The position numbers and the translations under genes are program-made. 64,000 nucleotides of DNA from Prosthecobacter debontii (lineage in GTDB: Bacteria > Verrucomicrobiota > Verrucomicrobiia > Chthoniobacterales > Chthoniobacteraceae). A model generated the notes under the pieces. It searched no databases and was not told the origin of the DNA. It saw nothing but the letters and a program-made list of their open reading frames with translations. The stretch lies in NCBI GenBank assembly GCA_945905735.1, contig CAMDQC010000004.1, forward strand, positions 1 to 64,000, given 5' to 3'. Shown piece after piece: positions 1 through 64,000 of this stretch (position 1 is its first letter; every line of letters begins with the position of its first letter).

Positions 1-726
1 TCTGCCGCGACCGGCCCGGCACACCAAGCATTTGCGATGGCAGACACCATCCTTTGCCAAGCAGTTCGCTCGCTGACCTCCTTGGTGAGTGGAGACGGGC
101 TACTTCACGTAGGCCTCGATGAACTCGCGACCGTCCTTCGTCGAACGGATGCGCGGTGCTTGTTCGGATACGGGGAGAGCGACACTGAGACGCGGGCCAC
201 TGACGCTCTCGAGCGCGCCCTCCGCAGCCCACTCATGAATCGCGGCGAAGCACTGAAAGACGCCCGGGATATCGTCATTCACATCACTGCCGGCCCGGAA
301 CTCTCCGTTGCTGAGCTGAGCGTGCTCATGGATCAACTCCAACGCCACACGGGGGTAGACACACGGTTCCATCTCGGAATCGCATCGAATTTACGGATGG
401 GAAAAAAGCTCGCCGTCACCCTCATCGCTGCGCTCGGCACAGACGCGCCGGAGGCTGCGCTGAAGCAAAAGCGCAAACTGGCGCACCCGCTCCCCGTCCC
501 CGTGCTGCCTATATTTGAGAGTGTCCCAGAGTCGGAGCCGTCGAACGAAAGCGACGAACCAGAACCCTCGTCGGTCACGGCAGCCGCACAAAAAAAAGAG
601 AAAGTTGAGCAGATGCAGTTCGAGCCGGTAAACCGCGGACGCTTCGAGAAAAGCGAGCCTACCATCGTCGATGGGCAAGACCTCGACGTGCCAACATTTC
701 TACGCAAAGGACTGCGGCTGCACTAA
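1..726 (+). CDS. ftsZ: Cell division GTPase FtsZ, C-terminal part (5' end outside window)
   Basis: Only the C-terminal 241 residues are present; the frame is open from base 1. The visible part is the second (C-terminal) FtsZ domain, with the segment FGYGESDTETRA followed by SPLMNRGEALKDARDIV and ITAGPELSVAEL, matching the family pattern around its GIGEA and GGPDL motifs. A charged, proline- and glutamate-rich linker follows, then the terminal peptide DVPTFLRKGLRLH. This is a clear version of the conserved FtsZ tail that binds FtsA/ZipA-type partners. The GTP-binding tubulin signature would lie upstream. The protein assembles the cytoplasmic Z ring. Its stop codon overlaps the 3' end of the convergent xerD gene by four bases. 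Identification is firm. Confidence 0.93.
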   Translation, partial: SAATGPAHQAFAMADTILCQAVRSLTSLVSGDGLLHVGLDELATVLRRTDARCLFGYGESDTETRATDALERALRSPLMNRGEALKDARDIVIHITAGPELSVAELSVLMDQLQRHTGVDTRFHLGIASNLRMGKKLAVTLIAALGTDAPEAALKQKRKLAHPLPVPVLPIFESVPESEPSNESDEPEPSSVTAAAQKKEKVEQMQFEPVNRGRFEKSEPTIVDGQDLDVPTFLRKGLRLH

Positions 727-1625
727 CCGCGTGGATGGAATTTTCGATGCACAGCTTTGAGGCGGCTGTGTTCGACGTGCGTGTAAATTTCGGTGGTGGA
801 GATGTCGGCGTGCCCGAGTAGCTCTTGGATAATCCGCAGGTCTGCGCCGCCTGTGAGCAAGTGCGTGGCGAAGCTGTGCCGCATGAGGTGAGGATAAACG
901 GTCTGATCCAGCCCGGCGCGAGCGGCGTGGCTTTTGACGATTTGCCAGAGCCGCGCGGTAGTCATGCCCTTCCCGTGGTGCGTCAGGAAAACGTGACTGC
1001 CCGTTCGTTTGGTCACGAGGTTTGGGCGTTCCTTTTCTAAATAGGCGCGGACGGCGTCGATCGCTTTGCTGCCGATGGGCACGAGGCGCGTCTTGTTCCC
1101 CTTCCCGGTGACACGGATGACGCGGTGATCGAGGTCCATATTTTCGAGGCGCGCGCCGACGAGTTCGCCAGCGCGGAGGCCGCTGGCATAAAGAAGCTCG
1201 ATCATCGCCTTGTCGCGCGGGCCGAGCGGCTGTGTGGTATCTGGCGCTGCGAGCAGGCGTTCGACATCGGCCTCGTTGAGCGTCTCCGGGAGAAAACGCT
1301 CAATGCGTGGAAGCGGGAGAACCTCCGCAGGGTCGTGCGGGATTCGGCTACGGGCGGCGAGCCAGCGGAAGAAGATTTTCAGCGCCACGACTTCGAGTTT
1401 GATGCTCGCAGCGGCAAGGCCGATGCGTTTGCGCTCGGCGAGAAACTCCTGGATGTCCGCGAGCGTGACGGCGCCGGATTCCGTGAGCTGTTTCGTCGTC
1501 TCGCCCCATTGGCAGAAGGTTTCGAGAGAGCGGCGCGTGGAAAGCTGATAGTTGTCCGAAAGTCCGCGCTCGGTGGCGAGGTGCATGATGAAGTCTTCGA
1601 TGTCTGCGCGCACGTTCGACTGCAT
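723..1625 (-). CDS. xerD: Tyrosine recombinase XerD
   Basis: A 300-residue integrase, the usual XerC/XerD length. The N-terminal SAM-like DNA-binding domain covers about residues 1-95. The catalytic domain carries the full set: Arg in ASGLRAGEL, Lys in TGKGNKTRL, His and Arg in HLMRHSFATH, His in LLGHADISTT and the nucleophile Tyr in EIYTHV. The ATG at 1625 gives the typical start MQSNVRADIEDF; a TTG eight codons upstream is open but less likely. XerC/XerD resolve chromosome dimers at dif, activated by FtsK, which is also in this window. XerD is preferred over XerC from overall resemblance, so the paralogue assignment is the uncertain part. It runs in the same direction as the sulfatase gene, which ends 38 bases before the xerD start. 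Confidence 0.88.
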   Translation of the reverse strand: MQSNVRADIEDFIMHLATERGLSDNYQLSTRRSLETFCQWGETTKQLTESGAVTLADIQEFLAERKRIGLAAASIKLEVVALKIFFRWLAARSRIPHDPAEVLPLPRIERFLPETLNEADVERLLAAPDTTQPLGPRDKAMIELLYASGLRAGELVGARLENMDLDHRVIRVTGKGNKTRLVPIGSKAIDAVRAYLEKERPNLVTKRTGSHVFLTHHGKGMTTARLWQIVKSHAARAGLDQTVYPHLMRHSFATHLLTGGADLRIIQELLGHADISTTEIYTHVEHSRLKAVHRKFHPRG

Positions 1626-1664
1626 ACTGTCTTCCGCAAGCGATGCCAAGCGGTAGTGGGTGCG

Positions 1665-3506
1665 TCACTCCGGCACGAGCCGCACTTCGCGCAGGTCCAT
1701 CACTGCGCCACCGGGTTTGGTCTTCGGTTTCACGGTGAGGGTGTGTTTGCCGGCGGGGAGTTGCACGGTGCCGAGGTCGCGGCGGATCATTTGCTGGAAG
1801 TGGCCGGTCTCCACGATCTTCGTGAGGAACTTTTGCTCGCCGATGGCAAACTCGACTTCCGCGCCGCCGCTGCCTTTTCCGCACCCTTGCAGGATGTCGA
1901 GGGTGAAGGTGCCTGCTGTGGGAACGTCGAACGTCCACTCGGCCCAGTCGGCGGGGTTCACCCAAAAGCCGAGCACGTTTTTGTAGCTGAGTTCTTCGTA
2001 GTGCATCTTCTCGGCGTGGACGGTGGCGGAGCGGGCGTGGAGGGAGATGATGCCGGTGGCGGGCGTCACAGCGGGCTTGTGGCCTTTTGCGGCGGCGTTC
2101 ATTGCGGTACGCCATTCCTGCCACGCGGGCCCGTCTGCGGCGGCGGTCGCGCCGCCCTTTTTCGTGGAGGGGTCGAAGTCGATGTAGAGCGCCTTGTGTT
2201 TGGCGGCGTCGAACTCCGGGTTCGGCACGGGCATCTGCGCGCCGACGCTGGTGCGCCAATCGGCGAGCTTCTTTTGCAAGTCAGCGGCGACCTTTGCTTG
2301 CTCGGTGGCGAGGTTCTTTGCCTCGCCGGGGTCGGTGCTGAGGTCGAACAGCTCCACGCTGCCATCCTCGTATTGCTCCACGAGTTTCCACTTCCCATCG
2401 CGGACTGCACCTGCCGGGCGACCGCCTTGATTTGTGTAGTTGGGGAAATGCCAGAACAGCGCGCGCTGCGGCATGGGCTCGCTGCGGAGGAGCTTGGTGA
2501 TGTCCACGCCGTCGAGCGGTCCGACGGTCTTCGCCGGGTCCACACCCGCTGCGCGGAGGAGCGTCGGCACGAGGTCGGTGAGCACGACGGGCTCGGCGCA
2601 TTCGCTGCCGGGGCGCGTGGTGCCGGGCCAGCGGACGATGAGCGGCTCGCGCAGCCCGCCTTCATAGACGTAGCCTTTACCCGCGCGGAACGGCGTGTTG
2701 TACGTCGCGGGGGTGCCGGGGAACTCTAGGCAGTGCAGTCCGCCGTTGTCGGAGGTGAAAATGAAGATCGTTTTCTCCGCGAGTCCGAGTGCTTCGACCT
2801 TCGTCATCAGCCTGCCCACCGCGTCATCGAGTGTCTCGATCATCGCTGCGTATTCGGGGTGATACGCTTTGGCATTTGTTGCGATGAGGTCCGGCTTCGC
2901 GCCGATCGGGATGTGCGGCGTGTTGTGCGGCACGTAGCAGAAAAACGGGCGCGCTTTGTTCGCCTCTATGAACTTTTCCGCCGCTGCTGTGATGGCGTAT
3001 TCGCCCTTCCCACCTTCGTCCGCAGACGGCTTTGTATTTCCCGGCGGCGACACCACTTCATCAAAGCCCTGCTGCTTCGGCGAATGCGCCGCGCCGCCGA
3101 GATGCCACTTCCCAAAGAGCCCCGTCGCATAGCCCGCGTCGTGCAGCAGCTCGGCAATCGTCACTTCTTCCAGCGGGAGTTGGCCCTCGATGCGGGGCTG
3201 CTTCAGTTTCTGCGAAGGCGCGTCGGCGCGGCCCGGCAGGAAGTTCGTGAGATGCAGACGCGCCGGGCATTTTCCCGTCATCAGCGCGGCCCGCGACGGC
3301 GAGCAAATCGGCTGCGCGGTGTAGGCGGAAGTGAAGCGCATCCCCTGCGTGGCGAGCTTGTCGAGATTCGGCGTGCGGTGGTCCTTGCGTCCGTAGCAGC
3401 CGAGGTCGTTGACGCCGAGATCATCGGCGAAAATGAGGACGATGTTCGGTTTATCCGCAGCGTGGAGCGCGAAGGCGAGAGTGAGTAGAGCGAGCAAGAA
3501 ACGCAT
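1665..3506 (-). CDS. Secreted arylsulfatase-type sulfatase
   Basis: A 613-residue protein with an N-terminal signal peptide (MRFLLALLTLAFALHAADKP). The sulfatase domain begins NIVLIFADDLG with paired metal-binding aspartates. Cys68 lies in CSPSRAALMTGK, the C-x-P-S-R signature whose Cys is converted to formylglycine. Further metal-site motifs are GKWHLGG and FTSDNGG. A beta-rich extension of about 110 residues after roughly residue 500 resembles a carbohydrate-binding module. Substrate cannot be told from sequence; sulfated polysaccharides are the usual targets in this phylum. No formylglycine-generating enzyme lies nearby. It is divergent from aroC, with 126 bases between the two starts. Confidence 0.9.
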   Translation of the reverse strand: MRFLLALLTLAFALHAADKPNIVLIFADDLGVNDLGCYGRKDHRTPNLDKLATQGMRFTSAYTAQPICSPSRAALMTGKCPARLHLTNFLPGRADAPSQKLKQPRIEGQLPLEEVTIAELLHDAGYATGLFGKWHLGGAAHSPKQQGFDEVVSPPGNTKPSADEGGKGEYAITAAAEKFIEANKARPFFCYVPHNTPHIPIGAKPDLIATNAKAYHPEYAAMIETLDDAVGRLMTKVEALGLAEKTIFIFTSDNGGLHCLEFPGTPATYNTPFRAGKGYVYEGGLREPLIVRWPGTTRPGSECAEPVVLTDLVPTLLRAAGVDPAKTVGPLDGVDITKLLRSEPMPQRALFWHFPNYTNQGGRPAGAVRDGKWKLVEQYEDGSVELFDLSTDPGEAKNLATEQAKVAADLQKKLADWRTSVGAQMPVPNPEFDAAKHKALYIDFDPSTKKGGATAAADGPAWQEWRTAMNAAAKGHKPAVTPATGIISLHARSATVHAEKMHYEELSYKNVLGFWVNPADWAEWTFDVPTAGTFTLDILQGCGKGSGGAEVEFAIGEQKFLTKIVETGHFQQMIRRDLGTVQLPAGKHTLTVKPKTKPGGAVMDLREVRLVPE

Positions 3507-3632
3507 CGGCGCACCGTGTCGGCGATTGGCCGCGATGCGAAGTCAAAAGACGCGCCAGCCCAAACGCTGGGTTCGAGAAGTAACGCCTTTTTCCTTGGCG
3601 GCATCGTAAGCGGGCGTGTTTAGTCGCTGCCT

Positions 3633-4721
3633 ATGGCGAGTCTCTATGGTCATGCGTTCCGCATCTCAACTTTTGGCGAATCACACGGCGGCGCGGTCGG
3701 GGTGGTGGTGGATGGTTGCCCGCCGCGCATTGCGTTGACGGAGGCCGACATCCAAGTGGACCTCGACCGTCGGCGGCCCGGCCAGAGCGAAATCGTGACT
3801 CCGCGCGACGAGGCCGATGCGTGCAAGATTGTGAGCGGAACATTCGAGGGGCAGACCATCGGCACGCCCATCGCGGTCATCGTTTATAACAAGGACGCCC
3901 GGCCCGATTCCTACCGGGAAATGGAGTCGGCTTTCCGCCCTTCGCACGCGGATTACACCTACGACGCGAAGTTCGGCATCCGCAACTGGCAGGGTGGGGG
4001 ACGTGCCTCGGCACGCGAGACGATTGGGCGTGTGGCTGCGGCGGTGATCGCGAAGAAAGTGCTCCAGCAACTCGCGCCCGAGCTGGAGATTATCGCTTAC
4101 GTAAAAAGCATCCATTCACTCACGGCGACGGTGGACCCTGCCACGGTGCGCTTCGACGATGTGGAGGCAAATATCGTGCGCTGCCCGGACGCGCCGATGG
4201 CTGTGAAGATGATCGATTTCATAAAGGAAGTGCGCTCTGAGGGCGACAGCGTCGGCGGGGTGATCGAGTGCGTCGTTCGCGGAGTGCCGCCCGGCTGGGG
4301 CGAGCCCGTCTTTGATAAACTGGAGGCCGAGCTGGCGAAGGCGATGCTCTCACTCCCGGCCACGAAGGGCTTTGAAATCGGCAGCGGCTTCGGAGGCACG
4401 CTCATGCGCGGCAGCGAGCACAACGACGCCTTCGAGATGCGCGACGGCAAGGTGCGCACGCGGACAAATTTGAGCGGCGGCATCCAAGGCGGCATCAGCA
4501 ACGGCGAGCCCATCTTCTTCCGCGTCGCCTTCAAGCCCACGGCCACCATTTTCCGCGAGCAGGACACTGTCACCACCACCGGAGAAAATACTAAATTGAA
4601 AGCACGCGGGCGGCACGATGCCTGCGTCCTTCCTCGTGCCGTGCCGATGGTCGAGGCGATGGTTGCACTCGTCTTGTGCGACCACGCGCTGCGCCATCGC
4701 GGACAATGCGGCGACTTTTAG
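3633..4721 (+). CDS. aroC: Chorismate synthase
   Basis: A 362-residue chorismate synthase, full length for the family. It converts 5-enolpyruvylshikimate-3-phosphate to chorismate with reduced FMN, the last step of the shikimate pathway. The N-terminus contains the signature FGESHG near residue 15 and [10 protein letters not shown] near residue 45. GGRASARET and the C-terminal [14 protein letters not shown] are the other conserved blocks. The ATG start fits homologues that begin close to this point. The gene is followed three bases later by the CvpA-like gene, suggesting co-transcription. Nothing is missing or unusual. Confidence 0.97.
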
Positions 4722-4724
4722 ACC

Positions 4725-5621
4725 ATGATTGAATTCAGCGCCGATACTCTCAAGTTCGCCTATCTCGGCGGTAGCGGGATCGTCGCGGGGTTCCTTACTT
4801 GGAATGGCTGGCGCAAAGGCGTCGCCCGGCAAGGCATGACGCTCCTCGCTATTGCCAGCGCGTATGCCGCTGGGTTCTTCGGGCGCAAGACGGCGGCACC
4901 GCTATTTAGCTTTCTGGGCTACCCGGCGTTCGTCACGGAAATCATCGGCGCAGTTGCCGCCGGGATGCTCACCTACATCGCCGTAAACGCCGTGAGCCGG
5001 ATACTTTTCAGAAAGGACAAGAGCACGCCGGAGCCAAAACAATCCGTCCGTTTTGGCGTCATGGGCGCGCTCCTCGGATTCGTATTCGCGATGTTTCTCT
5101 TCGTCGTCAGCTACTACGCCGTCCGCATGATGGGCACCATCGCCGCTTCGAAAGTGCAGAGCGTCAACGCCGAGCTCGAGGCGTCCAAACATCAGCCGAA
5201 GACAGCCAACTCCCACACGCCCCAAGAAGAACCGCCCGCATTCATCAAAGGACTCGCCAAGCTGAACAGCGCGTTGAACGAAGGCCAGACGGGCGAGTTC
5301 TTTCACAAAGTGGACCGCGTCCCGCCCAACGTCTATGCGATGCTCTTCAAACTAGGCATCATGGTATCGAGCGAAGAATCCCTCGATCGCTTCCTCGGCT
5401 ACCCCGGCGTCGCCGCGCTGGCCCGCCACCCCAAGCTCGCCGTGCTCAAAAGCGACGCCACCGTCTCCGAACTCCTCGCGAGCAAGAGTTACCTCAAACT
5501 GCTGCGTAACGAAAAGATCGTCGCCCTCGCGAACGACCAAGAGTTTGCACAGGAGATCAAAGCGATGGACTTCGAGAAGGCGCTCGACCACGCCATCAAA
5601 GGTGGCGCTGTTGCCCCGTAG
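4725..5621 (+). CDS. CvpA-family membrane protein
   Basis: A 298-residue protein with about four hydrophobic segments in the first 150 residues (around 8-24, 32-55, 65-90 and 105-130). This matches the CvpA (colicin V production) family layout. The remaining half is soluble and mostly helical, without a motif I recognise. CvpA relatives are inner-membrane proteins linked to envelope homeostasis; the biochemical role is unclear. It starts three bases after aroC and is probably in the same transcript. A long palindromic element begins at its stop codon. Confidence 0.7.
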   Translation: MIEFSADTLKFAYLGGSGIVAGFLTWNGWRKGVARQGMTLLAIASAYAAGFFGRKTAAPLFSFLGYPAFVTEIIGAVAAGMLTYIAVNAVSRILFRKDKSTPEPKQSVRFGVMGALLGFVFAMFLFVVSYYAVRMMGTIAASKVQSVNAELEASKHQPKTANSHTPQEEPPAFIKGLAKLNSALNEGQTGEFFHKVDRVPPNVYAMLFKLGIMVSSEESLDRFLGYPGVAALARHPKLAVLKSDATVSELLASKSYLKLLRNEKIVALANDQEFAQEIKAMDFEKALDHAIKGGAVAP

Positions 5622-5812
5622 TGCTCTGTTAGTCGTGAGATGATGGTAACCGCTTGAGCAATCGGGCGGTGACTTGTGACTGGTGGGTGGTGACTGGTCG
5701 CAAGCGTGTTGGCGTGGTTTTTCCGCTTGCGCCCAATCACCACCCACCAGTCACAAATCACCGCCGATAAACACGCTGGATTACCATCACGCGACGCCTG
5801 ACAGAACAGTAG
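5621..5812. repeat. Nested inverted repeat with heptamer-phased hairpin
   Basis: Two nested palindromes fill the gap between the convergent CvpA-like and AraC-type genes. The inner one has 43-base arms at 5664-5706 and 5724-5766 that match at 39 positions, with a 17-base loop. Its left arm is phased in 7-base units (TGACTTG, TGACTGG, TGGGTGG, TGACTGG). The outer arms, about 34 bases at 5621-5654 and 5778-5811, are imperfect and share TTACCATCA and ACAGA-type blocks. The TGACTTG unit also brackets the four-helix-bundle gene near 29 kb. It could act as a bidirectional terminator or be a MITE-like mobile remnant. Confidence 0.8.
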
Positions 5813-5839
5813 TGTGGTGCTCCGTGGTTTTTTACCCCG

Positions 5840-6685
5840 CTATTCTCGATGGCGGGAGCGGTATTCGCTCGGCGGCCAGCCGACCCATTTTTTGAAGGTA
5901 GTGGAGAAGACGAAGGCGTTGCGGTAGCCGATGGAGTTGGCGATTGTTTCGATTTTTTCGTCGGTTTCGACGAGGAGTTTGGCGGCGTGTTGCATTCGTA
6001 GGTAAATGACTTGGTGCATGGGGGTGCGGCCCATTTCACGCCGACAGAGGCGGCGGAGGTGTTCGTTGCTGATGTGGCAGATGGCGGTGAGGCGTTCCAG
6101 GGTCCAATCTTCGCCGAGGCGGGCCGCGACTTGTTCCCACAGGCTGGCGAGGCGGTCGTCCATCTGCCACGGGCGGGCGAAGCTGGTGACGTAGTAGTGG
6201 ATGACGGTGACCCAGTGGGTGAGGGACGAGGGGGCGGTGCGGCTCTGGACTTCGTGCCAGAGCCCGAGGACGGCGTGGCGGAGCGGCTCGGGGTCGAATT
6301 TGGCGAGGGCGGGGGAACTGCTGGACATGACGGGCTTTTGGTCGGGCGGCTGTTGGTAGCGGACCCAGACGATGTCCCAGACGTTGCCGGGGTCGGCGTG
6401 AAAGGCGAGGAGGACGTGGGGAGGGGCGATAGCAGCCCAACCGGTGGAGAGCTTTTGCCAGCGGCCATCAAGGAGGATGCGCCCGCTGCCGCCAAAGCAC
6501 GCCAACATGTATGTCCCGGAAAGATCGAGACGGATCATCTCGAACGGAGCGGCAGCGTTTGCGACGGCGACGTGTGCGATGTGGTGGTTGGCGAGCGCGG
6601 GGCATTCTCCGGCGGGGACTTTGCGAAGACGGGTGTCGGCGCCGAGGACGGTGGTTTCAGCAAGTGGACGTTCGATGCGCGGCAT
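5840..6685 (-). CDS. AraC-family transcriptional regulator
   Basis: A 281-residue regulator. The N-terminal half is a cupin-like sensing domain containing the segment GTYMLACFGGSGRILLDG. The C-terminal ~100 residues form the double helix-turn-helix, from WTLERLTAICHISNEHLRRL to the signature IANSIGYRNAFVFSTTFKKW and the end PPSEYRSRHRE. The start is placed at ATG 6685 (MPRIERPLAE); the frame stays open upstream but that part looks unstructured. The ligand is unknown; proteins of this class often control carbohydrate genes. It is divergent from ftsK, with 135 bases between the starts. Confidence 0.85.
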   Translation of the reverse strand: MPRIERPLAETTVLGADTRLRKVPAGECPALANHHIAHVAVANAAAPFEMIRLDLSGTYMLACFGGSGRILLDGRWQKLSTGWAAIAPPHVLLAFHADPGNVWDIVWVRYQQPPDQKPVMSSSSPALAKFDPEPLRHAVLGLWHEVQSRTAPSSLTHWVTVIHYYVTSFARPWQMDDRLASLWEQVAARLGEDWTLERLTAICHISNEHLRRLCRREMGRTPMHQVIYLRMQHAAKLLVETDEKIETIANSIGYRNAFVFSTTFKKWVGWPPSEYRSRHRE

Positions 6686-6820
6686 GGGCTGAATGGTAAT
6701 CGCGACGTGGAGCAAAGGGGAATGCCGAATGATGCTGCGGCGGCGGACCGGCGATTTTTCTGCAACTCGCGCATTGCACTGCGGGCGGTGGGGCGCTATT
6801 TGCATCACCCGCATAAACAA

Positions 6821-9418
6821 ATGGCGAACGCACGCCGGCAGGAACTCCGCTCATCAGTCCAAGAAATCGTCGGCCTCAGCTTACTTGTGCTTGGGGTCTT
6901 ACTTTTTCTCGCTCTCATTTCATATACACCCCGCGACGTGCCGTCGTGGTTTCCGGGGTCGTTCACGGACCGTCCCAATAAGACGACGCAGAACTTCGTG
7001 GGGGCTTTTGGGGCGATGTTGGCGTGTACGAGTTATTTAACGTTGGGTGCTGCGAGTTACCTTCTCGCGGTGGCGCTGATTGCGTATGGTTTGACGGCGG
7101 TGCTGGGGAAGATGATGGGGTTCGCGCTGCGGCCTATATGGACGGCTGGGTTTGTCATTAGCGGGGCGTGCTTGGTGCATGTGCTGGGGTGGTCGATGAT
7201 CGACCGGGAGAGCATGAAGGTGCCGAGCGAGGGTGGGGTGATCGGGGAGATGCTAGGGGGAAAGGTGTTTTTTAATGTCTTCGGGGCGTCGTCCATTTTG
7301 GTGCTGCTGTTCATTTATGTGATCTGTTTGATTTTGATGACGGGGCTGCGGCCTTTCGCGGTGTTCCGGCGGGCGCTGGCGTTCCCTGGGCAGATGATCG
7401 ACCGGTATCGTGAGTGGCGATACGAGCGAGCAGACGAGCAGCGCCGCATGGATATTGAAGAACGTCGCTTAACCAAGGAGCGCAAGCGGCTTGAGCGTGC
7501 GCTGGCCAAGAAGGGTGTGGCGGTGGATGAGGATGATGAGGTGGAGGACGAGGATGAGGAACAGGAGGTGCCTGCGGGTCGTTATGAGCAGACGGAGTTG
7601 CTCCCGGCGGAGGCCGTCGAGGCGATGCGACCTGCGCCGAAGATCTTCGATTCTGCTGTGCCGGTGCCGGTGACGAAGCGGGAGAAGAAGAAGGAGGGGC
7701 ATCAATTGCTGAGCGCGATCCATAGCGAGAACTACGAGTTTCCGTCCCTCGATTTGCTGGACTCGCCGGACCTCGGCGACCGGCAGATTGCGAATCACGA
7801 GGAATTGCTGGGGATTCAGCGGCTGATCATCGAGACGCTGTCGGAGTTTGGCATCACGGTGACGGGTGGGGACATCACGAAAGGCCCGACGATCACGCGC
7901 TATGAAGTGTATCCTGCGAAGGGTGTGCGGGTGGACCGGATCGCCAGCTACGAGCGCGACATCGCACGGGCGACGCGGGCGGAGCGCATCAACATCCTTG
8001 CGCCGATTCCGGGGAAAGACACGGTGGGCATCGAGATCGCGAATTCGAAGAAGCAGAAGGTGACGCTGCGGGAGCTGCTGGAGAGCGAGGAGTTCGTGAA
8101 CGCGAAAGGGCGCATCCCTATCGCGTTGGGCAAGGATGTGTACGGGCACACGATCATCGCAGACCTTGCAGCCATGCCGCACGGGCTGGTGGCTGGGACG
8201 ACGGGATCGGGTAAGAGCGTGTGCATTAACGCCATCCTCGCGAGTATCCTCTACCGCTTCTCGCCGGAGGATTTGCGGCTGATCATGATCGACCCGAAGG
8301 TGGTCGAGATGCAGATTTACAACACGCTGCCGCATCTCGTGGTGCCCGTCGTCACGGACCCGAAGAAGACGCTGCTGGCGCTGAAGTGGGCGGTGAACGA
8401 GATGGAGAAGAGGTACGCGATTTTCGCCAAGGTGGGCGTGCGGAATATCGGTGGCTTCAACGCGCGGCCCAAGCCGAAGTCCCAGCGCGAGCTGGACGAA
8501 ATCGCAGACGCAAAGCAGGCGGAACGTGAAGAGCCGCTGATCGTGCAAGACCCGAACGCGGACCCGGAAGCGGCGAGCAGCACGGACATTCTCGGCAAAT
8601 CATTCGGCGAAGAACTGGAGCGCGAGCCCGTGCTGAATGCGGACGCTGAGATGTATGGCACGCCGACCGGCGAAGTCGCGGAACATGAGCTGGACCGTGC
8701 GGAGCAGGCGGAACTCGGCATCACCGTGACACGAGATGACGGCATCTCGGTCCCGGAGAAGATGCCTTTTATCGTCGTCATCGTGGACGAGCTGGCAGAC
8801 CTCATGCAGACGGCCCCGGCGGATGTGGAAATGCTCATCGCGCGCATCACGCAGAAGGCGCGGGCGGCTGGCATCCACATGATCATCGCCACACAGACGC
8901 CGCGCGCGGATGTCATCACCGGCGTCATCAAGGCGAACGTGCCGTGCCGCATCGCATTCCAAGTGGCGTCACCCTTGGATAGCCGCGTCATTTTGGACGA
9001 GAACGGCGCGGAGCGGCTGCTGGGTATGGGCGATCTTCTCTATCGCCCGCCGGGAACGTCGAAGCTCCTGCGCTGCCAAGGCGTGCTGGTGACGGATGAT
9101 GAGGTGCATCGCATCGTGGACTTCGTGAGCAAGCAGAGCGAGCAGGCGTTCGAGGCCGACATTCACTCAAAGCTGGAGTCCATGGGCGACGGCGACGAGG
9201 AAGAGGAAGTGAACGACGAGGACGAAGAACTCGTGCAGAAATGCCTCGAAGTGATGCAGCAAGAACAGAAGGCGAGCACGTCGCTCTTTCAGCGCCGACT
9301 GCGGCTTGGCTATACAAGGGCGGCGCGCATTTTGGACATCCTAGAAGCACGCGGTTACGTCGGCCCCGGCGAAGGCGCGAAGCCACGCGAGATCCTGCGG
9401 ATGCCCGACGAAATTTGA
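6821..9418 (+). CDS. ftsK: DNA translocase FtsK
   Basis: An 865-residue septal DNA pump. The first ~175 residues hold about four membrane segments, followed by a charged linker rich in Arg, Glu and Asp. The RecA-like motor has Walker A GTTGSGKS at residues 459-466, Walker B IVVIVDELADLM near 650, and ITQKARAAGIHMI. The C-terminal winged-helix gamma domain (TSLFQRRLRLGYTRAARILD) normally reads KOPS sites and activates XerD. About 100 acidic residues separate the GVRNIGGFNAR block from Walker B, longer than I expect. The start is ATG 6821 because the first membrane helix follows at the normal distance; the open frame upstream is antisense to the AraC-type gene. Its stop overlaps the next start as ATGA reading TGATG. 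Confidence 0.96.
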   Translation: MANARRQELRSSVQEIVGLSLLVLGVLLFLALISYTPRDVPSWFPGSFTDRPNKTTQNFVGAFGAMLACTSYLTLGAASYLLAVALIAYGLTAVLGKMMGFALRPIWTAGFVISGACLVHVLGWSMIDRESMKVPSEGGVIGEMLGGKVFFNVFGASSILVLLFIYVICLILMTGLRPFAVFRRALAFPGQMIDRYREWRYERADEQRRMDIEERRLTKERKRLERALAKKGVAVDEDDEVEDEDEEQEVPAGRYEQTELLPAEAVEAMRPAPKIFDSAVPVPVTKREKKKEGHQLLSAIHSENYEFPSLDLLDSPDLGDRQIANHEELLGIQRLIIETLSEFGITVTGGDITKGPTITRYEVYPAKGVRVDRIASYERDIARATRAERINILAPIPGKDTVGIEIANSKKQKVTLRELLESEEFVNAKGRIPIALGKDVYGHTIIADLAAMPHGLVAGTTGSGKSVCINAILASILYRFSPEDLRLIMIDPKVVEMQIYNTLPHLVVPVVTDPKKTLLALKWAVNEMEKRYAIFAKVGVRNIGGFNARPKPKSQRELDEIADAKQAEREEPLIVQDPNADPEAASSTDILGKSFGEELEREPVLNADAEMYGTPTGEVAEHELDRAEQAELGITVTRDDGISVPEKMPFIVVIVDELADLMQTAPADVEMLIARITQKARAAGIHMIIATQTPRADVITGVIKANVPCRIAFQVASPLDSRVILDENGAERLLGMGDLLYRPPGTSKLLRCQGVLVTDDEVHRIVDFVSKQSEQAFEADIHSKLESMGDGDEEEEVNDEDEELVQKCLEVMQQEQKASTSLFQRRLRLGYTRAARILDILEARGYVGPGEGAKPREILRMPDEI

Positions 9419-10560
9419 TGAATTCTATATTTGGAAAACAGCTCCGGCGCGCGAGGGAGTCTCGCGGTATCTCGTTGGAAGAAGCAGTCCACGCCACGCG
9501 AATGCGAGCATCGATGATCGAGGCGCTCGAAGCAGGCGACTTAGGCGCGTTCCCGAACCCGGCCTATGCCAAGAGCTTTCTGTTGCTTTATGGGAAATAT
9601 CTGAGCCTCGACGTGAAAGCCGTAGCGGCCGAAATCGACACCGCGATGCAAGTCACCGTGGACGATTACCAATACCTTTCGCACACCAAGGAAACGACGC
9701 GAGACCCGGCGCGGCGCGGCGATTTTGCAAGGCCGCACAGTCTGCCTTCGTGGACGCCGGTGCTCGCACTTGGCGGCACGACGGCGGTGGTGGTATTTGC
9801 CTTCATGGTTTGGCTGAATATGAGTCGCATCGGCGGAGGCCCCAGCGTCCCGCCGCCAAAGCCGGGCACGAACAAAGAAGCCATTGAGCCTGCCACCGCC
9901 GGCACTCAGCCGGAGAAAGTGAACGTCGAACTCCCTGCCCGACACCGTTCGGTGGCTCCTGCTCCGCCCACGCAGCCTGAGCCGCCCGCCGTCGTGCAGG
10001 CCACCCCGCCGCCCGAGCCCGCACCGGATGTGCCGCCTGCGGTCGTTGCTGCCGGCCAAGCACCTCTGCCTGTTTACCCGAAGATCGCGCCGCCGCCGCT
10101 CCCCGCTTCGCGGCCCACCGTCACGAAAGAGGCGCCGAGCAGCGGAGTGGAGCCTGTCACGCAGATCGACGGCATCGAAGTCCGCACGGCCAAAGTGATC
10201 TCGCCCGTAGCGCGGCTCGCATCGAATGACGCGGCGCTTCTTTCCCAAGTCGAAAGTGCGCCGCAGACCCCGCCGCCGCTCGTCGGGCTGGAGCCTATCG
10301 AGGAGTTCGATGGCGACGATAGCCCGCTCGCGAACGATCCGAACACCGTTGAAATCGAATCCATTAAAAAGACGTGGATCGTCATCCGCAGTGCTCCGGG
10401 GGCCATCCCTATTTTCGAAGATTTTCTTTACCCGAGTGTCCGGCCCATGCGCCTTCCTGCCGGGAAATACGTCATCGAAGTCCGCGACGACGAGGCCGTG
10501 GAAATCCGCAAAGCCGGCCTCCCCATCGCCTACACCGCAGGCGGGTTAAAGCTGGAGTAG
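9418..10560 (+). CDS. RodZ-like helix-turn-helix membrane protein
   Basis: A 380-residue protein built like RodZ. Residues 5-70 are a cytoplasmic helix-turn-helix domain (LRRARESRGISLEEAVHATRM and similar). One membrane segment lies at about 112-135 (LALGGTTAVVVFAFMVWLNM). A long proline/alanine-rich periplasmic linker follows, ending in a small C-terminal beta domain (KKTWIVIRSAPGAIPIFEDF). RodZ anchors MreB filaments and helps set cell shape; function here is inferred from architecture. The ATG at 9418 overlaps the ftsK stop, so translational coupling is likely. Confidence 0.75.
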   Translation: MNSIFGKQLRRARESRGISLEEAVHATRMRASMIEALEAGDLGAFPNPAYAKSFLLLYGKYLSLDVKAVAAEIDTAMQVTVDDYQYLSHTKETTRDPARRGDFARPHSLPSWTPVLALGGTTAVVVFAFMVWLNMSRIGGGPSVPPPKPGTNKEAIEPATAGTQPEKVNVELPARHRSVAPAPPTQPEPPAVVQATPPPEPAPDVPPAVVAAGQAPLPVYPKIAPPPLPASRPTVTKEAPSSGVEPVTQIDGIEVRTAKVISPVARLASNDAALLSQVESAPQTPPPLVGLEPIEEFDGDDSPLANDPNTVEIESIKKTWIVIRSAPGAIPIFEDFLYPSVRPMRLPAGKYVIEVRDDEAVEIRKAGLPIAYTAGGLKLE

Positions 10561-10561
10561 C

Positions 10562-11638
10562 GTGCGAGTCCTTTTCCTCAACCAATACTTCCCGCCGGAC
10601 CCCGCGCCGACCGGTATCCTTTTCCGCGAACTTGCGGACGACCTTGTCAGCCACGGGCACAGCGTTGATTTCGTAGATGCCGGGCTGGACTACCGAGCTG
10701 CGCAGAAAAAAGGCGGGAGGATGAAACGCGAGCTTGCTTCGCTATGGCGGATGCTTCGCGAGGGGAAAGCGAGGCAGCGCGCCGATGTCGTCATCTCCGG
10801 CACTTCGCCGCCGCTCCTCGCCGTCATCGCAGACCGCGTCGCTCGCGCTCATCGCGCCCGGCATTTCCACTGGGCGATGGACGTGTATCCCGAAATCGCC
10901 GTCGCACTCGGCGAGATCAAAAGCGGCTCACTGATTGCCAAAGGAACCGCTTGGGCCAGTGGACGCGCCTACCGCCGCGCCGCAAAAATCGTAGCGCTCG
11001 ACGCCGACATGGCCGCACTTTTCCGAGGACACGGCGTAGAGGCAGAAATCATCCGCCCGTGGGTCTTTAAGAGCGTAATCGCCCGCATCACCCCGCCCGA
11101 GCCACCCGCTGGCGAGTGGACGTGGATTTACTCCGGCAATCTCGGACGCGCTCACGAGTGGGAGACGCTCCTCAACGCGCAAGCCCTGCTCGAAGCGCGC
11201 GGGTGCGACGCCACGCTTCTTTTCCAAGGCGGCGGCCCGAGTTGGCCGCTCGCCCAAGCCCGCGCACAGCAGCTCGGCCTGCGCCGCTGCCGCTGGAGCG
11301 ACTACGTCCCCGAAGACGAAATCCGCATCTCTCTACTCGCCCGGCACGCGCTTGTCGTCACGCAGCTCCCCGCCGTGCAAGGCCAGCTCTGGCCGAGCAA
11401 ACTGGGCCTCGTGATGACGCTCCCGCGCCCCATCCTCTTCGTCGGCCCAATCAACGGAGCCATCGCCCAAGAACTGAGCCAATTTCCCCACGCCACCGTC
11501 ATCTCCCCGGGTGACGCCGAAGCCGTCGCAGCGTGGATCGCCCGTATTCGTCATAGCCCGTCTGAGATACAAAAAACCCTCGACCCCGTCGGACACCGCG
11601 ACGGCGCACTCTCGGCTTGGAGGAAGCTCATTGGCTGA
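10562..11638 (+). CDS. Glycosyltransferase family 4-like protein
   Basis: A 358-residue GT-B fold glycosyltransferase starting at GTG, one base after the RodZ-like gene. The N-terminal domain begins MRVLFLNQYFPPDPAPTG, the typical opening of WcaI-like family 4 enzymes. The C-terminal nucleotide-sugar domain includes WIYSGNLGRAHEWETLL and WPSKLGLVMTLPRPILFVG. The usual catalytic E-x7-E is not clear; the region around LPAVQGQLWPSKLG occupies that place. It probably works in exopolysaccharide or lipopolysaccharide synthesis. Donor and acceptor are unknown. Confidence 0.8.
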   Translation: MRVLFLNQYFPPDPAPTGILFRELADDLVSHGHSVDFVDAGLDYRAAQKKGGRMKRELASLWRMLREGKARQRADVVISGTSPPLLAVIADRVARAHRARHFHWAMDVYPEIAVALGEIKSGSLIAKGTAWASGRAYRRAAKIVALDADMAALFRGHGVEAEIIRPWVFKSVIARITPPEPPAGEWTWIYSGNLGRAHEWETLLNAQALLEARGCDATLLFQGGGPSWPLAQARAQQLGLRRCRWSDYVPEDEIRISLLARHALVVTQLPAVQGQLWPSKLGLVMTLPRPILFVGPINGAIAQELSQFPHATVISPGDAEAVAAWIARIRHSPSEIQKTLDPVGHRDGALSAWRKLIG

Positions 11639-11773
11639 TCTCCGAGTCCGTTCATTAACCCCGCCCAATCAAAAATGTTCGTTATTTGAGCACATTTTCC
11701 TTCCATTACGTCGCCACATTCACAAAAACACCGCTCGCTTTTCCGGAGACGGAATTGCGAAACAATATCCACA

Positions 11774-12361
11774 ATGAACTGTCCCCTTATGAAAAACATC
11801 GCCATCACATTTGCTGCACTCGGTTTTCTCGCCGCTGGGGCGTCTGCACAGACGCTTGCTACCCCAGTGACCATGAAAAATATCAAGCTCAACAAGATTT
11901 CGCCCTCGGTCCTCCCGACGCCGGAATACACCGTAAACATCGCCAACAAGCGGTCGGAAGCGCTGAAGTGGTTTGAAATCGAGGTCGAGTTTGAGGTGAA
12001 CGGAGTCGAACTCGTGGACGAGTTGACTTTCCAGTACACCGTCATGATCAACAACAAGCTCTGCCCCGGAGAAGTGACGCATGTGAATATCCCCAAGGGC
12101 AACAACCGGTACTCCGTGATGTATATCTCGCCGCGTTCGCTCGACCGGATTACTGGCGGCAAAGCTTTGAATGCCGGGATGGTCGAAAACATATGGGTCA
12201 AAGTATCGAAGTCCGGTCAGCTTCTCGGTCAAATCGAATTGAAAAAAGGTCCGCTTCCAAACTTGCAGCAGATGCCCGATCAACTCGTGAAGAAATCAGA
12301 GACGCCGTTCCAAGTGTTGTGGTGGGACCGCTACGAGGCCGTGAAGAACACCTCGCGGTAA
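11774..12361 (+). CDS. Amuc_1102-like secreted protein of the pilus-like cluster
   Basis: A 195-residue exported protein. A signal peptide runs to ASAQ, using ATG 11774 or the equally plausible ATG 11789 (MKNIAITFAALGFLAAGASA). The mature part is beta-rich and immunoglobulin-like, with YTVNIANKRSEALKWFEIEV and FEVNGVELVDELTFQYTV. Identification rests mainly on position: it is the first gene of a block with the order of Amuc_1102 to Amuc_1098. The preceding 135 bases are less GC-rich than the surroundings and probably hold the promoter; I could not assign boxes with confidence. The molecular role is unknown. Confidence 0.7.
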   Translation: MNCPLMKNIAITFAALGFLAAGASAQTLATPVTMKNIKLNKISPSVLPTPEYTVNIANKRSEALKWFEIEVEFEVNGVELVDELTFQYTVMINNKLCPGEVTHVNIPKGNNRYSVMYISPRSLDRITGGKALNAGMVENIWVKVSKSGQLLGQIELKKGPLPNLQQMPDQLVKKSETPFQVLWWDRYEAVKNTSR

Positions 12362-12385
12362 GCAGTGGAGCACTAACGAACTTTC

Positions 12386-14116
12386 ATGGCCGCACCAAAC
12401 CGCATTTACGCACTTAACCTCGGGACTCAGACGATGAGTTTGGCGGAGTTTCAGACGAATTCGTCTGGAGGGCTCGTTTTGTCCCGCTTTCATCAAGGGG
12501 AAATTCTGGGTGACCCGGCCGTAGATGCGACTCGTCTTGCACAGTCAAAACTGGAAGTCCAGTCGCTCGTTGGCAGTTTCGGAATCAAGGCCGCGAAAGT
12601 CAATTATGCCATCGCCTCCAACGTGGTATTTATCCGTCCGGTGACCCTCCCGAGCGTCGGTGATCAAGCGCAAGTGGAGCAAATCGTCGGCTTTGAAGCG
12701 GCGCAAAACGTACCCTACCCGATTGCGCAAGTCGTTTGGGATTGGCAGCTTCTGGATGATGGAGCCGACGGCTCTGTCGAGGTCATTCTGGGTGCCATCA
12801 AGAGCGACTTGCTGGATGATATCAACGAAGCTGTCGAGAGTTCCGGCGTCCGCGCTGGGGTCATCGAAATCGGGCCATTGGCGCTCTACAATGCCTTTCG
12901 CTATAACTACGCCGATGCCGATGGATGTTCGCTCTTGGTGGATATTGGCTCCCGCACGACGAATCTGATTTTTGTCGAGCCGGGCAAGATTTTTCCCCGT
13001 CGCCTGAACATCGGAGGTAGCAGTATCACGACTGCGATTGCGAAGGATTTGAACCTCCCGTTTAACGAAGCCGACCAGATGAAAGTGCAGGAAGGCTTCG
13101 TCTCCCTCGGCGGAGGCTACGCCGAACCGGACAATGCGGACCTCGCGCGAGTGTCGAAGATCATCCGTAACCAGATGACCCGGCTGCACCAAGAAATCGC
13201 CCGCAGCATCACCTTTTACCGCAGCGAGCACGGTGGTTCGCAGCCCATGCGCGTGCTTCTCGCGGGTGGAACGGCGTCGTTCCCCTACATGCGCGAGTTT
13301 TTCCAAGAGAAATTTGTTGGGATGGACGTGGATTTCTTTAATCCCCTCCGCAACGTTTCCGTGGCCGCGAACCTAGATGTCGAAGAAATCGGACGAAAAG
13401 CGCACACCATCGGTGAACTCGTCGGCCTTGCCCTTCGTAGCGCAAACAGTTGCCCGTTAGAGTTGAGCCTTCGCCCGCAGAGCGTGACAGCAGCCGAAGG
13501 GCGAGCCGCCCAAAAACCCTTCATTGTGGCTACGGGAATCAGTATTCTTGCAGCACTCGGCGGGATGTATGCGTATTACAGTAAGGCTCTTACCGTCACG
13601 AACGAAGAACTCGCGAAGGTCGAGAACAAGGTCGGTCTTTTAAAGCCTAAAGAGGGTGCCATCGCGACGGCGAAAGCCGACATTGCGAAAAAAGTCGCTG
13701 AGTCCTCCCCGCTGCTCAACGCAGTAAACGACCGCGAATACTGGGTAAAGGTGATCGATGACATCAACAGTCGTTTGCCGGAAAGTTTCATCTGGGTCAC
13801 CGAGTTCTCTCCGCCAACTGCGGCAGAACTTGGGAAGGTCAAATCCACTACAGCGGCGCCAACGAAACCCAGCGCGAATCCTAGGAAAGACATTGAGGAA
13901 GCGCCTGCCGTGAATATCACATTGAGTGGCTTGGTCCTAGAGAACCCAAGAGGCCCACAGGTGTTCGACGACTTTATCAAAAACCTCTCCGAATCACCTT
14001 ACGTCGAGCCCCCCAAAGACAGTGAGAAAATTACTCGCCCCTCAATGAAAAACGACCTTTGGGCGGACAAGTTTTCGTTCCCCCTTCGGCTCAAAACACC
14101 TATTTCACTCAAATGA
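12386..14116 (+). CDS. pilM: PilM-PilN fusion (Amuc_1101-like)
   Basis: A 576-residue protein. Residues 1 to about 365 are an actin-like PilM ATPase domain, with phosphate-loop-type segments LVDIGSRTTNLIFVE and VLLAGGTASFPYMREFF. A membrane helix follows at about 377-398, then a coiled coil and a periplasmic domain resembling PilN (YWVKVIDDINSRLPESFIWV). Canonical PilM is about 350 residues and PilN is a separate protein, so this is a PilM/PilN fusion. It should recruit cytoplasmic pilus factors to the inner-membrane alignment complex. The stop overlaps the next start (ATGA). Confidence 0.82.
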   Translation: MAAPNRIYALNLGTQTMSLAEFQTNSSGGLVLSRFHQGEILGDPAVDATRLAQSKLEVQSLVGSFGIKAAKVNYAIASNVVFIRPVTLPSVGDQAQVEQIVGFEAAQNVPYPIAQVVWDWQLLDDGADGSVEVILGAIKSDLLDDINEAVESSGVRAGVIEIGPLALYNAFRYNYADADGCSLLVDIGSRTTNLIFVEPGKIFPRRLNIGGSSITTAIAKDLNLPFNEADQMKVQEGFVSLGGGYAEPDNADLARVSKIIRNQMTRLHQEIARSITFYRSEHGGSQPMRVLLAGGTASFPYMREFFQEKFVGMDVDFFNPLRNVSVAANLDVEEIGRKAHTIGELVGLALRSANSCPLELSLRPQSVTAAEGRAAQKPFIVATGISILAALGGMYAYYSKALTVTNEELAKVENKVGLLKPKEGAIATAKADIAKKVAESSPLLNAVNDREYWVKVIDDINSRLPESFIWVTEFSPPTAAELGKVKSTTAAPTKPSANPRKDIEEAPAVNITLSGLVLENPRGPQVFDDFIKNLSESPYVEPPKDSEKITRPSMKNDLWADKFSFPLRLKTPISLK

Positions 14117-15192
14117 GCTGGTTTCAGGAAAACAAATTCACCGTCATCTTTGGCGGAATCACCGCAGTCGCGGCCGGGGCGCTCGGATGGCTAGTTCTTG
14201 GCGCGAAAAGCGACCTAGAGACAGCGCAAGCGAAATTTACAGACGCGACTAGCGAGCTTGGCAGGCTGCAAAACGGCAAACCTTTCCCTAATGAGAAGAA
14301 TGTTGCAGCTTATAAAGCCGAATTGGGCCGTGTGGAGGGGGAAGTCTCTAAGTTGCACCAAAAACTCCTCACCACGGAGTTCCCTATCGAGAACGTCGCC
14401 CCTAACGCATTTCAGGACCGTCTCAAGCAGACGATTGACCGGATAAAAGGCGAGGCGCTTGCACAGAAGATGATGCTCCCTGGGCAGAAAAAGGACGATG
14501 CCAGTGCGGTCGCTGCGGATGGGTCTTTTAACCTAGGATTCGGAAATGGATCGGTCAACTATCTCGATAAACTACCGCAAGACGAGGCTTCTTCGGAACT
14601 CGCAAGGGAGCTGAAGGTTATAGACTTCGTCGTGCAGCTTCTTCTGGCGAATAAGGCGACTCATTTAGTGGAAGTAAAACGGGAACCGCTTGCGTCGGAA
14701 AAAGGCGAAAAGGACGACAAAAAGAAAGATGACAAAAAGCCAGCCCCCGGCGGCGATACAAAGCCCAAGAAAGACAAAGAAGACGGCCCAAAACTCGTGA
14801 CGCATCACAAGTTTGAAGTCAAATTTATAGCCCCGCAGTCTTCAGTGATGAAAATCCTCAACGGGATTACCACTGCCTCGCAGCCGTTCATTATTCCTCG
14901 CCGGATTTTTGTGGAAAACGAGAAAAAGGAAGGACCAGTGAAAGAGATCGCCTCCTTGGCGGTGCCTCCGAGTGAACCGGCAGTGTCTGCAACTCCTGCG
15001 GTACCCGCAGACCCTGCAAGCCCTGCGCCCGTAACGCCGGATGCCCCCGCTCCCGCTGCAGCGACCAAGGAAGGTGCAAAGTTACTTTGGGTTGTAGGGG
15101 AAGAACACCTTGTCGTGGAGTTAGAGTTAGAGATGGTCGACTTCGCCGATGCGAAAATCGCACTAGAGCAGAAACCAAAGACCTCCAAGTAA
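14113..15192 (+). CDS. PilO-like protein, Amuc_1100 homologue
   Basis: A 359-residue single-pass protein starting at ATG 14113. A short cytoplasmic tail (MSWFQENKF) and a membrane helix at about 8-30 precede a coiled coil (about 31-95). A ferredoxin-like periplasmic domain of PilO type follows, with ELKVIDFVVQLLLANKATHL and VKFIAPQSSVMKILNGI. It matches the layout of Akkermansia Amuc_1100, including the opening MS-W-x-x-NK and AFQDRLK. Two low-complexity insertions, one Lys/Asp-rich near residues 197-230 and one Ala/Pro-rich near 290-325, make it longer than Amuc_1100 (about 317 residues). It likely forms part of the inner-membrane alignment complex. Confidence 0.75.
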   Translation: MSWFQENKFTVIFGGITAVAAGALGWLVLGAKSDLETAQAKFTDATSELGRLQNGKPFPNEKNVAAYKAELGRVEGEVSKLHQKLLTTEFPIENVAPNAFQDRLKQTIDRIKGEALAQKMMLPGQKKDDASAVAADGSFNLGFGNGSVNYLDKLPQDEASSELARELKVIDFVVQLLLANKATHLVEVKREPLASEKGEKDDKKKDDKKPAPGGDTKPKKDKEDGPKLVTHHKFEVKFIAPQSSVMKILNGITTASQPFIIPRRIFVENEKKEGPVKEIASLAVPPSEPAVSATPAVPADPASPAPVTPDAPAPAAATKEGAKLLWVVGEEHLVVELELEMVDFADAKIALEQKPKTSK

Positions 15193-15194
15193 CC

Positions 15195-16223
15195 ATGAAC
15201 TGGCTCAAAAAAAATCCCGCTCAACTAAGTCTCGCGATTGCAGCGCTGGTGATGTTGGCCGTGGCTTTCCTCATCTACTCCAATGCGAACGGTTTTTCCG
15301 CGCAGTTTGAGGCTGGTTACAGGACGCCCTCGGAAGATAACAAAATTCCGCCTACCGATATTCAAATCGTTGCAGATCGGATGGCATCTCTGGAGAAACC
15401 AGCGACTTGGACGCCAAAGGCTGGCTCTCTTTTTGTGTCTGAAAAACACCTGATTAAGGATGGAGTTCTGGTTAAACCTGGTTCCGATGGAGTTCCGCTT
15501 CACCCGCCAGTTCACAACAAGTATATTATCGATAACGGGTTTGATATTACCTCGGCGACGGTATTGACGGATGACGCTGATGGAGATGGATTTGATTTAC
15601 GAGCCGAGTATGCGGGAATGGACTGGTTTCAGTCGACGTATCCTCGTGACCTTGAGCCTGACTCCACGGACCCGAATAAAGCCGAATCACACCCTCCATA
15701 TTATACGCGACTTTATTTGATTAAAATCCACAAAGTTCCTTTTCGTCTGCTTTTCCGGGCGTACGATGGTAACGCGACAAAATGCACCATCCAGGTCAAC
15801 CCAATTGACCGTGGCGGCAGGACCGTATTTGTGGAACTAGGGCAACAGGTTCAGAATACAGATTGGAAGTTTGAATCGTTCATCCTCAAGGATAAGGGCG
15901 ATAAAGACGAGTCCGTCGCAAACATGGTCAACGTAAAAACCGGCCAAAAACTAGCACTCGTTTACAATGTCATGGGTGACTCACCAGAGTCCTTTGCGCA
16001 GTTTTCGTATAAGTGGGTTGCTCCCGGCGGGCAGCAAACGAAAGACTTCACGAAGCGTAAAGATGAAACTTTTACCCTCGACCCCGAGCCGGACAAGACC
16101 TACAAAGTCACCGAGATTCGCGAGAAGGATGTCGAAGTCCTACTCCCATCAGGAGAGAAGAAGGTCTTTCCGCTCACGCCGAATCCGCCCACTGTCCCTC
16201 CGACGCCAAAAGCACCGAAATAG
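15195..16223 (+). CDS. Amuc_1099-like periplasmic protein of the pilus-like cluster
   Basis: A 342-residue protein with an N-terminal membrane anchor at about 10-28 (LSLAIAALVMLAVAFLIYS). It begins two bases after the previous stop, at ATG 15195. Near residue 126 there is an acidic loop DDADGDGFDLRAEY, resembling the calcium-binding loops of EF-hand or thrombospondin type 3 repeats. The C-terminus is proline-rich (PNPPTVPPTPKAPK). In canonical systems a PilP-like linker sits in this gene position, between PilO and PilQ. No PilP motif is obvious, so that role is an inference from order only. Confidence 0.65.
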   Translation: MNWLKKNPAQLSLAIAALVMLAVAFLIYSNANGFSAQFEAGYRTPSEDNKIPPTDIQIVADRMASLEKPATWTPKAGSLFVSEKHLIKDGVLVKPGSDGVPLHPPVHNKYIIDNGFDITSATVLTDDADGDGFDLRAEYAGMDWFQSTYPRDLEPDSTDPNKAESHPPYYTRLYLIKIHKVPFRLLFRAYDGNATKCTIQVNPIDRGGRTVFVELGQQVQNTDWKFESFILKDKGDKDESVANMVNVKTGQKLALVYNVMGDSPESFAQFSYKWVAPGGQQTKDFTKRKDETFTLDPEPDKTYKVTEIREKDVEVLLPSGEKKVFPLTPNPPTVPPTPKAPK

Positions 16224-16290
16224 TCATCGAGAACAGCAATTTACCACTCACCGTAACTCAATTTAACGTAAACCAAACTAAACTACGCCT

Positions 16291-18921
16291 ATGAAACGAC
16301 CTCCTCTCTCCACGCCAATCGCCTCGCTCCTCGTAGCGGGAATCACTATCGTCCAACCTCTTACAAGCTACGGGCAGGAACCTCAAACCGAAGCGGTAGC
16401 AGACCGGGAGCTCAAGCGCCGCATTGCCCGCGAGACTCTTGGGCGGGAAGAAGGTGAAAAAGGCCGCGCTGCTCTCCGTAGCAAAGACTATGAGACCGCT
16501 TTTGCGCGTTACAAAAACGCTTGCAACAACATCGCTGATGCACCCGCGACCCAATCCAACCGTAGAGCGGCTGTCGCTGGTTTCACCGAAGCTGGACTTC
16601 GCCTTGCGGAGCAGCGCATCACAGAAGGATACTACGTCACTGCATCGGAACTGCTGAAGGAAGTGCTTCTCCAGAATCCTGATTCACGTCCCGTTCTGAA
16701 GCTGTTGGCGAACATCGAATCTCCAGAATTCTTCAACAAGAAGATGACCCCAAACTTTCGGCAGAAAGTGGAGGAGGTAAAACAGGACCATCTTGACGCA
16801 CAGCATTATCAGGACCTTGGTCGGTATGACCTCGCGGATATTTCTGCACAAAAGGCGCTTAACAAAGACAAATATAACATCGCGGCTGAAAAGCGTCGCG
16901 CTGAAATTGCCGAGAAGAAGACACAATTTGGAGAGGTCGCCTACGATAGCGCCCGTTCACAGGCAATGTGGGAAGTTGCGAAGGAATGGGAGCGCCCTTA
17001 CCGCCGCTTTGACCGTCGCACCGTGGAAATCACGGAAAAGAGCAAGACCAGCGCGCCGAGCACGGTGGGAATCAGCAAGAAGCTGAATTCGATTCTCGTT
17101 CCGAAAATTGACTTCCGTGACTCAACCGTCCGCGAAACCATCGAATTTCTCGTCAAGAAGAGCACAGAGCTCGATCCTGATAAAGAGGGTGTGAACATCG
17201 TCCTCAAGATCGACGGGAATTCGGCTCCCGCTATCTCTGCGCCTGCTCCGGTGGACCCTGCGGCTCCTGGACTGATCCCCGGGATTGACCCTGTGCCGGG
17301 CGTGCCGACAGAGCAAGCTCCGCAGCCGGTTGTTGGCGGAAGCGGCGATACACGTATCACCTTGTCGCTGAACAATGTGCCTCTGATTGAGGCACTGAAA
17401 TACATCACCACGCTGGCAAATCTGAAATTTAAGATCGAGCCGTTTGCGGTATCGGTCGTGCCAATCGGAACGGATACCACCGAGATGATCACCAAGGAGT
17501 GGAAAGTACGTCCTGACTTCCTCACGCGTATCCCGAGTGGCGGGGGCGCTGGTGGCGGAATCGGCACGACAACGCCTGACCCCGGTGCAGGTGGCCCAGC
17601 ACTTGGAAGCGCAATGACTGCGAAGGATACCCTGATGGCCGCTGGCGTGCAGTTTCCTACTGGCTCCATCGCGATTTACTCAAAATCCACTAGTACTCTC
17701 ACGGTCCGCAATAGTTCCGAGAACCTCGATTTGATCGAAAAAATCGTTGAATCATTGGAAAACAGCAATGGAGTCACGCAGGTAGAAATTCAGGCGAAGT
17801 TCGTCGAAATCACCCAAAACAACCTCAAGGAATTGAGCTTCGATTGGATGCTTGGGCAGTCTAACGTTCCAGGGATTTCCACGACATCCCTTTTCACTTC
17901 AGGAGGAACTCGTGGAAGCACCCCGCAGACAAACGCGGCAGACTTCCCGTTCGTTCGGGGTGGTGTTCCCATTGGCGGCAACCCTATCACGAGCGGCAAT
18001 CGCAGCGGCTCGCTGGCAATCAGCGCGAACGCTATTGACGCATTGCTCTTCGGCACCACCGGTTCATCAGCGCTTGCTCCGGGAATCGCTGCTCTCGTCG
18101 GTGCGAACACGGACCCGAACTTCCAGGTCGTGATGCGCGGACTGGACCAGAAAAAAGGCGTGGACCTTCTCTCTGCACCTCGCGTGACGGCTAAACCCGG
18201 CACGCAGGCGGTTATCGAAATCATCCGCGAGTTCCGTTACGCGACCGAATTCGAGGCACCGCAGATTCCACAAACGGTCGGGCAGAACCCCGGCGGCGGT
18301 GGCGGCCTTTTGAACCCATTGGCGCAATCCAGCGGATCATTCCCTGTGACGCCTACGACGCCGACGACGTTTGAAGTGAAGAACACGGGTGTCACGCTTC
18401 AAGTCGAGCCACAAATTGGACCAGACGGTTACTCGATCGATCTCCAGCTCGCGCCGCAAGTCGTTGAGTTTGAGGGATTCATCAACTACGGCAGCCCGAT
18501 TCAGACGACCTCGACAAATGCTCTTGGCATCCAGTCGACCAACGTCATCACGCCGAACATTATCAACCAGCCTATCTTCGCGACTCGGAAGGTGACTACG
18601 AACGTCACCGTGTTTGACGGTGCGACTGTGGTGCTCGGTGGATTGGTCCGTGAAGACGTGCAGAGCGTGGAGGATAAGACTCCGTTCATCGGCGACGTGC
18701 CACTGTTGGGCCGCTTGTTCCGCTCGAAGGTGGACCAACACATCAAGCGGAACCTCATTATCTTCGTCACAGCGAAGCTCGTGAATCCGGCTGGTGATTT
18801 GATCACATCCGACGACGAACAAGAGGAGAAGGTGGAAACTCTAGCGACGCCTGACATTGCGCCGCCTCCGTTGCCAACGTATTCGGCTTTACCTGCGCCA
18901 GCGGGCTTCGATAAGCGATAG
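16291..18921 (+). CDS. pilQ: PilQ-like outer-membrane secretin (Amuc_1098-like)
   Basis: An 876-residue secretin. A signal peptide (to about residue 28) precedes a helical, TPR-like region (about 40-220). N0/N1-type periplasmic domains begin around DFRDSTVRETIEFLVKKS (about 273). The secretin barrel domain occupies about 480-845, ending with the diagnostic VVLGGLVREDVQS and TPFIGDVPLLGRLFRSK. Several Gly/Pro-rich loops are inserted. It should form the gated outer-membrane channel for a type IV pilus-like or secretion system. No pilin, PilB, PilT or PilC gene is in the window. Confidence 0.88.
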   Translation: MKRPPLSTPIASLLVAGITIVQPLTSYGQEPQTEAVADRELKRRIARETLGREEGEKGRAALRSKDYETAFARYKNACNNIADAPATQSNRRAAVAGFTEAGLRLAEQRITEGYYVTASELLKEVLLQNPDSRPVLKLLANIESPEFFNKKMTPNFRQKVEEVKQDHLDAQHYQDLGRYDLADISAQKALNKDKYNIAAEKRRAEIAEKKTQFGEVAYDSARSQAMWEVAKEWERPYRRFDRRTVEITEKSKTSAPSTVGISKKLNSILVPKIDFRDSTVRETIEFLVKKSTELDPDKEGVNIVLKIDGNSAPAISAPAPVDPAAPGLIPGIDPVPGVPTEQAPQPVVGGSGDTRITLSLNNVPLIEALKYITTLANLKFKIEPFAVSVVPIGTDTTEMITKEWKVRPDFLTRIPSGGGAGGGIGTTTPDPGAGGPALGSAMTAKDTLMAAGVQFPTGSIAIYSKSTSTLTVRNSSENLDLIEKIVESLENSNGVTQVEIQAKFVEITQNNLKELSFDWMLGQSNVPGISTTSLFTSGGTRGSTPQTNAADFPFVRGGVPIGGNPITSGNRSGSLAISANAIDALLFGTTGSSALAPGIAALVGANTDPNFQVVMRGLDQKKGVDLLSAPRVTAKPGTQAVIEIIREFRYATEFEAPQIPQTVGQNPGGGGGLLNPLAQSSGSFPVTPTTPTTFEVKNTGVTLQVEPQIGPDGYSIDLQLAPQVVEFEGFINYGSPIQTTSTNALGIQSTNVITPNIINQPIFATRKVTTNVTVFDGATVVLGGLVREDVQSVEDKTPFIGDVPLLGRLFRSKVDQHIKRNLIIFVTAKLVNPAGDLITSDDEQEEKVETLATPDIAPPPLPTYSALPAPAGFDKR

Positions 18922-19527
18922 GTGCCAGTTCTCGGCCTGACAGGTGGGATTGCGACGGGGAAAACCACCTTTGCCCCGTTGCTGCTCCGACACTTTTCGG
19001 GGATGCAGCACTTTGATTCGGACAATTGCGTTCACAACCTTCTTGGAGGAGATGAAGCCATACGAGGAGCAATCCTTGATGCGTTTGGATCTGCTGTGAT
19101 GGGTGAGGACGGATGGCCGAGCCGACCAAAACTTCGGGAAGCGGTATTCGCTGATGAAAGTCGGCGGAGGGCGCTGGAGGCTATTTTGCATCCGGTTGTT
19201 CGGGCGAGTTGGCGAATGAAAGCCGCCACTGCTCGGGCGGACGGCTCTTGGCTTCTGGTGGATATTCCGCTTCTCTATGAAACGGGCGTCCAGTCGGAGT
19301 TTCACCGCGTAATTGTGGTCGGATGTCCGAGGGCGACACAATTAAAACGATTAAATATCGAGCGAGGGCTTGCGCTGGAGCTCGCGGAGAGGATAATGGC
19401 CTCTCAACTGGCTATCGGCGTAAAGACCCAACAAGCCGATCACGTTATCTGGAATGACAGCACCGTCTGCAACCTCGACGGACAGTCCGAACTCCTTGCC
19501 GCTTGGCTCAAGCAGCATTGTGGATGA
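18922..19527 (+). CDS. coaE: Dephospho-CoA kinase
   Basis: A 201-residue kinase catalysing the last step of coenzyme A synthesis, ATP-dependent phosphorylation of the 3'-hydroxyl of dephospho-CoA. The N-terminal P-loop is GLTGGIATGKTTF, followed by DSDNCVHNLL (the family D-x-D region), the HPVVR block and LVDIPLLYE. The GTG start lies immediately after the secretin TAG stop, so the two may share a transcript. Length and motifs are typical. Confidence 0.94.
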   Translation: MPVLGLTGGIATGKTTFAPLLLRHFSGMQHFDSDNCVHNLLGGDEAIRGAILDAFGSAVMGEDGWPSRPKLREAVFADESRRRALEAILHPVVRASWRMKAATARADGSWLLVDIPLLYETGVQSEFHRVIVVGCPRATQLKRLNIERGLALELAERIMASQLAIGVKTQQADHVIWNDSTVCNLDGQSELLAAWLKQHCG

Positions 19528-19532
19528 AGGAA
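19526..19532 (+). promoter_or_regulatory. rho: Ribosome binding site supporting the rho start
   Basis: GAAGGAA lies eight bases before ATG 19541. It supports this start over the ATG at 19454, which would overlap coaE by 74 bases and add a low-complexity leader. Confidence 0.55.
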
Positions 19533-19540
19533 CGTCTATT

Positions 19541-20992
19541 ATGAACCCAACACTTCAACATGCAGGGAATGAAATCCTGCCAATTTACGTCCCTGTGGCG
19601 TTGCCGATAATAGTCGGCACACCACAGGAAAACAAACCTGCCGCAGAGGCACCAGCGCAGCAACCGGAGGAAGAACTCCTCAACGAAAACGGTGACCCTC
19701 GCGCGGTTGTGCCTGCGCTTGCCGCACGGGACATTTGGATCGATGAACTTCACGCGCTCACCGTGCAGGAGCTTCACGACCGTTTCTTACAGCTCAACAT
19801 CAAGCCGAACCCGGAGAAGACGCGACATTACCTCGTTTGCGACCTTCTCCGTGCGTATCACAAGCTTGGCTATAAGCTCCTTGCGGAGGGTATCACGGAG
19901 TTCATCACCACGGATGGATGCGGCTTTGTGCGCTTCCCGCGGTACAGCTTCCGGCCTTGTCCGCAGGATGCGTTCTTCACGTTTCAGCACGCGAAGAAGA
20001 TCAACATGCGCGGGGGGCATCTCGTGCAGGTGCGCTTCCGTCCAGCGGAGCAAAAAGAGAAGTATTTCATGGTCGAGGAAGTCCTCACCATCGAGGGCAT
20101 TCCGTTTGCCGAATGGGTGACGCCGGCGGATTTCGAGACGCTCACGCCGCGTTTCCCCGATGCGCGTATCCGGCTGGAAGGCACGGGGCGCACGTCGGTC
20201 ACGGCTCGGGCGGTTGATTTGATCTCACCGATTGGGCGCGGGCAGCGCGGCCTGCTCGTGGCACCGCCGCGAGCTGGAAAGACGATCCTTTTGAAAGAGC
20301 TGGCCATCGCCGCGCTCGCGAATAATCCAGGGCTGCAAGTGATGCTCTTGCTCGTGGATGAACGGCCCGAGGAAGTCACCGACCTTCAGCGCAGCGTCAA
20401 GGGCGCGGAAGTCTATGCGTCCACGTTTGACGAGCCGAGCACCCGTCATATCCAAGTGTGCGAGATTCTCGCAGACCGCGCCAAGCGGCTCGTGGAGCAG
20501 GGGAAGCACGTCCTCATTTTCCTCGATTCCATCACGCGACTCTCGCGCGGCTATAACAATGCACGGCCCGGCGGCGGACGCATCATGACGGGCGGCCTCG
20601 ATACAAAGGCGCTCGTGAAACCGAAGAAGTTCTTCGGCAGCGCGCGCAATACGGTGGAGGCGGGCAGTCTCACCATCCTCGCTACGGCTCTCGTGGAGAC
20701 GCACAGCAAGGCGGACGACATCATTTTTGAAGAGTACAAAGGCACCGGCAATATGGAGGTGAAGCTCGACCGCTTCCTCAGCGACCGTCGTGTTTTCCCA
20801 GCGATTGACTTGCTGCAAAGCGCCACCCGCCGCGACGAGTTGCTCTATCACCCGGACGAGTTTAACCGCATCACCGTCCTCCGCCGCCAGCTCTCGGCAC
20901 TGCCGCCGCTGGAGGCTACGGAGGTGCTCATCCACGCGCTCAAGGCGACCCAGTCGAACGCACAACTTCTCTTGGGAGGGCTACGAGGCTGA
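19541..20992 (+). CDS. rho: Transcription termination factor Rho
   Basis: A 483-residue hexameric RNA helicase for factor-dependent termination. A short Pro/Glu-rich leader precedes the Rho N-terminal helical domain (ALTVQELHDRFLQLNI). The RNA-binding cold-shock-like fold follows, including CGFVRFPRYSF. The motor has Walker A APPRAGKTILLKE, Walker B VMLLLVDERPEEV, and the Q/R-loop region RGYNNARPGGGRIMTGG. The termination machinery is relevant here because several convergent gene pairs lack room for intrinsic terminators. The final codons overlap the probable start of rnd. Confidence 0.97.
   Translation: MNPTLQHAGNEILPIYVPVALPIIVGTPQENKPAAEAPAQQPEEELLNENGDPRAVVPALAARDIWIDELHALTVQELHDRFLQLNIKPNPEKTRHYLVCDLLRAYHKLGYKLLAEGITEFITTDGCGFVRFPRYSFRPCPQDAFFTFQHAKKINMRGGHLVQVRFRPAEQKEKYFMVEEVLTIEGIPFAEWVTPADFETLTPRFPDARIRLEGTGRTSVTARAVDLISPIGRGQRGLLVAPPRAGKTILLKELAIAALANNPGLQVMLLLVDERPEEVTDLQRSVKGAEVYASTFDEPSTRHIQVCEILADRAKRLVEQGKHVLIFLDSITRLSRGYNNARPGGGRIMTGGLDTKALVKPKKFFGSARNTVEAGSLTILATALVETHSKADDIIFEEYKGTGNMEVKLDRFLSDRRVFPAIDLLQSATRRDELLYHPDEFNRITVLRRQLSALPPLEATEVLIHALKATQSNAQLLLGGLRG
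20974..20980 (+). promoter_or_regulatory. rnd: Possible ribosome binding site for a CTG start of rnd
   Basis: GGGAGGG ends eight bases before the in-frame CTG at 20989. This spacing supports initiation there, inside the last codons of rho, rather than at the internal GTG 21100. Confidence 0.4.
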
Positions 20993-22083
20993 ATAATCCC
21001 GAGCGCGAACCCAGCAGCACGCCAGACGTACCTCTGACGGATACGAGCGCGGCGCTTGCCGACGTAATCCCGCATTTTGCGCCGCACGACCGCATCGCCG
21101 TGGATACCGAGGCGGACTCGCTGCACTGCTATTTCGAGAAGCTCTGCCTCATCCAAATCACCGTTCCTGGGCTCGACTTCCTCATTGATCCCCTCGCCCC
21201 GATGGACCTCGCGCCCCTCTGGGATGCGTGGGCGGGAAAAGAGCTGATCTTTCACGGAGCCGACTACGATCTGCGGCTCCTGCGCCGCGCAGGTTGCCCG
21301 CCGCCCGCGCGCATCTTCGACACCATGCTCGCCGCACGACTCACGGGCGTAAAGGAGTTCAGCTACGCCGCGCTGATGGAGAATCTCTTCAAAGTCCCCA
21401 TCGCCAAAGCCTCCCAAAAAGCAAACTGGGCCCGGCGTCCGCTCTCCCAGCAGATGATGGAATACGCCGTCAACGACACACGGCACCTCGGCGCGCTCCG
21501 CGATCTCCTCAGCGCCGACCTCGACAAAATGGGACGCCGCGCCTGGTTCGACCAGTGCTGCGAACGCGCCATCCGCTCCTCCGAGATTGATAAGGAACTA
21601 GACCCCGACCAAATCTGGCGCATCGCCGGCAGCGGCCTCCTCCGTGGACGCGCCGCCGCGATTTTCCGCGAGCTATGGCACTGGCGTGAAGACGAAGCGA
21701 AGCGCGTGGACAAACCCACCTTCCACATCCTCCACAGCGAAATGCTCATCAAAGCCGCCGAGCGCATCCACGCCGGCGAGCGGGTCGAGTTCAAACACAT
21801 TCGCGGCCCCCGTGCGCAGCGTTTCTTCATCGCAGCCCATAAAGGAATTGTCTGCCCCGAAGCCGACTGGCCCAAAGTCATCCGCGTCGCCCGCACCAAG
21901 CCCTCCCAGCAGCAGTTTCAGCGTTTTCTGGAGCTCAAAAAAATCCGCGACACCCGCGCCGACGCGCTTGGCCTCGACCCCTCGCTAATCTCCGCCAAAG
22001 CAACGCTCGAAGGGCTCGCCTTCCGCCCCGAGGACACTCTGCCAAAGCTCATGCCTTGGCAGCGCGAGATGCTCGGGCTTTAG
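20989..22083 (+). CDS. rnd: Ribonuclease D
   Basis: A DEDDy 3'-5' exoribonuclease of about 364 residues. Catalytic motifs are RIAVDTEADS (Asp and Glu), FHGADYDLRLL (Asp) and YAVNDTRHL (Tyr and Asp). An HRDC-like C-terminal part follows. It trims the 3' ends of tRNA and other stable RNAs. The first usual start codon, GTG 21100, falls inside the first catalytic strand, just before DTE. Initiation is therefore more likely at CTG 20989, which overlaps the rho stop as CTGA, or at CTG 21034. The start is uncertain; the identity is not. The 3' end overlaps the convergent NTF2-like gene by four bases. Confidence 0.85.
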   Translation: MNNPEREPSSTPDVPLTDTSAALADVIPHFAPHDRIAVDTEADSLHCYFEKLCLIQITVPGLDFLIDPLAPMDLAPLWDAWAGKELIFHGADYDLRLLRRAGCPPPARIFDTMLAARLTGVKEFSYAALMENLFKVPIAKASQKANWARRPLSQQMMEYAVNDTRHLGALRDLLSADLDKMGRRAWFDQCCERAIRSSEIDKELDPDQIWRIAGSGLLRGRAAAIFRELWHWREDEAKRVDKPTFHILHSEMLIKAAERIHAGERVEFKHIRGPRAQRFFIAAHKGIVCPEADWPKVIRVARTKPSQQQFQRFLELKKIRDTRADALGLDPSLISAKATLEGLAFRPEDTLPKLMPWQREMLGL

Positions 22084-22550
22084 CGCAACTCAAGCTCGGG
22101 TTGCTCGACGCGGGTGAGGCTCCATTGGGTCGGGCCGCCGGTGCGCCGCCAGGTGATCTCGAAGGGCTGGGTGAGGCGGTTTAGCTCGTCTTTCGCGTAG
22201 TTGGCGAGGGGGCCGCCGGTGCCGGTGAGCTTTATTGTTTCCCGCAGAACCCACTCAGCTCCTCGGGAATCGAGCCCTTTCTCCTCGCGCACGACGGTGA
22301 CGAAAAGGAACTGCTGGAAGACTTCTTGTGTGCGGGAAATCACATTTGCTTTGTCGTGCCCCCATCGGTCGCGGTAATCATCCGCGAGCAGTCGCTCGAA
22401 CGCGGCAAAGTCTCGGCCTTCGATGGCTGCGATGAGTCTCGTCTGCGCGCGGCGGACCTGACGTTCTGGCTGGAGCCACCACCACAGCGCGAGGGCCGCA
22501 CACACGATTACAACGCCAATCCACACGCCGAATTTCTTAAAAAGTCCCAT
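22080..22550 (-). CDS. Membrane-anchored NTF2/SnoaL-like protein
   Basis: A 156-residue protein starting at ATG 22550 with one membrane helix at about 6-25 (VWIGVVIVCAALALWWWL). The rest looks like a cone-shaped NTF2-like domain (AAIEGRDFAAFERLLADDYRD and the downstream strands). No catalytic residues are evident and the function is unknown. Its start codon shares two bases with the start of rppH on the opposite strand (CATG). Its stop overlaps the rnd stop. Confidence 0.65.
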   Translation of the reverse strand: MGLFKKFGVWIGVVIVCAALALWWWLQPERQVRRAQTRLIAAIEGRDFAAFERLLADDYRDRWGHDKANVISRTQEVFQQFLFVTVVREEKGLDSRGAEWVLRETIKLTGTGGPLANYAKDELNRLTQPFEITWRRTGGPTQWSLTRVEQPELELR

Positions 22551-23010
22551 GAGTAATAAAGAGCCCAAGCTCCGCGCGAACGTCGCGGCAATCCTTCGCA
22601 ATCGCGAGGGCAAAATCCTCATCTGCGAGCGCGTCCACATTTGGAATGCGTGGCAATTCCCGCAGGGCGGCGTGGACGATGGGGAGACGCTGGAGCAGGC
22701 GCTCACTCGCGAGTTGCGGGAGGAGATCGGCATCGAGCCCGGCGACTTCCGCATCGTCGAAATGCGCAGCGGCTATATGTATATGTTCCCCGGCGGGCGG
22801 AAAAAGGGCTTCGAGGGGAAAGACCAGACTTACTTCCTGTGCGACTTCCTCGCCGATGACTCGAAGATCAATGTGGAGACGGAGATCCCGGAGTTTCGCG
22901 GGTGGAAGTGGATCGCGCCTGCGGACTTCCGCAAAGCATGGCTGCCGCCGATGAAGATCGATGTGTACACGCAGGTCTTCGGCGACTTCTTCGGCATCCA
23001 ACTCGCGTAG
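22549..23010 (+). CDS. rppH: Nudix hydrolase, RppH-like
   Basis: A 153-residue Nudix enzyme. The Nudix box spans about residues 42-64 in the form GGVDDGETLEQA then LTRELREEIGI, with the catalytic REL-REE core. WQFPQGGVDDGE, the C-terminal PPMKIDVYTQVFGDF and overall size match RNA pyrophosphohydrolases. RppH-type enzymes remove pyrophosphate from 5'-triphosphorylated RNA and start decay; a dinucleoside polyphosphate substrate is the main alternative. The stop codon overlaps the GTG start of the ketosynthase gene (TAGTG). Confidence 0.85.
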   Translation: MSNKEPKLRANVAAILRNREGKILICERVHIWNAWQFPQGGVDDGETLEQALTRELREEIGIEPGDFRIVEMRSGYMYMFPGGRKKGFEGKDQTYFLCDFLADDSKINVETEIPEFRGWKWIAPADFRKAWLPPMKIDVYTQVFGDFFGIQLA

Positions 23011-24194
23011 TGCCAGCCGCATCCGCCAACACTCCGCGCCGCGTGGTCATCACAGCGATGGGCACCGTCAGCCCGCTGGGAATCGGCTGCCGCGAAGCCT
23101 CCCGTGCGCTGCGCGAAAGCGGCGATTGCGTAGCGCCGGTGACGATGTTCGATGTCTCAAAATGCCGATCGAAAACGGCGGGGCACGCGCCTTCGCTCCC
23201 GGCGGACGATGAGCGTCTGCACCCGGCCTCGCGCATGATGATCGCCGCTGCGCTGGAGGCTCGCGCGGGTGATGCGGGGTTCGTGCCGGAGTGTGCCGTC
23301 ATCGGCACGACGAGCGGCGGAATGTCGGATGGTGAACGCTACTTTCGCACGCAGAGCACGAGGCAGCGCGGGCAAGGTGCGCTCATCGCAAACTACCCCG
23401 CGCAACGCCCGGTGCTCGATGCTCTGCGCGCTCTCGGCTCCACGGCTCCGGCGCAGATTATCGCGAATGCTTGCGCGTCCGGGAGCAACGCAATTGGCCA
23501 TGCTTTTCGCCTCATCCGCGCGGGCATTCACGACCGCGTGCTTGCGGGTGGATACGATGCGCTTTGCGAGCTGGTGTATGTCGGGTTCGATTCTCTGCAA
23601 GCGGCGACGACGGATAAAGTGCGGCCTTTTGATCGTGGCCGCAGCGGGCTCGTGCTGGGCGAAGGCGCGGCGCTTTTAACGCTCGAAGAGCGGACCTCCG
23701 CACAACGTCGCGGCGCTCCGATTCTCGCCGAGGTGACGGGCTACGGAATCTCCACCGACAACCACCACCTCACTCAGCCGCACCCCAGCGGGATCGGCCC
23801 GGAGTTGGCGATGACTCGTGCGCTCGCCGACGCGCGCCGTGGGCCGGGCGAGATTGATTACATCAACGCGCACGGGACGGCGACGGCCTTTAACGACAGC
23901 AGCGAAGGCGTGGCGATCGGGAAAGTTTTCGGCGCGCGAGTGCCCGTGAGTTCCACGAAAGGAATGATGGGCCACTCGCTCGGCGCGGCGGGTGCCATCG
24001 AGGCGGTGTTCTGCGTGCTGGCGATGAACGAGCGATTCCTCCCGCCCAATATCAACTACCGCGAAGCCGACCCGGCGTTCGATTTGAACATCGTCGCGAA
24101 CACCGCCCGCGAGGCGGAACTGCGCGCCGTTTTGTCGAACTCGTTTGGATTTGGCGGCACGAATGCGTCCATCATTTTGGAGGTCGCACGATGA
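23010..24194 (+). CDS. Beta-ketoacyl-ACP synthase (FabF/KS-alpha-like)
   Basis: A 394-residue condensing enzyme with an intact Cys-His-His triad: Cys155 in ANACASGSNA, His288 in NAHGTATAFND and His322 in GMMGHSLGAAGA. It begins with GTG 23010, giving PAASANTPRRVVITAMGTVS. It elongates acyl chains on acyl carrier protein. Pairing with a catalytically dead partner downstream (ATGA overlap) resembles the KS-alpha/chain-length-factor pairs of type II polyketide and aryl polyene pathways. No ACP, ketoreductase or dehydratase gene lies within the window. Confidence 0.88.
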   Translation: MPAASANTPRRVVITAMGTVSPLGIGCREASRALRESGDCVAPVTMFDVSKCRSKTAGHAPSLPADDERLHPASRMMIAAALEARAGDAGFVPECAVIGTTSGGMSDGERYFRTQSTRQRGQGALIANYPAQRPVLDALRALGSTAPAQIIANACASGSNAIGHAFRLIRAGIHDRVLAGGYDALCELVYVGFDSLQAATTDKVRPFDRGRSGLVLGEGAALLTLEERTSAQRRGAPILAEVTGYGISTDNHHLTQPHPSGIGPELAMTRALADARRGPGEIDYINAHGTATAFNDSSEGVAIGKVFGARVPVSSTKGMMGHSLGAAGAIEAVFCVLAMNERFLPPNINYREADPAFDLNIVANTAREAELRAVLSNSFGFGGTNASIILEVAR

Positions 24195-25204
24195 GCGCAC
24201 TCACCAGCCGCATCCTCGGCACCGGCATCGTCACGCCGCACGGGACGAGCCTCGCATTTGGGAAGGAAGCGCCGCCCGTCAGCGAGATCACGAACCCCGA
24301 AACGGGCCGCAAACATCTCATCGCGACGGTGCCCGCAGCATGCAGCGCGCACCTTGGCCGCGAGCCACGGCTGCGCCGCGCGAGTACGATCAGCCTGCTC
24401 GCCGCCACCGCTGCGCAGGCTGCGATTTTGCAAAGCGGCATCACGCCCGGTAGCCGCACGGCGCTCGTGCTCGGGGTGTCAAACGGCTGCGCGCAATACA
24501 CGCGGCGGTTTTACGAACAGATCGTCAAAACGGGGGCGAACACCGCGAGCCCGTTGCTCTTCCCCGAGACCGTCCACAACGCGCCCGCCAGTCACCTCGC
24601 CGCGATGCTGAAGCTCGACGGCGCGACTTACACGCTCATCGGCGACGCGACCGTCGGGCTGCAAGCGCTCCACTTTGCCAACCAACTCCTTACGATGGGC
24701 GACGCCGATCACGTCATCGTCGCCGCCGCTGAGGAACTCGACTGGATCCTCGCCGAAGGCCACCACCTTTGGCGGCTCACCAGCAGCACCGGCACTTGCC
24801 GCCCCTACGCAGGCGGCGGGACATTGCTCGCCGAAGGTGCAGCCGCAGCCGTCCTCGCGCTCGAAGGCGGCTCCGCAAAACTCACCACCGTCCCCGGCCA
24901 AACAATCCCCAGCCGCCGCCACGCCACCGCCGCGCTGCGCGCCACGATTTCACAGCTCGGCGACGTGCAGCCCGACCACATCGTGGATGGCGCAAACGGC
25001 ACTTGGCTCGACACCGCATACGCGCAGTGCGGCCCGAGCGACCGGCGCGTTTCGCCAAAAGCGAACATCGGCGACGCCATCGGTGCATCCGCGCTCCAGC
25101 AAGTCGTCTTCGCCACCGCGCTCGCCGGGCGCACGCTGGTCCCCGCGCTCGGCTGGAACCAGCAAGCGGCAGCGGCACTCGTGGAAAGTTCCGCAGAAAA
25201 CTGA
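24191..25204 (+). CDS. Ketosynthase-like protein lacking the catalytic triad (chain-length-factor-like)
   Basis: A 337-residue thiolase-fold protein homologous to the gene before it. The nucleophile position reads LIGDATVGLQA, with Ala (about residue 153) where the active enzyme has Cys. The first His motif is replaced by DGANGTW (His to Asn) and the second by ANIGDAIGASALQ (His to Asp). It cannot condense by itself and probably forms a heterodimer with the active KS, as chain-length factors do. It is about 55 residues shorter than its partner. Confidence 0.75.
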   Translation: MSALTSRILGTGIVTPHGTSLAFGKEAPPVSEITNPETGRKHLIATVPAACSAHLGREPRLRRASTISLLAATAAQAAILQSGITPGSRTALVLGVSNGCAQYTRRFYEQIVKTGANTASPLLFPETVHNAPASHLAAMLKLDGATYTLIGDATVGLQALHFANQLLTMGDADHVIVAAAEELDWILAEGHHLWRLTSSTGTCRPYAGGGTLLAEGAAAAVLALEGGSAKLTTVPGQTIPSRRHATAALRATISQLGDVQPDHIVDGANGTWLDTAYAQCGPSDRRVSPKANIGDAIGASALQQVVFATALAGRTLVPALGWNQQAAAALVESSAEN

Positions 25205-25240
25205 TTGGACGCCGGGCGCGGGAAAGACAACGCTCTCGCC

Positions 25241-26023
25241 ATGCACGAAGAACCTTTCCGCTGGGTCGAGGCGATTGCCAATCGGCGCGAATACATCGAA
25301 GATCAATTGGCCACGGGCAGCCCGATTGTCGGCCTCAGCTACCGCGACGGCGTGCTGCTTTTCACCCTCAGCCGCGAGCGGCAAAAGCTGTTTGAAATCC
25401 ACGACCGCATCGCCCTCGGCGGGCTCGGGCATCCCGGCGACATTGAGCGGCTGCGTCTTGCAGCCATCGAGGTCGCAGGCGCGGAAGGCTTCGCACGTTC
25501 CGCCGATGATGTGTCGCTGCGGAGGCTCGCGAATTTCTCGCTCTCGCCCGCGTTGAAGGCAGCGTTCGAGCAAATCTACGGGCCGCCATTTTTAGCCCGC
25601 CTGCTCTTCGCAGAGCTTGGCCGTCGCGGCACGCCGAACCTTTTCGCGCGAGTGGATTTCGACGGCTCGATCCGCACGAACGGCGGATCGTTTGGTAAGT
25701 CATTCGAGGACTTCGGAGTCATCGCGGGGAAAGCGCTCGCCATGCGGCAAATGGAGACTTTTCTCGCCGCCAATCCTACCTCCGCCGCCACGCTTCCCGA
25801 TGCGCTGCGGACCGCCGCGAGCACTTGGGCGATGGGCCACATGGCGCTCGCGCAAGAGCGTGAGGCGGACGCGCCTTCGGCCACCGACCTCGCCGCACAC
25901 CTCGCGACGCAGCTCAGTAACACCAGCATCGAGGCCATCGTGATGGAGCACAAATCGCCCATCGCCGTCGCCTACCGCACGCTCGCCGAAGCCGACGTGC
26001 GAGAAGCACTCTCCGCCAAATAA
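25241..26023 (+). CDS. 20S proteasome alpha-type subunit homologue
   Basis: A 260-residue Ntn-hydrolase-fold protein resembling actinobacterial PrcA. It opens with a helix (FRWVEAIANRREYIEDQL), as alpha subunits do. Then come PIVGLSYRDGVLLFTLSRE, KLFEIHDRIALGGLGHPGD, the DD-x-SLRRLANF segment and VDFDGSIRTNGGSFG, each aligning by eye with PrcA blocks. There is no N-terminal catalytic Thr after a propeptide, so it is alpha- rather than beta-type. No beta subunit, Pup/UBact, Dop, PafA or Mpa gene is visible in the window. The start is set at ATG 25241; TTG 25205 is possible. An Anbu-like relative cannot be excluded. Confidence 0.68.
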   Translation: MHEEPFRWVEAIANRREYIEDQLATGSPIVGLSYRDGVLLFTLSRERQKLFEIHDRIALGGLGHPGDIERLRLAAIEVAGAEGFARSADDVSLRRLANFSLSPALKAAFEQIYGPPFLARLLFAELGRRGTPNLFARVDFDGSIRTNGGSFGKSFEDFGVIAGKALAMRQMETFLAANPTSAATLPDALRTAASTWAMGHMALAQEREADAPSATDLAAHLATQLSNTSIEAIVMEHKSPIAVAYRTLAEADVREALSAK

Positions 26024-26031
26024 AACTCACC

Positions 26032-27084
26032 ATGTTCATTCGCACACTCCTTCTCGTCATCTGCGCACACGTCGCCGTCGCAGCCGACGCACCGCTCGCC
26101 TTCACCGATTCCGCGCCCAAGCGCTACGAACTCACCGCCCGCGCCAGCCTCATTGACCCACGCGCAAAGTCGCATCCCGAGATCGATTTCGTTTTTGAAA
26201 AAGCCGGCAAACCCACCGACACCGAGAACGCCTCTGTGGACACCCGTGTGAAGCCGCAGGGCAAGCTCGTCATCTGGCTCATGGGGCCCAGCCCCGCGCT
26301 GTTCGAGCGACTGAATAGCTACGGACTCCACGCCATCCGCGTCCATTACGCGAACGGTTGGTTTGGCAAATTCGGCAAAGAGCCCGCGCCTGCCGACGAC
26401 AAGTTCCTCGGCAAAATCCGCCTCGAAGCAGCCACCGGCGAAAACACCAGCGACGTCGTCGAAATCCCCAAGCCCGACAGCATCCACGAGCGCGCCGTGC
26501 AGTTCGTGATATGGCTCGCCAAAGAAAACCCGCAGGGCAAGTGGGATACATTTCTCACCGCCGACAAAAACGATCTGCGTTGGGAAAAAGTCATCCTCTC
26601 CGGCGCATCCCACGGTGCCACCACAGCCGCTCGATTTGCGAAAGCACAGCGCGTGGATCGCGTCGTCATGTTCTGCGGCCCACGCGACCAATATGAGACG
26701 TGGCAAGGGCTCCCGTCGGCCACGCCAGCCAACCGCTTTTTCGGCTTCAGCCACACGCTCGACGGCGGCTGGAGCGGCGACCACTACTGCCGCTCGTGGG
26801 AGCTTCTCGGGCTGCGCGAGTTTGGGCCCATCGTGGATGTGGATAAAGAGCCCGCGCCCTTCGGCAACACGCGCCGACTCACCACCAGCGCAGATGTCGG
26901 CGGCAACGCGAACCGCGCCCACGGCTGCGTCACACCCGGCGGCTCGGCGGTGAAGGGGGTCGATGGAAAGTTGATCCACGAAGCAGTCTGGCGCTACCTT
27001 TTCAACCAACCTATCGAAGTCACCGGCAAGCCCGTCCCTCACGACGAAGGCTGCCGCATGGACCTCCGCCAGCCGAAGAAATAA
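26032..27084 (+). CDS. Secreted alpha/beta-hydrolase-fold protein
   Basis: A 350-residue exported protein with signal peptide MFIRTLLLVICAHVAVAAD. The nucleophile elbow is LSGASHGATTAARFA (G-x-S-x-G), preceded by the strand WEKVIL. HGCVTPGG or the C-terminal His-containing stretch could supply the catalytic His. It resembles uncharacterised secreted hydrolases (BPSS1187-type). The substrate is unknown. It follows the proteasome-like gene by eight bases and precedes the 3D-domain lipoprotein by three, so all may share one transcript. Confidence 0.65.
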   Translation: MFIRTLLLVICAHVAVAADAPLAFTDSAPKRYELTARASLIDPRAKSHPEIDFVFEKAGKPTDTENASVDTRVKPQGKLVIWLMGPSPALFERLNSYGLHAIRVHYANGWFGKFGKEPAPADDKFLGKIRLEAATGENTSDVVEIPKPDSIHERAVQFVIWLAKENPQGKWDTFLTADKNDLRWEKVILSGASHGATTAARFAKAQRVDRVVMFCGPRDQYETWQGLPSATPANRFFGFSHTLDGGWSGDHYCRSWELLGLREFGPIVDVDKEPAPFGNTRRLTTSADVGGNANRAHGCVTPGGSAVKGVDGKLIHEAVWRYLFNQPIEVTGKPVPHDEGCRMDLRQPKK

Positions 27085-27087
27085 CCG

Positions 27088-27576
27088 ATGCTCATCCGCC
27101 TTCTCTGCCTCTGCGCCGCACTCGCCCTCGCCGCTTGCTCCACCCGCAAGCTGCCGAAATACGAACGACCAATCGCCAAGACACAATTCCAGCGCGTCCG
27201 CACGACCGCCTACACGCACACCGAGTCCGACCACCTCGCCTACGGCTGCAAGACCGCGTGCGGCACCACGCTCCAATGCGGCCACCTGAACAGCGCCGCC
27301 GCCGACTGGTCCCGCTGGCCAAAAGGAACCGTCTTCCGCATCTGCGACACGGGCGAGATATGCCGCGTGGACGACATCGGCTGGGCGCTCTCGGGCCGCA
27401 ACACCATAGACATTTACAAGCCCAGCCGCAGCGCCATGAACGCATGGGGCGTGCGAAACGTGGACATCGAAATCCTCGAATGGGGCACCCCGCAAGAGAG
27501 CTTTAACATCCTCAAACCACGTGCCCGTTTCCCGCATGTGAAACGGATGCTGGATGACCTGAAGCGCGATATTTAG
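27088..27576 (+). CDS. 3D-domain (double-psi beta barrel) lipoprotein
   Basis: A 162-residue lipoprotein; the lipobox is LAAC within LALAACSTRK. The mature part carries a 3D domain, with RTTAYTHTESDH at its start and the acidic signature CRVDDIGWALSGRNTIDIY near the end. This domain is shared with MltA-type lytic transglycosylases and relatives, suggesting a role on peptidoglycan; no complete transglycosylase domain is present. The end lies five bases from the convergent release-factor-like gene. Confidence 0.72.
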   Translation: MLIRLLCLCAALALAACSTRKLPKYERPIAKTQFQRVRTTAYTHTESDHLAYGCKTACGTTLQCGHLNSAAADWSRWPKGTVFRICDTGEICRVDDIGWALSGRNTIDIYKPSRSAMNAWGVRNVDIEILEWGTPQESFNILKPRARFPHVKRMLDDLKRDI

Positions 27577-27581
27577 CGCGC

Positions 27582-27980
27582 TCAAAAATCCTTCGAGCGC
27601 AGCTTCTTCACATCGGAGCGTTTCTTTTTCGAGGCCAGCATCCGCTGCTTCACCTTCCACGGGCGCTTCGCCGTCTGCCGCCGCACCTTTTCCTTCGCGC
27701 TCTTCGCGGCCTTCTTCGCCGCGTCGCGCGCTTCTGCGATGGCGTCAAAAATCCTCTCCCACGCAAGCTCGCGGTTCTGCGCCTGCGAGCGCGTGTCTTG
27801 CGCGGTGACGCCGGTGCCGGTGGGCAAATGCGAGACGCTGACGGCGGTGGAAACCTTGTTCACATTCTGCCCGCCGGGCCCGCTGCTGCGGTGGAAGTTT
27901 TCCTCGAAGTCCTCCAGCCGCAAATCCAGCGCCTTCGCACGAGCGAGTCGGAATGCCTGAAAGTCGGATGCGGTTTGCAT
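27582..27980 (-). CDS. Class I release factor-domain protein (ArfB-like)
   Basis: A 132-residue protein containing the peptidyl-tRNA hydrolysis motif SSGPGGQNVNKVSTAV at about residues 32-47. The C-terminal tail is long and basic (KAAKSAKEKVRRQTAKRPWK and beyond). This is the layout of ArfB/YaeJ, which inserts its basic tail into the empty mRNA channel of stalled ribosomes and frees the nascent chain. The stop-codon recognition domain of RF1/RF2 is absent. ArfB is the best guess; other RF-H-type proteins are possible. Confidence 0.75.
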   Translation of the reverse strand: MQTASDFQAFRLARAKALDLRLEDFEENFHRSSGPGGQNVNKVSTAVSVSHLPTGTGVTAQDTRSQAQNRELAWERIFDAIAEARDAAKKAAKSAKEKVRRQTAKRPWKVKQRMLASKKKRSDVKKLRSKDF

Positions 27981-28074
27981 GGCTGGCGATTAGCAGACGC
28001 GGCGGGTGAAGCGAATAAATGTTTCCCGCATAGACAAAACGCTCACTTTACCCCGCTATACGCGGACAAATTTC

Positions 28075-29064
28075 ATGTCGAACAACACTCAGGAAATCAC
28101 CAACCGGGTCAAAGAACACTCCGCGTGGGTCGAAGGGCTACAACGCGAAGTCGCGAAGGTCGTCGTCGGTCAACGCTACCTCATCGAAGGGCTGCTCGTC
28201 GGCTTGCTCACCAACGGTCACGTCTTGCTAGAAGGTGTGCCGGGGCTGGCAAAGACGCTCACGGTGAAGACGCTCAGCTCGGCGATTCGCACGGGCTTTA
28301 GCCGCATCCAGTTCACGCCCGACCTGCTGCCCGCCGACCTCATCGGCACCCTCATCTACAATCCCCGCGAGGGCGTCTTCACCACGAAGAAGGGGCCGAT
28401 TTTCTCGAACCTTATCCTCGCCGATGAAATCAACCGCGCACCCGCGAAAGTGCAGTCCGCCTTGCTCGAAGCGATGCAAGAGCGGCAAGTCACCCTCGGC
28501 GACACGACGCATAAATTGCCCGACCCTTTCCTCGTCCTCGCGACCCAAAACCCGCTGGAGCAAGAAGGCACCTACCAGCTCCCCGAAGCGCAACTCGACC
28601 GCTTTTTGCTCAAACTCAAAGTCGGCTACCCGACCAAAGTCGAAGAGCGCCAAATCCTCGACCTCATGGGCACGAGCGCGCCAAAGCTCGACGTTTCAGC
28701 CGTCGTCGAGCCCGAACAAATCCTCCGCGCCCGCGAACTGGTGAACAGCATCTACATCGACGACCGGGTGAAGGACTACATCGTGGACATCGTCTTCGCG
28801 ACCCGCGAACCCGCCGCCTACAAACTGCAAATGAGCGGGCTCATCCGCTACGGAGCCAGCCCCCGCGCCACCATCGCCCTCACACTCGCCGCCCGAGCCA
28901 AAGCCTTCCTCAGCGGACGCGGCTACGTCACCCCGCAAGACGTAAAAAGCATCGGCCTAGACGTGCTCCGCCACCGCGTAGCCGTGACCTACGAAGCCGA
29001 AGCCGAAGACCTCACCAGCGAGAAGATCGTGGAGAAGATTTTCGCGACGCTGCCAGTGCCGTAG
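28075..29064 (+). CDS. MoxR-family AAA+ ATPase
   Basis: A 329-residue AAA+ protein. Walker A is EGVPGLAKTLTVK near residue 50, Walker B NLILADEINRAPAKVQSALL near 115, then sensor 1 (VLATQNPLEQEGTYQLPEAQ) and the lid domain. The ATG at 28075 starts MSNNTQEITNRVKEH, typical for the family. MoxR proteins act as chaperone-like remodelers together with von Willebrand A-domain partners, which follow here (DUF58, BatA, BatB). It heads the Bat-type operon. Confidence 0.92.
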   Translation: MSNNTQEITNRVKEHSAWVEGLQREVAKVVVGQRYLIEGLLVGLLTNGHVLLEGVPGLAKTLTVKTLSSAIRTGFSRIQFTPDLLPADLIGTLIYNPREGVFTTKKGPIFSNLILADEINRAPAKVQSALLEAMQERQVTLGDTTHKLPDPFLVLATQNPLEQEGTYQLPEAQLDRFLLKLKVGYPTKVEERQILDLMGTSAPKLDVSAVVEPEQILRARELVNSIYIDDRVKDYIVDIVFATREPAAYKLQMSGLIRYGASPRATIALTLAARAKAFLSGRGYVTPQDVKSIGLDVLRHRVAVTYEAEAEDLTSEKIVEKIFATLPVP

Positions 29065-29071
29065 GGAGTGG

Positions 29072-29099
29072 TGACTTGTGACTTGTAAGATGTGATTTG
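29072..29099 (+). repeat. Heptamer repeats, left flank of four-helix-bundle gene
   Basis: Four 7-base units in phase: TGACTTG, TGACTTG, TAAGATG, TGATTTG. They begin eight bases after the moxR stop and end ten bases before the ATG of the four-helix-bundle gene. They are inverted relative to the units at 29575-29609. Confidence 0.8.
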
Positions 29100-29108
29100 T
29101 TGTAGCCT

Positions 29109-29537
29109 ATGCCGCTTGCCAAAACTGTTCGTGATTTGGAGGTCTATCAGATGGGACTTTCTGCTGCTAAAAGCGTGTTTTTGCTCACGAAGCGATTTCC
29201 TGCCGATGAGCGGTTTTCGCTCACGGATCAAATTCGCAGGAGTAGTCGCGCAGTGACGGCAATGCTTGCCGAGGCTTGGGGACGAAGGCGCTACAAGGCT
29301 TCCTTTGTGAACAAGCTCGATGATGCGATGGGGGAAGCGAACGAGGTGCAAGCATGGCTCGATCATGCACGCGAATGCGGCTACATCACGCAGGCAGAAG
29401 TTGTAGATCTCGACATTCGCTACCAGCACATTGGCGGGAAACTCAGCCGGATGATTGATAGAGCAGACGACTTTTGCAAATACGCGCCATCCACCGACTA
29501 CAGAACCATCACAAAAGACCCACGCGCGGAATCATGA
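29109..29537 (+). CDS. Four-helix bundle protein (S23/IVP-like)
   Basis: A 142-residue, all-helical protein of the four-helix-bundle family named after 23S rRNA intervening-sequence proteins. It opens VRDLEVYQMGLSAAKSVFLL and has the family core LTDQIRRSSRAVTAMLAEAW then NEVQAWLDHARECGYI. The family also contains the Avd accessory protein of diversity-generating retroelements, but I see no reverse transcriptase here. The gene sits alone between moxR and the DUF58 gene, which are normally adjacent. It is bracketed by inverted heptamer repeats, suggesting an inserted unit. Its function is unknown. Confidence 0.8.
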   Translation: MPLAKTVRDLEVYQMGLSAAKSVFLLTKRFPADERFSLTDQIRRSSRAVTAMLAEAWGRRRYKASFVNKLDDAMGEANEVQAWLDHARECGYITQAEVVDLDIRYQHIGGKLSRMIDRADDFCKYAPSTDYRTITKDPRAES

Positions 29538-29574
29538 TCACCGAATTCAGAAAACGGGTCGTGCGGGAGCCCCA

Positions 29575-29609
29575 CAAGTCACCGCTCACAAGTCACAAGT
29601 CACAAGTGC
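29575..29609 (-). repeat. Heptamer repeats, right flank of four-helix-bundle gene
   Basis: Five 7-base units on the plus strand: CAAGTCA, CCGCTCA, CAAGTCA, CAAGTCA, CAAGTGC. These are the reverse complement of the TGACTTG family to the left. The array ends four bases before the ATG of the DUF58 gene. Confidence 0.8.
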
Positions 29610-29613
29610 TCTG

Positions 29614-30501
29614 ATGGAATCCGCCCGCGACATCCTCAAAAAAATCCGCCAGCTAGAGCTAAAGACTCGCGGCATGATCGACGCCGCTTTCTCCGGTCAG
29701 TATCGGTCTGTTTTCAAAGGACGCGGGATGAACTTTGAGGAAGTGCGGGAGTATCAGCCGGGGGATGAGGTGCGGGCGATTGATTGGAATGTCACGGCTC
29801 GGACGGGCGATGCGTATATTAAGAAGTTCACGGAGGAGCGGGAGCTGACGGTGATGCTTGTGGTGGATGTCTCGGCTTCGGGGGAGTTTGGGAGCGTGAA
29901 TCTGAGCAAGCGCGAGCTGGCGGCGGAAGTGGCTTGTTTGTTCGCGTTCAGCGCGATTCGGAACAACGACAAAGTGGGCTGCATTTTGTTTTCGGATCAC
30001 GTCGAGCTGATGGTTCCGCCCGCGAAAGGGCGGGCTCACGCGCTGCGCATTATCCGCGAGATTTTGTTCTTCGAGCCGAAGGGGCGCGGGACGAATGTGG
30101 CGTGTGCGCTGGAGGCGATGAACCGCGTGCTGTCTCGGCGAGCGGTGGTTTTCCTCGTGAGCGATTTTCAGGCGGCGGACTTTTCAAAGCCGATGAATGT
30201 CGCGGCGCGGCGGCACGATATGGTGGCGATCCCGGTGGTGGACCCCGGCGAGCTGGAGCTGCCGGATGTCGGGCGCGTCGTGCTGGAAGACGCGGAGACG
30301 GGCGAGCGGATGGTCATCAATACGAGCGATCGGCGCACGCGGCTGCGGTTTGCGGAGAACATCGGCGGGCCGCTGGAGCAATGGCCCGCATACTTCCGGC
30401 GGTATGGCGTGGAATCCATCACGCTGCGGACGGACCAAGATTACGTCCCCGCGCTGCGGCGGTTTTTTAAGCAGCGGACGAGTCGGCTTTTGCACGGATG
30501 A
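29614..30501 (+). CDS. DUF58 protein (vWA-like partner of MoxR)
   Basis: A 295-residue DUF58 protein. Diagnostic motifs are RGMNFEEVREYQPGDEVRAI and DWNVTARTGDAYIKKF. A von Willebrand A-like fold follows, containing LVVDVSASGEFGS (D-x-S-x-S variant) and VVFLVSDFQ. DUF58 genes nearly always follow moxR; here 549 bases of inserted material separate them. It ends in an ATGA overlap with the next gene. It probably acts as the cytoplasmic partner of the ATPase in envelope maintenance. Confidence 0.9.
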   Translation: MESARDILKKIRQLELKTRGMIDAAFSGQYRSVFKGRGMNFEEVREYQPGDEVRAIDWNVTARTGDAYIKKFTEERELTVMLVVDVSASGEFGSVNLSKRELAAEVACLFAFSAIRNNDKVGCILFSDHVELMVPPAKGRAHALRIIREILFFEPKGRGTNVACALEAMNRVLSRRAVVFLVSDFQAADFSKPMNVAARRHDMVAIPVVDPGELELPDVGRVVLEDAETGERMVINTSDRRTRLRFAENIGGPLEQWPAYFRRYGVESITLRTDQDYVPALRRFFKQRTSRLLHG

Positions 30502-31187
30502 AAAGAACGACGCCAAACTACGAGCCGACAGGCTTTGGACTGCGGCAGCCTGCTGCCGCCTTCCCCCCCCGCAGCCTGCTGCGGAGTCTCGCCAGCAGGC
30601 TGGCGGGGGGAAAGCTACAGCAGGCTGTAGCACTCCAAAGCCTTGCGGCATCCGCGCACGCCGCTATCCAAGGAGCACCGCAAACGCCCGAAGCTCCCGA
30701 TCCGCTCGCCGAGCTGCGCGACAATGCGCGGCTGGTCGAGGTGCCTTGGCCGGAGTGGGTTTGGTGGGCGATTGGGGCGGGCTCGCTGCTCGTTGTGGCG
30801 CTCATCGTTTGGGGCACTGTTCGCTTTATAAAGAGCCGCCCGAAACCTCTGCCGCCGACTCCGCGCGAGTTGGCGATGCGGGCGCTCAATACGCTGCGTG
30901 GGAAGATGCTGGATGCGGAGCCTTATGCGTTCAGCGTGGAGGTGTCGGATGTGCTGCGGACGTTTATCAGCGCGCATTACGCGCTGTTTGCGACGCAGCA
31001 GACTTCGCCGGAGTTTCTGGCGAGCATCGCGTCGTCGCCGCGATTTTCGCCGCAAGACCGTGAGGCGCTGGCTACGTTTTTGGAGCGGTGCGATTTGCTG
31101 AAGTTCGCACGAGTGGAGGCGGGCTCGGGGGAAAATATGGAGCTGCTGCGCGAGGCGGAGGCGTTTGTGCAAGGAGGAGGAAGATGA
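30498..31187 (+). CDS. DUF4381-like membrane protein with in-frame palindromic insertion
   Basis: A 229-residue protein of the Bat operon. One membrane helix lies at about 87-108 (WVWWAIGAGSLLVVALIVWG), followed by a soluble domain with PRELAMRALNTL and FSVEVSDVLRTFISAHYAL, which fits DUF4381. Residues 12-48 are encoded by a palindromic DNA element and look unrelated to the family. They interrupt what was probably a signal peptide, because the downstream remnant LAASAHAAIQ looks like a cleavage region. Whether the protein is still exported is unclear. Start and stop overlap the neighbours (ATGA). Confidence 0.7.
   Translation: MKRTTPNYEPTGFGLRQPAAAFPPRSLLRSLASRLAGGKLQQAVALQSLAASAHAAIQGAPQTPEAPDPLAELRDNARLVEVPWPEWVWWAIGAGSLLVVALIVWGTVRFIKSRPKPLPPTPRELAMRALNTLRGKMLDAEPYAFSVEVSDVLRTFISAHYALFATQQTSPEFLASIASSPRFSPQDREALATFLERCDLLKFARVEAGSGENMELLREAEAFVQGGGR
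30531..30642. repeat. Palindromic element inside the DUF4381 gene
   Basis: A 112-base inverted repeat with 38-base arms (30531-30568 and 30605-30642, 32 matches). It contains four small hairpins sharing the core CAGCCTGCTG or its complement: 30542-30559, 30569-30584, 30590-30605 and 30614-30631. The stem bases next to the core differ between hairpins but stay paired (for example GCGG/CCGC versus GCTA/TAGC). It is read through in frame. Confidence 0.85.
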
Positions 31188-32197
31188 GATTCGGCGATGT
31201 GCTCAATTTCGCCGCGCCATGGTGGCTGCTGGGGATTCCGCTGCTGCTCGCGCTCTCGTGGATGCTGGGAGGGCGCGGGCCGACGGCGGCGATTCGGTTT
31301 TCATCGCTTTTGGGGATGCGCGGCGTGGGTCGTGTGAAGCCTTCTGGCTGGCGAGGATTTGGCGCGGGGCTGATGATGCTGGCGCTGGCGCTTTGCTTTG
31401 TCGCGCTGTCGCGTCCGCAGCTCGGTAGCTCGAACGAAACCATCGAGTCGTCGGGCGTGGACATCGTGCTGGCGCTAGACGTCTCAACCTCGATGTTGGC
31501 TGAGGATTTCACGCTCGGCGGGCAGCGGGCGAATCGGCTGGAGGCGGTGAAGGATGTAACGCGGCGCTTCATCGGAGGTCGGCCCAACGACCGAATCGGC
31601 ATCGTGGCGTTTGCGGGGCGTCCGTATCTCGTGAGCCCGCTGACGCTGGACCATGCTTGGCTGGAGAAGAATCTGGAGCGACTGCGCACGGGGCTCGTGG
31701 AGGATGGAACATCCGTCGGCGCGGCGCTCTCCAGCGCGGCGAATCGGCTCAAGGACAAGCCTTCAAAAAGTAAGATTCTCGTGCTGCTGACGGATGGCGA
31801 TGAGACGATCAAAACCGTGCCGCCGAACACAGCGGCGGAGGCGGCGAAAGCGATGGGTATCAAGATTTACACCATCGCGGCAGGGACGAACGGGCTCGCT
31901 CCGTATCCGGCGCAGGACATGTTTGGGCGGAAGGTGTATCGGCAGGTGCAGGTGTCGGTGGATGAGGGTGCGCTGCGGAAGATTGCGGAGATTGGCGGCG
32001 GGCAGTTTTTCCGGGCGACTGATACCGCTTCGCTGAACGAAATTTTCGCGCAGATCGACAAGCTGGAGAAGACGGAGGTGAAGCTGAACAAGAAGGTGGA
32101 TTGGCGCGACTTCTACCACGCCTTCCTCGGCGCAGGGCTGGCTCTGGCGCTATTGCACTGGCTTTTGAGTCAGACGATTTGGAGGACGATTCCATGA
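31184..32197 (+). CDS. batA: BatA-like von Willebrand A-domain membrane protein
   Basis: A 337-residue protein. Two membrane segments (about 9-27 and 61-78) precede a vWA domain with an intact metal site: LALDVSTSMLAEDF (D-x-S-x-S), then GTSVGAAL and LLTDGDE. A C-terminal membrane helix ends the protein (ALALLHWLL). BatA/BatB proteins were named for aerotolerance in Bacteroides, and their complexes are thought to act in the periplasm. It begins at ATG 31184 overlapping the previous stop, and ends overlapping the next start. Confidence 0.85.
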   Translation: MRFGDVLNFAAPWWLLGIPLLLALSWMLGGRGPTAAIRFSSLLGMRGVGRVKPSGWRGFGAGLMMLALALCFVALSRPQLGSSNETIESSGVDIVLALDVSTSMLAEDFTLGGQRANRLEAVKDVTRRFIGGRPNDRIGIVAFAGRPYLVSPLTLDHAWLEKNLERLRTGLVEDGTSVGAALSSAANRLKDKPSKSKILVLLTDGDETIKTVPPNTAAEAAKAMGIKIYTIAAGTNGLAPYPAQDMFGRKVYRQVQVSVDEGALRKIAEIGGGQFFRATDTASLNEIFAQIDKLEKTEVKLNKKVDWRDFYHAFLGAGLALALLHWLLSQTIWRTIP

Positions 32198-34197
32198 TGA
32201 CTTTTGCGGCTCCAGTTTGGCTTTGGGCGTTGGCGGCTTTTCCGTTTCTCATCGCGCTGTATTTGCGGGGAGAAAGTGCGCGGCGTGCGGCGCTGAATCG
32301 GCTCATCGCGGCGCGGCTGCAATCGCGACTGGCGGGGGGCGTGAGCGTGGGCAGGCGGCGCGTGGTTTTTGCGCTGATGATGCTGGGCGTGGCGTTCGGA
32401 ATTTTGGCGCTGGCGCGTCCGCAGTGGGGCTTTTCCTGGGATGAGCGGCGCGATATGGGGCGCGATGTGATCATCGCGGTGGATACGTCGCGCTCGATGC
32501 TGGCGGCGGACCTTCAGCCGAGTCGGCTGAAGCGTGCGAAGCTGGCGGCGCAGGATTTACTTACGCACATCAAGGGCGACCGCGTGGGCGTGATTGCGTT
32601 TGCGGGCTCGTCGTTCTTGCAGGCTCCGCTGACGGCGGATTTTGCGGCGACGATTGATACGCTGGCGGAGCTGGATACGGACATCATCCCGCGCGGCGGG
32701 ACGAATCTCACGGAGGCAATTACGGCGGCGGACGATGCCTTTGGAAAAGGCGAGAGCGAGCACCGGGCGCTCATTATTTTCACCGACGGCGAGGAACTCG
32801 AAGATGACGCGGTGAAGGCGGCGCGGGATCACAAGGACAAGTTCCGCATTTTTACCGTGGGTCTCGGCTCTGCGGAAGGCGCGCTGATCCCGATGCCGAA
32901 TGAACGCGGCGGCACGCAGTTTGTCAGAGATGAGCGCGGTGAATACGTTAAATCCAAACTTGACGAGAAACGGCTACGAGAGGTTGCGGAAGCAGGCGGC
33001 GGCTTCTATGTTCATCTCCAGAACGGTCCCGCCGAAATGCGGCAAATCGCAACGGAGGGCCTCGGCGCCATGAAGGAAACCAGCACGACAGAATCTCATT
33101 TTTCAAAACGCCCAAACGAATGGTATCAGTGGCCGCTCGCAGCGGCGGTGGCCTGCTGGGTGGCCGCCTTGCTCGTGGGCGAGCGGAAGCGTGTCGCGGC
33201 TGCGCTGGCGCTCCTTTTAGCGCAGTCGGCTCAGGCGAAAGATGAAGGGCAGAGTCTCTTCGCGAAGTCGGATTACGCAGGCGCAGCGAAGGTTTTCGAG
33301 GAGCAGCGGGCGAAGCGAAACGCGCCGGAGTTAGACTACAATCTCGGCGTCAGCGCCTACAAAGCGGGAGACCTCGACAAGGCTGCGGAGGCACTGAGCG
33401 GTGCGCTCGGCGGCGGCGAGGCGGCGCTGCAAACGAAGGCGGCATTCGGATTGGCCAACGTGCTGGCGCGTCGCGGCGTGAAGCAGGAGAAAAAGGAGGA
33501 CAAACTGAGCGACTGGAAAAACGCCATCCAGCACTACGACCGCACACTCGCTCTCAATGCCACGCACCCCGACGCTGCTCACAACCGTGACTTGCTGAAG
33601 AAGCTCATCGCTGACCTCGAAAAGAAAGACGACGAGCAGAAGAAGGACGAAGACAAGAAAGACGACAAAAAGGACGAGGAGAAAAACGATCAGGAAAAGA
33701 AGGAAGACAAAGAGAAGTCAGGCGACGGCAAGCCGGATGAAAAGAAGGACGGGGAGAAGAAAGAGGAGCAAGGCAAGGATGGTGAAAAGAAGTCTGAGCA
33801 GGAGAAGCAGGAAGGCGAAAAAAAGGACGGAAAGGATGGGGAGAAGAAAGATGGAGAGCAGAAGGACGGCGACAAGGGCGAGGAAAAGTCCGGTGAGCAG
33901 AAGGAGAAATCTGACAAGCCCGGCGAGAAGCCCGAGCAGGCTGAACCGCAAAAGGACGGCGAGAAAAAACAGGGCGAGCTAAAGGCCGCGAACCCCGGCG
34001 AGAAGGGCGAAGAGAATGAGCAGGACGCCGCCGAAGCCGCCGAGGAAATGGCCGCAGCCAAAGAAGGCCGCATGACGCAGAAGGACGCCAAGCAGTTGCT
34101 CGACTCGATGCGCAATACGGAGCGCCGCGTCCGCCTTTTAGACCCGCGGCAGGAAACTAACATGCAGAACAAGCCGAGGCCGGAGAAGAACTGGTAG
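32194..34197 (+). CDS. batB: BatB-BatC fusion (vWA plus TPR plus charged tail)
   Basis: A 667-residue fusion. The BatB part has two N-terminal membrane helices, a vWA domain (IAVDTSRSMLAADL, IIFTDGEELED) and a helix near 313-329. A second hydrophobic stretch at about 330-350 looks like a retained BatC signal peptide (VAAALALLLAQSAQA). BatC-type TPRs follow (about 352-456), then roughly 140 residues of almost pure Lys, Glu and Asp (about 469-610). The end ARRLLDSM-like helix region (DAKQLLDSMRNTERRV) is typical of BatC C-termini. Several ATGs at the start are equivalent. Confidence 0.85.
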   Translation: MMTFAAPVWLWALAAFPFLIALYLRGESARRAALNRLIAARLQSRLAGGVSVGRRRVVFALMMLGVAFGILALARPQWGFSWDERRDMGRDVIIAVDTSRSMLAADLQPSRLKRAKLAAQDLLTHIKGDRVGVIAFAGSSFLQAPLTADFAATIDTLAELDTDIIPRGGTNLTEAITAADDAFGKGESEHRALIIFTDGEELEDDAVKAARDHKDKFRIFTVGLGSAEGALIPMPNERGGTQFVRDERGEYVKSKLDEKRLREVAEAGGGFYVHLQNGPAEMRQIATEGLGAMKETSTTESHFSKRPNEWYQWPLAAAVACWVAALLVGERKRVAAALALLLAQSAQAKDEGQSLFAKSDYAGAAKVFEEQRAKRNAPELDYNLGVSAYKAGDLDKAAEALSGALGGGEAALQTKAAFGLANVLARRGVKQEKKEDKLSDWKNAIQHYDRTLALNATHPDAAHNRDLLKKLIADLEKKDDEQKKDEDKKDDKKDEEKNDQEKKEDKEKSGDGKPDEKKDGEKKEEQGKDGEKKSEQEKQEGEKKDGKDGEKKDGEQKDGDKGEEKSGEQKEKSDKPGEKPEQAEPQKDGEKKQGELKAANPGEKGEENEQDAAEAAEEMAAAKEGRMTQKDAKQLLDSMRNTERRVRLLDPRQETNMQNKPRPEKNW

Positions 34198-34199
34198 AT

Positions 34200-36605
34200 A
34201 TGGAAGTCAGGAGGTTTTTTCGCATCATTTTGCTTATCGTTCTGTCGCTCACCGTCCCTGCTTGGGCTGCACCGAAGGTGAGCGCGACGATTTCCTCGGC
34301 GACGATTTCTGTCGGCGAGTCGGTGGACCTTGAGGTGACGATCCAAGGCGATGCGCGAGCGGAGCAGCCTGCGGCTCCCTCGGTCGAAGGGCTCCAGTAT
34401 AATGGCACGAGTCAGAGCACCCAGATGAGCATCATCGGAGCGGATGTGACGCATCGGACGACTTACACGTTTCGCTACATAGGGCGGAAAGAGGGCAAGT
34501 TTTCCATTCCGGCGATTGCTGTGAATGTCGGCGGGCAGCAGGTGAATACAGAGCCGTTGGCGCTGACGGTGAATGCTGGCGCGGCGGTGAAGAGCGCGGG
34601 CGATATTGCTTTTGCCGTGATCGAGCCGGTGAAGAAGACGCTGTTTGTCGGCGAGGATGTCGGCGTCGAGATTCGTGGGTATCTTGATGCTTCGGTGCGC
34701 TGGAACGCTCTGGATAAGCCGCAATTCACGGCAGATGGCTTCAATATGCGCGAGATTCTCGTGGGGAAGCAGAGTGAGCAGGAATTGTCTGGGAAACGCT
34801 ATGTGACGGTCGTCTATCGCACCGTTGTAACGCCGACGAAGGCGGGAAAGCTCAAGCTCGGTGAGGTGAAATTGCGCGCGCAGTATTCTAGCCCTCGGCA
34901 GAACAATCGCTATGACCCGTTTCCTGGATTTGGCCGGATGCAGGAGATGGAAGTCGTCGCGCCTGCGATAGAGTTGGACGTGAAGCCGCTGCCGATCGAC
35001 GGACGGCCCAAAGACTTTGCCGGGGCGATTGGGCAGTTCACTTTCGAGGGCACGGGCTCTCCGGCGAAGGTGAAAATTGGCGAGCCGATTACGATGAACT
35101 TGATCGTCAAAGGGCAGGGGAACTTTGCTCGAATCACCGTGCCGCCGCTGGCGGAGGCGGATGGGTGGAACGCTTACGACAGCGAGGACAATTTCACCCC
35201 GACGGACCAACTGCAAATGTCGGGCGTGAAGACGTTCAAACTGCCCGTCTCGCCGACTGCGGCGAAGACGACGATTCCGGTGTTTGCGTTCACCTTTTTC
35301 GACCCGAGCGCGGAGAAATATGTGACGCTGAAAAACTTGGCGACGCCGCTCGTCGTCGAGGGCACGCCTGCGGTAGTTGCGCCTGCTGTGACCGCTGCGA
35401 CGCCTGCGCCGGAGGTGAAGCCGGACCTTTTACCAAATATGCCCGCGCCGGGCGTGGTGGGGAAGCTGGGGCAGTCGCTTACGCCGTCACTTTTCTTCGG
35501 GGCTATCCTTGCGCCGCTGCCTGTTTTGTTTGGTCTTTTCGCGTGGCGTTCACGGAAAGCGGACCCGCTGGCCGGCGCTCTGGCGGCGTTGGCGAGCGAG
35601 AGGGCGCAGCTTGTTTCGCGGATGCGGAAGACGGAGGACCGTGCGGAGTTGTTTGAGGTGGTCGGGCGGATTTTGCAGATTGATGCGGCGGTGGCGCGGC
35701 GTGCGCCGGGGGAGAGTTTCGACGATGCGGCGGTGCTGGCGACGCGCTCGCTGGATGAGCCGGCGATGGCGGCGATGCGCGAGTTGCTTGCGTCGAGAAC
35801 GGAGCTTCTGTTTGCGGGCGGCGGGCGTGGGGAAAAGGTGGCGTCCGTCGAGCGCGACCGGGTGATGGAGGCGGTTTCGATTTGGGAGCGGTGCAAGCTC
35901 GTGCTCGTGTTCCTTTGCGCGTTTGTGAGCTTGGCAAATGCGGGCGACTTCGAGAGTGCGAACGCGGCGTTTGCGGAGGGAAAGTTCGAGGATGCGCGGC
36001 GCGGCTACGAGCGGGCGCTGGCGGGTGGCTGGCAGAGTGGGGTGCTCTTCAATCTCGGCAACGCGCACTACCGTCTCGACCATCCAGGGCACGCGGTTTT
36101 GAACTACGAGCGTGTGCTCGCTTTGTCGCCGGGGCAGCCGGATGCGCGGGCGAATTTGAAGTTCGTGCGTGAGCAAGTGGGCGGGCGTGTTGCGGAGCTT
36201 GCGTGGTATGAAGTGGTGCTCGATGCCATGTCGCCGCGCGTGGCGGCGGGGCTGGCGATTGGCGTGGCGTGGCTCGGCTGGCTGTGGGCGGGTGCGGCGC
36301 TGTGGCGGCGCTCCGGCGCGGCGGGCGTGGTGGGCGGCGCGATGCTCGTGCTGCTGGGCGCAGCGTATGGAGCGGGGCAACTTTGGCGCAATGAGCAGCG
36401 AGCGAGTGACGCTATCGTGCTGGAGAAAGTGGACGCTCGCCGCGAACCTGCGGATCGTGCGTCGCTGGCGGAGTCGCTCGGAGCGGGGAGCCGCGTTCGC
36501 ATCGTGTCGGAGCAGGGCGAGTGGACTTTTGTGGCGCTGCCCTCGGGACAAAAAGGATGGTTAAAAAGCGGGGCGGTTGATCGGGTGATTCCCCTCAAGC
36601 GGTAA
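34200..36605 (+). CDS. batD: BatD-BatE fusion (DUF7507-free BatD, TPR and SH3 domains)
   Basis: An 801-residue fusion. A signal peptide ends at PAWA. The BatD part is a series of beta domains (VSATISSATISVGESVDLEV and following), closed by a membrane helix at about 430-451. A second hydrophobic segment at about 566-580 (LVLVFLCAFVSLANA) looks like the old signal peptide of BatE. TPR repeats follow (AAFAEGKFEDARRGYERAL), then two further membrane helices and a C-terminal SH3-like domain (GSRVRIVSEQGEWTFVALPS). BatD and BatE are usually separate genes. It starts two bases after the BatB/C stop. Confidence 0.83.
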   Translation: MEVRRFFRIILLIVLSLTVPAWAAPKVSATISSATISVGESVDLEVTIQGDARAEQPAAPSVEGLQYNGTSQSTQMSIIGADVTHRTTYTFRYIGRKEGKFSIPAIAVNVGGQQVNTEPLALTVNAGAAVKSAGDIAFAVIEPVKKTLFVGEDVGVEIRGYLDASVRWNALDKPQFTADGFNMREILVGKQSEQELSGKRYVTVVYRTVVTPTKAGKLKLGEVKLRAQYSSPRQNNRYDPFPGFGRMQEMEVVAPAIELDVKPLPIDGRPKDFAGAIGQFTFEGTGSPAKVKIGEPITMNLIVKGQGNFARITVPPLAEADGWNAYDSEDNFTPTDQLQMSGVKTFKLPVSPTAAKTTIPVFAFTFFDPSAEKYVTLKNLATPLVVEGTPAVVAPAVTAATPAPEVKPDLLPNMPAPGVVGKLGQSLTPSLFFGAILAPLPVLFGLFAWRSRKADPLAGALAALASERAQLVSRMRKTEDRAELFEVVGRILQIDAAVARRAPGESFDDAAVLATRSLDEPAMAAMRELLASRTELLFAGGGRGEKVASVERDRVMEAVSIWERCKLVLVFLCAFVSLANAGDFESANAAFAEGKFEDARRGYERALAGGWQSGVLFNLGNAHYRLDHPGHAVLNYERVLALSPGQPDARANLKFVREQVGGRVAELAWYEVVLDAMSPRVAAGLAIGVAWLGWLWAGAALWRRSGAAGVVGGAMLVLLGAAYGAGQLWRNEQRASDAIVLEKVDARREPADRASLAESLGAGSRVRIVSEQGEWTFVALPSGQKGWLKSGAVDRVIPLKR

Positions 36606-36610
36606 TACGG

Positions 36611-37009
36611 ATGGAACGGAAACGCTCATTGGTCTTTTGTGCGCTGGCGCTGGTGCTCGTAGGGTGTCGCGAGCCCGAGGCGGTGGCACGAGAGCGTGTG
36701 CAGAAGGTGGGCATCGGGCCGTTGCGGAAAGATTCTGGGCGCTTGAATCGCGACTATTTCGGTGCGCCGGGCAAAGAGTTCATCACGCTGAAGCAGCCGC
36801 TTTGGCCGAAGACTTTTTCCGCGCTCCAGCCGTTGCGTGTGACGATCTATCGCGATGGTGCGGCGCTGGCGCTGGGGGGCGATGCGGGCTCGACGGAGTG
36901 GGGCGTATTCGTGGTTCCCGACGGCCTTATTTACACACCTCCCGCGACGAAGACGATCCACTACCGCGTCATCCAGGAGGGTGTGTTTATCTACCGCAAC
37001 GTGCCGTGA
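36611..37009 (+). CDS. Small putative lipoprotein
   Basis: A 132-residue protein with lipobox LVGC in LALVLVGCREPEA. The mature part contains QPLWPKTFSALQPLRVTIYR and a C-terminal HYRVIQEGVFIYRNVP; I do not recognise a family. It lies five bases after the BatD/E gene and may be the last gene of that operon. Its TGA stop abuts the stop of the convergent small membrane protein gene with no gap. Confidence 0.6.
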   Translation: MERKRSLVFCALALVLVGCREPEAVARERVQKVGIGPLRKDSGRLNRDYFGAPGKEFITLKQPLWPKTFSALQPLRVTIYRDGAALALGGDAGSTEWGVFVVPDGLIYTPPATKTIHYRVIQEGVFIYRNVP

Positions 37010-37207
37010 TCACTTCCTCCACCAGAGCTTCAAGATGAGCAGAAAGTCAGCGATTCGATGGCGAAAAGGTCGGTAGCTTACGCCGGATTCTCCCAGCTTG
37101 CGGCGCGAGGTATCGAGCACCAAGAAGACGACAAGCAGGCACAGCGTAACGAGCACAGGGAGTGCGATGATTGCGGCGGCGGCTTTGGTGACTGGACTAT
37201 CGAGCAT
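37010..37207 (-). CDS. Small single-pass membrane protein
   Basis: A 65-residue protein from ATG 37207 with one strong membrane helix (about 9-30, AAIIALPVLVTLCLLVVFLV). The C-terminus is basic and amphipathic, ending LLILKLWWRK. It has no recognisable family. The hydrophobic pattern and the abutting stop codons (TGATCA) make a real gene plausible. It is divergent from trmL. Confidence 0.5.
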   Translation of the reverse strand: MLDSPVTKAAAAIIALPVLVTLCLLVVFLVLDTSRRKLGESGVSYRPFRHRIADFLLILKLWWRK

Positions 37208-37295
37208 TTCCCCTTGGGTTAGCAGAGACGGTGCCGTCCGCAGGGTGTCTTTCAGCGTTGGAATCTTTGGCGCGGGCGGGCAGGCTCCGGGCACT

Positions 37296-37757
37296 ATGCT
37301 GCACGTCGTCCTCATCGAGCCTGAAATCCCGCCGAATACCGGAAACATCGGTCGCCTTTGTCTGGCGACGGGCTCGCACCTGCATCTCGTGAAGCCGCTC
37401 GGCTACTCGCTGGACGACCGCGAACTGAAGCGCGCGGGGTTGGATTACTGGAAGGATGTGAAGGTCACGGTGTGGGAGAACTTCGAGGAGATGCGGGCCG
37501 CGCAGCCTGCGGAGATGCGGTTCTTTTTTCTCACGACGAAAACAAAACGCGCCTACTGGGACGCGGAGTTCCGTGATGGCGATGCGGTGGTTTTCGGGAA
37601 GGAAAGCAAGGGTCTGCCCGAGGCGCTGCTGGCGGCAAATGCGGACCGCTGCCTGACGATCCCGATGCTGGATAACTCCGCGCGTTCGCTGAATCTCTCC
37701 ACGGCGGCGGGCGTGGTCGTCTATGAGGTGATGCGGCAGTTGGCGTGTGTGCGTTGA
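37296..37757 (+). CDS. trmL: tRNA (cytidine(34)-2'-O)-methyltransferase
   Basis: A 153-residue SPOUT-family methyltransferase of TrmL size. Motifs are VLIEPEIPPNTGNIGRLCLA at the N-terminus, LVKPLGYSLDDRELKRAGLD, VVFGKESKGLPEALL, and the knot region IPMLDNSARSLNLSTAAGVV. It modifies the wobble position of leucine tRNAs with S-adenosylmethionine. Start ATG 37296 gives the canonical MLHVVLIEPEIP; the upstream extension has no counterpart in the family. Confidence 0.93.
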   Translation: MLHVVLIEPEIPPNTGNIGRLCLATGSHLHLVKPLGYSLDDRELKRAGLDYWKDVKVTVWENFEEMRAAQPAEMRFFFLTTKTKRAYWDAEFRDGDAVVFGKESKGLPEALLAANADRCLTIPMLDNSARSLNLSTAAGVVVYEVMRQLACVR

Positions 37758-37789
37758 CGGCTCGCCGTTCCTCATCCATCCTCGCGGCT

Positions 37790-38155
37790 GTGAAAACGGT
37801 TTGCTCAATTTTTGCCTTCCTTTCCTTGCTGCTGCTGACGGCGGGCGCGGGGGAGAAGGTGGTCCTGTTTGCGCGCCTCAAAGATGTCACGGTGGTGGAG
37901 CTGACGACGGGCGCGAAGTGGCGCATGGATAAAGGCGACGCCTTCCCGGTGATTGCCTACAAGGAATCGCACACGATGGTCATCCTCCAGCTTGCCGGTG
38001 CGCAGTTTATCGTGCCTGTGGAAAAGACCGACATCGTGCCCGACAAAGAGCTGCCCGAGGCGATGGCGAAATATCGCGAGAACGTGACCAACTACATCAA
38101 CGGCTACTCGGACCGCTGGAAAAAAAACGCTCAAGAAGGAAAACCTGCTCAATGA
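37790..38155 (+). CDS. Small exported protein of unknown function
   Basis: A 121-residue protein from GTG 37790 with a signal peptide (TVCSIFAFLSLLLLTAGAGE). The mature part is predicted beta-rich (KVVLFARLKDVTVVELTTGA, then TMVILQLAGAQFIVPVEKTD) with a helical C-terminus; no family is recognised. A GTG at 37745 is an alternative start overlapping trmL. The ATGA overlap couples it to the glutaredoxin-like gene. Confidence 0.55.
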   Translation: MKTVCSIFAFLSLLLLTAGAGEKVVLFARLKDVTVVELTTGAKWRMDKGDAFPVIAYKESHTMVILQLAGAQFIVPVEKTDIVPDKELPEAMAKYRENVTNYINGYSDRWKKNAQEGKPAQ

Positions 38156-38394
38156 AACTCTACGTCAAAGTCTGGTGCCCGTGGTGCGTCTCTGCCCGCG
38201 AATGGCTCGATTCGCGCGGCTACAAATATCAACTCATCGATGTGGAGGCGAACCGTGCGGACTACGACACGATGATCCAGCTCTCGGGCCAGAAAAAGAC
38301 GCCGACGCTCGTGCTCGCGGACGGCACGGTGCTGCCGGACTTCGGGCCGGATGAGCTGGCCGCGTTTGTCGCGAAGCACAACCTCCGCCCGTGA
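38152..38394 (+). CDS. Glutaredoxin-family protein
   Basis: An 80-residue thioredoxin-fold protein with the redox motif VWCPWCVSA near the N-terminus, the cis-proline segment KKTPTLVLADG and a C-terminal GPDELAAFV. Its size and CPWC site match small glutaredoxins. It would reduce disulfides or glutathionylated proteins in the cytoplasm. It overlaps both neighbours (ATGA upstream, GTGA downstream). Confidence 0.82.
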   Translation: MKLYVKVWCPWCVSAREWLDSRGYKYQLIDVEANRADYDTMIQLSGQKKTPTLVLADGTVLPDFGPDELAAFVAKHNLRP

Positions 38395-39215
38395 CGCCGA
38401 CCGGGAAATTTCTGCTCATCGCGGGCGTCTTCGTCCTCAGCTTGGCGCTGCGGAGCCTCGGCGGGATCATCACGCGCAAGCTCGGCGTGCTCGGCTTTTT
38501 AGCCACGTCGTTTCTCATCGGTTGGTTTGTGAGCGACTGGTGGCCGATGGGTCTGGTGTTCGTGAGTTTTTGGCTCGTGTGGCCGTGGTATGAACTCATC
38601 ACGCGGGTGAAAAAGATCGCGATGCCGGTGGAGAATCCGCTCCGCCACAAGTCGCCGCCGCACCCGGAGTTTTTCCCCGCGCTCGGCGAGTTGAGCGATG
38701 AGATGGAGCAGGAGGGTTTTGAGCATTTGGAAGACCTCGGGCGCGAGTGGGACGAGGCGCAGCAGTTCTTCCGCATCTACCACAAAAAGGGCGAGCGCGT
38801 GCAGGCGGTCATCTGCCTCGTGGAGCAGGAGCAGTTCGCTTTTTACTACTTGCGCATCCTTTCCCGCGCGACGGATGGGACGGTGTGGACGACGTGGAAC
38901 TACCCCTTTTCGCTGAACCTCAAGCTGTCGCCCGACTGGCGCATCAACCGCGAGAGCGGCGACAAATCGTTCCTCGAACTCATCGAGAGCCACCGCCTTT
39001 TTCTCGCCGGCAACGCCGTCCACGAGGAAGACCTCGACGAGACGAACCCCGACCAGCTTCACCAGCAACTACAAGGCGAACAGAGCAGCCAGATCGCGCA
39101 TAACGTCACGGCGGGAATCCTGCGCCGCGACCCGGATGGGGCCATCCGCTACACATGGCGCGGGCTGTGGTTTATCTGGGTTCAGCTCTTGCGAGACTTC
39201 GTCCGACTTTCCTAG
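38391..39215 (+). CDS. Membrane protein of unknown function
   Basis: A 274-residue protein from GTG 38391. Two or three N-terminal membrane segments (about 5-22, 32-50 and 53-68, including FLATSFLIGWFVSDWW) precede a soluble domain of about 190 residues. That domain contains FFRIYHKKGERVQAVICLVE, and the C-terminus is aromatic (WRGLWFIWVQLLRDFVRL). I do not recognise it. The GTGA overlap with the glutaredoxin gene suggests co-translation. Confidence 0.6.
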   Translation: MTPTGKFLLIAGVFVLSLALRSLGGIITRKLGVLGFLATSFLIGWFVSDWWPMGLVFVSFWLVWPWYELITRVKKIAMPVENPLRHKSPPHPEFFPALGELSDEMEQEGFEHLEDLGREWDEAQQFFRIYHKKGERVQAVICLVEQEQFAFYYLRILSRATDGTVWTTWNYPFSLNLKLSPDWRINRESGDKSFLELIESHRLFLAGNAVHEEDLDETNPDQLHQQLQGEQSSQIAHNVTAGILRRDPDGAIRYTWRGLWFIWVQLLRDFVRLS

Positions 39216-39224
39216 ATTCACACT

Positions 39225-40121
39225 ATGAGCATCACCCTACCAGCCGCGCATCCGATAGACCAAATCATGGCCGAGGAACGCGCCGCGTCGTTCACCAAAC
39301 GCAGCATCAAAACCAGCGCCAAACTCGCCGGGCTCAAAATGGTTGTCTCCATGATGGACCTCACCACCCTGGAGGGCAAAGACACCCCCGGCAAAGTCGC
39401 GTATCTCTGCCGCAAAGCCATCCAGCCCGCCGAGCCGCGCCTCGGCGTCCCGAGCTGCGCAGCCGTCTGCGTCTATCCGAATCTCGTGCGTGCGGCGAAG
39501 ACGTTCGTGGGCGACAGCGGGGTGAAAGTCGCCGCCGTAGCCACCGCTTTCCCCAGCGGCGCGATGCCCCTCCGTGTGAAGCTCGCCGACGTGCGCGCTG
39601 CCGTGGGCGAGGGCGCGGATGAAATTGATATGGTCATTGACCGTGGTGCGTTTCACGCCGGGGAATTTGCGCGCGTCGCTGACGAAATCGCTGCGGTGAA
39701 AGAAGCGTGCGGCGTGGCGCATCTGAAGGTCATTTTAGAAACCGGCGAGCTGGTCACGTATGACAACGTCCGCTTTGCCAGCGACCTCGCGATGAACGCC
39801 GGGGCCGACTTCATCAAGACCAGCACCGGTAAAGTGCAGCCCGCCGCCACGCTCCCCGTCACGCTCATCATGCTCGAAGCGATTCGCGATTTCTTTTTCG
39901 CCACCGGACGCCGCATCGGCATGAAGCCCGCAGGCGGCATCCGCACGGCGAAAGAAGCGCTCGCCTACCTAGTCATGCTCTCCGAAACGCTCGGCGACGA
40001 CTGGCTCACCCCCGACCTCTTCCGCTTCGGCGCGAGCACGCTGGGCAACGATGTGGTGATGCAAATCGCCAAGCTCAGCGACGGGAACTACCAAGGCTCG
40101 GATTACTTCTCCCAGCCGTAG
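39225..40121 (+). CDS. deoC: Deoxyribose-phosphate aldolase
   Basis: A 298-residue class I aldolase that splits 2-deoxyribose-5-phosphate into glyceraldehyde-3-phosphate and acetaldehyde. The Schiff-base Lys lies in FIKTSTGKVQPAA. Other conserved blocks are VCVYPNLVRAAKT, EIDMVIDRGAF, LKVILETGEL, and MKPAGGIRTAKEAL. The N-terminal extension of about 45 residues relative to short DeoC enzymes fits the longer subgroup. It starts nine bases after the preceding membrane-protein gene. Confidence 0.95.
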   Translation: MSITLPAAHPIDQIMAEERAASFTKRSIKTSAKLAGLKMVVSMMDLTTLEGKDTPGKVAYLCRKAIQPAEPRLGVPSCAAVCVYPNLVRAAKTFVGDSGVKVAAVATAFPSGAMPLRVKLADVRAAVGEGADEIDMVIDRGAFHAGEFARVADEIAAVKEACGVAHLKVILETGELVTYDNVRFASDLAMNAGADFIKTSTGKVQPAATLPVTLIMLEAIRDFFFATGRRIGMKPAGGIRTAKEALAYLVMLSETLGDDWLTPDLFRFGASTLGNDVVMQIAKLSDGNYQGSDYFSQP

Positions 40122-40214
40122 CTGCGACCGGAGGGGCGATTACGCCTCCCACCGCACTCGAAGAACCTCGCGGACTTCCCGAGGCGCAGCGTTGGCGGAG
40201 CGCGGAAGACGGGG

Positions 40215-40302
40215 CGATGTTTGCCAATGTCGCTAGAACACTGCTCGTCTGGATGCGGTAAAGTTTCCCAGCAACGCCGGGCCACGTCACGGCGAGTGGT
40301 CC
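40215..40302 (-). pseudogene. Possible relic of a secreted beta-propeller/autotransporter-type protein
   Basis: On the minus strand a short open stretch encodes GPLAVTWPGVAGKLYRIQTS. This resembles the W-P-x-V-A-G-K-x-Y-R-V-Q segment near the C-termini of large secreted verrucomicrobial proteins. No surrounding gene is intact. The rest of the 244-base gap (40122-40365) shows no other feature. Low confidence because the match is only about 20 residues. Confidence 0.3.
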
Positions 40303-40365
40303 GGTCCCTCGCTTCGGGATGTTCTTCGCTCTGGATAAGCCCGCGCCTTTTACTACGGTCGCGGC

Positions 40366-41181
40366 GTGCAACAACGCAGCAGCCTCATCATTCGCTTTAT
40401 TCCCGTGATTATCGCGGTGGTCATCATGATTTTCCAGCGGTGCTCCTCGGAGACGTTCCAAAACGAAGCAGGACGTTCCGCGCGCCTCGGCCTCTCCCGC
40501 GAGCAAGAATCGGCGCTCGGTTTGCAAAGCTATCGCGAAGTGGTGAACCAGAGCCGCACCATCACCTCGGGGCCGCAATATGAGATGGTCCGCCGTTGCG
40601 CCGCGCGCCTCGCGCAGCAGACCGGGGAGCAAGGGAAGACGTTCACTTGGGCCGTTTCGTTGGTCGATAGCCCGCAGATAAATGCCTTCTGCCTGCCCGG
40701 CGGGAAAATCTGTGTCTTCACCGGCATCCTCACCGTCGCTGGGAGCGAGACGGGCCTCGCCGTGGTGATGGGACACGAAATGGCCCACGCAACGCTGCGC
40801 CACGGCAGCGAGCGCGTCTTCCAGCAAAAGCAGACGCAGACGCTTCTCTCGGGCGTGAGCTTTTCGCTCGGCGACATGAGCTATAGTCAGCGCCGTGCGA
40901 TCATGGGCGCGATCGGCGCGGGCGCGCAATACGGCTACCTCCTCCCATTTGGCCGCGACCACGAGAGCGAGGCCGACGCTGTGGGCCTCCGCTACATGGC
41001 TCGCGCGGGCTACGACCCACGCGAGGCGCTGGCCTTTTGGCAGCGCATGGGCAGAGTTGGCGGTGGAAAGAACCCGCCGGAATTTACCAGCACCCATCCT
41101 TCCCACGAGACGCGAATCAAGCGACTCACCGACATGATGCCCGAGGCGCTGAAGCTCTACCAGCAGGCCGGTGGGCGCTAA
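40366..41181 (+). CDS. M48-family metallopeptidase, membrane-anchored
   Basis: A 271-residue zinc protease. An N-terminal membrane or signal segment (LIIRFIPVIIAVVIMIFQRC) may be lipid-modified, because Cys follows it. The zinc site is VVMGHEMAHATLRHG (HExxH), with the third ligand in HESEADAVGLRYMARAG, and FCLPGGKICVFTG precedes it. The C-terminal STHPSHETRIKRL is typical of periplasmic BepA/LoiP-type enzymes that control outer-membrane protein quality. Starts at GTG 40366. Confidence 0.88.
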   Translation: MQQRSSLIIRFIPVIIAVVIMIFQRCSSETFQNEAGRSARLGLSREQESALGLQSYREVVNQSRTITSGPQYEMVRRCAARLAQQTGEQGKTFTWAVSLVDSPQINAFCLPGGKICVFTGILTVAGSETGLAVVMGHEMAHATLRHGSERVFQQKQTQTLLSGVSFSLGDMSYSQRRAIMGAIGAGAQYGYLLPFGRDHESEADAVGLRYMARAGYDPREALAFWQRMGRVGGGKNPPEFTSTHPSHETRIKRLTDMMPEALKLYQQAGGR

Positions 41182-41233
41182 CGCTCCAGCGGCCTTGCTG
41201 TTCTTGCGCCACGCGGATACACGCGGAGCCGTC

Positions 41234-42439
41234 ATGCCTCGCCTCGCTCTACTCATCGCCGTCTGCTTCGCTGCTTCGCTACGCGCCGCGGACTATGATC
41301 TCGCCGCGCCGCAGCACGACTACTGGAAGCGCCCGCTCCACGATCCGTTCACGAAATTCATCGGCGAAGTGGAAGCGGGCCGCGTGAAGCTGGATGGCAG
41401 CGGCGAGCTGCCGTATCTGCGCTCGCTTTTGAAGGCGCTGAATGTGCCCGTCTCCTCGCAGATGCTCGTCTTTTCCAATACGAGCCTCCAGCTCCGGCTC
41501 ATCTCGCCGCGCAATCCACGCGCGCTCTTTTTCAATGAGGATGTGTACATCGGCTTCATCCCCGGCGGGCGCATCGAGATCGTCTCGCTCGACCCGCAAG
41601 CGGGCGGGATTTTCTACATCTTCGACATCCCGCGCGATGGCGGCCCCTTCCGCGCAGAACGCTCGGACCGGTGCATGAATTGCCATGCAAAAGAGGAGAC
41701 GTTTTACGTGCCGGGGCTCTTCATCAAGTCCGTCGTGCCGCTCGCCACGGGCGGGAATTTGCAGGCGTTTCGGCAAGGGCAGAGCGGGCACGCCATCCCT
41801 TTCGCAGAGCGGTTTGGCGGCTGGTACGTGACGGGGAAGCACGGCATCGCCGAGCACTGGGGCAACGCACTCGGGCGCAACTCGCCGGAGGGCGTCTTGC
41901 AGAAGCTCCCGCTGGAGCCCGGCAAGAGCTTCGACTACGCGCGCTATCCGGTGGCGAGCAGCGACATCCTGCCCCAGCTCTTGCACGAGCATCAGACCGG
42001 CTTTGTGAACCGCGTGCTGGAGGCGACTTACAAAGCGCGCGAGGTCGGCGCGAAGCCGAGCCCAGCAGACAGCGCCGCGCTGGATGAAAAAGCCCGCGCC
42101 CTCGTTCGCTACATTCTCTTCGCCGACGAGGTGCCGCTGCCCGGCGTGGATGGCGACGCTGCTTTCAAGGCCGACTTTCAGAAAGCGAACGCCTCACCGC
42201 TGCGCGAGTTCGATCTCAAGACGCGCCTCTTCAAAAATCGGTGCAGCTATATGATCCAAGGTGCCGTCTTCACCGCGATGCCTCGTGAGATGAAGCTCCG
42301 CGTCTATCGTCAACTCGCTCTAGCGCTAGGCGAAGTGCAGCCAGATAAAGCATTCGCATATCTTCCCGTGCAGGAGAAGCGCACCATCCGCGCTGTCCTC
42401 CGCGCGACGATGAAAGATGCACCTGCGGGTTGGTTCTAA
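41234..42439 (+). CDS. Exported mono-haem cytochrome-like protein
   Basis: A 401-residue protein from ATG 41234 with a signal peptide ending near LRAADY. One c-type haem motif, SDRCMNCHAKEE, lies at about residues 145-155. Upstream segments are YIGFIPGGRIEIVSLDPQAG and IFYIFDIPRDGG; the downstream half is helical. I do not recognise a named family. No haem lyase or partner oxidase is adjacent. Confidence 0.65.
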   Translation: MPRLALLIAVCFAASLRAADYDLAAPQHDYWKRPLHDPFTKFIGEVEAGRVKLDGSGELPYLRSLLKALNVPVSSQMLVFSNTSLQLRLISPRNPRALFFNEDVYIGFIPGGRIEIVSLDPQAGGIFYIFDIPRDGGPFRAERSDRCMNCHAKEETFYVPGLFIKSVVPLATGGNLQAFRQGQSGHAIPFAERFGGWYVTGKHGIAEHWGNALGRNSPEGVLQKLPLEPGKSFDYARYPVASSDILPQLLHEHQTGFVNRVLEATYKAREVGAKPSPADSAALDEKARALVRYILFADEVPLPGVDGDAAFKADFQKANASPLREFDLKTRLFKNRCSYMIQGAVFTAMPREMKLRVYRQLALALGEVQPDKAFAYLPVQEKRTIRAVLRATMKDAPAGWF

Positions 42440-42486
42440 ACTCCGCAATCGCCAATACTCAACGCCAAGATTTACCTTCACCCATC

Positions 42487-43572
42487 ATGTTCAAAAAGCG
42501 CTACTCACGTCCCGGCACGCCTCCGGCAACCCTGAACCCATTTCCTCAAGGACACGGCAAGCCGGTGCTGCGCGTCATCGAATACGACCACGACACCGTG
42601 ACGGAGACGACCGTCCAAAGCGTCGCAGACCTCCCGCTGCCAGCGGATGATGGAAAAATCCGCTGGATCGAAATGAACGGGCTCGGTGATGTGGAAGCTC
42701 TGCGGCTGCTCGGTGAAAGGTATAACCTGCATCCGCTGGCCCTAGAAGACGTGCTCAATATCGGGCAGCGCCCAAAATTCGAGAGCTACGAAAACCACCT
42801 CTTCATCGTCGCCCAGATGATTTACAACGAGCCGGACCAGACGATGTGCGCCGAGCAAGTCAGCCTTTTCATTTCCGAAAATATGCTCATCAGCGTGCAG
42901 GAAGATTCCGAGACGGATGTCTTCGAGCCCGTGCGCCAGCGCATCCGCACGGGCGGCGGCTACATTCGGAAGATGAACTCCGACTATCTCGCCTACGCGC
43001 TGATAGACGCCATCGTGGACCACTGCTTCCCCGTGCTGGAGGAGATCGGCGAGGCACTCGAAGAGCTGGAGGATGCGGTGCTCGACAAGCCCAGCCCGAA
43101 CACCGTGGGGCAGATTCACAACCTCAAGCGGATGCTCATGCAGCTCCGCCGTTTCGTATGGCCTGAGCGCGATGTCGTGAGCGCGATGCTGCACAGCGAC
43201 AGCCCGTTCATCCACGAAGAGACGAAGGTCTTCCTCCGCGACCTCTATGACCACACGGTGCAGATCATGGACCTCATCGAAGCCTACCGCGAAGTGGCGA
43301 TGGGGCTTTTTGAAATGTACCTCAGCAGCGTGAGTATGCGCACCAACGAGACGATGCGCGTCCTCACCGTCATCTCCGCCATCTTCATCCCGCTGACGTT
43401 CATCGTGGGACTCTACGGGATGAACTTTCAGGACAAGACGCCAGACGGGGCACCCGCACCGACGAACATGCCAGAACTCTCCTGGAAATATGGATACGTC
43501 TCCGTGATCTCCGTCATGGCCCTCGTGGCCATCGGCCAGGTCTATTTCTTCAAAAAGAGAAAATGGCTGTAG
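42487..43572 (+). CDS. corA: CorA-type magnesium/cobalt transporter
   Basis: A 361-residue CorA-family channel. The N-terminal cytoplasmic domain leads into a long stalk helix. Two C-terminal membrane helices enclose the selectivity signature LYGMNF (the GMN motif). The ATG at 42487 gives MFKKRYSRPGTPP, a usual beginning. The protein is expected to be pentameric in the inner membrane and to import Mg2+. The frame is open 57 bases upstream into the preceding gene, but that part is not needed. Confidence 0.93.
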   Translation: MFKKRYSRPGTPPATLNPFPQGHGKPVLRVIEYDHDTVTETTVQSVADLPLPADDGKIRWIEMNGLGDVEALRLLGERYNLHPLALEDVLNIGQRPKFESYENHLFIVAQMIYNEPDQTMCAEQVSLFISENMLISVQEDSETDVFEPVRQRIRTGGGYIRKMNSDYLAYALIDAIVDHCFPVLEEIGEALEELEDAVLDKPSPNTVGQIHNLKRMLMQLRRFVWPERDVVSAMLHSDSPFIHEETKVFLRDLYDHTVQIMDLIEAYREVAMGLFEMYLSSVSMRTNETMRVLTVISAIFIPLTFIVGLYGMNFQDKTPDGAPAPTNMPELSWKYGYVSVISVMALVAIGQVYFFKKRKWL

Positions 43573-43579
43573 TCGGGCA

Positions 43580-46500
43580 ATGCTGATCATCCACACCAGC
43601 AACCGCCTCGAAGCCCTCGCAGACATGCTGGCGGCGATGCTCGAGCGCGACCCGCTTTCGCCATTCATCGCGGAGACAGTGGTGACGCAGAGCACCGGCA
43701 TGAGCCGCTGGCTGAGCCTCTCGCTGGCGCAACGTCTCGGCGTGGCTGCGCATATCGAGTTCCCCTTTCCCGCGAAGTTTGCGGAGGAGGAAATTGCGCG
43801 TCTTCTGCCGTCTGCGGCGGTCTCGGCGGTGTATCGGCGCGAGGTGCTGCCGTGGCGCATCCACACCGTTTTGCCATCGCTACTCGGCGAGCCGGAGTTT
43901 GCGCAGCTCGCCCACTACGCAGGCCAAGACCCGGCGAAACTGTGGCAGCTCTGCCAACAACTCGCCGCCACTTTTGATCGCTACGTTGCGCATCGCCCGC
44001 AGATGCTCGGCGAGTGGGATGCGGGCCGCTCCACGCCCGAGGAACGCTGGCAAGCGCGGCTCTGGCTGGCGCTCGCCGATGGCGCGACACACCCCGCCGC
44101 ACTCGTGGCAAAGGCGGCGAGCATCGCCAGCATTGCGGCTCCGCGCTGCGCCATCTTCGGGCTGAGTTCGCTTGCGCCGACTTACGTGGAGTTTCTCACG
44201 ATGGTCGCGGCGCATCGCGAGGTGCATCTCTTCCTCCTCGCGCCGACGCGGCACTACTGGGGAGACACGATGAGCGAGCGAGAAATCGCTCGCCTCGCGC
44301 AATGGGCCGCTCGCCACAAGAAGATCGTCGGCGCGGAGTTCGCGGAGCCCGGCCATCCGCTGCTCGGGAGCCTCGGGAAAGTCGGGCGCGATTTCCACGA
44401 GTCGCTCGTCGGACTATCTGCGGGTGAGGAGTTCGAGGCTTTCATCCCCACGGAGCGCACCACGCTGCTCGCTCGCGTGCAGGACGATATTTTGGAGCTT
44501 ACGCCCGACATTGAGAAGGTGCAGCCCGACGACAGCATCCGCCTGCACAACTGCCATTCGCCCGTCCGCGAGCTGGAGGTTCTCCACGATCAGTTGCTCG
44601 CGCTTTTTGATGACGACCCGACGCTTACCCCGCGTGACGTGCTCGTCGCCGTGCCGAACATCGAAGACTACGCGCCTTATATCGAGGGCGTCTTCGGTGC
44701 GCCGGAGAGCGACGCGGTGCGCTTTCCATTCTCCATCGCCGACCGCGAAGTGCGCGCGGAGAGCGGCGTGGCCGACGCCTTCCTCTCTGCGCTGGAGCTG
44801 GCCGACTCGCGTTTCACGGCGACTTCCGTGCTCTCGCTGCTCGACTGCCCGGCGATGCACACGAAGTTCGGCTTCACCGAATCCGACCTCCCGCTCGTCC
44901 GCCAATGGGTCGTCGAAAGCGGCATCCGCTGGGGTCGCGACGCAGCGCACCGTGCGGAGCTAAACCTCCCGCAAACCACCGAGCACACATGGCAGTTCGG
45001 GCTGGATCGGCTCATCCTCGGCTTCGCGCTCCCCGGCGATGGCGCGCATCTTTTCGAGGGGATCCTGCCCGAGCCCGCCGTGGAAGGGAGCCTCGCCGAT
45101 GCGCTCGGTCACTTCGCCGCATTTACCCACGCGCTGTTCGAGCAGACCGCCGCGCTGCGCGAACCGCGCCCCGCTGCCGAGTGGAGCACCTCGCTGCACG
45201 CGGCACTCCTCACCTTATGCGAAAGCGACCACGACTTCGCCGAGCAATGGCGCGACGTGGCACAAGCCCTCGCCTCCCTTGCCGTAAACGCCGAACTCGC
45301 GCAGCACCGCGAGCCCGTGCCGTTCAGCGTCATCCGCGATTGCGTGCGCGAGCTGATCGCAGGCCCACAGCGCGCCAACTCCTTCCTGCGCGGCGGCGTG
45401 ACGTTCTGCTCGCTGCGGCCTATGCGAGCGATTCCGCATCGCGTGATTTGTCTGCTCGGGATGAACGACGGCGCGTTTCCTCGCCAAGATCGCGCCCCCG
45501 CTTTCGACCTCACCGCCGCTCACCCGCGCCCCGGCGACCGCTCGACTCGCGACGACGACCGCTACCTGTTTCTCGAAGCAATCATCAGCGCCCGCGACCG
45601 CCTCATCCTCTCGTGGTGCGGCCAGTCCGCGCAGGATAACAGCCCGCTGCCGCCGAGCGTCGTCGTCTCCGAATTGCTCGACGTGCTGGCGCGCAACTAC
45701 GGCGTCGCGGCGGATGCGCTCATCACGAAGCACCGGCTGCAACCCTTCAGCCCGCGCTACTTCGAGGGCGGTCCGCTCTTCAGCTACTCCGCAGAAAATG
45801 CACGCGGTGCCGCATCGTCGCGCGCCCGCAGTAATCCGCTGCCGTTCGCCGCTCCGCTCGCCGCAGCCGAAGTTTCGCACGACGTGACGCTCGACCGCCT
45901 CACGGACGCGCTCATCAAGCCCGCGCAGTTTTTCGCCCGCGAGCGACTTGGCATCCAGCTCCCGTTTGACGATCCGCAGCCCGAAGACGTCGAGCCTCTG
46001 AAAACGACGCGCCTTGACGAATACCGCATCGCCAGCCAGCTCACCGCCGCATACTTCAGCGGAGTGGACGCCGACACGCTGCTCCCCGCGACGACCGGCA
46101 CCGGCGCGCTGCCACACGGCTACGCGGGCGAGAGCTTCTTCCGCGATACCGCGCTCGATGTAGAGCGACTCACCGCTCTCGCGCCCGGCCCAGCGAAAGA
46201 GCCCGTTCCCGTGGCCATCGGCATCGGCGAATGGCGGATCACCGGCTCGTTGCGAATCGCCACCGCCTCCGGCTTGCTGAGCATCCGCCCCGCTTCGCTG
46301 AAAGGCCACGACTTCCTCCGCGCATGGATCGCCCACCTCGCGCTGTGCATCGCCGTGCCGTCGGGTATCGAGATCTGCTCGTTCCTCATCGGGAAAGAGG
46401 ACGCATTCACCTACACTAGGCTCACTCCCGCCGAAGCCACGACCGCGCTGCAAGACCTCCTCGCGCTCTACGCCACGCTACACGCAACGCCGCTCCCACT

Positions 46501-46738
46501 CTTCCCCGAAACCTCGCTGGTGTTCGCGGAATATTCGCTGAACATTGGCGGCAGGAAAAAGAAGGACCCTTTGGTCGCTGCAAAGGGAAGGTGGCTCGAC
46601 GGGGACTGGCCCGAATCCCGAGACCCGTGGAACGCCCTCGTCTGGCGCGACGCGCCGGAGCCGCTCGGCGAGGATTTTGCCCAGCTCGCGCTCGCAGTAT
46701 TCACGCCGCTCTTAAACCACCGCACCCCGCTGAAATGA
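43580..46738 (+). CDS. recC: Exonuclease V subunit RecC
   Basis: A 1052-residue RecC subunit (about 70 shorter than the E. coli protein). It opens LIIHTSNRLEALADMLAAML, with TGMSRWLSLSLAQRLGVAAH soon after. VLVAVPNIEDYAPYIEGVFG, FSIADREV, RPMRAIPHRVICLLGMNDGA and FPRQDR are RecC landmarks. RecC holds the inactive nuclease-like domain that scans for Chi and splits the duplex. The ATGA overlap with recB supports an operon. Confidence 0.93.
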   Translation: MLIIHTSNRLEALADMLAAMLERDPLSPFIAETVVTQSTGMSRWLSLSLAQRLGVAAHIEFPFPAKFAEEEIARLLPSAAVSAVYRREVLPWRIHTVLPSLLGEPEFAQLAHYAGQDPAKLWQLCQQLAATFDRYVAHRPQMLGEWDAGRSTPEERWQARLWLALADGATHPAALVAKAASIASIAAPRCAIFGLSSLAPTYVEFLTMVAAHREVHLFLLAPTRHYWGDTMSEREIARLAQWAARHKKIVGAEFAEPGHPLLGSLGKVGRDFHESLVGLSAGEEFEAFIPTERTTLLARVQDDILELTPDIEKVQPDDSIRLHNCHSPVRELEVLHDQLLALFDDDPTLTPRDVLVAVPNIEDYAPYIEGVFGAPESDAVRFPFSIADREVRAESGVADAFLSALELADSRFTATSVLSLLDCPAMHTKFGFTESDLPLVRQWVVESGIRWGRDAAHRAELNLPQTTEHTWQFGLDRLILGFALPGDGAHLFEGILPEPAVEGSLADALGHFAAFTHALFEQTAALREPRPAAEWSTSLHAALLTLCESDHDFAEQWRDVAQALASLAVNAELAQHREPVPFSVIRDCVRELIAGPQRANSFLRGGVTFCSLRPMRAIPHRVICLLGMNDGAFPRQDRAPAFDLTAAHPRPGDRSTRDDDRYLFLEAIISARDRLILSWCGQSAQDNSPLPPSVVVSELLDVLARNYGVAADALITKHRLQPFSPRYFEGGPLFSYSAENARGAASSRARSNPLPFAAPLAAAEVSHDVTLDRLTDALIKPAQFFARERLGIQLPFDDPQPEDVEPLKTTRLDEYRIASQLTAAYFSGVDADTLLPATTGTGALPHGYAGESFFRDTALDVERLTALAPGPAKEPVPVAIGIGEWRITGSLRIATASGLLSIRPASLKGHDFLRAWIAHLALCIAVPSGIEICSFLIGKEDAFTYTRLTPAEATTALQDLLALYATLHATPLPLFPETSLVFAEYSLNIGGRKKKDPLVAAKGRWLDGDWPESRDPWNALVWRDAPEPLGEDFAQLALAVFTPLLNHRTPLK

Positions 46739-49700
46739 ACCCGCCTTTTCTCCTGCTCGATACACCGCTCCCGCCGGGCGTGACGCTCCTCGAAGCCAGC
46801 GCGGGCACGGGCAAGACCTACGCGCTCGCGGCCCTCGTGCTGCGGCTCATCGCGGAGGAGGGCATCCCCATCGGCAGGATCGTCATCACGACTTACACCA
46901 TCCCCGCGACTGCGGAACTGCGCAGCCGCATTCGCGACCTCCTCGCCGAAGCACTGGAGGATTCTCCCCGCGCAAAACCGACGCCCTTTATCGCCGAGTT
47001 TCTCAGCCGCCACGCGGACAAACGTCCACGCTTGGCTGCGGCGCTGCGGGACTTTGATCAGGCCAGCATTTCCACGATTCACGGCTTCTGCCACCGGATG
47101 CTTTCCGAGCGCACGTTCGAGAGCGGCACACGCCCCGCGCTTGAGTTGGTACCGGATGAGAGCGCGCTGGTGCGGGAGACGGCGGAGGACTTTTGGCGAA
47201 AGCACTACAGCCAGCCCGAGGCCGGCCTCACGCCCATCGCCATGCTCAAAGGGCTCACGCCCGAGCACCTCGCGAAGCTCTACGCGAACGCCGCAAACCA
47301 CCCGCTCGCCAGCATCCGTCCGCCCGCCGCTGACGCGCAACGTGCAGCCGAAAGCATCCGCACGATGCTCGCCGACCTCCGCACTGCCTGGCCGACTTGG
47401 CGCGATGCAGTGGAGCGCATCTTCATCACCGATGCCGATTGGGCCATCAGCGATTGGGGGAAAGCGGACATCATCCAGCCGCAGTTCGACCTCGCCGACT
47501 TGCTGGCCACCAACGAACGCGCACCGCTCGGCGCGTATGAGGCGCTGGAGTATTTCCGCCCGTCCTACATTCAGAAAAAGAAAGGCGTTGGGAAAAAGAA
47601 GCCGCTGCCGTCGCATCCGTTTTTGACGTGGTGTGAGGAGTTTGAGACGGCGTGCGCGGAGTATGCGGCGGGCACGCGCTCGGCGTTTCTGGACTGGGCG
47701 CGCGGCGACTTGGCTGCACGCAAGGAGCGGCTCGGGCTCGTGGCGTTTGGCGATTTGCTCTCCATCTTCCACGCCGCGCTGCATCGCCCCGGCGCAGAGC
47801 ATTTGATCGCCGCTGTGCGTGGAAAGTTCGACGCCGCGCTCGTGGATGAGTTCCAGGATACCGACCCGATTCAGGCGGGGATTTTCGAGCGCCTCTTCGC
47901 CGAAAGCCCGCAGCGGCTCTTCCTCATCGGCGACCCGAAGCAGGCCATCTACGGCTTTCGCGGCGCGGACCTTTTCACCTACCTTCGCGTCACGCAGCAG
48001 GCGGGGCGGAAGTTTTGGCTCGATACGAATTACCGCTCCGACGCGCAGCTCGTCGCGTCCGTGAACACGCTTTTCAGCCGTCCGCCTGCGCCGTTCATTG
48101 ATGAGCGCATCCCTTTCGCTCCCGTGCTCGCAGCCAAGCAGCAGCCTTCCTCCCGCCCGCCGATGCGCTTTTGGTTTTGGGAGTCCGAAGAGCCCATCAC
48201 CGCGGCTAAGGCGAACGACGAACTGCCCCACATCGTCGCCAGCGAAATCGTGCGGATGCTCGGCGGCTCGCTGCTCCCGCGAGACTGCGCAGTCCTCTGC
48301 GCGAACAATTCGCAGTGCCAGCAAATGCAGGCCGCCCTCGGCGCGCGCGGCGTTCCCTCCGTGGTGCTGAGCAAAGCGAACGTCTTCGCCTCCGACGAAG
48401 CGCGCGAGCTGCTCATCGTCGCCGCCGCGCTGTCCGCGCCCTCGCGAGAACCGGGCATCCGCGCCGCACTTGCCACGCGCATTTTCGGCTACGATGCCGT
48501 GGGGCTCGACCGTTTGAGCGCGGAGTCGCACGAGTGGGAGGCGGTGCTGGCGCGCTTCCACGGCTACCACCTCCGCTGGCGCGAAGGCGGGTTCATCCAG
48601 ATGTTCCGCGAGTTGATTCATGCGGAGCAGCTTCGCCCGCGAATCCTCACCCAGCCGCAGGGCGAGCGCAGTCTCACGAACCTCCTTCACCTCGCCGAGC
48701 TGCTGCATTCCACCGCGCAAGAATTCCAAGTCGGGCCGAGCGGACTGCTCCGCTGGTTCTCCGAGCAAGTGCGCGAGCCCGGCTCCGGCGAAGACAAAGA
48801 ACTGCGGCTGGAGCGCGACGACGACGCGGTGAAAATCCTCACCATTCACAAAAGCAAGGGGCTCGAATGGCCCGTTGTGTTCTGCCCGTTCCTGTGGACC
48901 AAAGCGGACCTCTTCAAGAACCAAGACCCGCTCTTTCACGACGACAAAGACCACGCCATCCTCGACCTCGGATCGCCAGAACACGCCGAGGCCATCACCC
49001 GCGCCGAGCACGAGCAACTCGCTGAGCGGATGCGCCTGCTCTACGTCGCCCTCACGCGGGCCAAGCACGAGTGCCACGTCGTGTGGGGCGAGTTTCACAA
49101 GAGCGAAAATAGCGCGCTCATGTGGCTGCTGGAGTCTCCCGCGAGCGCCGGAGCTGACGCGCCCGCCGCACTGCGCGCACACAGCGAGAGCCTCACCAAA
49201 GAGATGCTCCGCAACACGCTTGCCACGCTCGCCGCATCAGCGCCAGAGCAGTTCGCGCTTGTGGACATCCCGGAAGTTTCCGATGCGCGGTACTCGCCGA
49301 CTACGAGCGAGGCCACGCCCGGCGATGCGCGCAGATTCCACGGGCGCATTGACCGCTCGTGGCGGGTGTCGAGCTTCACCGCGTTCACCGCCGCGCGCGA
49401 TTCCGATGCGGCGGACCACGACCGCGACGTGCGCCCCGTCGTCACGGGCGAGCGGCGCGGCATTCACGCTTTCCCCGGCGGGATGAAGGAGGGAGTCTGC
49501 CTGCACGACATCTTGGAGCACCTCGACTTCACCCGCCCGAGCACCATCCACGCGCTCGTGGAGAGCAAGCTGCGCCTGCACGGGATGCACTCGATAGACC
49601 ACACGCTCTCCGTCGTGCAGACCGTGCGCAAGCTCCTCGAAGTCCCGCTGCTCATTTCCCCACCGCCGCCGCCGCCCAAGAAATCCCGCAAACACGACGA

Positions 49701-50214
49701 CTCCGCGCTGGAGCTGCCGATGGAGGCCAGCGGGCTCCGGCTCTCCGCCATCTCCATGCAGCGCACCTTGCGCGAGCTGGAGTTTCATTTGCCCGCCGGG
49801 CTCATCACGCCGCAGGAGCTATCGGCGTTTGTGGAAGCGGGGCTTTCCTTCGAGCCACGGCGCGGCGTGCTGAAGGGGTTCATGGACCTCGTTTTCGAGC
49901 ACGACGGGCGCTTCCACATCCTCGACTGGAAATCGAACGGGCTCGGCCCAACGAGCGAGAGCTACACGGCGGATGCGATGAAAGCGGAGATCGCCCACCA
50001 TCGCTACGACTTGCAGTGGCAACTCTATCTCCTCGCGCTGCACCGCTACTTGCGGCTGCGCCTCAAAGACTACGACCCAGCGAGGCACCTCGGCACCGTC
50101 TTCTACGTGTTCCTGCGCGGCGTGGAGACCTTCCAGCCTGCGCTCGGCATTCACCGCGCAGAGCCGGATTTGCCCGCACTCGCACGGCTCGACGCCCTCT
50201 TTTCCACACCATGA
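46735..50214 (+). CDS. recB: Exonuclease V subunit RecB
   Basis: An 1159-residue SF1A helicase-nuclease. Walker A is LLEASAGTGKTYALAALVLR near residue 20. ISTIHGFCHRML, ALVDEFQDTDPIQAGIFERL, FLIGDPKQAIYGFRGAD and ILTIHKSKGLEWPVV are helicase motifs I to V. The C-terminal nuclease has LDWKSNGLG with the metal-binding Asp and catalytic Lys, then QWQLYLLALHRYL. Start ATG 46735 overlaps the recC stop; the stop overlaps the recD start. The enzyme resects double-strand breaks and loads RecA. Confidence 0.95.
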   Translation: MNPPFLLLDTPLPPGVTLLEASAGTGKTYALAALVLRLIAEEGIPIGRIVITTYTIPATAELRSRIRDLLAEALEDSPRAKPTPFIAEFLSRHADKRPRLAAALRDFDQASISTIHGFCHRMLSERTFESGTRPALELVPDESALVRETAEDFWRKHYSQPEAGLTPIAMLKGLTPEHLAKLYANAANHPLASIRPPAADAQRAAESIRTMLADLRTAWPTWRDAVERIFITDADWAISDWGKADIIQPQFDLADLLATNERAPLGAYEALEYFRPSYIQKKKGVGKKKPLPSHPFLTWCEEFETACAEYAAGTRSAFLDWARGDLAARKERLGLVAFGDLLSIFHAALHRPGAEHLIAAVRGKFDAALVDEFQDTDPIQAGIFERLFAESPQRLFLIGDPKQAIYGFRGADLFTYLRVTQQAGRKFWLDTNYRSDAQLVASVNTLFSRPPAPFIDERIPFAPVLAAKQQPSSRPPMRFWFWESEEPITAAKANDELPHIVASEIVRMLGGSLLPRDCAVLCANNSQCQQMQAALGARGVPSVVLSKANVFASDEARELLIVAAALSAPSREPGIRAALATRIFGYDAVGLDRLSAESHEWEAVLARFHGYHLRWREGGFIQMFRELIHAEQLRPRILTQPQGERSLTNLLHLAELLHSTAQEFQVGPSGLLRWFSEQVREPGSGEDKELRLERDDDAVKILTIHKSKGLEWPVVFCPFLWTKADLFKNQDPLFHDDKDHAILDLGSPEHAEAITRAEHEQLAERMRLLYVALTRAKHECHVVWGEFHKSENSALMWLLESPASAGADAPAALRAHSESLTKEMLRNTLATLAASAPEQFALVDIPEVSDARYSPTTSEATPGDARRFHGRIDRSWRVSSFTAFTAARDSDAADHDRDVRPVVTGERRGIHAFPGGMKEGVCLHDILEHLDFTRPSTIHALVESKLRLHGMHSIDHTLSVVQTVRKLLEVPLLISPPPPPPKKSRKHDDSALELPMEASGLRLSAISMQRTLRELEFHLPAGLITPQELSAFVEAGLSFEPRRGVLKGFMDLVFEHDGRFHILDWKSNGLGPTSESYTADAMKAEIAHHRYDLQWQLYLLALHRYLRLRLKDYDPARHLGTVFYVFLRGVETFQPALGIHRAEPDLPALARLDALFSTP

Positions 50215-51839
50215 GCAAAGCCATCGCGCCACATCTCATCCGCCTGCTCACGCGGCTCCACGGCTCCAACGTCCCGGAGCTGGAGGTCAGCGTCACCGCG
50301 CTCTGCGAGGCGCTGGAGCAAGGCCACGTCTGCCTCCCGCCGGAGCAAGTCGTCGGCATCCGCCAGCTCCGCGCGTGCGGGGTCGTGGGCGTGCCGGGGG
50401 ACTTCCGCCCGCTCATCCTCGATGCGGCAGGGCGGCTGTATCTCCAGCGGTATTGGGACCACGAGAATCGCCTCGCGCTCAACCTCCTCGCCCGCTGCGC
50501 CGCGCCCGCCAGCGCCGCCAGCGAGCCGAGCATCGCGCTCGCCGACCCGCTCCAGCGCGCAGCCGTGCAGAACGCGCTCACTCGCAGCTTCAGCGTCATT
50601 ACTGGTGGGCCGGGGACGGGCAAGACCTACACCGCCACCGTCGCGCTGGCGCAGCTCGCCACGCAGTTTGCCGCCAGCGGAAATCGCGGACGTATCGCCA
50701 TCGCCGCGCCCACGGGCAAAGCGGCGGCGCGCATCGGCGAATCGCTCAAGGCCACGCTAGAAAAGTTCGCGCTCCCGCCCGAAGTCCGCGCCCTTTTACC
50801 AGCGGAAGCCAGCACCGTGCATCGCCTCCTCGGCAGTCGCCCCGGCTCGCCGGAATTCAAGTTTAGCGCCAGCAATCCGCTCCCCGCCGAAGTTGTCGTC
50901 ATTGATGAAGCCACGATGGTGGACCTCCCGCTCATGGCGCGGCTCTTCGATGCCCTGCGGCCCACCACGCGCGTCATCCTCCTCGGCGATAAAGACCAGC
51001 TTGCCAGCGTAGATGCCGGGCACATCCTCGGCGACATCTGCGCGGGCCTTCACGACGGCACCACCGGCCCCATGCGCGACTGCATCACCGAGCTGACTCG
51101 CAACCACCGCTTTGGCGATGAAAGCAGCATCCATCGGCTCAGCCGCGCCATCCGCACCGGCAACGAAGGCTCCGTCCGCGCACTCCTCAAAGTCCCGCGC
51201 ACCGACCTCACCTCCTTGGAGATCTCGTCCGCTTTCGCCACTCCCCTCGCGCCCCGAGTCGTCGAAGGATTCCGCCCCTACCTCACCGCGCCCACGCCCG
51301 CCGAAGCCCTCGCGCAATTCGCCCACTACCGCATCCTCACCGCCACGCGCACCGGCGACGGTAGCGCCGAGCAGCTCAACCGCCTCACCGAGCGCGCCCT
51401 CGAAGCCGCCGGCCTCATCGCCCCCACCGACCGCAACTACGCAGGTCGCCCCATCCTCATCCGCCGCAACGACTACAACCTCCGCCTCTTCAACGGAGAC
51501 ATCGGCATCATCCTCCCCGACCCCGACTCCGGCGGCGCACTCCGCGCATTCTTCGCCGGGGAAGACGGCACCCTTCGCGCACTAGCCCCCACGCGCCTCC
51601 CCGAGCACGAGACGGCCTTCGCCATGACCGTCCACAAATCGCAAGGCAGTGAATTCCGCCGCGTCCTCGTCGTCCTCCCCCCGCGCGACGTGCCCATCCT
51701 CTCGCGCGAACTCCTCTACACCGCCGTCACCCGCGCGCGGGAAAATGTGGAGCTTTGGTGGAACGAAGCAGCCCTCGCCCCCTGCCTCACCCGAGCCGTC
51801 CAGCGCTTCAGCGGCCTGCGCGAGCGGCTGTGGGGATAG
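50211..51839 (+). CDS. recD: Exonuclease V subunit RecD
   Basis: A 542-residue SF1B helicase from ATG 50211, overlapping the recB stop. Walker A is VITGGPGTGKTYTATVAL near residue 130. AAPTGKAAARIGESL, VVIDEATMVDLPLMARL, VILLGDKDQLASVDAG and the C-terminal FAMTVHKSQGSEFRRVLVVL complete the helicase motifs. An N-terminal domain of about 100 residues contacts RecC in homologues. The order recC-recB-recD is compact with no ptr-like gene inserted. The open frame extending 850 bases upstream is antisense-type noise over recB. Confidence 0.94.
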   Translation: MSKAIAPHLIRLLTRLHGSNVPELEVSVTALCEALEQGHVCLPPEQVVGIRQLRACGVVGVPGDFRPLILDAAGRLYLQRYWDHENRLALNLLARCAAPASAASEPSIALADPLQRAAVQNALTRSFSVITGGPGTGKTYTATVALAQLATQFAASGNRGRIAIAAPTGKAAARIGESLKATLEKFALPPEVRALLPAEASTVHRLLGSRPGSPEFKFSASNPLPAEVVVIDEATMVDLPLMARLFDALRPTTRVILLGDKDQLASVDAGHILGDICAGLHDGTTGPMRDCITELTRNHRFGDESSIHRLSRAIRTGNEGSVRALLKVPRTDLTSLEISSAFATPLAPRVVEGFRPYLTAPTPAEALAQFAHYRILTATRTGDGSAEQLNRLTERALEAAGLIAPTDRNYAGRPILIRRNDYNLRLFNGDIGIILPDPDSGGALRAFFAGEDGTLRALAPTRLPEHETAFAMTVHKSQGSEFRRVLVVLPPRDVPILSRELLYTAVTRARENVELWWNEAALAPCLTRAVQRFSGLRERLWG

Positions 51840-51909
51840 TTGCGCACCGTCCCCCGTAATCATCATCCCTTATCAGTTATTGCTCTCGGCAAATCGGCCC
51901 TCAGCTCGC

Positions 51910-52335
51910 CTATCGCGTCGGCAACCGCCCCACAGCACGCTCGCTCCAAAGAAAATCGAAGGGCAGCAAAATCGGCATCCCATAGCACTGCGAACCAAGT
52001 GCCCCCATAAAATCCGCGCGGTCCAGCGTGAGAAGGACATTTGCAGAGGCCAAGGCCGTGAGCAGAACCGGGCGATCTTTACTCACCGGAAACACCAGCA
52101 CGCGGTCCAAACTCACCACATCATCCATGACCACCAGTTGTGGCCGCAGCCGTAGCCATTCCGAAGTCACGGCAGCAGGAAACTTCGGTAAGTTCCGCGT
52201 GACCTCTCCGATAACCCACGGGCTTGCGAGCAGGCTCCACCCTTGCGCAGCAGCCATTTGAAAAATCGCCCACGAAGCACCTGTACGGGAGCCGCTTGCG
52301 GCGAGCAGTACACTGGTATCGAGGAACAACTTCAC
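51910..52335 (-). CDS. PIN-domain toxin (VapC-like)
   Basis: A 141-residue PIN-domain ribonuclease. The acidic residues are in KLFLDTSVLL, SPWVIGEVTRNL and VLLTLDRADFMG, as expected for a Mg2+-dependent nuclease. It starts with ATG 52335 overlapping the stop of the small upstream gene (ATGA), the normal arrangement of a type II toxin-antitoxin pair. Toxins of this type cleave tRNA, rRNA or mRNA; the target is unknown here. Confidence 0.85.
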   Translation of the reverse strand: MKLFLDTSVLLAASGSRTGASWAIFQMAAAQGWSLLASPWVIGEVTRNLPKFPAAVTSEWLRLRPQLVVMDDVVSLDRVLVFPVSKDRPVLLTALASANVLLTLDRADFMGALGSQCYGMPILLPFDFLWSERAVGRLPTR

Positions 52336-52532
52336 GCCCCGGCGAGAAACTTCCGATAGCCTGCCTCATCATCCGCGATCCATTGGTCCATTTGCTCCTT
52401 TGGAATATCGCGAGGCGGCGGCAAGGCCCCACCCACCGCGTGCAACCGCGTGGCAAGATAAAGCATCAACTCCTGCTGCTCATCAACAGGCAGGGAATCC
52501 ACCGCAGTTTCGATTTCGAGAAGTGTGCTCAT
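52332..52532 (-). CDS. Antitoxin of the PIN-domain pair
   Basis: A 66-residue protein with an acidic helix (EIETAVDSLPVDEQQELMLY) and an extended C-terminus (PKEQMDQWIADDEAGYRKFL). This fits antitoxins that accompany PIN toxins, in which the tail wraps around the toxin. No ribbon-helix-helix or AbrB DNA-binding domain is evident, so autoregulation is uncertain. It is translated immediately before the toxin. Confidence 0.78.
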   Translation of the reverse strand: MSTLLEIETAVDSLPVDEQQELMLYLATRLHAVGGALPPPRDIPKEQMDQWIADDEAGYRKFLAGA

Positions 52533-52568
52533 GCGCGGAAAATGCCCGAAGCCCTGCGGGGCGTCAAC

Positions 52569-53288
52569 TTACTGGTTTGAAGGCGTTGATGGCGCGACTT
52601 TGTCGCTCTTCTGTCCTGTCGGCGGACGCAGGGTGCGGGCGATATGCACCATGAAGACGCAGCCCACGACCGGTGCCGCGAGGTTCAGCAGCGGCACGGT
52701 CCCCAGCAGCGTGATGGCGATGCCGGCCAGCCAGAGTGTGCCGCGGTTTGCGCGCGTCCAGAGCTTGGTTTCCGCGCGAGTCATGCGGCGCAATGCGACT
52801 TGCACGAAATACTCCCGCCCGCAGAGCCAGCCGTTCACGGCGTAAAAGAGGATCATTCCCGCGCCGAGAAAGAGGCTCCCGACGATATAGACGGGCAGCA
52901 TTGCCAAATTCACCACGACCATGAGCGCCAGCACGTTCAGCGCGACCACCATGCCGTCCCAAACCGCTGCACCCCGCGCTGCGCCCAGTTCCGGGTAGTG
53001 CTTTGATTCGATTCGGTCTGCCACGCCGTCGAGAAAGAGCGCCTGCACGACGCCGAAGATCGATGGGAAAAGGATCAGCGAAAGGACCATCACGCCGAGC
53101 CCGCCGAGCACGTGCAGCGATTGATTTAGCCATTCGGAATTTGCCCACTGCGAGCGCATGATGAGCCACCACGCTGCGCCCCACACGGCCCCGTACGCCA
53201 GCGCACTCAGCGCCACAGCTTTGATGAGCATCCACGTCAGGCGCGGGCTCAGTAGGTCGGAAAGTGTGCGGCGAAGGGCGGCGATCAT
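52569..53288 (-). CDS. EI24-like multi-pass membrane protein
   Basis: A 239-residue protein with about five membrane segments, including [36 protein letters not shown] and [20 protein letters not shown]. The segment [18 protein letters not shown] followed by the [10 protein letters not shown] block matches the EI24/CysZ family. CysZ members take up sulfate; others have unknown roles. Start ATG 53288 is preferred over the open TTG or GTG region upstream. Divergent from the DUF1592 gene. Confidence 0.72.
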
Positions 53289-53399
53289 GTGCGGATCATC
53301 GGCGGTCGCCTTGCGTTGCCAAGTAGATTCCTGCAAAGGCCTCGCTCCGATTCGGCTAGAGCAAAGGATGATCGATCAAAATACAGTTTGCAGCGCCGG

Positions 53400-55307
53400 A
53401 TGAGGGTTTCGGGAATTTTCACCATCGCCGCGATTGCCTTGGCCCTCGCGGCCCCGTGCAAAGCAGACAGCGAAGATTTTGCCGCGCTGCACGCCGACGC
53501 CAAAAAGTCGTTTGGCGAAGACGTCACGCCATTCGTAAAGAATTACTGTTCGAGCTGTCACGGTATCAAAAAACAGAAAGGCGGGATCAACTTCGAGCCA
53601 GCGCTCAAGGCTCCCGGCGAGTCCGCATCCGGCAAACGCTGGAAGCAGGCGCTCGCAAATGTGAAGGCCCACGACATGCCGCCGGACGATGTGGACAAGC
53701 AGCCGACGGAAGAGGAGCGGCAGAAGTTCATGGCCGGTATCGGTAAGCTGAAGTTTCTCAGTTCGAAGGATCCCGGCACGTTTGTGATCCGGCGGCTGAC
53801 CAAAATGGAATACGGCAACACGCTCCGTGATCTATTCGGCGTGGACCCCACGGTCGCCCGCGAATTGCCGGATGAAGTATCCGGCGAAGGGTTTCTGAAT
53901 ACGCTCTCGCCGCTCCAGTCGGAGCAGTATCTGGCGATTGCCAATGAAGTGCTCGATCGCGCACTGGCATCCAAAGATGTGCAAAAGCGACTCTTCGGCG
54001 AACCGCTGCTGCCGGGGAGCGATCCCCGCGCAGCAGCGAAAAACATCGCCCGTTCCTTCGCCCGAAAAGCATACCGTCGCCCGCCGTCGGAAGCGGAAGT
54101 GGATGTCCTGCTCGCCGTCTTCGATCTCGCGCGCGGAAACAAACTCGCCCACGCAGATGCCCTGCGGCTGATGCTCAAAGCCGTCCTTGTCTCTCCGCAG
54201 TTTCTTTTCATTACGCCCGCCAAGGAGATTGAATCGGGACGCGACATTGCCCCGCTCGATGACCACCAACTCGCATCTCGTTTGTCGTATCTCCTGTGGG
54301 CGACGATGCCTGATGCCGAACTCTCGGCCCTTGCCGATACCGGGAAATTGCACGAGCCCGCGATTCTTAAAGCGCAAGTGCGGCGACTTCTCGCGGACCC
54401 GCGTTCGAGGGCATTGTTCGATGGATTCGGCGCGCAGTGGCTCGGCGTCGGGAGCTTGCAGAGCAAAACATTCGACACCGCCAAGTTTCCCCAAATGACC
54501 CGCGAAATGCGGGCCGCGATGGCAGACGAAGCGCGCCTGTTTTTCGAGAGCATCGTGCGCGAAAACCGCAGCGTCGTTGGCTTCGTCGATAGTGATTACA
54601 CGTTCCTCAACGGCACCCTCGCCGCACTTTACGGCATGGAAAAAACCGTCATCGGTCCTGAGATGCGCAAAGTGAAGCTCACGGACGCCAACCGCGGCGG
54701 CATCCTCGGAATGCCCGCCATCCTCGCCACAACCTCGTTCCCGAACCGCACCAGCGCAGTCAAACGCGGCGTGTGGGTGCTCGAACAAGTCCTCGGCGAA
54801 CACGTCCCACCCGCACCGCCAAACGTCCCGCCTTTGGAAAAACAGGACAAAAAATCGGTCGGGAACCTAACGCTCCGTCAGCGCACCGAGCTCCACCGCA
54901 CAAACTCCGTCTGCGCCAACTGCCACAAGATTCTCGACCCCATCGGCTTTGGGCTGGAGAACTTCGACGCCATCGGACGCTGGCGCGACCGCGACGATAC
55001 CGGCGGCGCGATTGACGCCGCCGGTGAGCTTCCCGGCGGGAAGCGCTTTTCATCGCCCAAAGAACTCAAAGTCATCATCGCCGCGCGCGCCGCCGACCTT
55101 GCGCGAAACCTCACCGAGAAACTGCTGGCCTACGCCCTATGCCGCCAGCTCGAAGGCTACGACGAAATCGTCGTGGATCATCTCATGGAGGCCATCGGCA
55201 AAGACGGCTACCACATGCAGACGCTCATCACCGAAGTCGTCACCAGTTACCCGTTCGTCAATCAGCGGGTCCGGGCAGTAGGCGCGTCTTCTAAGGATTC
55301 GCGATGA
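53400..55307 (+). CDS. DUF1592/DUF1588/DUF1585 cytochrome-type protein
   Basis: A 635-residue exported protein from ATG 53400 with a signal peptide ending in CKADS. The N-terminal cytochrome-like motif is [17 protein letters not shown]1587/1592-type helical domains follow ([20 protein letters not shown], then [14 protein letters not shown]). The C-terminal block [20 protein letters not shown] is the DUF1588/1585 hallmark. Such proteins are abundant in Planctomycetes and Verrucomicrobia and may be secreted oxidoreductases. The usual DUF1552 partner gene is absent here. Confidence 0.88.
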
Positions 55308-55433
55308 TCGTGTCTCCGGGAGCCAAGGAGCGGAAGTGGCGGAGGTCGAGGGTGTAGAGAGAGGCGGTTTCCGTTGCTCGTTGAGAAATGTCCCAATCCC
55401 CGACGCAATTTTCAGGCGTGTGATGTCTGAGAT
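55291..55433 (-). pseudogene. C-terminal fragment of a PIN-domain toxin gene
   Basis: The minus-strand frame ending at 55291 encodes GDWDISQRATETASLYTLDL and continues [16 protein letters not shown]. The TLDLRHF segment matches the last conserved Asp block of VapC toxins. A stop lies at the 5' side near 55434 and no start or N-terminal PIN half is present. The fragment overlaps the end of the DUF1592 gene. It probably marks a deleted toxin-antitoxin module. Confidence 0.5.
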
Positions 55434-55491
55434 TCTAACTTGTCACGGGTGGCACTCCTGAATACATCCGGGCACTGAAATCAACCATACT

Positions 55492-55722
55492 ATGATCGCT
55501 CAACTCTCACTCCCACTCGCAGGCCGCGCCGGCGGATTCGTCTCCGACATGATTCGCTGGTTCATCATGGTCGCCATCTACGACATCTGTATCGGCACGA
55601 TCGCCAGCGTCTTTGGAGTGTCGCGTATCGTGGCGTGCTTCATCTTTCTTGGTGTCCTGATGCTCATCAGCTTTGCCGGATACATTCTGCGCCAGAGGAT
55701 GAGTCCGCCGGCGGACCAGTAA
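55492..55722 (+). CDS. Small two-helix membrane protein
   Basis: A 76-residue protein with two membrane segments, one around IRWFIMVAIYDICIGTIASV and one around IVACFIFLGVLMLISFAGYI, followed by a short basic tail. No family is recognised. It precedes the AIM24 gene by ten bases and may be its operon partner. Confidence 0.5.
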   Translation: MIAQLSLPLAGRAGGFVSDMIRWFIMVAIYDICIGTIASVFGVSRIVACFIFLGVLMLISFAGYILRQRMSPPADQ

Positions 55723-55732
55723 TCTGCGCGAA

Positions 55733-56425
55733 ATGGAGCACGTCATCGCGCACGCGCCGACATTTACCACGCTGGAGTTTCGGTTTTCCGAGGGGGAGTC
55801 GATCGCCGTCCAGCCGGGTTGTATGTTGGCTATGACGACGGGGCTGGACCTGAAAGCGGGCGCTGGCTCGCACATGAGCGGGAGTTCGGGGATTCGCAGG
55901 GCCGCGCGGAGCTTGCTTGCTGGGGAAAGCTTTTTCACCGCGGTCTATACGGCGAAGCGCGATGGCGAGCGGCTGATCCTCGCCCCGAGCGAAAGCGGCG
56001 AAATCCGCAGCATCGAAGTAAAGCCGGGGACGAACCACTTCATCGCAAGCGGTGCATTTCTGGCCTGCACGAGCGGCGTGCAAGTCAGCCTCAAATATGC
56101 GGGATTGAAGGGTTGGCTGGCCACGCAGGGGCTCTTCCTCATGCGGACCGAGGGTGAGGGGAATGTCTTCGTCTCCAGCTACGGCTCGCTGGTGGAGCAG
56201 ACGCTTGCGGAGGGCGAGCGCTTGGTTCTGGATAATCGCTACATTGTCGCATTTTCCGACACGATGCGCTTCGAGACGGTAAAAGTAACAACGTCCCTCC
56301 GGCACTCCTATTTCTCCGGCGAGGGGCTGGTAAATCGTTTTACCGGTCCCGGCACTTTGCTTTATCAGACGCGGGCACGGCCTAGTCGTGGGTTCCTTCG
56401 CTCGATGCTTAACATCGCGACATAA
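55733..56425 (+). CDS. AIM24-family protein
   Basis: A 230-residue beta-rich protein of the TIGR00266/AIM24 family. Landmarks are VQPGCMLAMTTGLDLKAG, GESFFTAVYTA, GGLKGWLATQG-like KGWLATQGLFLMRTEGEGNV and FSSYGS-type VFVSSYGSLVEQTLAEG. The yeast relative is mitochondrial; the bacterial role is unknown. Its stop overlaps the start of the M48 protease (TAATG), so the two are probably co-translated. Confidence 0.87.
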   Translation: MEHVIAHAPTFTTLEFRFSEGESIAVQPGCMLAMTTGLDLKAGAGSHMSGSSGIRRAARSLLAGESFFTAVYTAKRDGERLILAPSESGEIRSIEVKPGTNHFIASGAFLACTSGVQVSLKYAGLKGWLATQGLFLMRTEGEGNVFVSSYGSLVEQTLAEGERLVLDNRYIVAFSDTMRFETVKVTTSLRHSYFSGEGLVNRFTGPGTLLYQTRARPSRGFLRSMLNIAT

Positions 56426-57711
56426 TGGCCGCCGCAGAGCCAGAGCGCCGACTGGAGACGCCGAAGCGCGAGAACCTCCTCGCCCACTACGCGAACGCTG
56501 AGGTGTGCTCAAAAGTCATTCTCGTGGCGGAGTCTGCAGTGGGCTTGGTGGCCCTCGCGTGGGTCGCGTCACGTCCGCTTGGGCCGCTCGCTTGGTTGGC
56601 GTTTGGGCTCGGAGCGATTGGCGTCTTCCGCTGGTTCCTTCAGTATGTCTTCCTGAATAAAAAGCGGCTTGAAGATATCCGGCCCGATGCCCGCTTTGGA
56701 GATCACACTCGCGAATCGCTGCTCCGGGTCGTGAATGACGTCTTCCGGCGGTTCGGTCTTAAGCGCCAGGCAGCGCCGGTATTTCTCACGGGCACCAAGG
56801 ATGTAAACGCTCACGCCCTGCGCTGCGAACTCTGGCCCGGTTGGCACTTATTTAACGGAGTCTTTCTCAACCGCTCCATCATCCATCTTCTCGACGAACG
56901 TGAACTCGCCAGCGTGGTCGGGCATGAACTTGGGCACGTCTTCCCCTACGCCCCGCTCCTTTCGCGCTGTTACGCCGTCCACGCGCTCTTTGCGGGACTC
57001 GTCTCGATGGCGGCTGCTGCCGCGTATCCGCTGCCCGGAGTCGCCCTCGTCGTCCCTTTTGCCGTTCTCTGGCTCCTCGATTTAGCCATTTCCTTTCCGC
57101 ATCACCGACTCTCGCGCGGCATCGAATTTCTGTGCGACGACTACGGCGCACAAGCAGCCGGGCTCCTTCCGGCACTGAGCGGCGAACTCAAAATCGCCGC
57201 CGAGCAGGAAACCCGGCAACGCCTTCTCCTTCGCACGCTGGAAGCCCGCCGCGATGGCACTAACGTCAGTCTCGGTGACATCATCGAAGCCTACGACGAA
57301 GCCGTGCCTTACGGCAAAGTGGACCCCGAAACTTTTGCGAGTGATTTTCAGAAGCTCACCGTGCAGCAACAACGCGCCCGGCAGGGCATTTCCCTCGGCG
57401 GATTCCTGCGTCACCTGCAAGGAAGTGACACCGTACAAGCTGACGAATGGGCGCAGCAAGAAATCGACAAACTCAACCTCATCGAGTCCCTCCCGCTGCT
57501 GCCGATCGACTACGCGCCATTCCTGCAAGGCAGCCAAAAATGGTCGCTGGAACTAGCCGAACGCCTCGCCACGACCATAGAAAACGTCCCCACCGCTGTC
57601 CTCGTCCGCGCCGCCCTAGAAATAGACGACCGAGACTCCACCCACCCCAGCCCCTCTCGCCGCATCCTCTTCCTTTGGCGAAATCGCAGCGTCTATCCGG
57701 GGACGACATAA
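56425..57711 (+). CDS. M48-family membrane metallopeptidase
   Basis: A 428-residue protein with two N-terminal membrane segments (about 33-50 and 55-75). The zinc motif is SVVGHELGHVFPY, followed by two more hydrophobic segments, and the third ligand may be in GIEFLCDDYGAQAAG. The layout resembles HtpX/Ste24-type proteases, but the glutamate ligand motif is atypical (no E-x2-AD). It may degrade misfolded membrane proteins. It ends five bases from the convergent coiled-coil gene. Confidence 0.78.
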   Translation: MAAAEPERRLETPKRENLLAHYANAEVCSKVILVAESAVGLVALAWVASRPLGPLAWLAFGLGAIGVFRWFLQYVFLNKKRLEDIRPDARFGDHTRESLLRVVNDVFRRFGLKRQAAPVFLTGTKDVNAHALRCELWPGWHLFNGVFLNRSIIHLLDERELASVVGHELGHVFPYAPLLSRCYAVHALFAGLVSMAAAAAYPLPGVALVVPFAVLWLLDLAISFPHHRLSRGIEFLCDDYGAQAAGLLPALSGELKIAAEQETRQRLLLRTLEARRDGTNVSLGDIIEAYDEAVPYGKVDPETFASDFQKLTVQQQRARQGISLGGFLRHLQGSDTVQADEWAQQEIDKLNLIESLPLLPIDYAPFLQGSQKWSLELAERLATTIENVPTAVLVRAALEIDDRDSTHPSPSRRILFLWRNRSVYPGTT

Positions 57712-57716
57712 CCCCT

Positions 57717-58604
57717 TCACCCCTGCGCCTGTTTGCCTGACGCGCTGCGCGATTGGGATGGCTGAGCGGCGAGGGGCGAGCGGACGCCCATGCCGCCTTC
57801 GGGGATTTCGCCGAGCTGGTCGCGGAAGCGATCCATGTCGGAAATCCAGCGGTTGGTTTGCGCGAGGTTTTCAAAAGTCGCATCAATGCGGTCGCTGATA
57901 TTGCCAGTGTGGCGGGAGGCCACGGCGTCGGCGCGGATGAGTTTGATCTGCTCGTCCAGTCGGTCCAGTTCGGCGCTGGCGAGTTCGTAGTTGGAGTGGG
58001 CTTCTTGGATGCGCTCCGCACGCTGTCGGAGCACGTCGAGGCGGCTCTTGCGGCTCTCCAGCAGTCTCTCTTTCGCCGCGAGGGAAGGGGAGTTTTGCGC
58101 TTTGAGGTTCGCGAGTTCTTCTTCCATCGCGGTGATTTCTTCCGTGGCTTCGCGGAGGAGTAGCGGCACTCCGTCGCGGCGGTCACCTTCGAGAAAAACC
58201 TCCAGCGATTGCTCGATGGAGAGCAGGCGAAGATACGTCCATTGCATCTCCTCCACCTTGCGCGCTCGCGGGTCCTGCCCCATCGCGACTTGCTGGCAAG
58301 TTTTCACAAAAGCGCTGTGCCGCTGCGTGCGGCTGTTGGCGAGTTGGGAGAGCATCGCATCCCGTTGCACGGCAAACTCGCCAAGCTCCGATTGCCGCTG
58401 CGCCTCCAGAGCCGCCGCCACTTTATTTTCCCGCCAGCGCGTGAAGAACGGCATATCCGGCAGATACACCCAGCCGAGCACGTAGGCGACCACGCCACCC
58501 ACCACTCCGAGCGGCCCCCAGACTACCATCGAAGCCAGCGCGGCGAGGCCGAGCGTGGCGTGGTGCGGGCTGGAAACAAACGCTTTGCGCGGGGTTTCTG
58601 TCAT
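57717..58604 (-). CDS. Coiled-coil membrane protein of unknown function
   Basis: A 295-residue protein from ATG 58604. A hydrophobic hairpin at about 15-50 (GLAALASMVVWGPLGVVGGV and beyond) anchors a long helical region. The region from about 60 to 250 is rich in Glu, Arg and Leu with heptad character (TEEITAMEEELANLKAQNSP; LLESRKSRLDVLRQRAERIQ). No catalytic motif is seen. Its neighbour on the 5' side is the secreted thioredoxin gene, 37 bases away. Confidence 0.6.
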   Translation of the reverse strand: MTETPRKAFVSSPHHATLGLAALASMVVWGPLGVVGGVVAYVLGWVYLPDMPFFTRWRENKVAAALEAQRQSELGEFAVQRDAMLSQLANSRTQRHSAFVKTCQQVAMGQDPRARKVEEMQWTYLRLLSIEQSLEVFLEGDRRDGVPLLLREATEEITAMEEELANLKAQNSPSLAAKERLLESRKSRLDVLRQRAERIQEAHSNYELASAELDRLDEQIKLIRADAVASRHTGNISDRIDATFENLAQTNRWISDMDRFRDQLGEIPEGGMGVRSPLAAQPSQSRSASGKQAQG

Positions 58605-58641
58605 CGTTGGTTGGGCCGTCGTCGGAGCGGCACCGGGCGCA

Positions 58642-59031
58642 TTACTTGTTCTTCGCGATGAACTCTTCGATCTTCTCTTTTGGCACGCCACCGACGAGAC
58701 GCCCGACTTCTTTGCCGTCCTTGAAAATGATCATGCAAGGGATGCCGGTGATATTAAACTTCTCCGACAGCTCTTTATTGTCGTCCACGTTCAGCTTCGC
58801 GATCGTCACGTCTTTGTTCGTGTTCGAGATCGCTTTGAGATGCGGGTCAATCGCGCGGCAGGGTCCGCACCACGGTGCCCAGAAGTCCACGAGGACGGGC
58901 TTTTTACTTTTCTCCACCTCGGCGGCGAAGTTGGCTTTAGTGATGACGACGCGCTTGTCGTCCTCGTCCTTGGCAAAGGCGGAGACGGTGAAAGTGAGTG
59001 CGGTGACTGCGAGGATGATGTTTTTAATCAT
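58642..59031 (-). CDS. Exported thioredoxin
   Basis: A 129-residue thioredoxin with a signal peptide (IKNIILAVTALTFTVSAFA), so it probably works in the periplasm. The active site is VDFWAPWCGPCRAIDPHL and the cis-proline segment is TGIPCMIIFKDGKEVGRLVG. Besides the active-site pair there is a Cys before MIIF, in place of the more common Thr. It could maintain periplasmic reductants or cytochrome c assembly. Confidence 0.9.
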   Translation of the reverse strand: MIKNIILAVTALTFTVSAFAKDEDDKRVVITKANFAAEVEKSKKPVLVDFWAPWCGPCRAIDPHLKAISNTNKDVTIAKLNVDDNKELSEKFNITGIPCMIIFKDGKEVGRLVGGVPKEKIEEFIAKNK

Positions 59032-59072
59032 GCCCAGACGTTAGAGCGCGAATGCGCAACGGCAAGCCGCTT

Positions 59073-59771
59073 TTACCGCCCCGGACGGTCGGGGATGATG
59101 AGGACCATGCCGATGTTGATTCTATCGGTGCCCTTGAGCTGGACATGGTTGGCGTCCTTGATGTGGTCGGAAAGTGCGGCGTTTTTGTAAAAGGCGCGGG
59201 CGATGGAGGCGAGGGTGTCGCCGGATTTCACGGTGTATTCCCTCGTGCCGGGCGGAAGTGCGCCTTTCGCGATCTGCTCGGCGGAGACTGGTGGAGGGAG
59301 TGGGATTTTTTTGAAGGGGATTTTGTGGTCGCCAAGGATCCCTTCGAGGCGCACGACATCGGCGCGCAGTTCTTCGTTTTGCCGACGCATTGCGACGGCT
59401 TGGCTTTGCGGCATGAAGCCGTCGCGGTTGAGCTTGGTCTGGAGCTCCTTGTTGCATTCTGCGCGAGCCTTTTTTGCATCGGCGACGCGCGGGCCGGATG
59501 GGGCGAGCTCGATGTAGCGGTCGTAGTGGTGGATGGCGTCCAGATGAGCCTTGAGCTTATCGTCGTAGATCATCGCGATGCGGTAGTGCAGATCGGCGGT
59601 TTTTGCCGTGCCGTCGAGCGAGGCTTCGTAGAGGCGAACGGCTTCGTTGAACTTGCCCAGCTTGGCGCTGCGTTCTGCGCTTTCGAGGGTTTCTTTTTGC
59701 GTGTCCGTCTTCTTCTCGCAGCCAGCGACGCACAGCACAGCGGCGATGAGGATGAGCCAGTGAAATCTCAT
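59073..59771 (-). CDS. TPR and LysM lipoprotein
   Basis: A 232-residue lipoprotein from ATG 59771 with lipobox VAGC (LCVAGCEKKT). TPR-like repeats come first (AKLGKFNEAVRLYEASLDG and HYRIAMIYDD with HYDRYIELAP). A C-terminal LysM domain, YTVKSGDTLASIARAFY then NIGMVLIIP, should bind peptidoglycan. Its start overlaps the ppk2 stop (ATGA), suggesting an operon. It may be an envelope scaffold. Confidence 0.85.
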   Translation of the reverse strand: MRFHWLILIAAVLCVAGCEKKTDTQKETLESAERSAKLGKFNEAVRLYEASLDGTAKTADLHYRIAMIYDDKLKAHLDAIHHYDRYIELAPSGPRVADAKKARAECNKELQTKLNRDGFMPQSQAVAMRRQNEELRADVVRLEGILGDHKIPFKKIPLPPPVSAEQIAKGALPPGTREYTVKSGDTLASIARAFYKNAALSDHIKDANHVQLKGTDRINIGMVLIIPDRPGR

Positions 59772-60562
59772 AGTGCAGAATCTCGGAACGGGCCTTTGGC
59801 GATAGTGGCGAGGAGGGCTTCCAGAGCTTTCACGCGAGTGTGCCATTTGAAATTCGCGCCGATGACGTGCCACGGTGCGCGCTCGGTGGATGTGCGCACG
59901 AGCATCTCCTCGGCGGCGGTGACGTTCTCATTCCAGTGACGGCGATTGCGCCAGTCTTCGTCGGAGATTTTCCAGTGCTTGTATGGGTCGGCTTCACGGG
60001 CTTTGAACCGTTTGAGTTGCTCCTCTTTGCTGATGAAAAGGAAGAGCTTCACGAGCAGCGCACCGTCGTCCATGAGCTGTCGCTCGAACTCATTGATCTC
60101 GCGGTAAGCCCGCTGCCAGTCCGCCTCTTGGCAAAAGCCCTCCACGCGCTCCACGAGCACGCGCCCATACCACGAGCGGTCGAAAATGACGATCTGGCCG
60201 CTCGGCGGCAGCTTCGTCCAAAACCGCCATAGATAATGCCGCTGATTCTCCTCTGCGGTCGGCTTCACGATGGAGTGAACTTTGAGCAGCCGTGGGTCGA
60301 GTTTTTCCACGATGCGCTTGATCGCGCCGCCCTTTCCCGCTGCGTCCGGACCTTCGAGCACGACGATGATGTTGCTCTTGGTCTCGGCGAGTTTGCGCTG
60401 CCAGCCGAGCAGTTCGAGCTGCGAAGCCTTCAGCGTCCTTTTGTACTCCTCCGCAGTGATCTGGCTGTGAGTGAGCTTCTCTAGACCTTGACTCGGCCTG
60501 AACCCAGCCGGGATTTGAAACTTGAATTTAGGATTCGCTGCGCGCATTCGGGCACGGCTCAT
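59768..60562 (-). CDS. ppk2: Polyphosphate kinase 2
   Basis: A 264-residue PPK2-family enzyme transferring phosphate between polyphosphate and nucleotides. Walker A is VVLEGPDAAGKGGAIKRI, Walker B VIFDRSWYGRVLVERV, and the lid module KRFKAREADPYKHWKISDED. The tail has the conserved HVIGANFKWHTRVKALE. A single PPK2 domain of this length is usually class I or III; the class cannot be fixed from sequence by eye. ATG 60562 is preferred; ATG 60547 is possible. Confidence 0.92.
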   Translation of the reverse strand: MSRARMRAANPKFKFQIPAGFRPSQGLEKLTHSQITAEEYKRTLKASQLELLGWQRKLAETKSNIIVVLEGPDAAGKGGAIKRIVEKLDPRLLKVHSIVKPTAEENQRHYLWRFWTKLPPSGQIVIFDRSWYGRVLVERVEGFCQEADWQRAYREINEFERQLMDDGALLVKLFLFISKEEQLKRFKAREADPYKHWKISDEDWRNRRHWNENVTAAEEMLVRTSTERAPWHVIGANFKWHTRVKALEALLATIAKGPFRDSAL

Positions 60563-60645
60563 ACACGCCCGTTTTGCGCCGCGCAAGATACGTTAAAAAA
60601 CATTGAGACCTTGCTTCCTGTGACTTCGTCGCGAAGGTGGTCGCT

Positions 60646-61320
60646 GTGAACTTCAAGACGCTCCTTTTCATCCTCGCCACGGCGTCCATCGCCACGGCTG
60701 CGCCGAAAAAGAGCACGCCAACTCCCGCAAAGAAAACCTACGACGACGACGGCGACGGCCCGCCCGTGCAGATTGACTCGCAGGCCACACTCGATGCCAC
60801 GGACCTCGCCGAGTTCTCCACGCTCTCCCCCGTCACGCAGAAGCTCATCAAGGGTGCGCTGCACCTCACGAAGTGCCGCCTTTCCTACAAGTTCGGCTCC
60901 AGCGACCCGGCTGCGGGCGGCATGGATTGCAGTGGGACGATTCATTTTCTCCTCCGCTACATGGGCCTCAAGGAGCCGCCTCGCGACGCCAGTTCCATCT
61001 ACCTCTGGGCGCAGACTTTCGGCACGCTGCGCGAAGTGCGGACGGGCAGCTTGGACGACCCGCGCCTGAAAGAACTTCGCCCTGGCGACCTGCTTTTTTG
61101 GGAAGGCACCTATGATGTAAACCGCTGCCCGCCCATCTCCCATGTGATGATTTATCTCGGCAGGGAAAAGGCAACCGGCGCTCGCGTCATGGTGGGCGCG
61201 AGCGATGGGCGGAGGTATCGAGGCATCAAACGCAACGGCGTGAGCGTGTTCGATTTCGTCCTCCCGAAAGCGGACAGCCGCTCCGTCTTCGTCGGCTACG
61301 CCCGCGTGCCCGGTCTATAG
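60646..61320 (+). CDS. Exported NlpC/P60-family peptidase
   Basis: A 224-residue protein from GTG 60646, preceded by AAGG at a spacing of eight; GTG 60637 is the alternative. A signal peptide (FKTLLFILATASIATAA) and a charged linker precede the NlpC/P60 domain. The catalytic Cys is in GGMDCSGTIHFLL and the catalytic His in PPISHVMIYLGRE. RPGDLLFWEG is also typical. Such enzymes cut peptide cross-links of peptidoglycan. Divergent from ppk2. Confidence 0.85.
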   Translation: MNFKTLLFILATASIATAAPKKSTPTPAKKTYDDDGDGPPVQIDSQATLDATDLAEFSTLSPVTQKLIKGALHLTKCRLSYKFGSSDPAAGGMDCSGTIHFLLRYMGLKEPPRDASSIYLWAQTFGTLREVRTGSLDDPRLKELRPGDLLFWEGTYDVNRCPPISHVMIYLGREKATGARVMVGASDGRRYRGIKRNGVSVFDFVLPKADSRSVFVGYARVPGL

Positions 61321-61520
61321 CGCCTTCAGCATCGCTTCCACGATTGCACCGTCGCGTTTCCCCTCGGAGCGTTGATTGAAAAACACCGCCCACGTCTGCC
61401 CATCCGCGCGCCATCATCCGCACGGCGGACGGAGAAGCCGCAGCCGTAGTAACGCTGCCCTTTCGCGCTCGGCGGCGGGCCTATGAAGCTGAAGGGCCAT
61501 ACGCGCCGTTCATGGGCGCT
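61315..61520 (-). pseudogene. Decayed serine hydrolase (beta-lactamase-like) gene remnant
   Basis: Two minus-strand reading frames together look like the end of a class C beta-lactamase-type serine hydrolase. One holds GPPPSAKGQRYYGCGFSVR. The other, ending at the stop at 61315, holds DGQTWAVFFNQRSEGKRDGA and IVEAMLKAL. They are joined by a frameshift, apparently with an internal deletion removing the expected H-x-G block. Nothing upstream restores an N-terminus. This explains most of the 264-base gap before the nucleotidyltransferase gene. Confidence 0.5.
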
Positions 61521-61584
61521 CTGCGGGCCATTGTCCATTCCGCCTTGCTCTACTCGTTTCGCTGTGGCCGAGATGTTCTGCACC

Positions 61585-62124
61585 ATGACCGAAGAACTCC
61601 AAACGCTCCGCGACATCACCATGCGGCTCGACGCTGCGGGCATTGACTACATGCTCACGGGTTCGCTCGCGCTGAACTGCTACGCGCAGCCCCGCATGAC
61701 TCGCGACATCGATCTGGTTGCGGCGTTCTTTTTGAAGGACGCCGCTCGCATTGAAGAGGTGCTCGGTCCTGATTACTACGTCTCGCCGGAGGCAGCGCGC
61801 GATGCGGTGCTGCACCAAAGTAGCTTCAACGCCATTCACCAGCGCAACTTGATGAAAGTGGACTTCATGGTGCGGAAAAATGAGGAGTTTCGGCTGCATG
61901 AGTTCAGCCGTCGCGTGCGGGTGCGCCTGGAAGATTTCGAGGTTTGGGTGGTCAGCAAAGAGGACTTGATCCTCTCCAAACTCGACTGGGCGCGTGACTC
62001 GCTTTCCGAGCGTCAACTTTCCGATGTGCAGAACCTCGTTGCCACTGGCTGCGATATGGAATACCTGCGGGAATGGTCAGTAAAATTGAGCCTGATAGAT
62101 ATGCTGACACGGGTTTCTCCGTGA
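61585..62124 (+). CDS. Nucleotidyltransferase-fold protein (DUF6036/AbiEii-like)
   Basis: A 179-residue protein from ATG 61585 with the minimal nucleotidyltransferase pattern: TGSLALNCYAQPRMTRDIDL (G-S, then D-x-D), with a later acidic KVDFMVRK. Downstream, EDLILSKLDWARDS is typical of DUF6036-type proteins. Relatives occur as toxin-like partners or orphan accessory genes. A small gene overlaps its stop (GTGA), so the pair is probably co-translated. Relics and repeats surround it, suggesting an acquired cassette. Confidence 0.75.
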   Translation: MTEELQTLRDITMRLDAAGIDYMLTGSLALNCYAQPRMTRDIDLVAAFFLKDAARIEEVLGPDYYVSPEAARDAVLHQSSFNAIHQRNLMKVDFMVRKNEEFRLHEFSRRVRVRLEDFEVWVVSKEDLILSKLDWARDSLSERQLSDVQNLVATGCDMEYLREWSVKLSLIDMLTRVSP

Positions 62125-62378
62125 AGGATACGTCGCCGGAAGTGAACGCGATGCTCTTCCGCCTGATGATGGAGCGGACGCCTGCCGAGCGGTTCATGAT
62201 GGGGATGGATATGATGACGACGGCGCGAGCGATGGTGATGGCGTCGCTGCCGCCCGAGCTCGATGAAAAGGCGCGACGCGTGGCGTTTTACGAACGGTTC
62301 TATGGTGAGTCGTGCCCGCCAGGAGTCCGGGAACATCGCGCTGATGGAGTAGTGGTGCAGGCGCTCCGCCTGCAATAG
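62121..62378 (+). CDS. Small partner of the nucleotidyltransferase
   Basis: An 85-residue protein from GTG 62121, overlapping the preceding stop. The core FRLMMERTPAERFMMGMDMM, then ARAMVMASLPPELDEKARRV and FYERFYGE, is the usual form of small helical proteins encoded beside such nucleotidyltransferases. The last residues (about VVVQALRLQ) and the stop codon are supplied by the hairpin repeat that begins at 62348, so the natural C-terminus may have been replaced. Confidence 0.6.
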   Translation: MKDTSPEVNAMLFRLMMERTPAERFMMGMDMMTTARAMVMASLPPELDEKARRVAFYERFYGESCPPGVREHRADGVVVQALRLQ

Positions 62379-62718
62379 TCTCTCCCGGCGCCCCGCCGGA
62401 AGTCCCGCAGGGACTACCTACTCGGGCGAGGGCGCCCGCGCAGACTCATTGCAGGCGAGGGCGCCTGCAGGGTGTGATTAAAAGTGGAATGGAAGCGCGC
62501 GAAGCGCGACGGTAGTAGGACAGCCTTCTAGGCTGTCGGAGTGGGACGGGCTTCCAGCCTGTCCAGTTTCCTCCTCGTCCCGTCGCGAAGGCCGCCGCAA
62601 AGGCTCCTGCACGTCGCACTGGACGGGCTGGAAGCCCATCCCACTCCGACAGGCAGGATGCCTGTCCTACTACCAGCAGCATTCCACTTTTAATCACACC
62701 CGCGCCTGCACCACTACT
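62348..62718. repeat. 371-bp nest of inverted repeats and hairpins
   Basis: Three nested inverted repeats: 17 bases perfect (62348-62364 with 62702-62718), 22 bases perfect (62470-62491 with 62680-62701), and 57-base imperfect arms (62511-62567 with 62618-62674). Small hairpins such as CAGCCTTCTAGGCTG and CAGGCATCCTGCCTG occupy equivalent places in the 57-base arms, differ in sequence, and each remains self-complementary. The left third holds more, for example AGTCCCGCAGGGACT and GCAGGCGAGGGCGCCTGC. The 397 bases from 62379 to 62775 contain no gene. Confidence 0.9.
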
Positions 62719-62775
62719 GTTTGCGTGCTTGTTCTCCATGCGCGCTTCCGCCATCTCGTTTCTGCCCCCAAGACC

Positions 62776-63795
62776 ATGACCACTTACGAAACAACGCTAT
62801 CCGCACTCCGCGCCACACCACGGCGTTGGCTGGTGACGGGCTGTGCGGGCTTCATCGGCTCGCACATTTTGCAGACGCTGCTCGCGCTCGGACAGAGCGC
62901 GGTGGGGCTGGATGATTTTGCTACGGGCTTCCCGCGCAACTTGGAACTCGTCCGTGCCGCAGTGGGCGAGGAAGCGTGGGCGCGCTTCCGCTTTATCGAG
63001 GGCAGCGTGGCGGACCTCGCGGCGTGTCGCGAGGCTTGCGCGGGCGTGGATGCGGTGTCGCATCAGGCCGGATTCATTTCCGTGCCGCAGAGCCTCGAAG
63101 ACCCGCTGGCGTGCCACTCCACGAATGTCACCGGCACGCTGAACCTTCTCACCGCTGCTCGCGATGCGGGCGTGAAGCGTATTGCCTATGCCAGCAGTTG
63201 CGCGGTGTATGGCGACGAGACGACGATGCCGATGCGCGAGGACCGCATCGGTCGCGCGTTGTCGCCGTATGGCGCGTCGAAGCTCATGGACGAGCACTAC
63301 GCCGGGCTCTTCGCGATGCACTTCGGGATGCAGTGCGTCGGGCTCCGCTACTTCAATGTTTTCGGCCCACGGCAAAACCCGAAAGGCGGCTACGCAGCAG
63401 TCATCCCCGCGTGGATCGTCGCCCAAGTTGCGGGCGAAGAATGCGTGGTGAATGGCGACGGCGAACAGACGCGCGACTTCTGCCACGTCGCCAACATCGT
63501 GCAGGCGAACATCCTCGCCGCGACCACGGAAAACGCGGCGTGCGCGGGCCAAGCCTACAACATCGGCCTCGGCGGCAGCAAGACGCTGAACGAGCTGCAC
63601 CGCCTCATCGCCAGCAAGCTCGACGCTGCCATTTCTCGCCGCCCACCGCGCTACGGCCCAGAGCGGGCGGGCGACATCCGCCATGCGTCGGCGGACATCA
63701 CCAAAGCGCGGCGCGATCTCGGCTTCGAGCCCGCCGTCAGCGTAGATTCCGGGCTCACCGAAACGGTTCTCTGGTATGCGTCCCAACTGGCTTAA
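62776..63795 (+). CDS. NAD-dependent sugar-nucleotide 4-epimerase (WbpP-like)
   Basis: A 339-residue extended short-chain dehydrogenase from ATG 62776. The Rossmann motif is WLVTGCAGFIGSHILQTLL. The catalytic Ser and Tyr-x3-Lys are in IAYASSCAVYGDE and LSPYGASKLMDEHYA. YFNVFGPRQNPKGGYAAVIP and DGEQTRDFCHV are typical of UDP-N-acetylglucosamine 4-epimerases of the WbpP/Gne type. It likely supplies sugars for surface polysaccharide. The 3' end overlaps the next gene by 20 bases. Confidence 0.88.
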   Translation: MTTYETTLSALRATPRRWLVTGCAGFIGSHILQTLLALGQSAVGLDDFATGFPRNLELVRAAVGEEAWARFRFIEGSVADLAACREACAGVDAVSHQAGFISVPQSLEDPLACHSTNVTGTLNLLTAARDAGVKRIAYASSCAVYGDETTMPMREDRIGRALSPYGASKLMDEHYAGLFAMHFGMQCVGLRYFNVFGPRQNPKGGYAAVIPAWIVAQVAGEECVVNGDGEQTRDFCHVANIVQANILAATTENAACAGQAYNIGLGGSKTLNELHRLIASKLDAAISRRPPRYGPERAGDIRHASADITKARRDLGFEPAVSVDSGLTETVLWYASQLA

Positions 63796-64000
63796 AATCA
63801 TCCTCATCCTCGCAGTCGTGTGGGCCGTCGTAGGCGGCAGCATCTACTGGCTGAAATCGCGGCGTCCCACGCCCGAGCGCATCATGGCGTTTCTCGACAG
63901 CAACCCGCTCGAAGGAAAGTCCGAAGCCGACCGGCTCAAGCTCATAGACGACATCGCCAAGCAAGTGAACAGTCTCGACGCCGAGCAGCGCCAGAAGGTG
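63776..64000 (+). CDS. Membrane-anchored protein, 3' end outside window
   Basis: The first 75 residues only. A membrane helix (LKIILILAVVWAVVGGSIYW) is followed by a helical segment TPERIMAFLDSNPLEGKSEA and DRLKLIDDIAKQVNSLDAEQ. The frame is open to the window edge. It overlaps the epimerase end, suggesting one transcript. No family can be assigned from this fragment. Confidence 0.6.
   Translation, partial: MRPNWLKIILILAVVWAVVGGSIYWLKSRRPTPERIMAFLDSNPLEGKSEADRLKLIDDIAKQVNSLDAEQRQKV

Follow-up and report, generated by a model that had tools for sequence, protein, structure and literature searches.

A PrcA-type proteasome alpha subunit gene apart from prcB in a verrucomicrobial genome with a UBact-linked proteasome gene set

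The alpha gene and its product

The window, which is the whole stretch of 64,000 nt that was analysed, contains on its forward strand a gene for an alpha-type subunit of the 20S proteasome. The reading frame begins with ATG at 25241 and its stop codon ends at 26023, as the earlier note had proposed. The gene sits inside the 70,367-base contig C4 of the assembly studied here (G000; 5.19 Mb, 258 contigs, 93.5% complete). The unusual neighbourhood described in the earlier note, directly behind a pair of ketosynthase genes, was found again. The features of this region are as follows.

22902..24194, forward strand: FabF-like ketosynthase with an ACASG site, given from the listed ORF start (translation probably begins further downstream); context only
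24191..25204, forward strand: ketosynthase-like protein with GDATVG in place of ACASG; context, not proteasome
25241..26023, forward strand: prcA-type 20S proteasome alpha subunit, 260 aa, the sole alpha gene found in the genome
25385..25387, forward strand: codon of Lys49, which the alignments place with the activator-docking Lys of PrcA
26032..27084, forward strand: downstream gene, 350 aa, which adjoins alpha only in G000 and G002

The second ketosynthase looks non-catalytic because it has GDATVG where the first has ACASG, and it is presumably a chain-length-factor-like partner. The 350-aa downstream protein had no Pfam match. A scan for the sigma-70 consensus, a method that tells little in this phylum, revealed no promoter before alpha. 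The gene is probably co-transcribed with its new neighbours. There is an in-frame TTG 36 nt upstream of the ATG. The first start codon of 17 of the 20 other aligned alpha sequences falls exactly at ATG 25241, which is thus the likely start.

Profile searches placed the protein with the bacterial 20S alpha subunits. It matched a single Pfam family, Proteasome (PF00227), with 27.3 bits (E 3e-6), above the curated cut-off of 22.4. TIGR03691 (20S_bact_alpha) was by far the best NCBIfam family (E 1e-16, 61.1 bits), the archaeal 20S beta family followed weakly, and neither HslV nor any other family was found among the NCBIfam matches up to E 10. Searching the PDB retrieved PrcA-type chains with the single sequence (E 6e-12) and PrcA with a 49-row profile (E 7e-19), the alignment of the latter fading beyond about residue 206. 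Judged by these scores, the PrcA-like similarity that the earlier note had recognised is far beyond chance. The score of 61.1 bits is below the equivalog cut-off of TIGR03691 (139.05), which was reached by none of the 21 alpha-bearing genomes among the relatives, including those with prcB and prcA side by side. This indicates that the verrucomicrobial branch as a whole falls below the cut-off, and we therefore call the protein PrcA-type rather than an equivalog of actinobacterial PrcA.

An AlphaFold2 model of alpha built from 49 sequences had a pTM of 0.77 and a mean pLDDT of 72, with helices at residues 6-14 and 16-23. When the model was compared with known structures by Foldseek, all 50 matches listed came from 20S proteasomes, and 48 were mycobacterial. 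The best PDB matches were chains of the M. tuberculosis proteasome, and among the mycobacterial matches listed the TM-score by target length was 0.72-0.77 at about 21-25% identity. The protein has no N-terminal Thr. It is predicted to have the 20S alpha fold with an N-terminal helix instead of the catalytic Thr, as had been expected from the sequence, residues 1-14 of the model being of low confidence. The earlier note had also considered that a profile search might assign the protein to an unrelated fold; the profile, PDB and fold matches all pointed to PrcA. Lys49 is invariant in all 49 aligned alpha sequences and aligns with the conserved Lys of PrcA, which serves activator docking according to the available portion of one report (PMC12288473).

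Partner genes in the genome and in relatives

No match to a beta subunit, UBact, PafA/Dop or Mpa was found inside the window. The description of alpha as a lone subunit without partners thus stands for the window. It does not stand for the genome, since UBact, prcB, PafA, Dop and an Mpa-type ATPase are encoded elsewhere in the same assembly, which agrees with the link between Verrucomicrobia and UBact that the earlier note had brought up. Those partner genes that were given coordinates are as follows.

C152:9983-10138: UBact, directly before prcB (NF033388, 79.5 bits, cut-off 35)
C152:10274-10933: prcB match (TIGR03690, E 8e-51)
C106 (L115:625-2538, the same gene as L216), reverse strand: Mpa-type ATPase (TIGR03689, E 5e-136)

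UBact consists of 58 aa and ends with RYKQRTGE. The prcB product scored 173.9 bits with TIGR03690, below the cut-off of 191.9; it has a 45-aa propeptide followed by the mature start TTILAF and, as read from this sequence, is Thr-active. The Pup_ligase family was matched above its cut-off twice, by a gene on C247 that is closest to PafA and by one on C24 that is closest to Dop; neither gene reached its equivalog cut-off. The ATPase on C106 reached 454 bits, below the TIGR03689 cut-off of 504.75. Only two Pfam Proteasome matches, alpha on C4 and the beta subunit on C152, were present in the whole genome, and a whole-genome search of this 93.5% complete assembly found no second alpha gene. A complete UBact-proteasome gene set, as assigned by these matches, is present and spread over five contigs. 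prcB and alpha are not adjacent; adjacency is usual and is no functional requirement. Since the verrucomicrobial alpha and beta subunits, PafA, Dop and the ATPase all go undetected at the equivalog cut-offs, automatic annotation may hide UBact-proteasome systems.

Co-occurrence of the genes was examined in two sets, 38 relatives and 188 genomes of the class. Among the relatives, UBact and beta were matched in the same 21 genomes, and alpha and the Pup-ligase family were each found in 21. Alpha and beta occurred together in 20; G005 has alpha without beta and G009 has beta without alpha. In the class, alpha (alignment A1) and UBact were found in exactly the same 42 genomes, 41 of which had the ATPase at E 1e-80 or better. 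The exception, G011 (L044; 96% complete), has UBact, prcB and prcA, its alpha on a long branch, and gave neither a match to the PafA/Dop family nor an ATPase at E 1e-80. G009 has UBact and prcB, and a search of it with the alpha alignment gave no alpha at E up to 1, which may be due to a gap in the assembly (86% complete) or to loss. In G003, two slightly different alphas were detected (C378:3-308 and C751:80-850), of which one adjoins prcB and is cut by the contig end and the other lies on a short contig. They may stem from a mixture of strains (contamination 5%) or represent a genuine second copy.

Gene order and relocation of alpha

In 40 of the 42 class genomes, alpha and UBact share a contig and strand, with alpha 763-1509 nt downstream; the only exceptions are G000 and its closest relative G002. 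Likewise, alpha is beside beta in 17 of the 20 relatives having both, G003 being scored as adjacent on one of its two alphas, and not in G000, G001 and G002, which belong to one genus. We kept 80 of 247 loci found as named loci; prcB was located within 400 nt upstream of alpha in 73, three had too little sequence, and four (L116, L118, L124 and L125) had no prcB there. The named loci and the genomes overlap, and these counts are not independent. In L124 and L125, which are from Chthoniobacter assemblies, prcB is 1.4 and 2.1 kb upstream of prcA, with a Phd/YefM-YoeB pair (L124:4611-5125) and a PIN-domain gene (L125:5627-6004), respectively, in between. The presence of these toxin-antitoxin-type genes indicates that the prcB-prcA junction has taken insertions.

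The gene that follows prcB in G000, G002 and G009 belongs to TauE (Pfam); on C152 the next gene is one that we take to be YqgE-like. Alpha lies between the ketosynthase-like gene and the 350-aa gene in both G000 and G002, and these two genes are on different contigs in G009. In G001 an Amidase_3 gene follows alpha and the UBact-prcB pair is on another contig; in G016 an Amidase_3 gene also follows alpha, with UBact, prcB and prcA together. Because the downstream neighbour of prcB is visible on C152, alpha was not cut off at a contig edge. An assembly-edge artefact was thus rejected: alpha is inside C4, and G002 repeats both arrangements. The idea that alpha is a recent duplicate of a complete prcA-prcB-pup locus was also discarded, since the UBact-prcB locus on C152 lacks prcA and the genome has one alpha.

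Among the class genomes, the ATPase and UBact are no more than 6 kb apart in 25 of the 32 from outside the order and in none of the 9 from within it. Mpa adjoins Dop in G009 (C221). The two genes are on different contigs in G000 (C106 and C24), and likewise in G001-G005 and G008, which indicates that more than prcA is dispersed in the genus.

In the alpha tree, G002 is the nearest neighbour of G000, and G008 and G001 of the same genus join next, which indicates that alpha was inherited and moved rather than acquired. Horizontal transfer was rejected on this grouping and on a composition near that of the neighbours: the GC content of alpha (0.64) is within their range (0.62-0.68), and its GC3 (0.76) is just below that of the neighbours and prcB (0.77-0.82). 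The trees disagree on two genomes. The beta tree places G001 with G000/G002/G009 (support 84/97), whereas the alpha tree places G008, which keeps prcB and prcA together, with G000/G002 (96/93) and G001 outside (86/83). As a result, either one or two separations of prcB from prcA may have taken place.

Alpha is under purifying selection: its dN/dS between G000 and G002 was 0.10, compared with 0.04 for beta and 0.11 for the ketosynthase-like neighbour. The dN of alpha was 0.196 for G000/G008 and 0.227 for G000/G004, compared with 0.190 for G008/G004; alpha shows no acceleration toward G000 relative to members that retain the operon.

With a probability of about 0.94, we conclude that the G000 gene encodes the alpha subunit of the UBact-linked 20S proteasome of a Chthoniobacteraceae-type verrucomicrobial genome, that the ancestral order was UBact-prcB-prcA, and that alpha was relocated out of the operon in the branch leading to G000. 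The homology, the presence of all partners, the single alpha, the ancestral order in relatives, the same order in G002 and the purifying selection are all established. Weighing against this reading are the score below the TIGR03691 equivalog cut-off, the modest mean pLDDT of the model, the lack of an alpha match in G009 and an ATPase tail without the known docking motif. It is improbable that alpha is instead a paralogue with a role of its own, such as an alpha-only ring or a chaperone, the true proteasomal alpha being missing from the assembly. Such a gap is compatible with 258 contigs at 93.5% completeness, and the two sequences in G003 make two copies conceivable. However, the second copy in G003 may come from a strain mixture, the alpha tree contains one orthologous set within the genus, the visible neighbour of prcB argues against loss at an edge, and G002 has the same single alpha in the same place together with the same prcB-TauE junction.

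Still less probable is a decaying remnant, in which case departure from the operon would be a sign that this branch is losing its proteasome. In two members of the genus, G006 (only 76% complete) and G007 (96%), no component of the system was matched, and G009 yielded no alpha, which would suit such a loss; the low dN/dS of alpha and beta, the intact frame, the conserved invariant residues and the complete set of partners speak against it. All Ntn hydrolases are distantly related, and alpha might on this ground be assigned to another bacterial family of them (HslV, Anbu or BPH). This is very improbable given the NCBIfam ranking and the Foldseek matches listed, which are exclusively to 20S proteasomes. 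The relocated alpha subunit of the UBact-linked proteasome thus remains the best explanation.

Comparison with known proteasomes and docking of the ATPase

The closest described relatives are the UBact-linked 20S proteasome alpha subunits of Verrucomicrobia, such as that of Chthoniobacter flavus Ellin428 (L127), a full-length homologue with 58% identity. The start motif M-x-E-E-P-[YF]-R is common to the G000 alpha and the verrucomicrobial UBact-linked alphas, and the relatives have the same partners. The difference is in the gene order: prcB is directly upstream of prcA in L127, whereas alpha is away from prcB in G000. In the parts of the literature available to us, proteasome genes in Verrucomicrobia were already reported in 2008 (PMC2474590, PMC2588565), with C. 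flavus listed in the abbreviations of a figure legend (PMC2588565). The proteasome subunits of Methylacidiphilum infernorum (Minf_1279, Minf_1281 and Minf_1284), of the same phylum as G000, were described in the accessible text as unexpected gains and lie with accessory genes in one neighbourhood (PMC2474590), in contrast to the dispersed genes of G000. The G000 alpha is thus a further member of the known verrucomicrobial proteasome set, and its separation from prcB is a local variant. A separated prcA was not found in the titles or abstract openings of the papers that our searches on bacterial and verrucomicrobial proteasomes, UBact and prcA-prcB gene order listed, most subscription papers being outside the scope of this search.

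The mycobacterial and rhodococcal PrcA proteins (PDB 1q5r, 3h6f and 5lzp) resemble the G000 alpha in the fold, the position of the N-terminal helix and the docking Lys. In Pup-proteasomes, as far as the available portions of three reports go, PafA tags substrates and the ATPase recognises the tag, uses its own tail and the conserved alpha lysine to dock on the alpha ring, and passes the chain on to beta (PMC8755798, PMC12288473, PMC8223512). By analogy, seven copies of alpha, which lack an active site, would form each outer ring, gate the chamber and offer pockets to the Mpa-type ATPase. PafA would attach UBact to the targets and Dop would remove it; the ATPase would unfold tagged proteins into the chamber, where they would be cut by the beta subunit encoded beside UBact on C152. 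The gene encoding alpha has, on this reading, split from prcB in the ancestral UBact-prcB-prcA operon and reached its present place between the ketosynthase-like and an unrelated gene. Assembly of alpha into rings with the C152 beta, gating and a function in this pathway are what the gene set leads us to expect.

The ATPase tail differs from that of the mycobacterial partner. The C-terminus of the Mpa-type ATPase was [VI][VI], not GQYL, in 32 of the 33 ATPase loci read, namely L115 (= L216) and further loci among L073-L077 and L203-L230, with VV in 17, VI in 10, II in 4 and IV in one. In the 33rd locus, L229, the match is cut near the contig end and no frame was obtained. A GQYL tail was found in none of the 33, although the pocket lysine of alpha is kept. 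Docking may proceed by the [VI][VI] tail. It is a tentative proposal, which we consider somewhat less than evenly likely to hold, that docking differs from that in mycobacteria by a tyrosine-free [VI][VI]-COOH tail with the pocket Lys retained, and that the rings are built from two transcription units. If this is true, a tail without the penultimate tyrosine would have to serve both docking and gate opening, and in this genus, with alpha cut loose from beta, the ring stoichiometry would be met from two separate transcription units.

The finding is real but mostly ordinary. It removes the apparent oddity of an alpha subunit without a proteasome, and it shows that purifying selection on a full UBact proteasome can persist when the genes for alpha and beta are no longer together. 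The genome thus offers a natural case for asking whether side-by-side translation of prcB and prcA matters for assembly.

Follow-up and report, generated by a model that had tools for sequence, protein, structure and literature searches.

An S23-family gene enclosed by inverted heptamer arrays at a moxR-DUF58 junction points to a REPIN-like class of selfish hairpin elements

The gene for a MoxR-type AAA ATPase and the gene for a DUF58 protein normally adjoin, as the initial annotation of this locus remarked, and in many of the 30 junctions that we inspected in relatives the two are indeed closely spaced. Within the 64,000-nucleotide stretch of Prosthecobacter debontii DNA analysed here (the window) a small gene lies between them, bracketed by short tandem repeats of seven bases in opposite orientations. 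What kind of unit is this, and does the protein act upon the repeats that surround it? The protein belongs to a family (PF05635, TIGR02436) that is widespread in bacteria and has no known function. The origin of the intervening sequences (IVSs) of 23S rRNA has been an open question for more than 25 years, and the over-representation of heptameric repeats in bacteria is unexplained (PMC4990558, PMC4692102).

Anatomy of the moxR-DUF58 element

The upstream host gene is moxR (28006-29064, + strand; AAA_3, 214.6 bits) and the downstream host gene encodes a DUF58/vWA protein (29614-30501, + strand; DUF58, 276.8 bits), with its start at about 29614 (ATG at 29615). Between them lies an element of 544 bp (29067-29610, + strand), the limits of which were set by blastn comparison with a congener, G002. 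Tandem-repeat detection gave two arms. The left arm (29071-29098, + strand) holds four in-phase heptamers of the GTGACTT type, two perfect and two degenerate (GTGACTT, GTGACTT, GTAAGAT and GTGATTT in order, degenerate past the second unit), and pairs with the right arm (29573-29607, - strand; 5.0 copies), in which five heptamers reading CACAAGT on the + strand and ACTTGTG on the - strand are inverted relative to the left and stop just ahead of the DUF58 start codon. The arms enclose a gene (29109-29537, + strand) for a 142-residue four-helix-bundle protein of the S23, or 23S rRNA intervening-sequence-protein (IVP)-like, type.

A heptamer doublet pattern allowing up to three mismatches matches the window nine times against 0.86 expected, and 0 of 100 shuffles reach nine. 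As in a 23S rRNA IVS, terminal complementary repeats can form a stem round the ORF: the arm duplex has a calculated energy of -45.1 kcal/mol, compared with -25.6 ± 7.6 kcal/mol (minimum -49.6) for window stretches set at the same spacing. The element does not, however, lie in a 23S rRNA gene. Rfam searches returned no match in the window, and likewise none across 12 sources; a PADLOC search for a defence system also gave no match. We considered whether the S23 gene at this site is a phage gene and rejected this, PHROGs giving a weak Avd match alone.

G002 aligns collinearly with the window, the DNA identity being 92-96%, and there moxR and the DUF58 gene are joined directly. Window positions 28010-29066 correspond to 37903-38959 in G002 and 29611-30503 to 38960-39852, so that 29066 and 29611 are adjacent bases there and the two genomes differ by exactly 544 bp with zero bases lost. 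Hence the left heptamers, the four-helix-bundle gene and the five inverted heptamers are present or absent as a block, in keeping with the initial annotation, which had treated them as one unit and had placed its limits (29065-29613) almost exactly. The G002 junction shows no obvious target-site duplication of the kind associated with a classical IS or MITE. Further downstream in the window, a palindromic insertion of the CAGCAGGCTG type (30504-30648) is also missing in G002; it falls close to the beginning of an ORF (30498-31187), which it would extend in frame at the N-terminus.

The 142-residue protein matches PF05635 with 97 bits (E 9e-28; cut-off 33.8) and TIGR02436 with 86 bits (cut-off 24). 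It falls below the thresholds of the Avd families, scoring 25.9 of the required 40 bits with bAvd and 23.1 of 80 with DivGenRetAVD, and it shows no Y1 tyrosine transposase match, the 23S_rRNA_IVP and bAvd models being the only ones matched. The predicted structure has four helices (pLDDT 91.6) and superimposes on 2GSC with Z 19.2 (rmsd 1.3 over 115 residues) and on BT_0352 (2RLD) with Z 17.0 (rmsd 1.5 over 106 residues). Avd chains, alone and in complexes with the reverse transcriptase of diversity-generating retroelements (DGRs), give Z 14.5-14.9, and unrelated bundles 13 or less. A Foldseek/VIA-align search for a nuclease or transposase fold ranked S23 and Avd structures first and then generic helical bundles. 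Near-invariant polar residues (Q, R, S, N, E, R and E) are found on helices 2 and 3 of the S23 family; the copy at the moxR site deviates at two near-invariant positions in the alignment. 2GSC is the structure of XCC0516. This protein is described as a toroidal homopentamer in PMC4990558, which cites Lin 2006.

Heptamer arms as a property of the S23 family

The genome carries four S23 genes and all four are flanked by inverted short tandem repeats with different units, namely TGACTTG, GTTGAGA, GATAGCC and AATCAAC. Two of these genes (L003 and L004) each have a whole palindrome on either side, the two copies being in direct orientation. The initial annotation had proposed a search for inverted 7-base periodicity round other genes of the family, on the footing that its reading would fall if related loci proved to be without heptamers. 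From a protein-only search of the genomes of 84,980 species we obtained 80 S23 loci, which span many phyla and include one from an archaeon. We scored their 250-bp flanks for tandem repetition at 7 bp and counted a lag-7 score of at least 9 as strong. Of the 158 S23 flanks 87 (55%) reached this score, whereas the rate was 3.0% among 1581 control windows from the same loci and 8.7% among 275 intergenic windows. The initial reading thus withstood its own test: arrays of this kind belong to the protein family, and the observation is more general than had first been thought.

Period 7 gave the strongest signal, followed by its multiples 14 and 21, with remaining periods near background. When S23 genes from three sources were pooled, 195 in all, the best period was 7 in 127, 8 in 39, 6 in six and 9 in one, and was unclear in 22; agreement in period between loci climbs with protein identity. 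Some arrays, at L229, L202, L120 and L085, have a period of 8 (for example GGAGCGGA) or 9. The arms have a median of 4.1 units and are mostly 24-34 nt long, and on the gene strand the left arm contains 36% G and 12% C. S23 genes in viral contigs bear the same kind of arms. The arrays might in principle be simple-sequence expansions produced by replication slippage at hairpins and unrelated to S23, and the variable number of units, which reaches about 25 in some very long arrays, would fit such an origin. The enrichment is nevertheless specific to S23 flanks and to period 7 (sometimes 8), and the inverted arms mostly match, so that we regard slippage as a very improbable and already disfavoured explanation.

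The matching of the arms is locus by locus. The mean distance between a left unit and the inverted right unit is 1.26 within a locus and 3.21 between loci (0 of 10,000 permutations), and at the moxR site both arms differ jointly between this genome (G000) and the congener G001. XCC0516-like S23 genes in L359, L363 and other members of the G480 family lie between accB and accC, with arms that abut the stop codon of accB and the ATG of accC; this is a further operon junction occupied by such a gene. At this junction, both arms shift jointly between AAT and ATT units, and own arms pair with -56.5 kcal/mol, as against -47.0 kcal/mol when exchanged (11 of 501 permutations). Furthermore, heptamer distance correlates with S23 protein distance (Mantel r 0.23, 0/2000), and the same heptamer, to within one mismatch, is shared by 65% of S23 pairs that are 60-80% identical and by 1% of pairs below 30%. 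Linkage alone could yield a correlation of this sort and may explain part of it.

Gene-less heptamer palindromes are dispersed in S23-bearing genomes, much as REPIN-RAYT systems have their own dispersed gene-less inverted doublets. Among 38 relatives, arrays of the TGACTTG type are restricted to the genus except for one single match, and they are commonest in this genome. A 464-kb sample of this genome contains 14 further heptamer arrays, six of which differ by at most one mismatch from one of its S23 units. Random S23 units of other phyla would give 0.43, but the excess is not significant when units from the same order serve as the comparison (p 0.31). GTTGAGA arrays occur in six of nine genomes with a GTTGA-type S23 gene and in 16 of 88 others (p 0.004, uncorrected for phylogeny), the backward control being void for this pattern because GTTGAGA reversed is a rotation of itself. 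They occur also in G002, G003 and G005, though no S23 gene like that of L001, the second S23 locus of this genome, was detected there; arrays can thus outlast their S23 gene. At L260 (4411-4467) an AATGACG/TTCGTCA heptamer palindrome matches none of the four S23 heptamers of this genome, to which the locus belongs, and is perhaps a relic of a lost S23 gene. One-sided heptamer arrays with no inverted partner nearby stand immediately before start codons at L250 (11273), L251 (1076) and L255 (11400).

The clearest case of association in trans comes from a gammaproteobacterial family of 117 genomes, probably Xanthomonadaceae judging by their similarity to XCC0516. Fourteen genomes have an S23 protein at least 67% identical to XCC0516, and in all of those with readable flanks (13 of 14) the arms consist of GGGAATC or GGGATTC. 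At least three GGGAATC arrays are present in 12 of these 14 genomes. The corresponding numbers are 8 of 76 for genomes in which no S23 was detected (p 3e-8) and 7 of 27 for those whose S23 genes are of other kinds, with arms built mostly of other heptamers (p 6e-4); both values are uncorrected for phylogeny. The initial annotation had suggested that the protein may act on its own flanking heptamers. Covariation and the genome-level association speak for this, and binding itself is a prediction from sequence.

Presence, absence and dispersal of the elements

At the moxR-DUF58 junction, S23 genes of the same clade are found in G001 (69% identical), in G003 and in G020, a genome of another genus (62%), with the heptamer TGACTGG and its relatives. 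The element is therefore old at this junction, and its absence from G002 may reflect a clean loss. The initial annotation had considered the element to be inserted and had suggested looking for empty orthologous junctions. Such a junction exists, and the clean difference of 544 bp bears out presence and absence of the unit; given the age of the element there, the difference may reflect either insertion or loss, and this copy may be vertically inherited and useful, which tells against the selfish reading.

At L001, with the heptamer GTTGAGA, the orthologous site could be identified by both of its flanks in eight congeners. All eight are without the gene, among them G002, which is 95-96% identical there. 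The site contains half an array in G002 and gene-less palindromes in G004 and G005, and neither gene nor array in G001, G003, G007, G008 and G009.

These comparisons bear on the main rival, in which S23 is a regulator that binds RNA or DNA, and its operators are the heptamer hairpins, both those beside the S23 gene and those in other places. Right arms and several one-sided arrays directly precede ATG codons, related genomes retain S23 genes at a given operon junction (the moxR site and the accB-accC site), and for heptamer repeats that precede start codons in Beggiatoaceae a role in translational regulation has been proposed (PMC4679880). Against this reading, arrays and genes come and go between congeners at 92-96% DNA identity, a single genome can hold several S23 genes with a different heptamer at each, and viral contigs too have S23 genes with such arms; the heptamers also turn over fast. 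Regulation thus seems to us an unlikely account, though it is the strongest of the alternatives.

Other transposons contribute to the distribution. A gene-less palindrome with the TGACTTG-type heptamer (GTGACTTGTGACTGG...CCAGTCACAAATCAC), located at 5669-5763 by pattern search and missing in G002, is cargo of a MITE-like repeat of about 190 bp (5619-5811), which was defined by comparison of loci, has inverted ends of about 30 bp and TA at both borders, and is likewise missing in G002. Further copies are found in L008 and L015, and the ends TAGTGCTCTGT(T/C)AGTCGTGAGATGATGGTAACC are common to the three loci. We had considered the gene-less TGACTTG palindromes as free S23 derivatives, which these three, being MITE cargo, are not. 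Calothrix PCC 7103, with 16 S23 genes, has at least five near-identical copies (L272, L277, L280, L282 and L284) of an element of more than 2 kb that comprises an ISL3-type transposase-like ORF and a passenger S23 gene with 8-mer repeats CAAATCTT. These copies were likewise rejected as instances of S23 transposition, since they are located within the larger ISL3-like element. Part of the dispersal is hence owed to other transposons.

It could be argued from the MITE and the Calothrix element that S23 is a passenger of other mobile elements or of recombination and does not act on heptamers, the arrays protecting the host transcript as hairpin insulators or as sites for RNase III; RNase III is known to cut IVS stems (PMC4990558). 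Such a passenger would need neither a 7-nt period nor heptamers that track protein type, nor would the genomes that encode a given protein have to contain gene-less arrays of its heptamer. We consider this explanation improbable, more so than regulation.

A probable heptamer-armed selfish element among known systems

Collectively, the evidence suggests that the S23 family is the core of a hitherto unrecognised class of selfish hairpin elements that resemble REPINs. We put the probability at about 60% that the locus is an S23/IVS-type hairpin-ended selfish element whose S23 protein acts on arrays both in cis and in trans, in the manner of RAYTs with REPINs. Counting against a selfish element, neither a transposition event nor an intermediate was seen among the genomes compared. 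According to this model the inverted arrays, of some four to five heptamers each, would pair into a stem of about 30 bp closing on the S23 gene. The protein, which should form a pentameric ring as XCC0516 does, would most likely recognise its own array, as hairpin or single strand and as DNA or RNA, with about one 7-nt unit per subunit. It may then aid the copying or insertion of the hairpin unit elsewhere in cis, the chemistry of copying or transfer presumably being supplied by a host or partner enzyme, and in trans it may aid gene-less palindromes with the same heptamer. In transcripts the stem would probably be excised by RNase III, as in rRNA IVSs, and insertion between the genes of an operon would thus do little harm. 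What we observed directly is the anatomy and how general it is, the pairing and covariation of the arms, presence and absence of the unit, and the link between heptamer and protein type within and between genomes; the steps from binding onwards are predictions of the model.

A wider proposal, which we advance tentatively and at somewhat less than even odds, is that S23 proteins define a large and widely distributed class of minimal mobile elements that lack any recognised transposase, in which a heptamer-binding ring mobilises heptamer-armed hairpins in cis and in trans, with heptamers specific to lineages. Many dispersed heptamer repeats of bacteria (such as GGGAATC in Xanthomonas) and the 23S rRNA IVSs would then be its products. 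The link between S23 and heptamers joins three puzzles, namely the function of S23, the origin of IVSs and the heptamer repeats, and because each S23 gene adjoins its own predicted binding site, one binding assay can test all three.

The closest known relative is the 23S rRNA IVS. In Coxiella burnetii tandem heptamers (GACAGAT) lie ahead of the S23p ORF, a 28-bp stem closes the sequence, and the IVS has been characterised as a selfish element (PMC4990558). Both systems have an S23 ORF enclosed by a terminal stem with tandem heptamers. The site is rRNA there and between two protein genes here, where there are in addition many elements per genome, different heptamers and gene-less derivatives. 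The Coxiella heptamers were not generalised to the S23 family in PMC4990558, and in the open-access literature we found no paper that ties S23 genes to heptamer arrays beyond this IVS. Avd of the DGRs has the same fold as the S23 model and likely shares common ancestry with it, although the S23 protein scores under the Avd family cut-offs. Dispersed tandem heptamers are also a feature of the GGGAATC repeats of Xanthomonas, which the relevant part of PMC4692102 describes as quadruplex-forming, often in convergent pairs and with no known function, and of the TAACTGA repeats of Beggiatoaceae and Cyanobacteria; the relevant parts of these accounts (PMC4692102, PMC4679880) make no link to S23, whereas here the GGGAATC type is linked to XCC0516-like S23 genes. 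REPIN-RAYT systems (PMC3116915) differ in that the RAYT is a tyrosine (Y1) transposase, while S23 matches no transposase family and has no known catalytic activity, and in that their arms are REPs rather than tandem heptamers. The likeness lies in the organisation: an autonomous gene accompanied by scattered extragenic, gene-less inverted doublets that form hairpins, with one protein type for each repeat type, and one longer-lived gene for many gene-less doublets.
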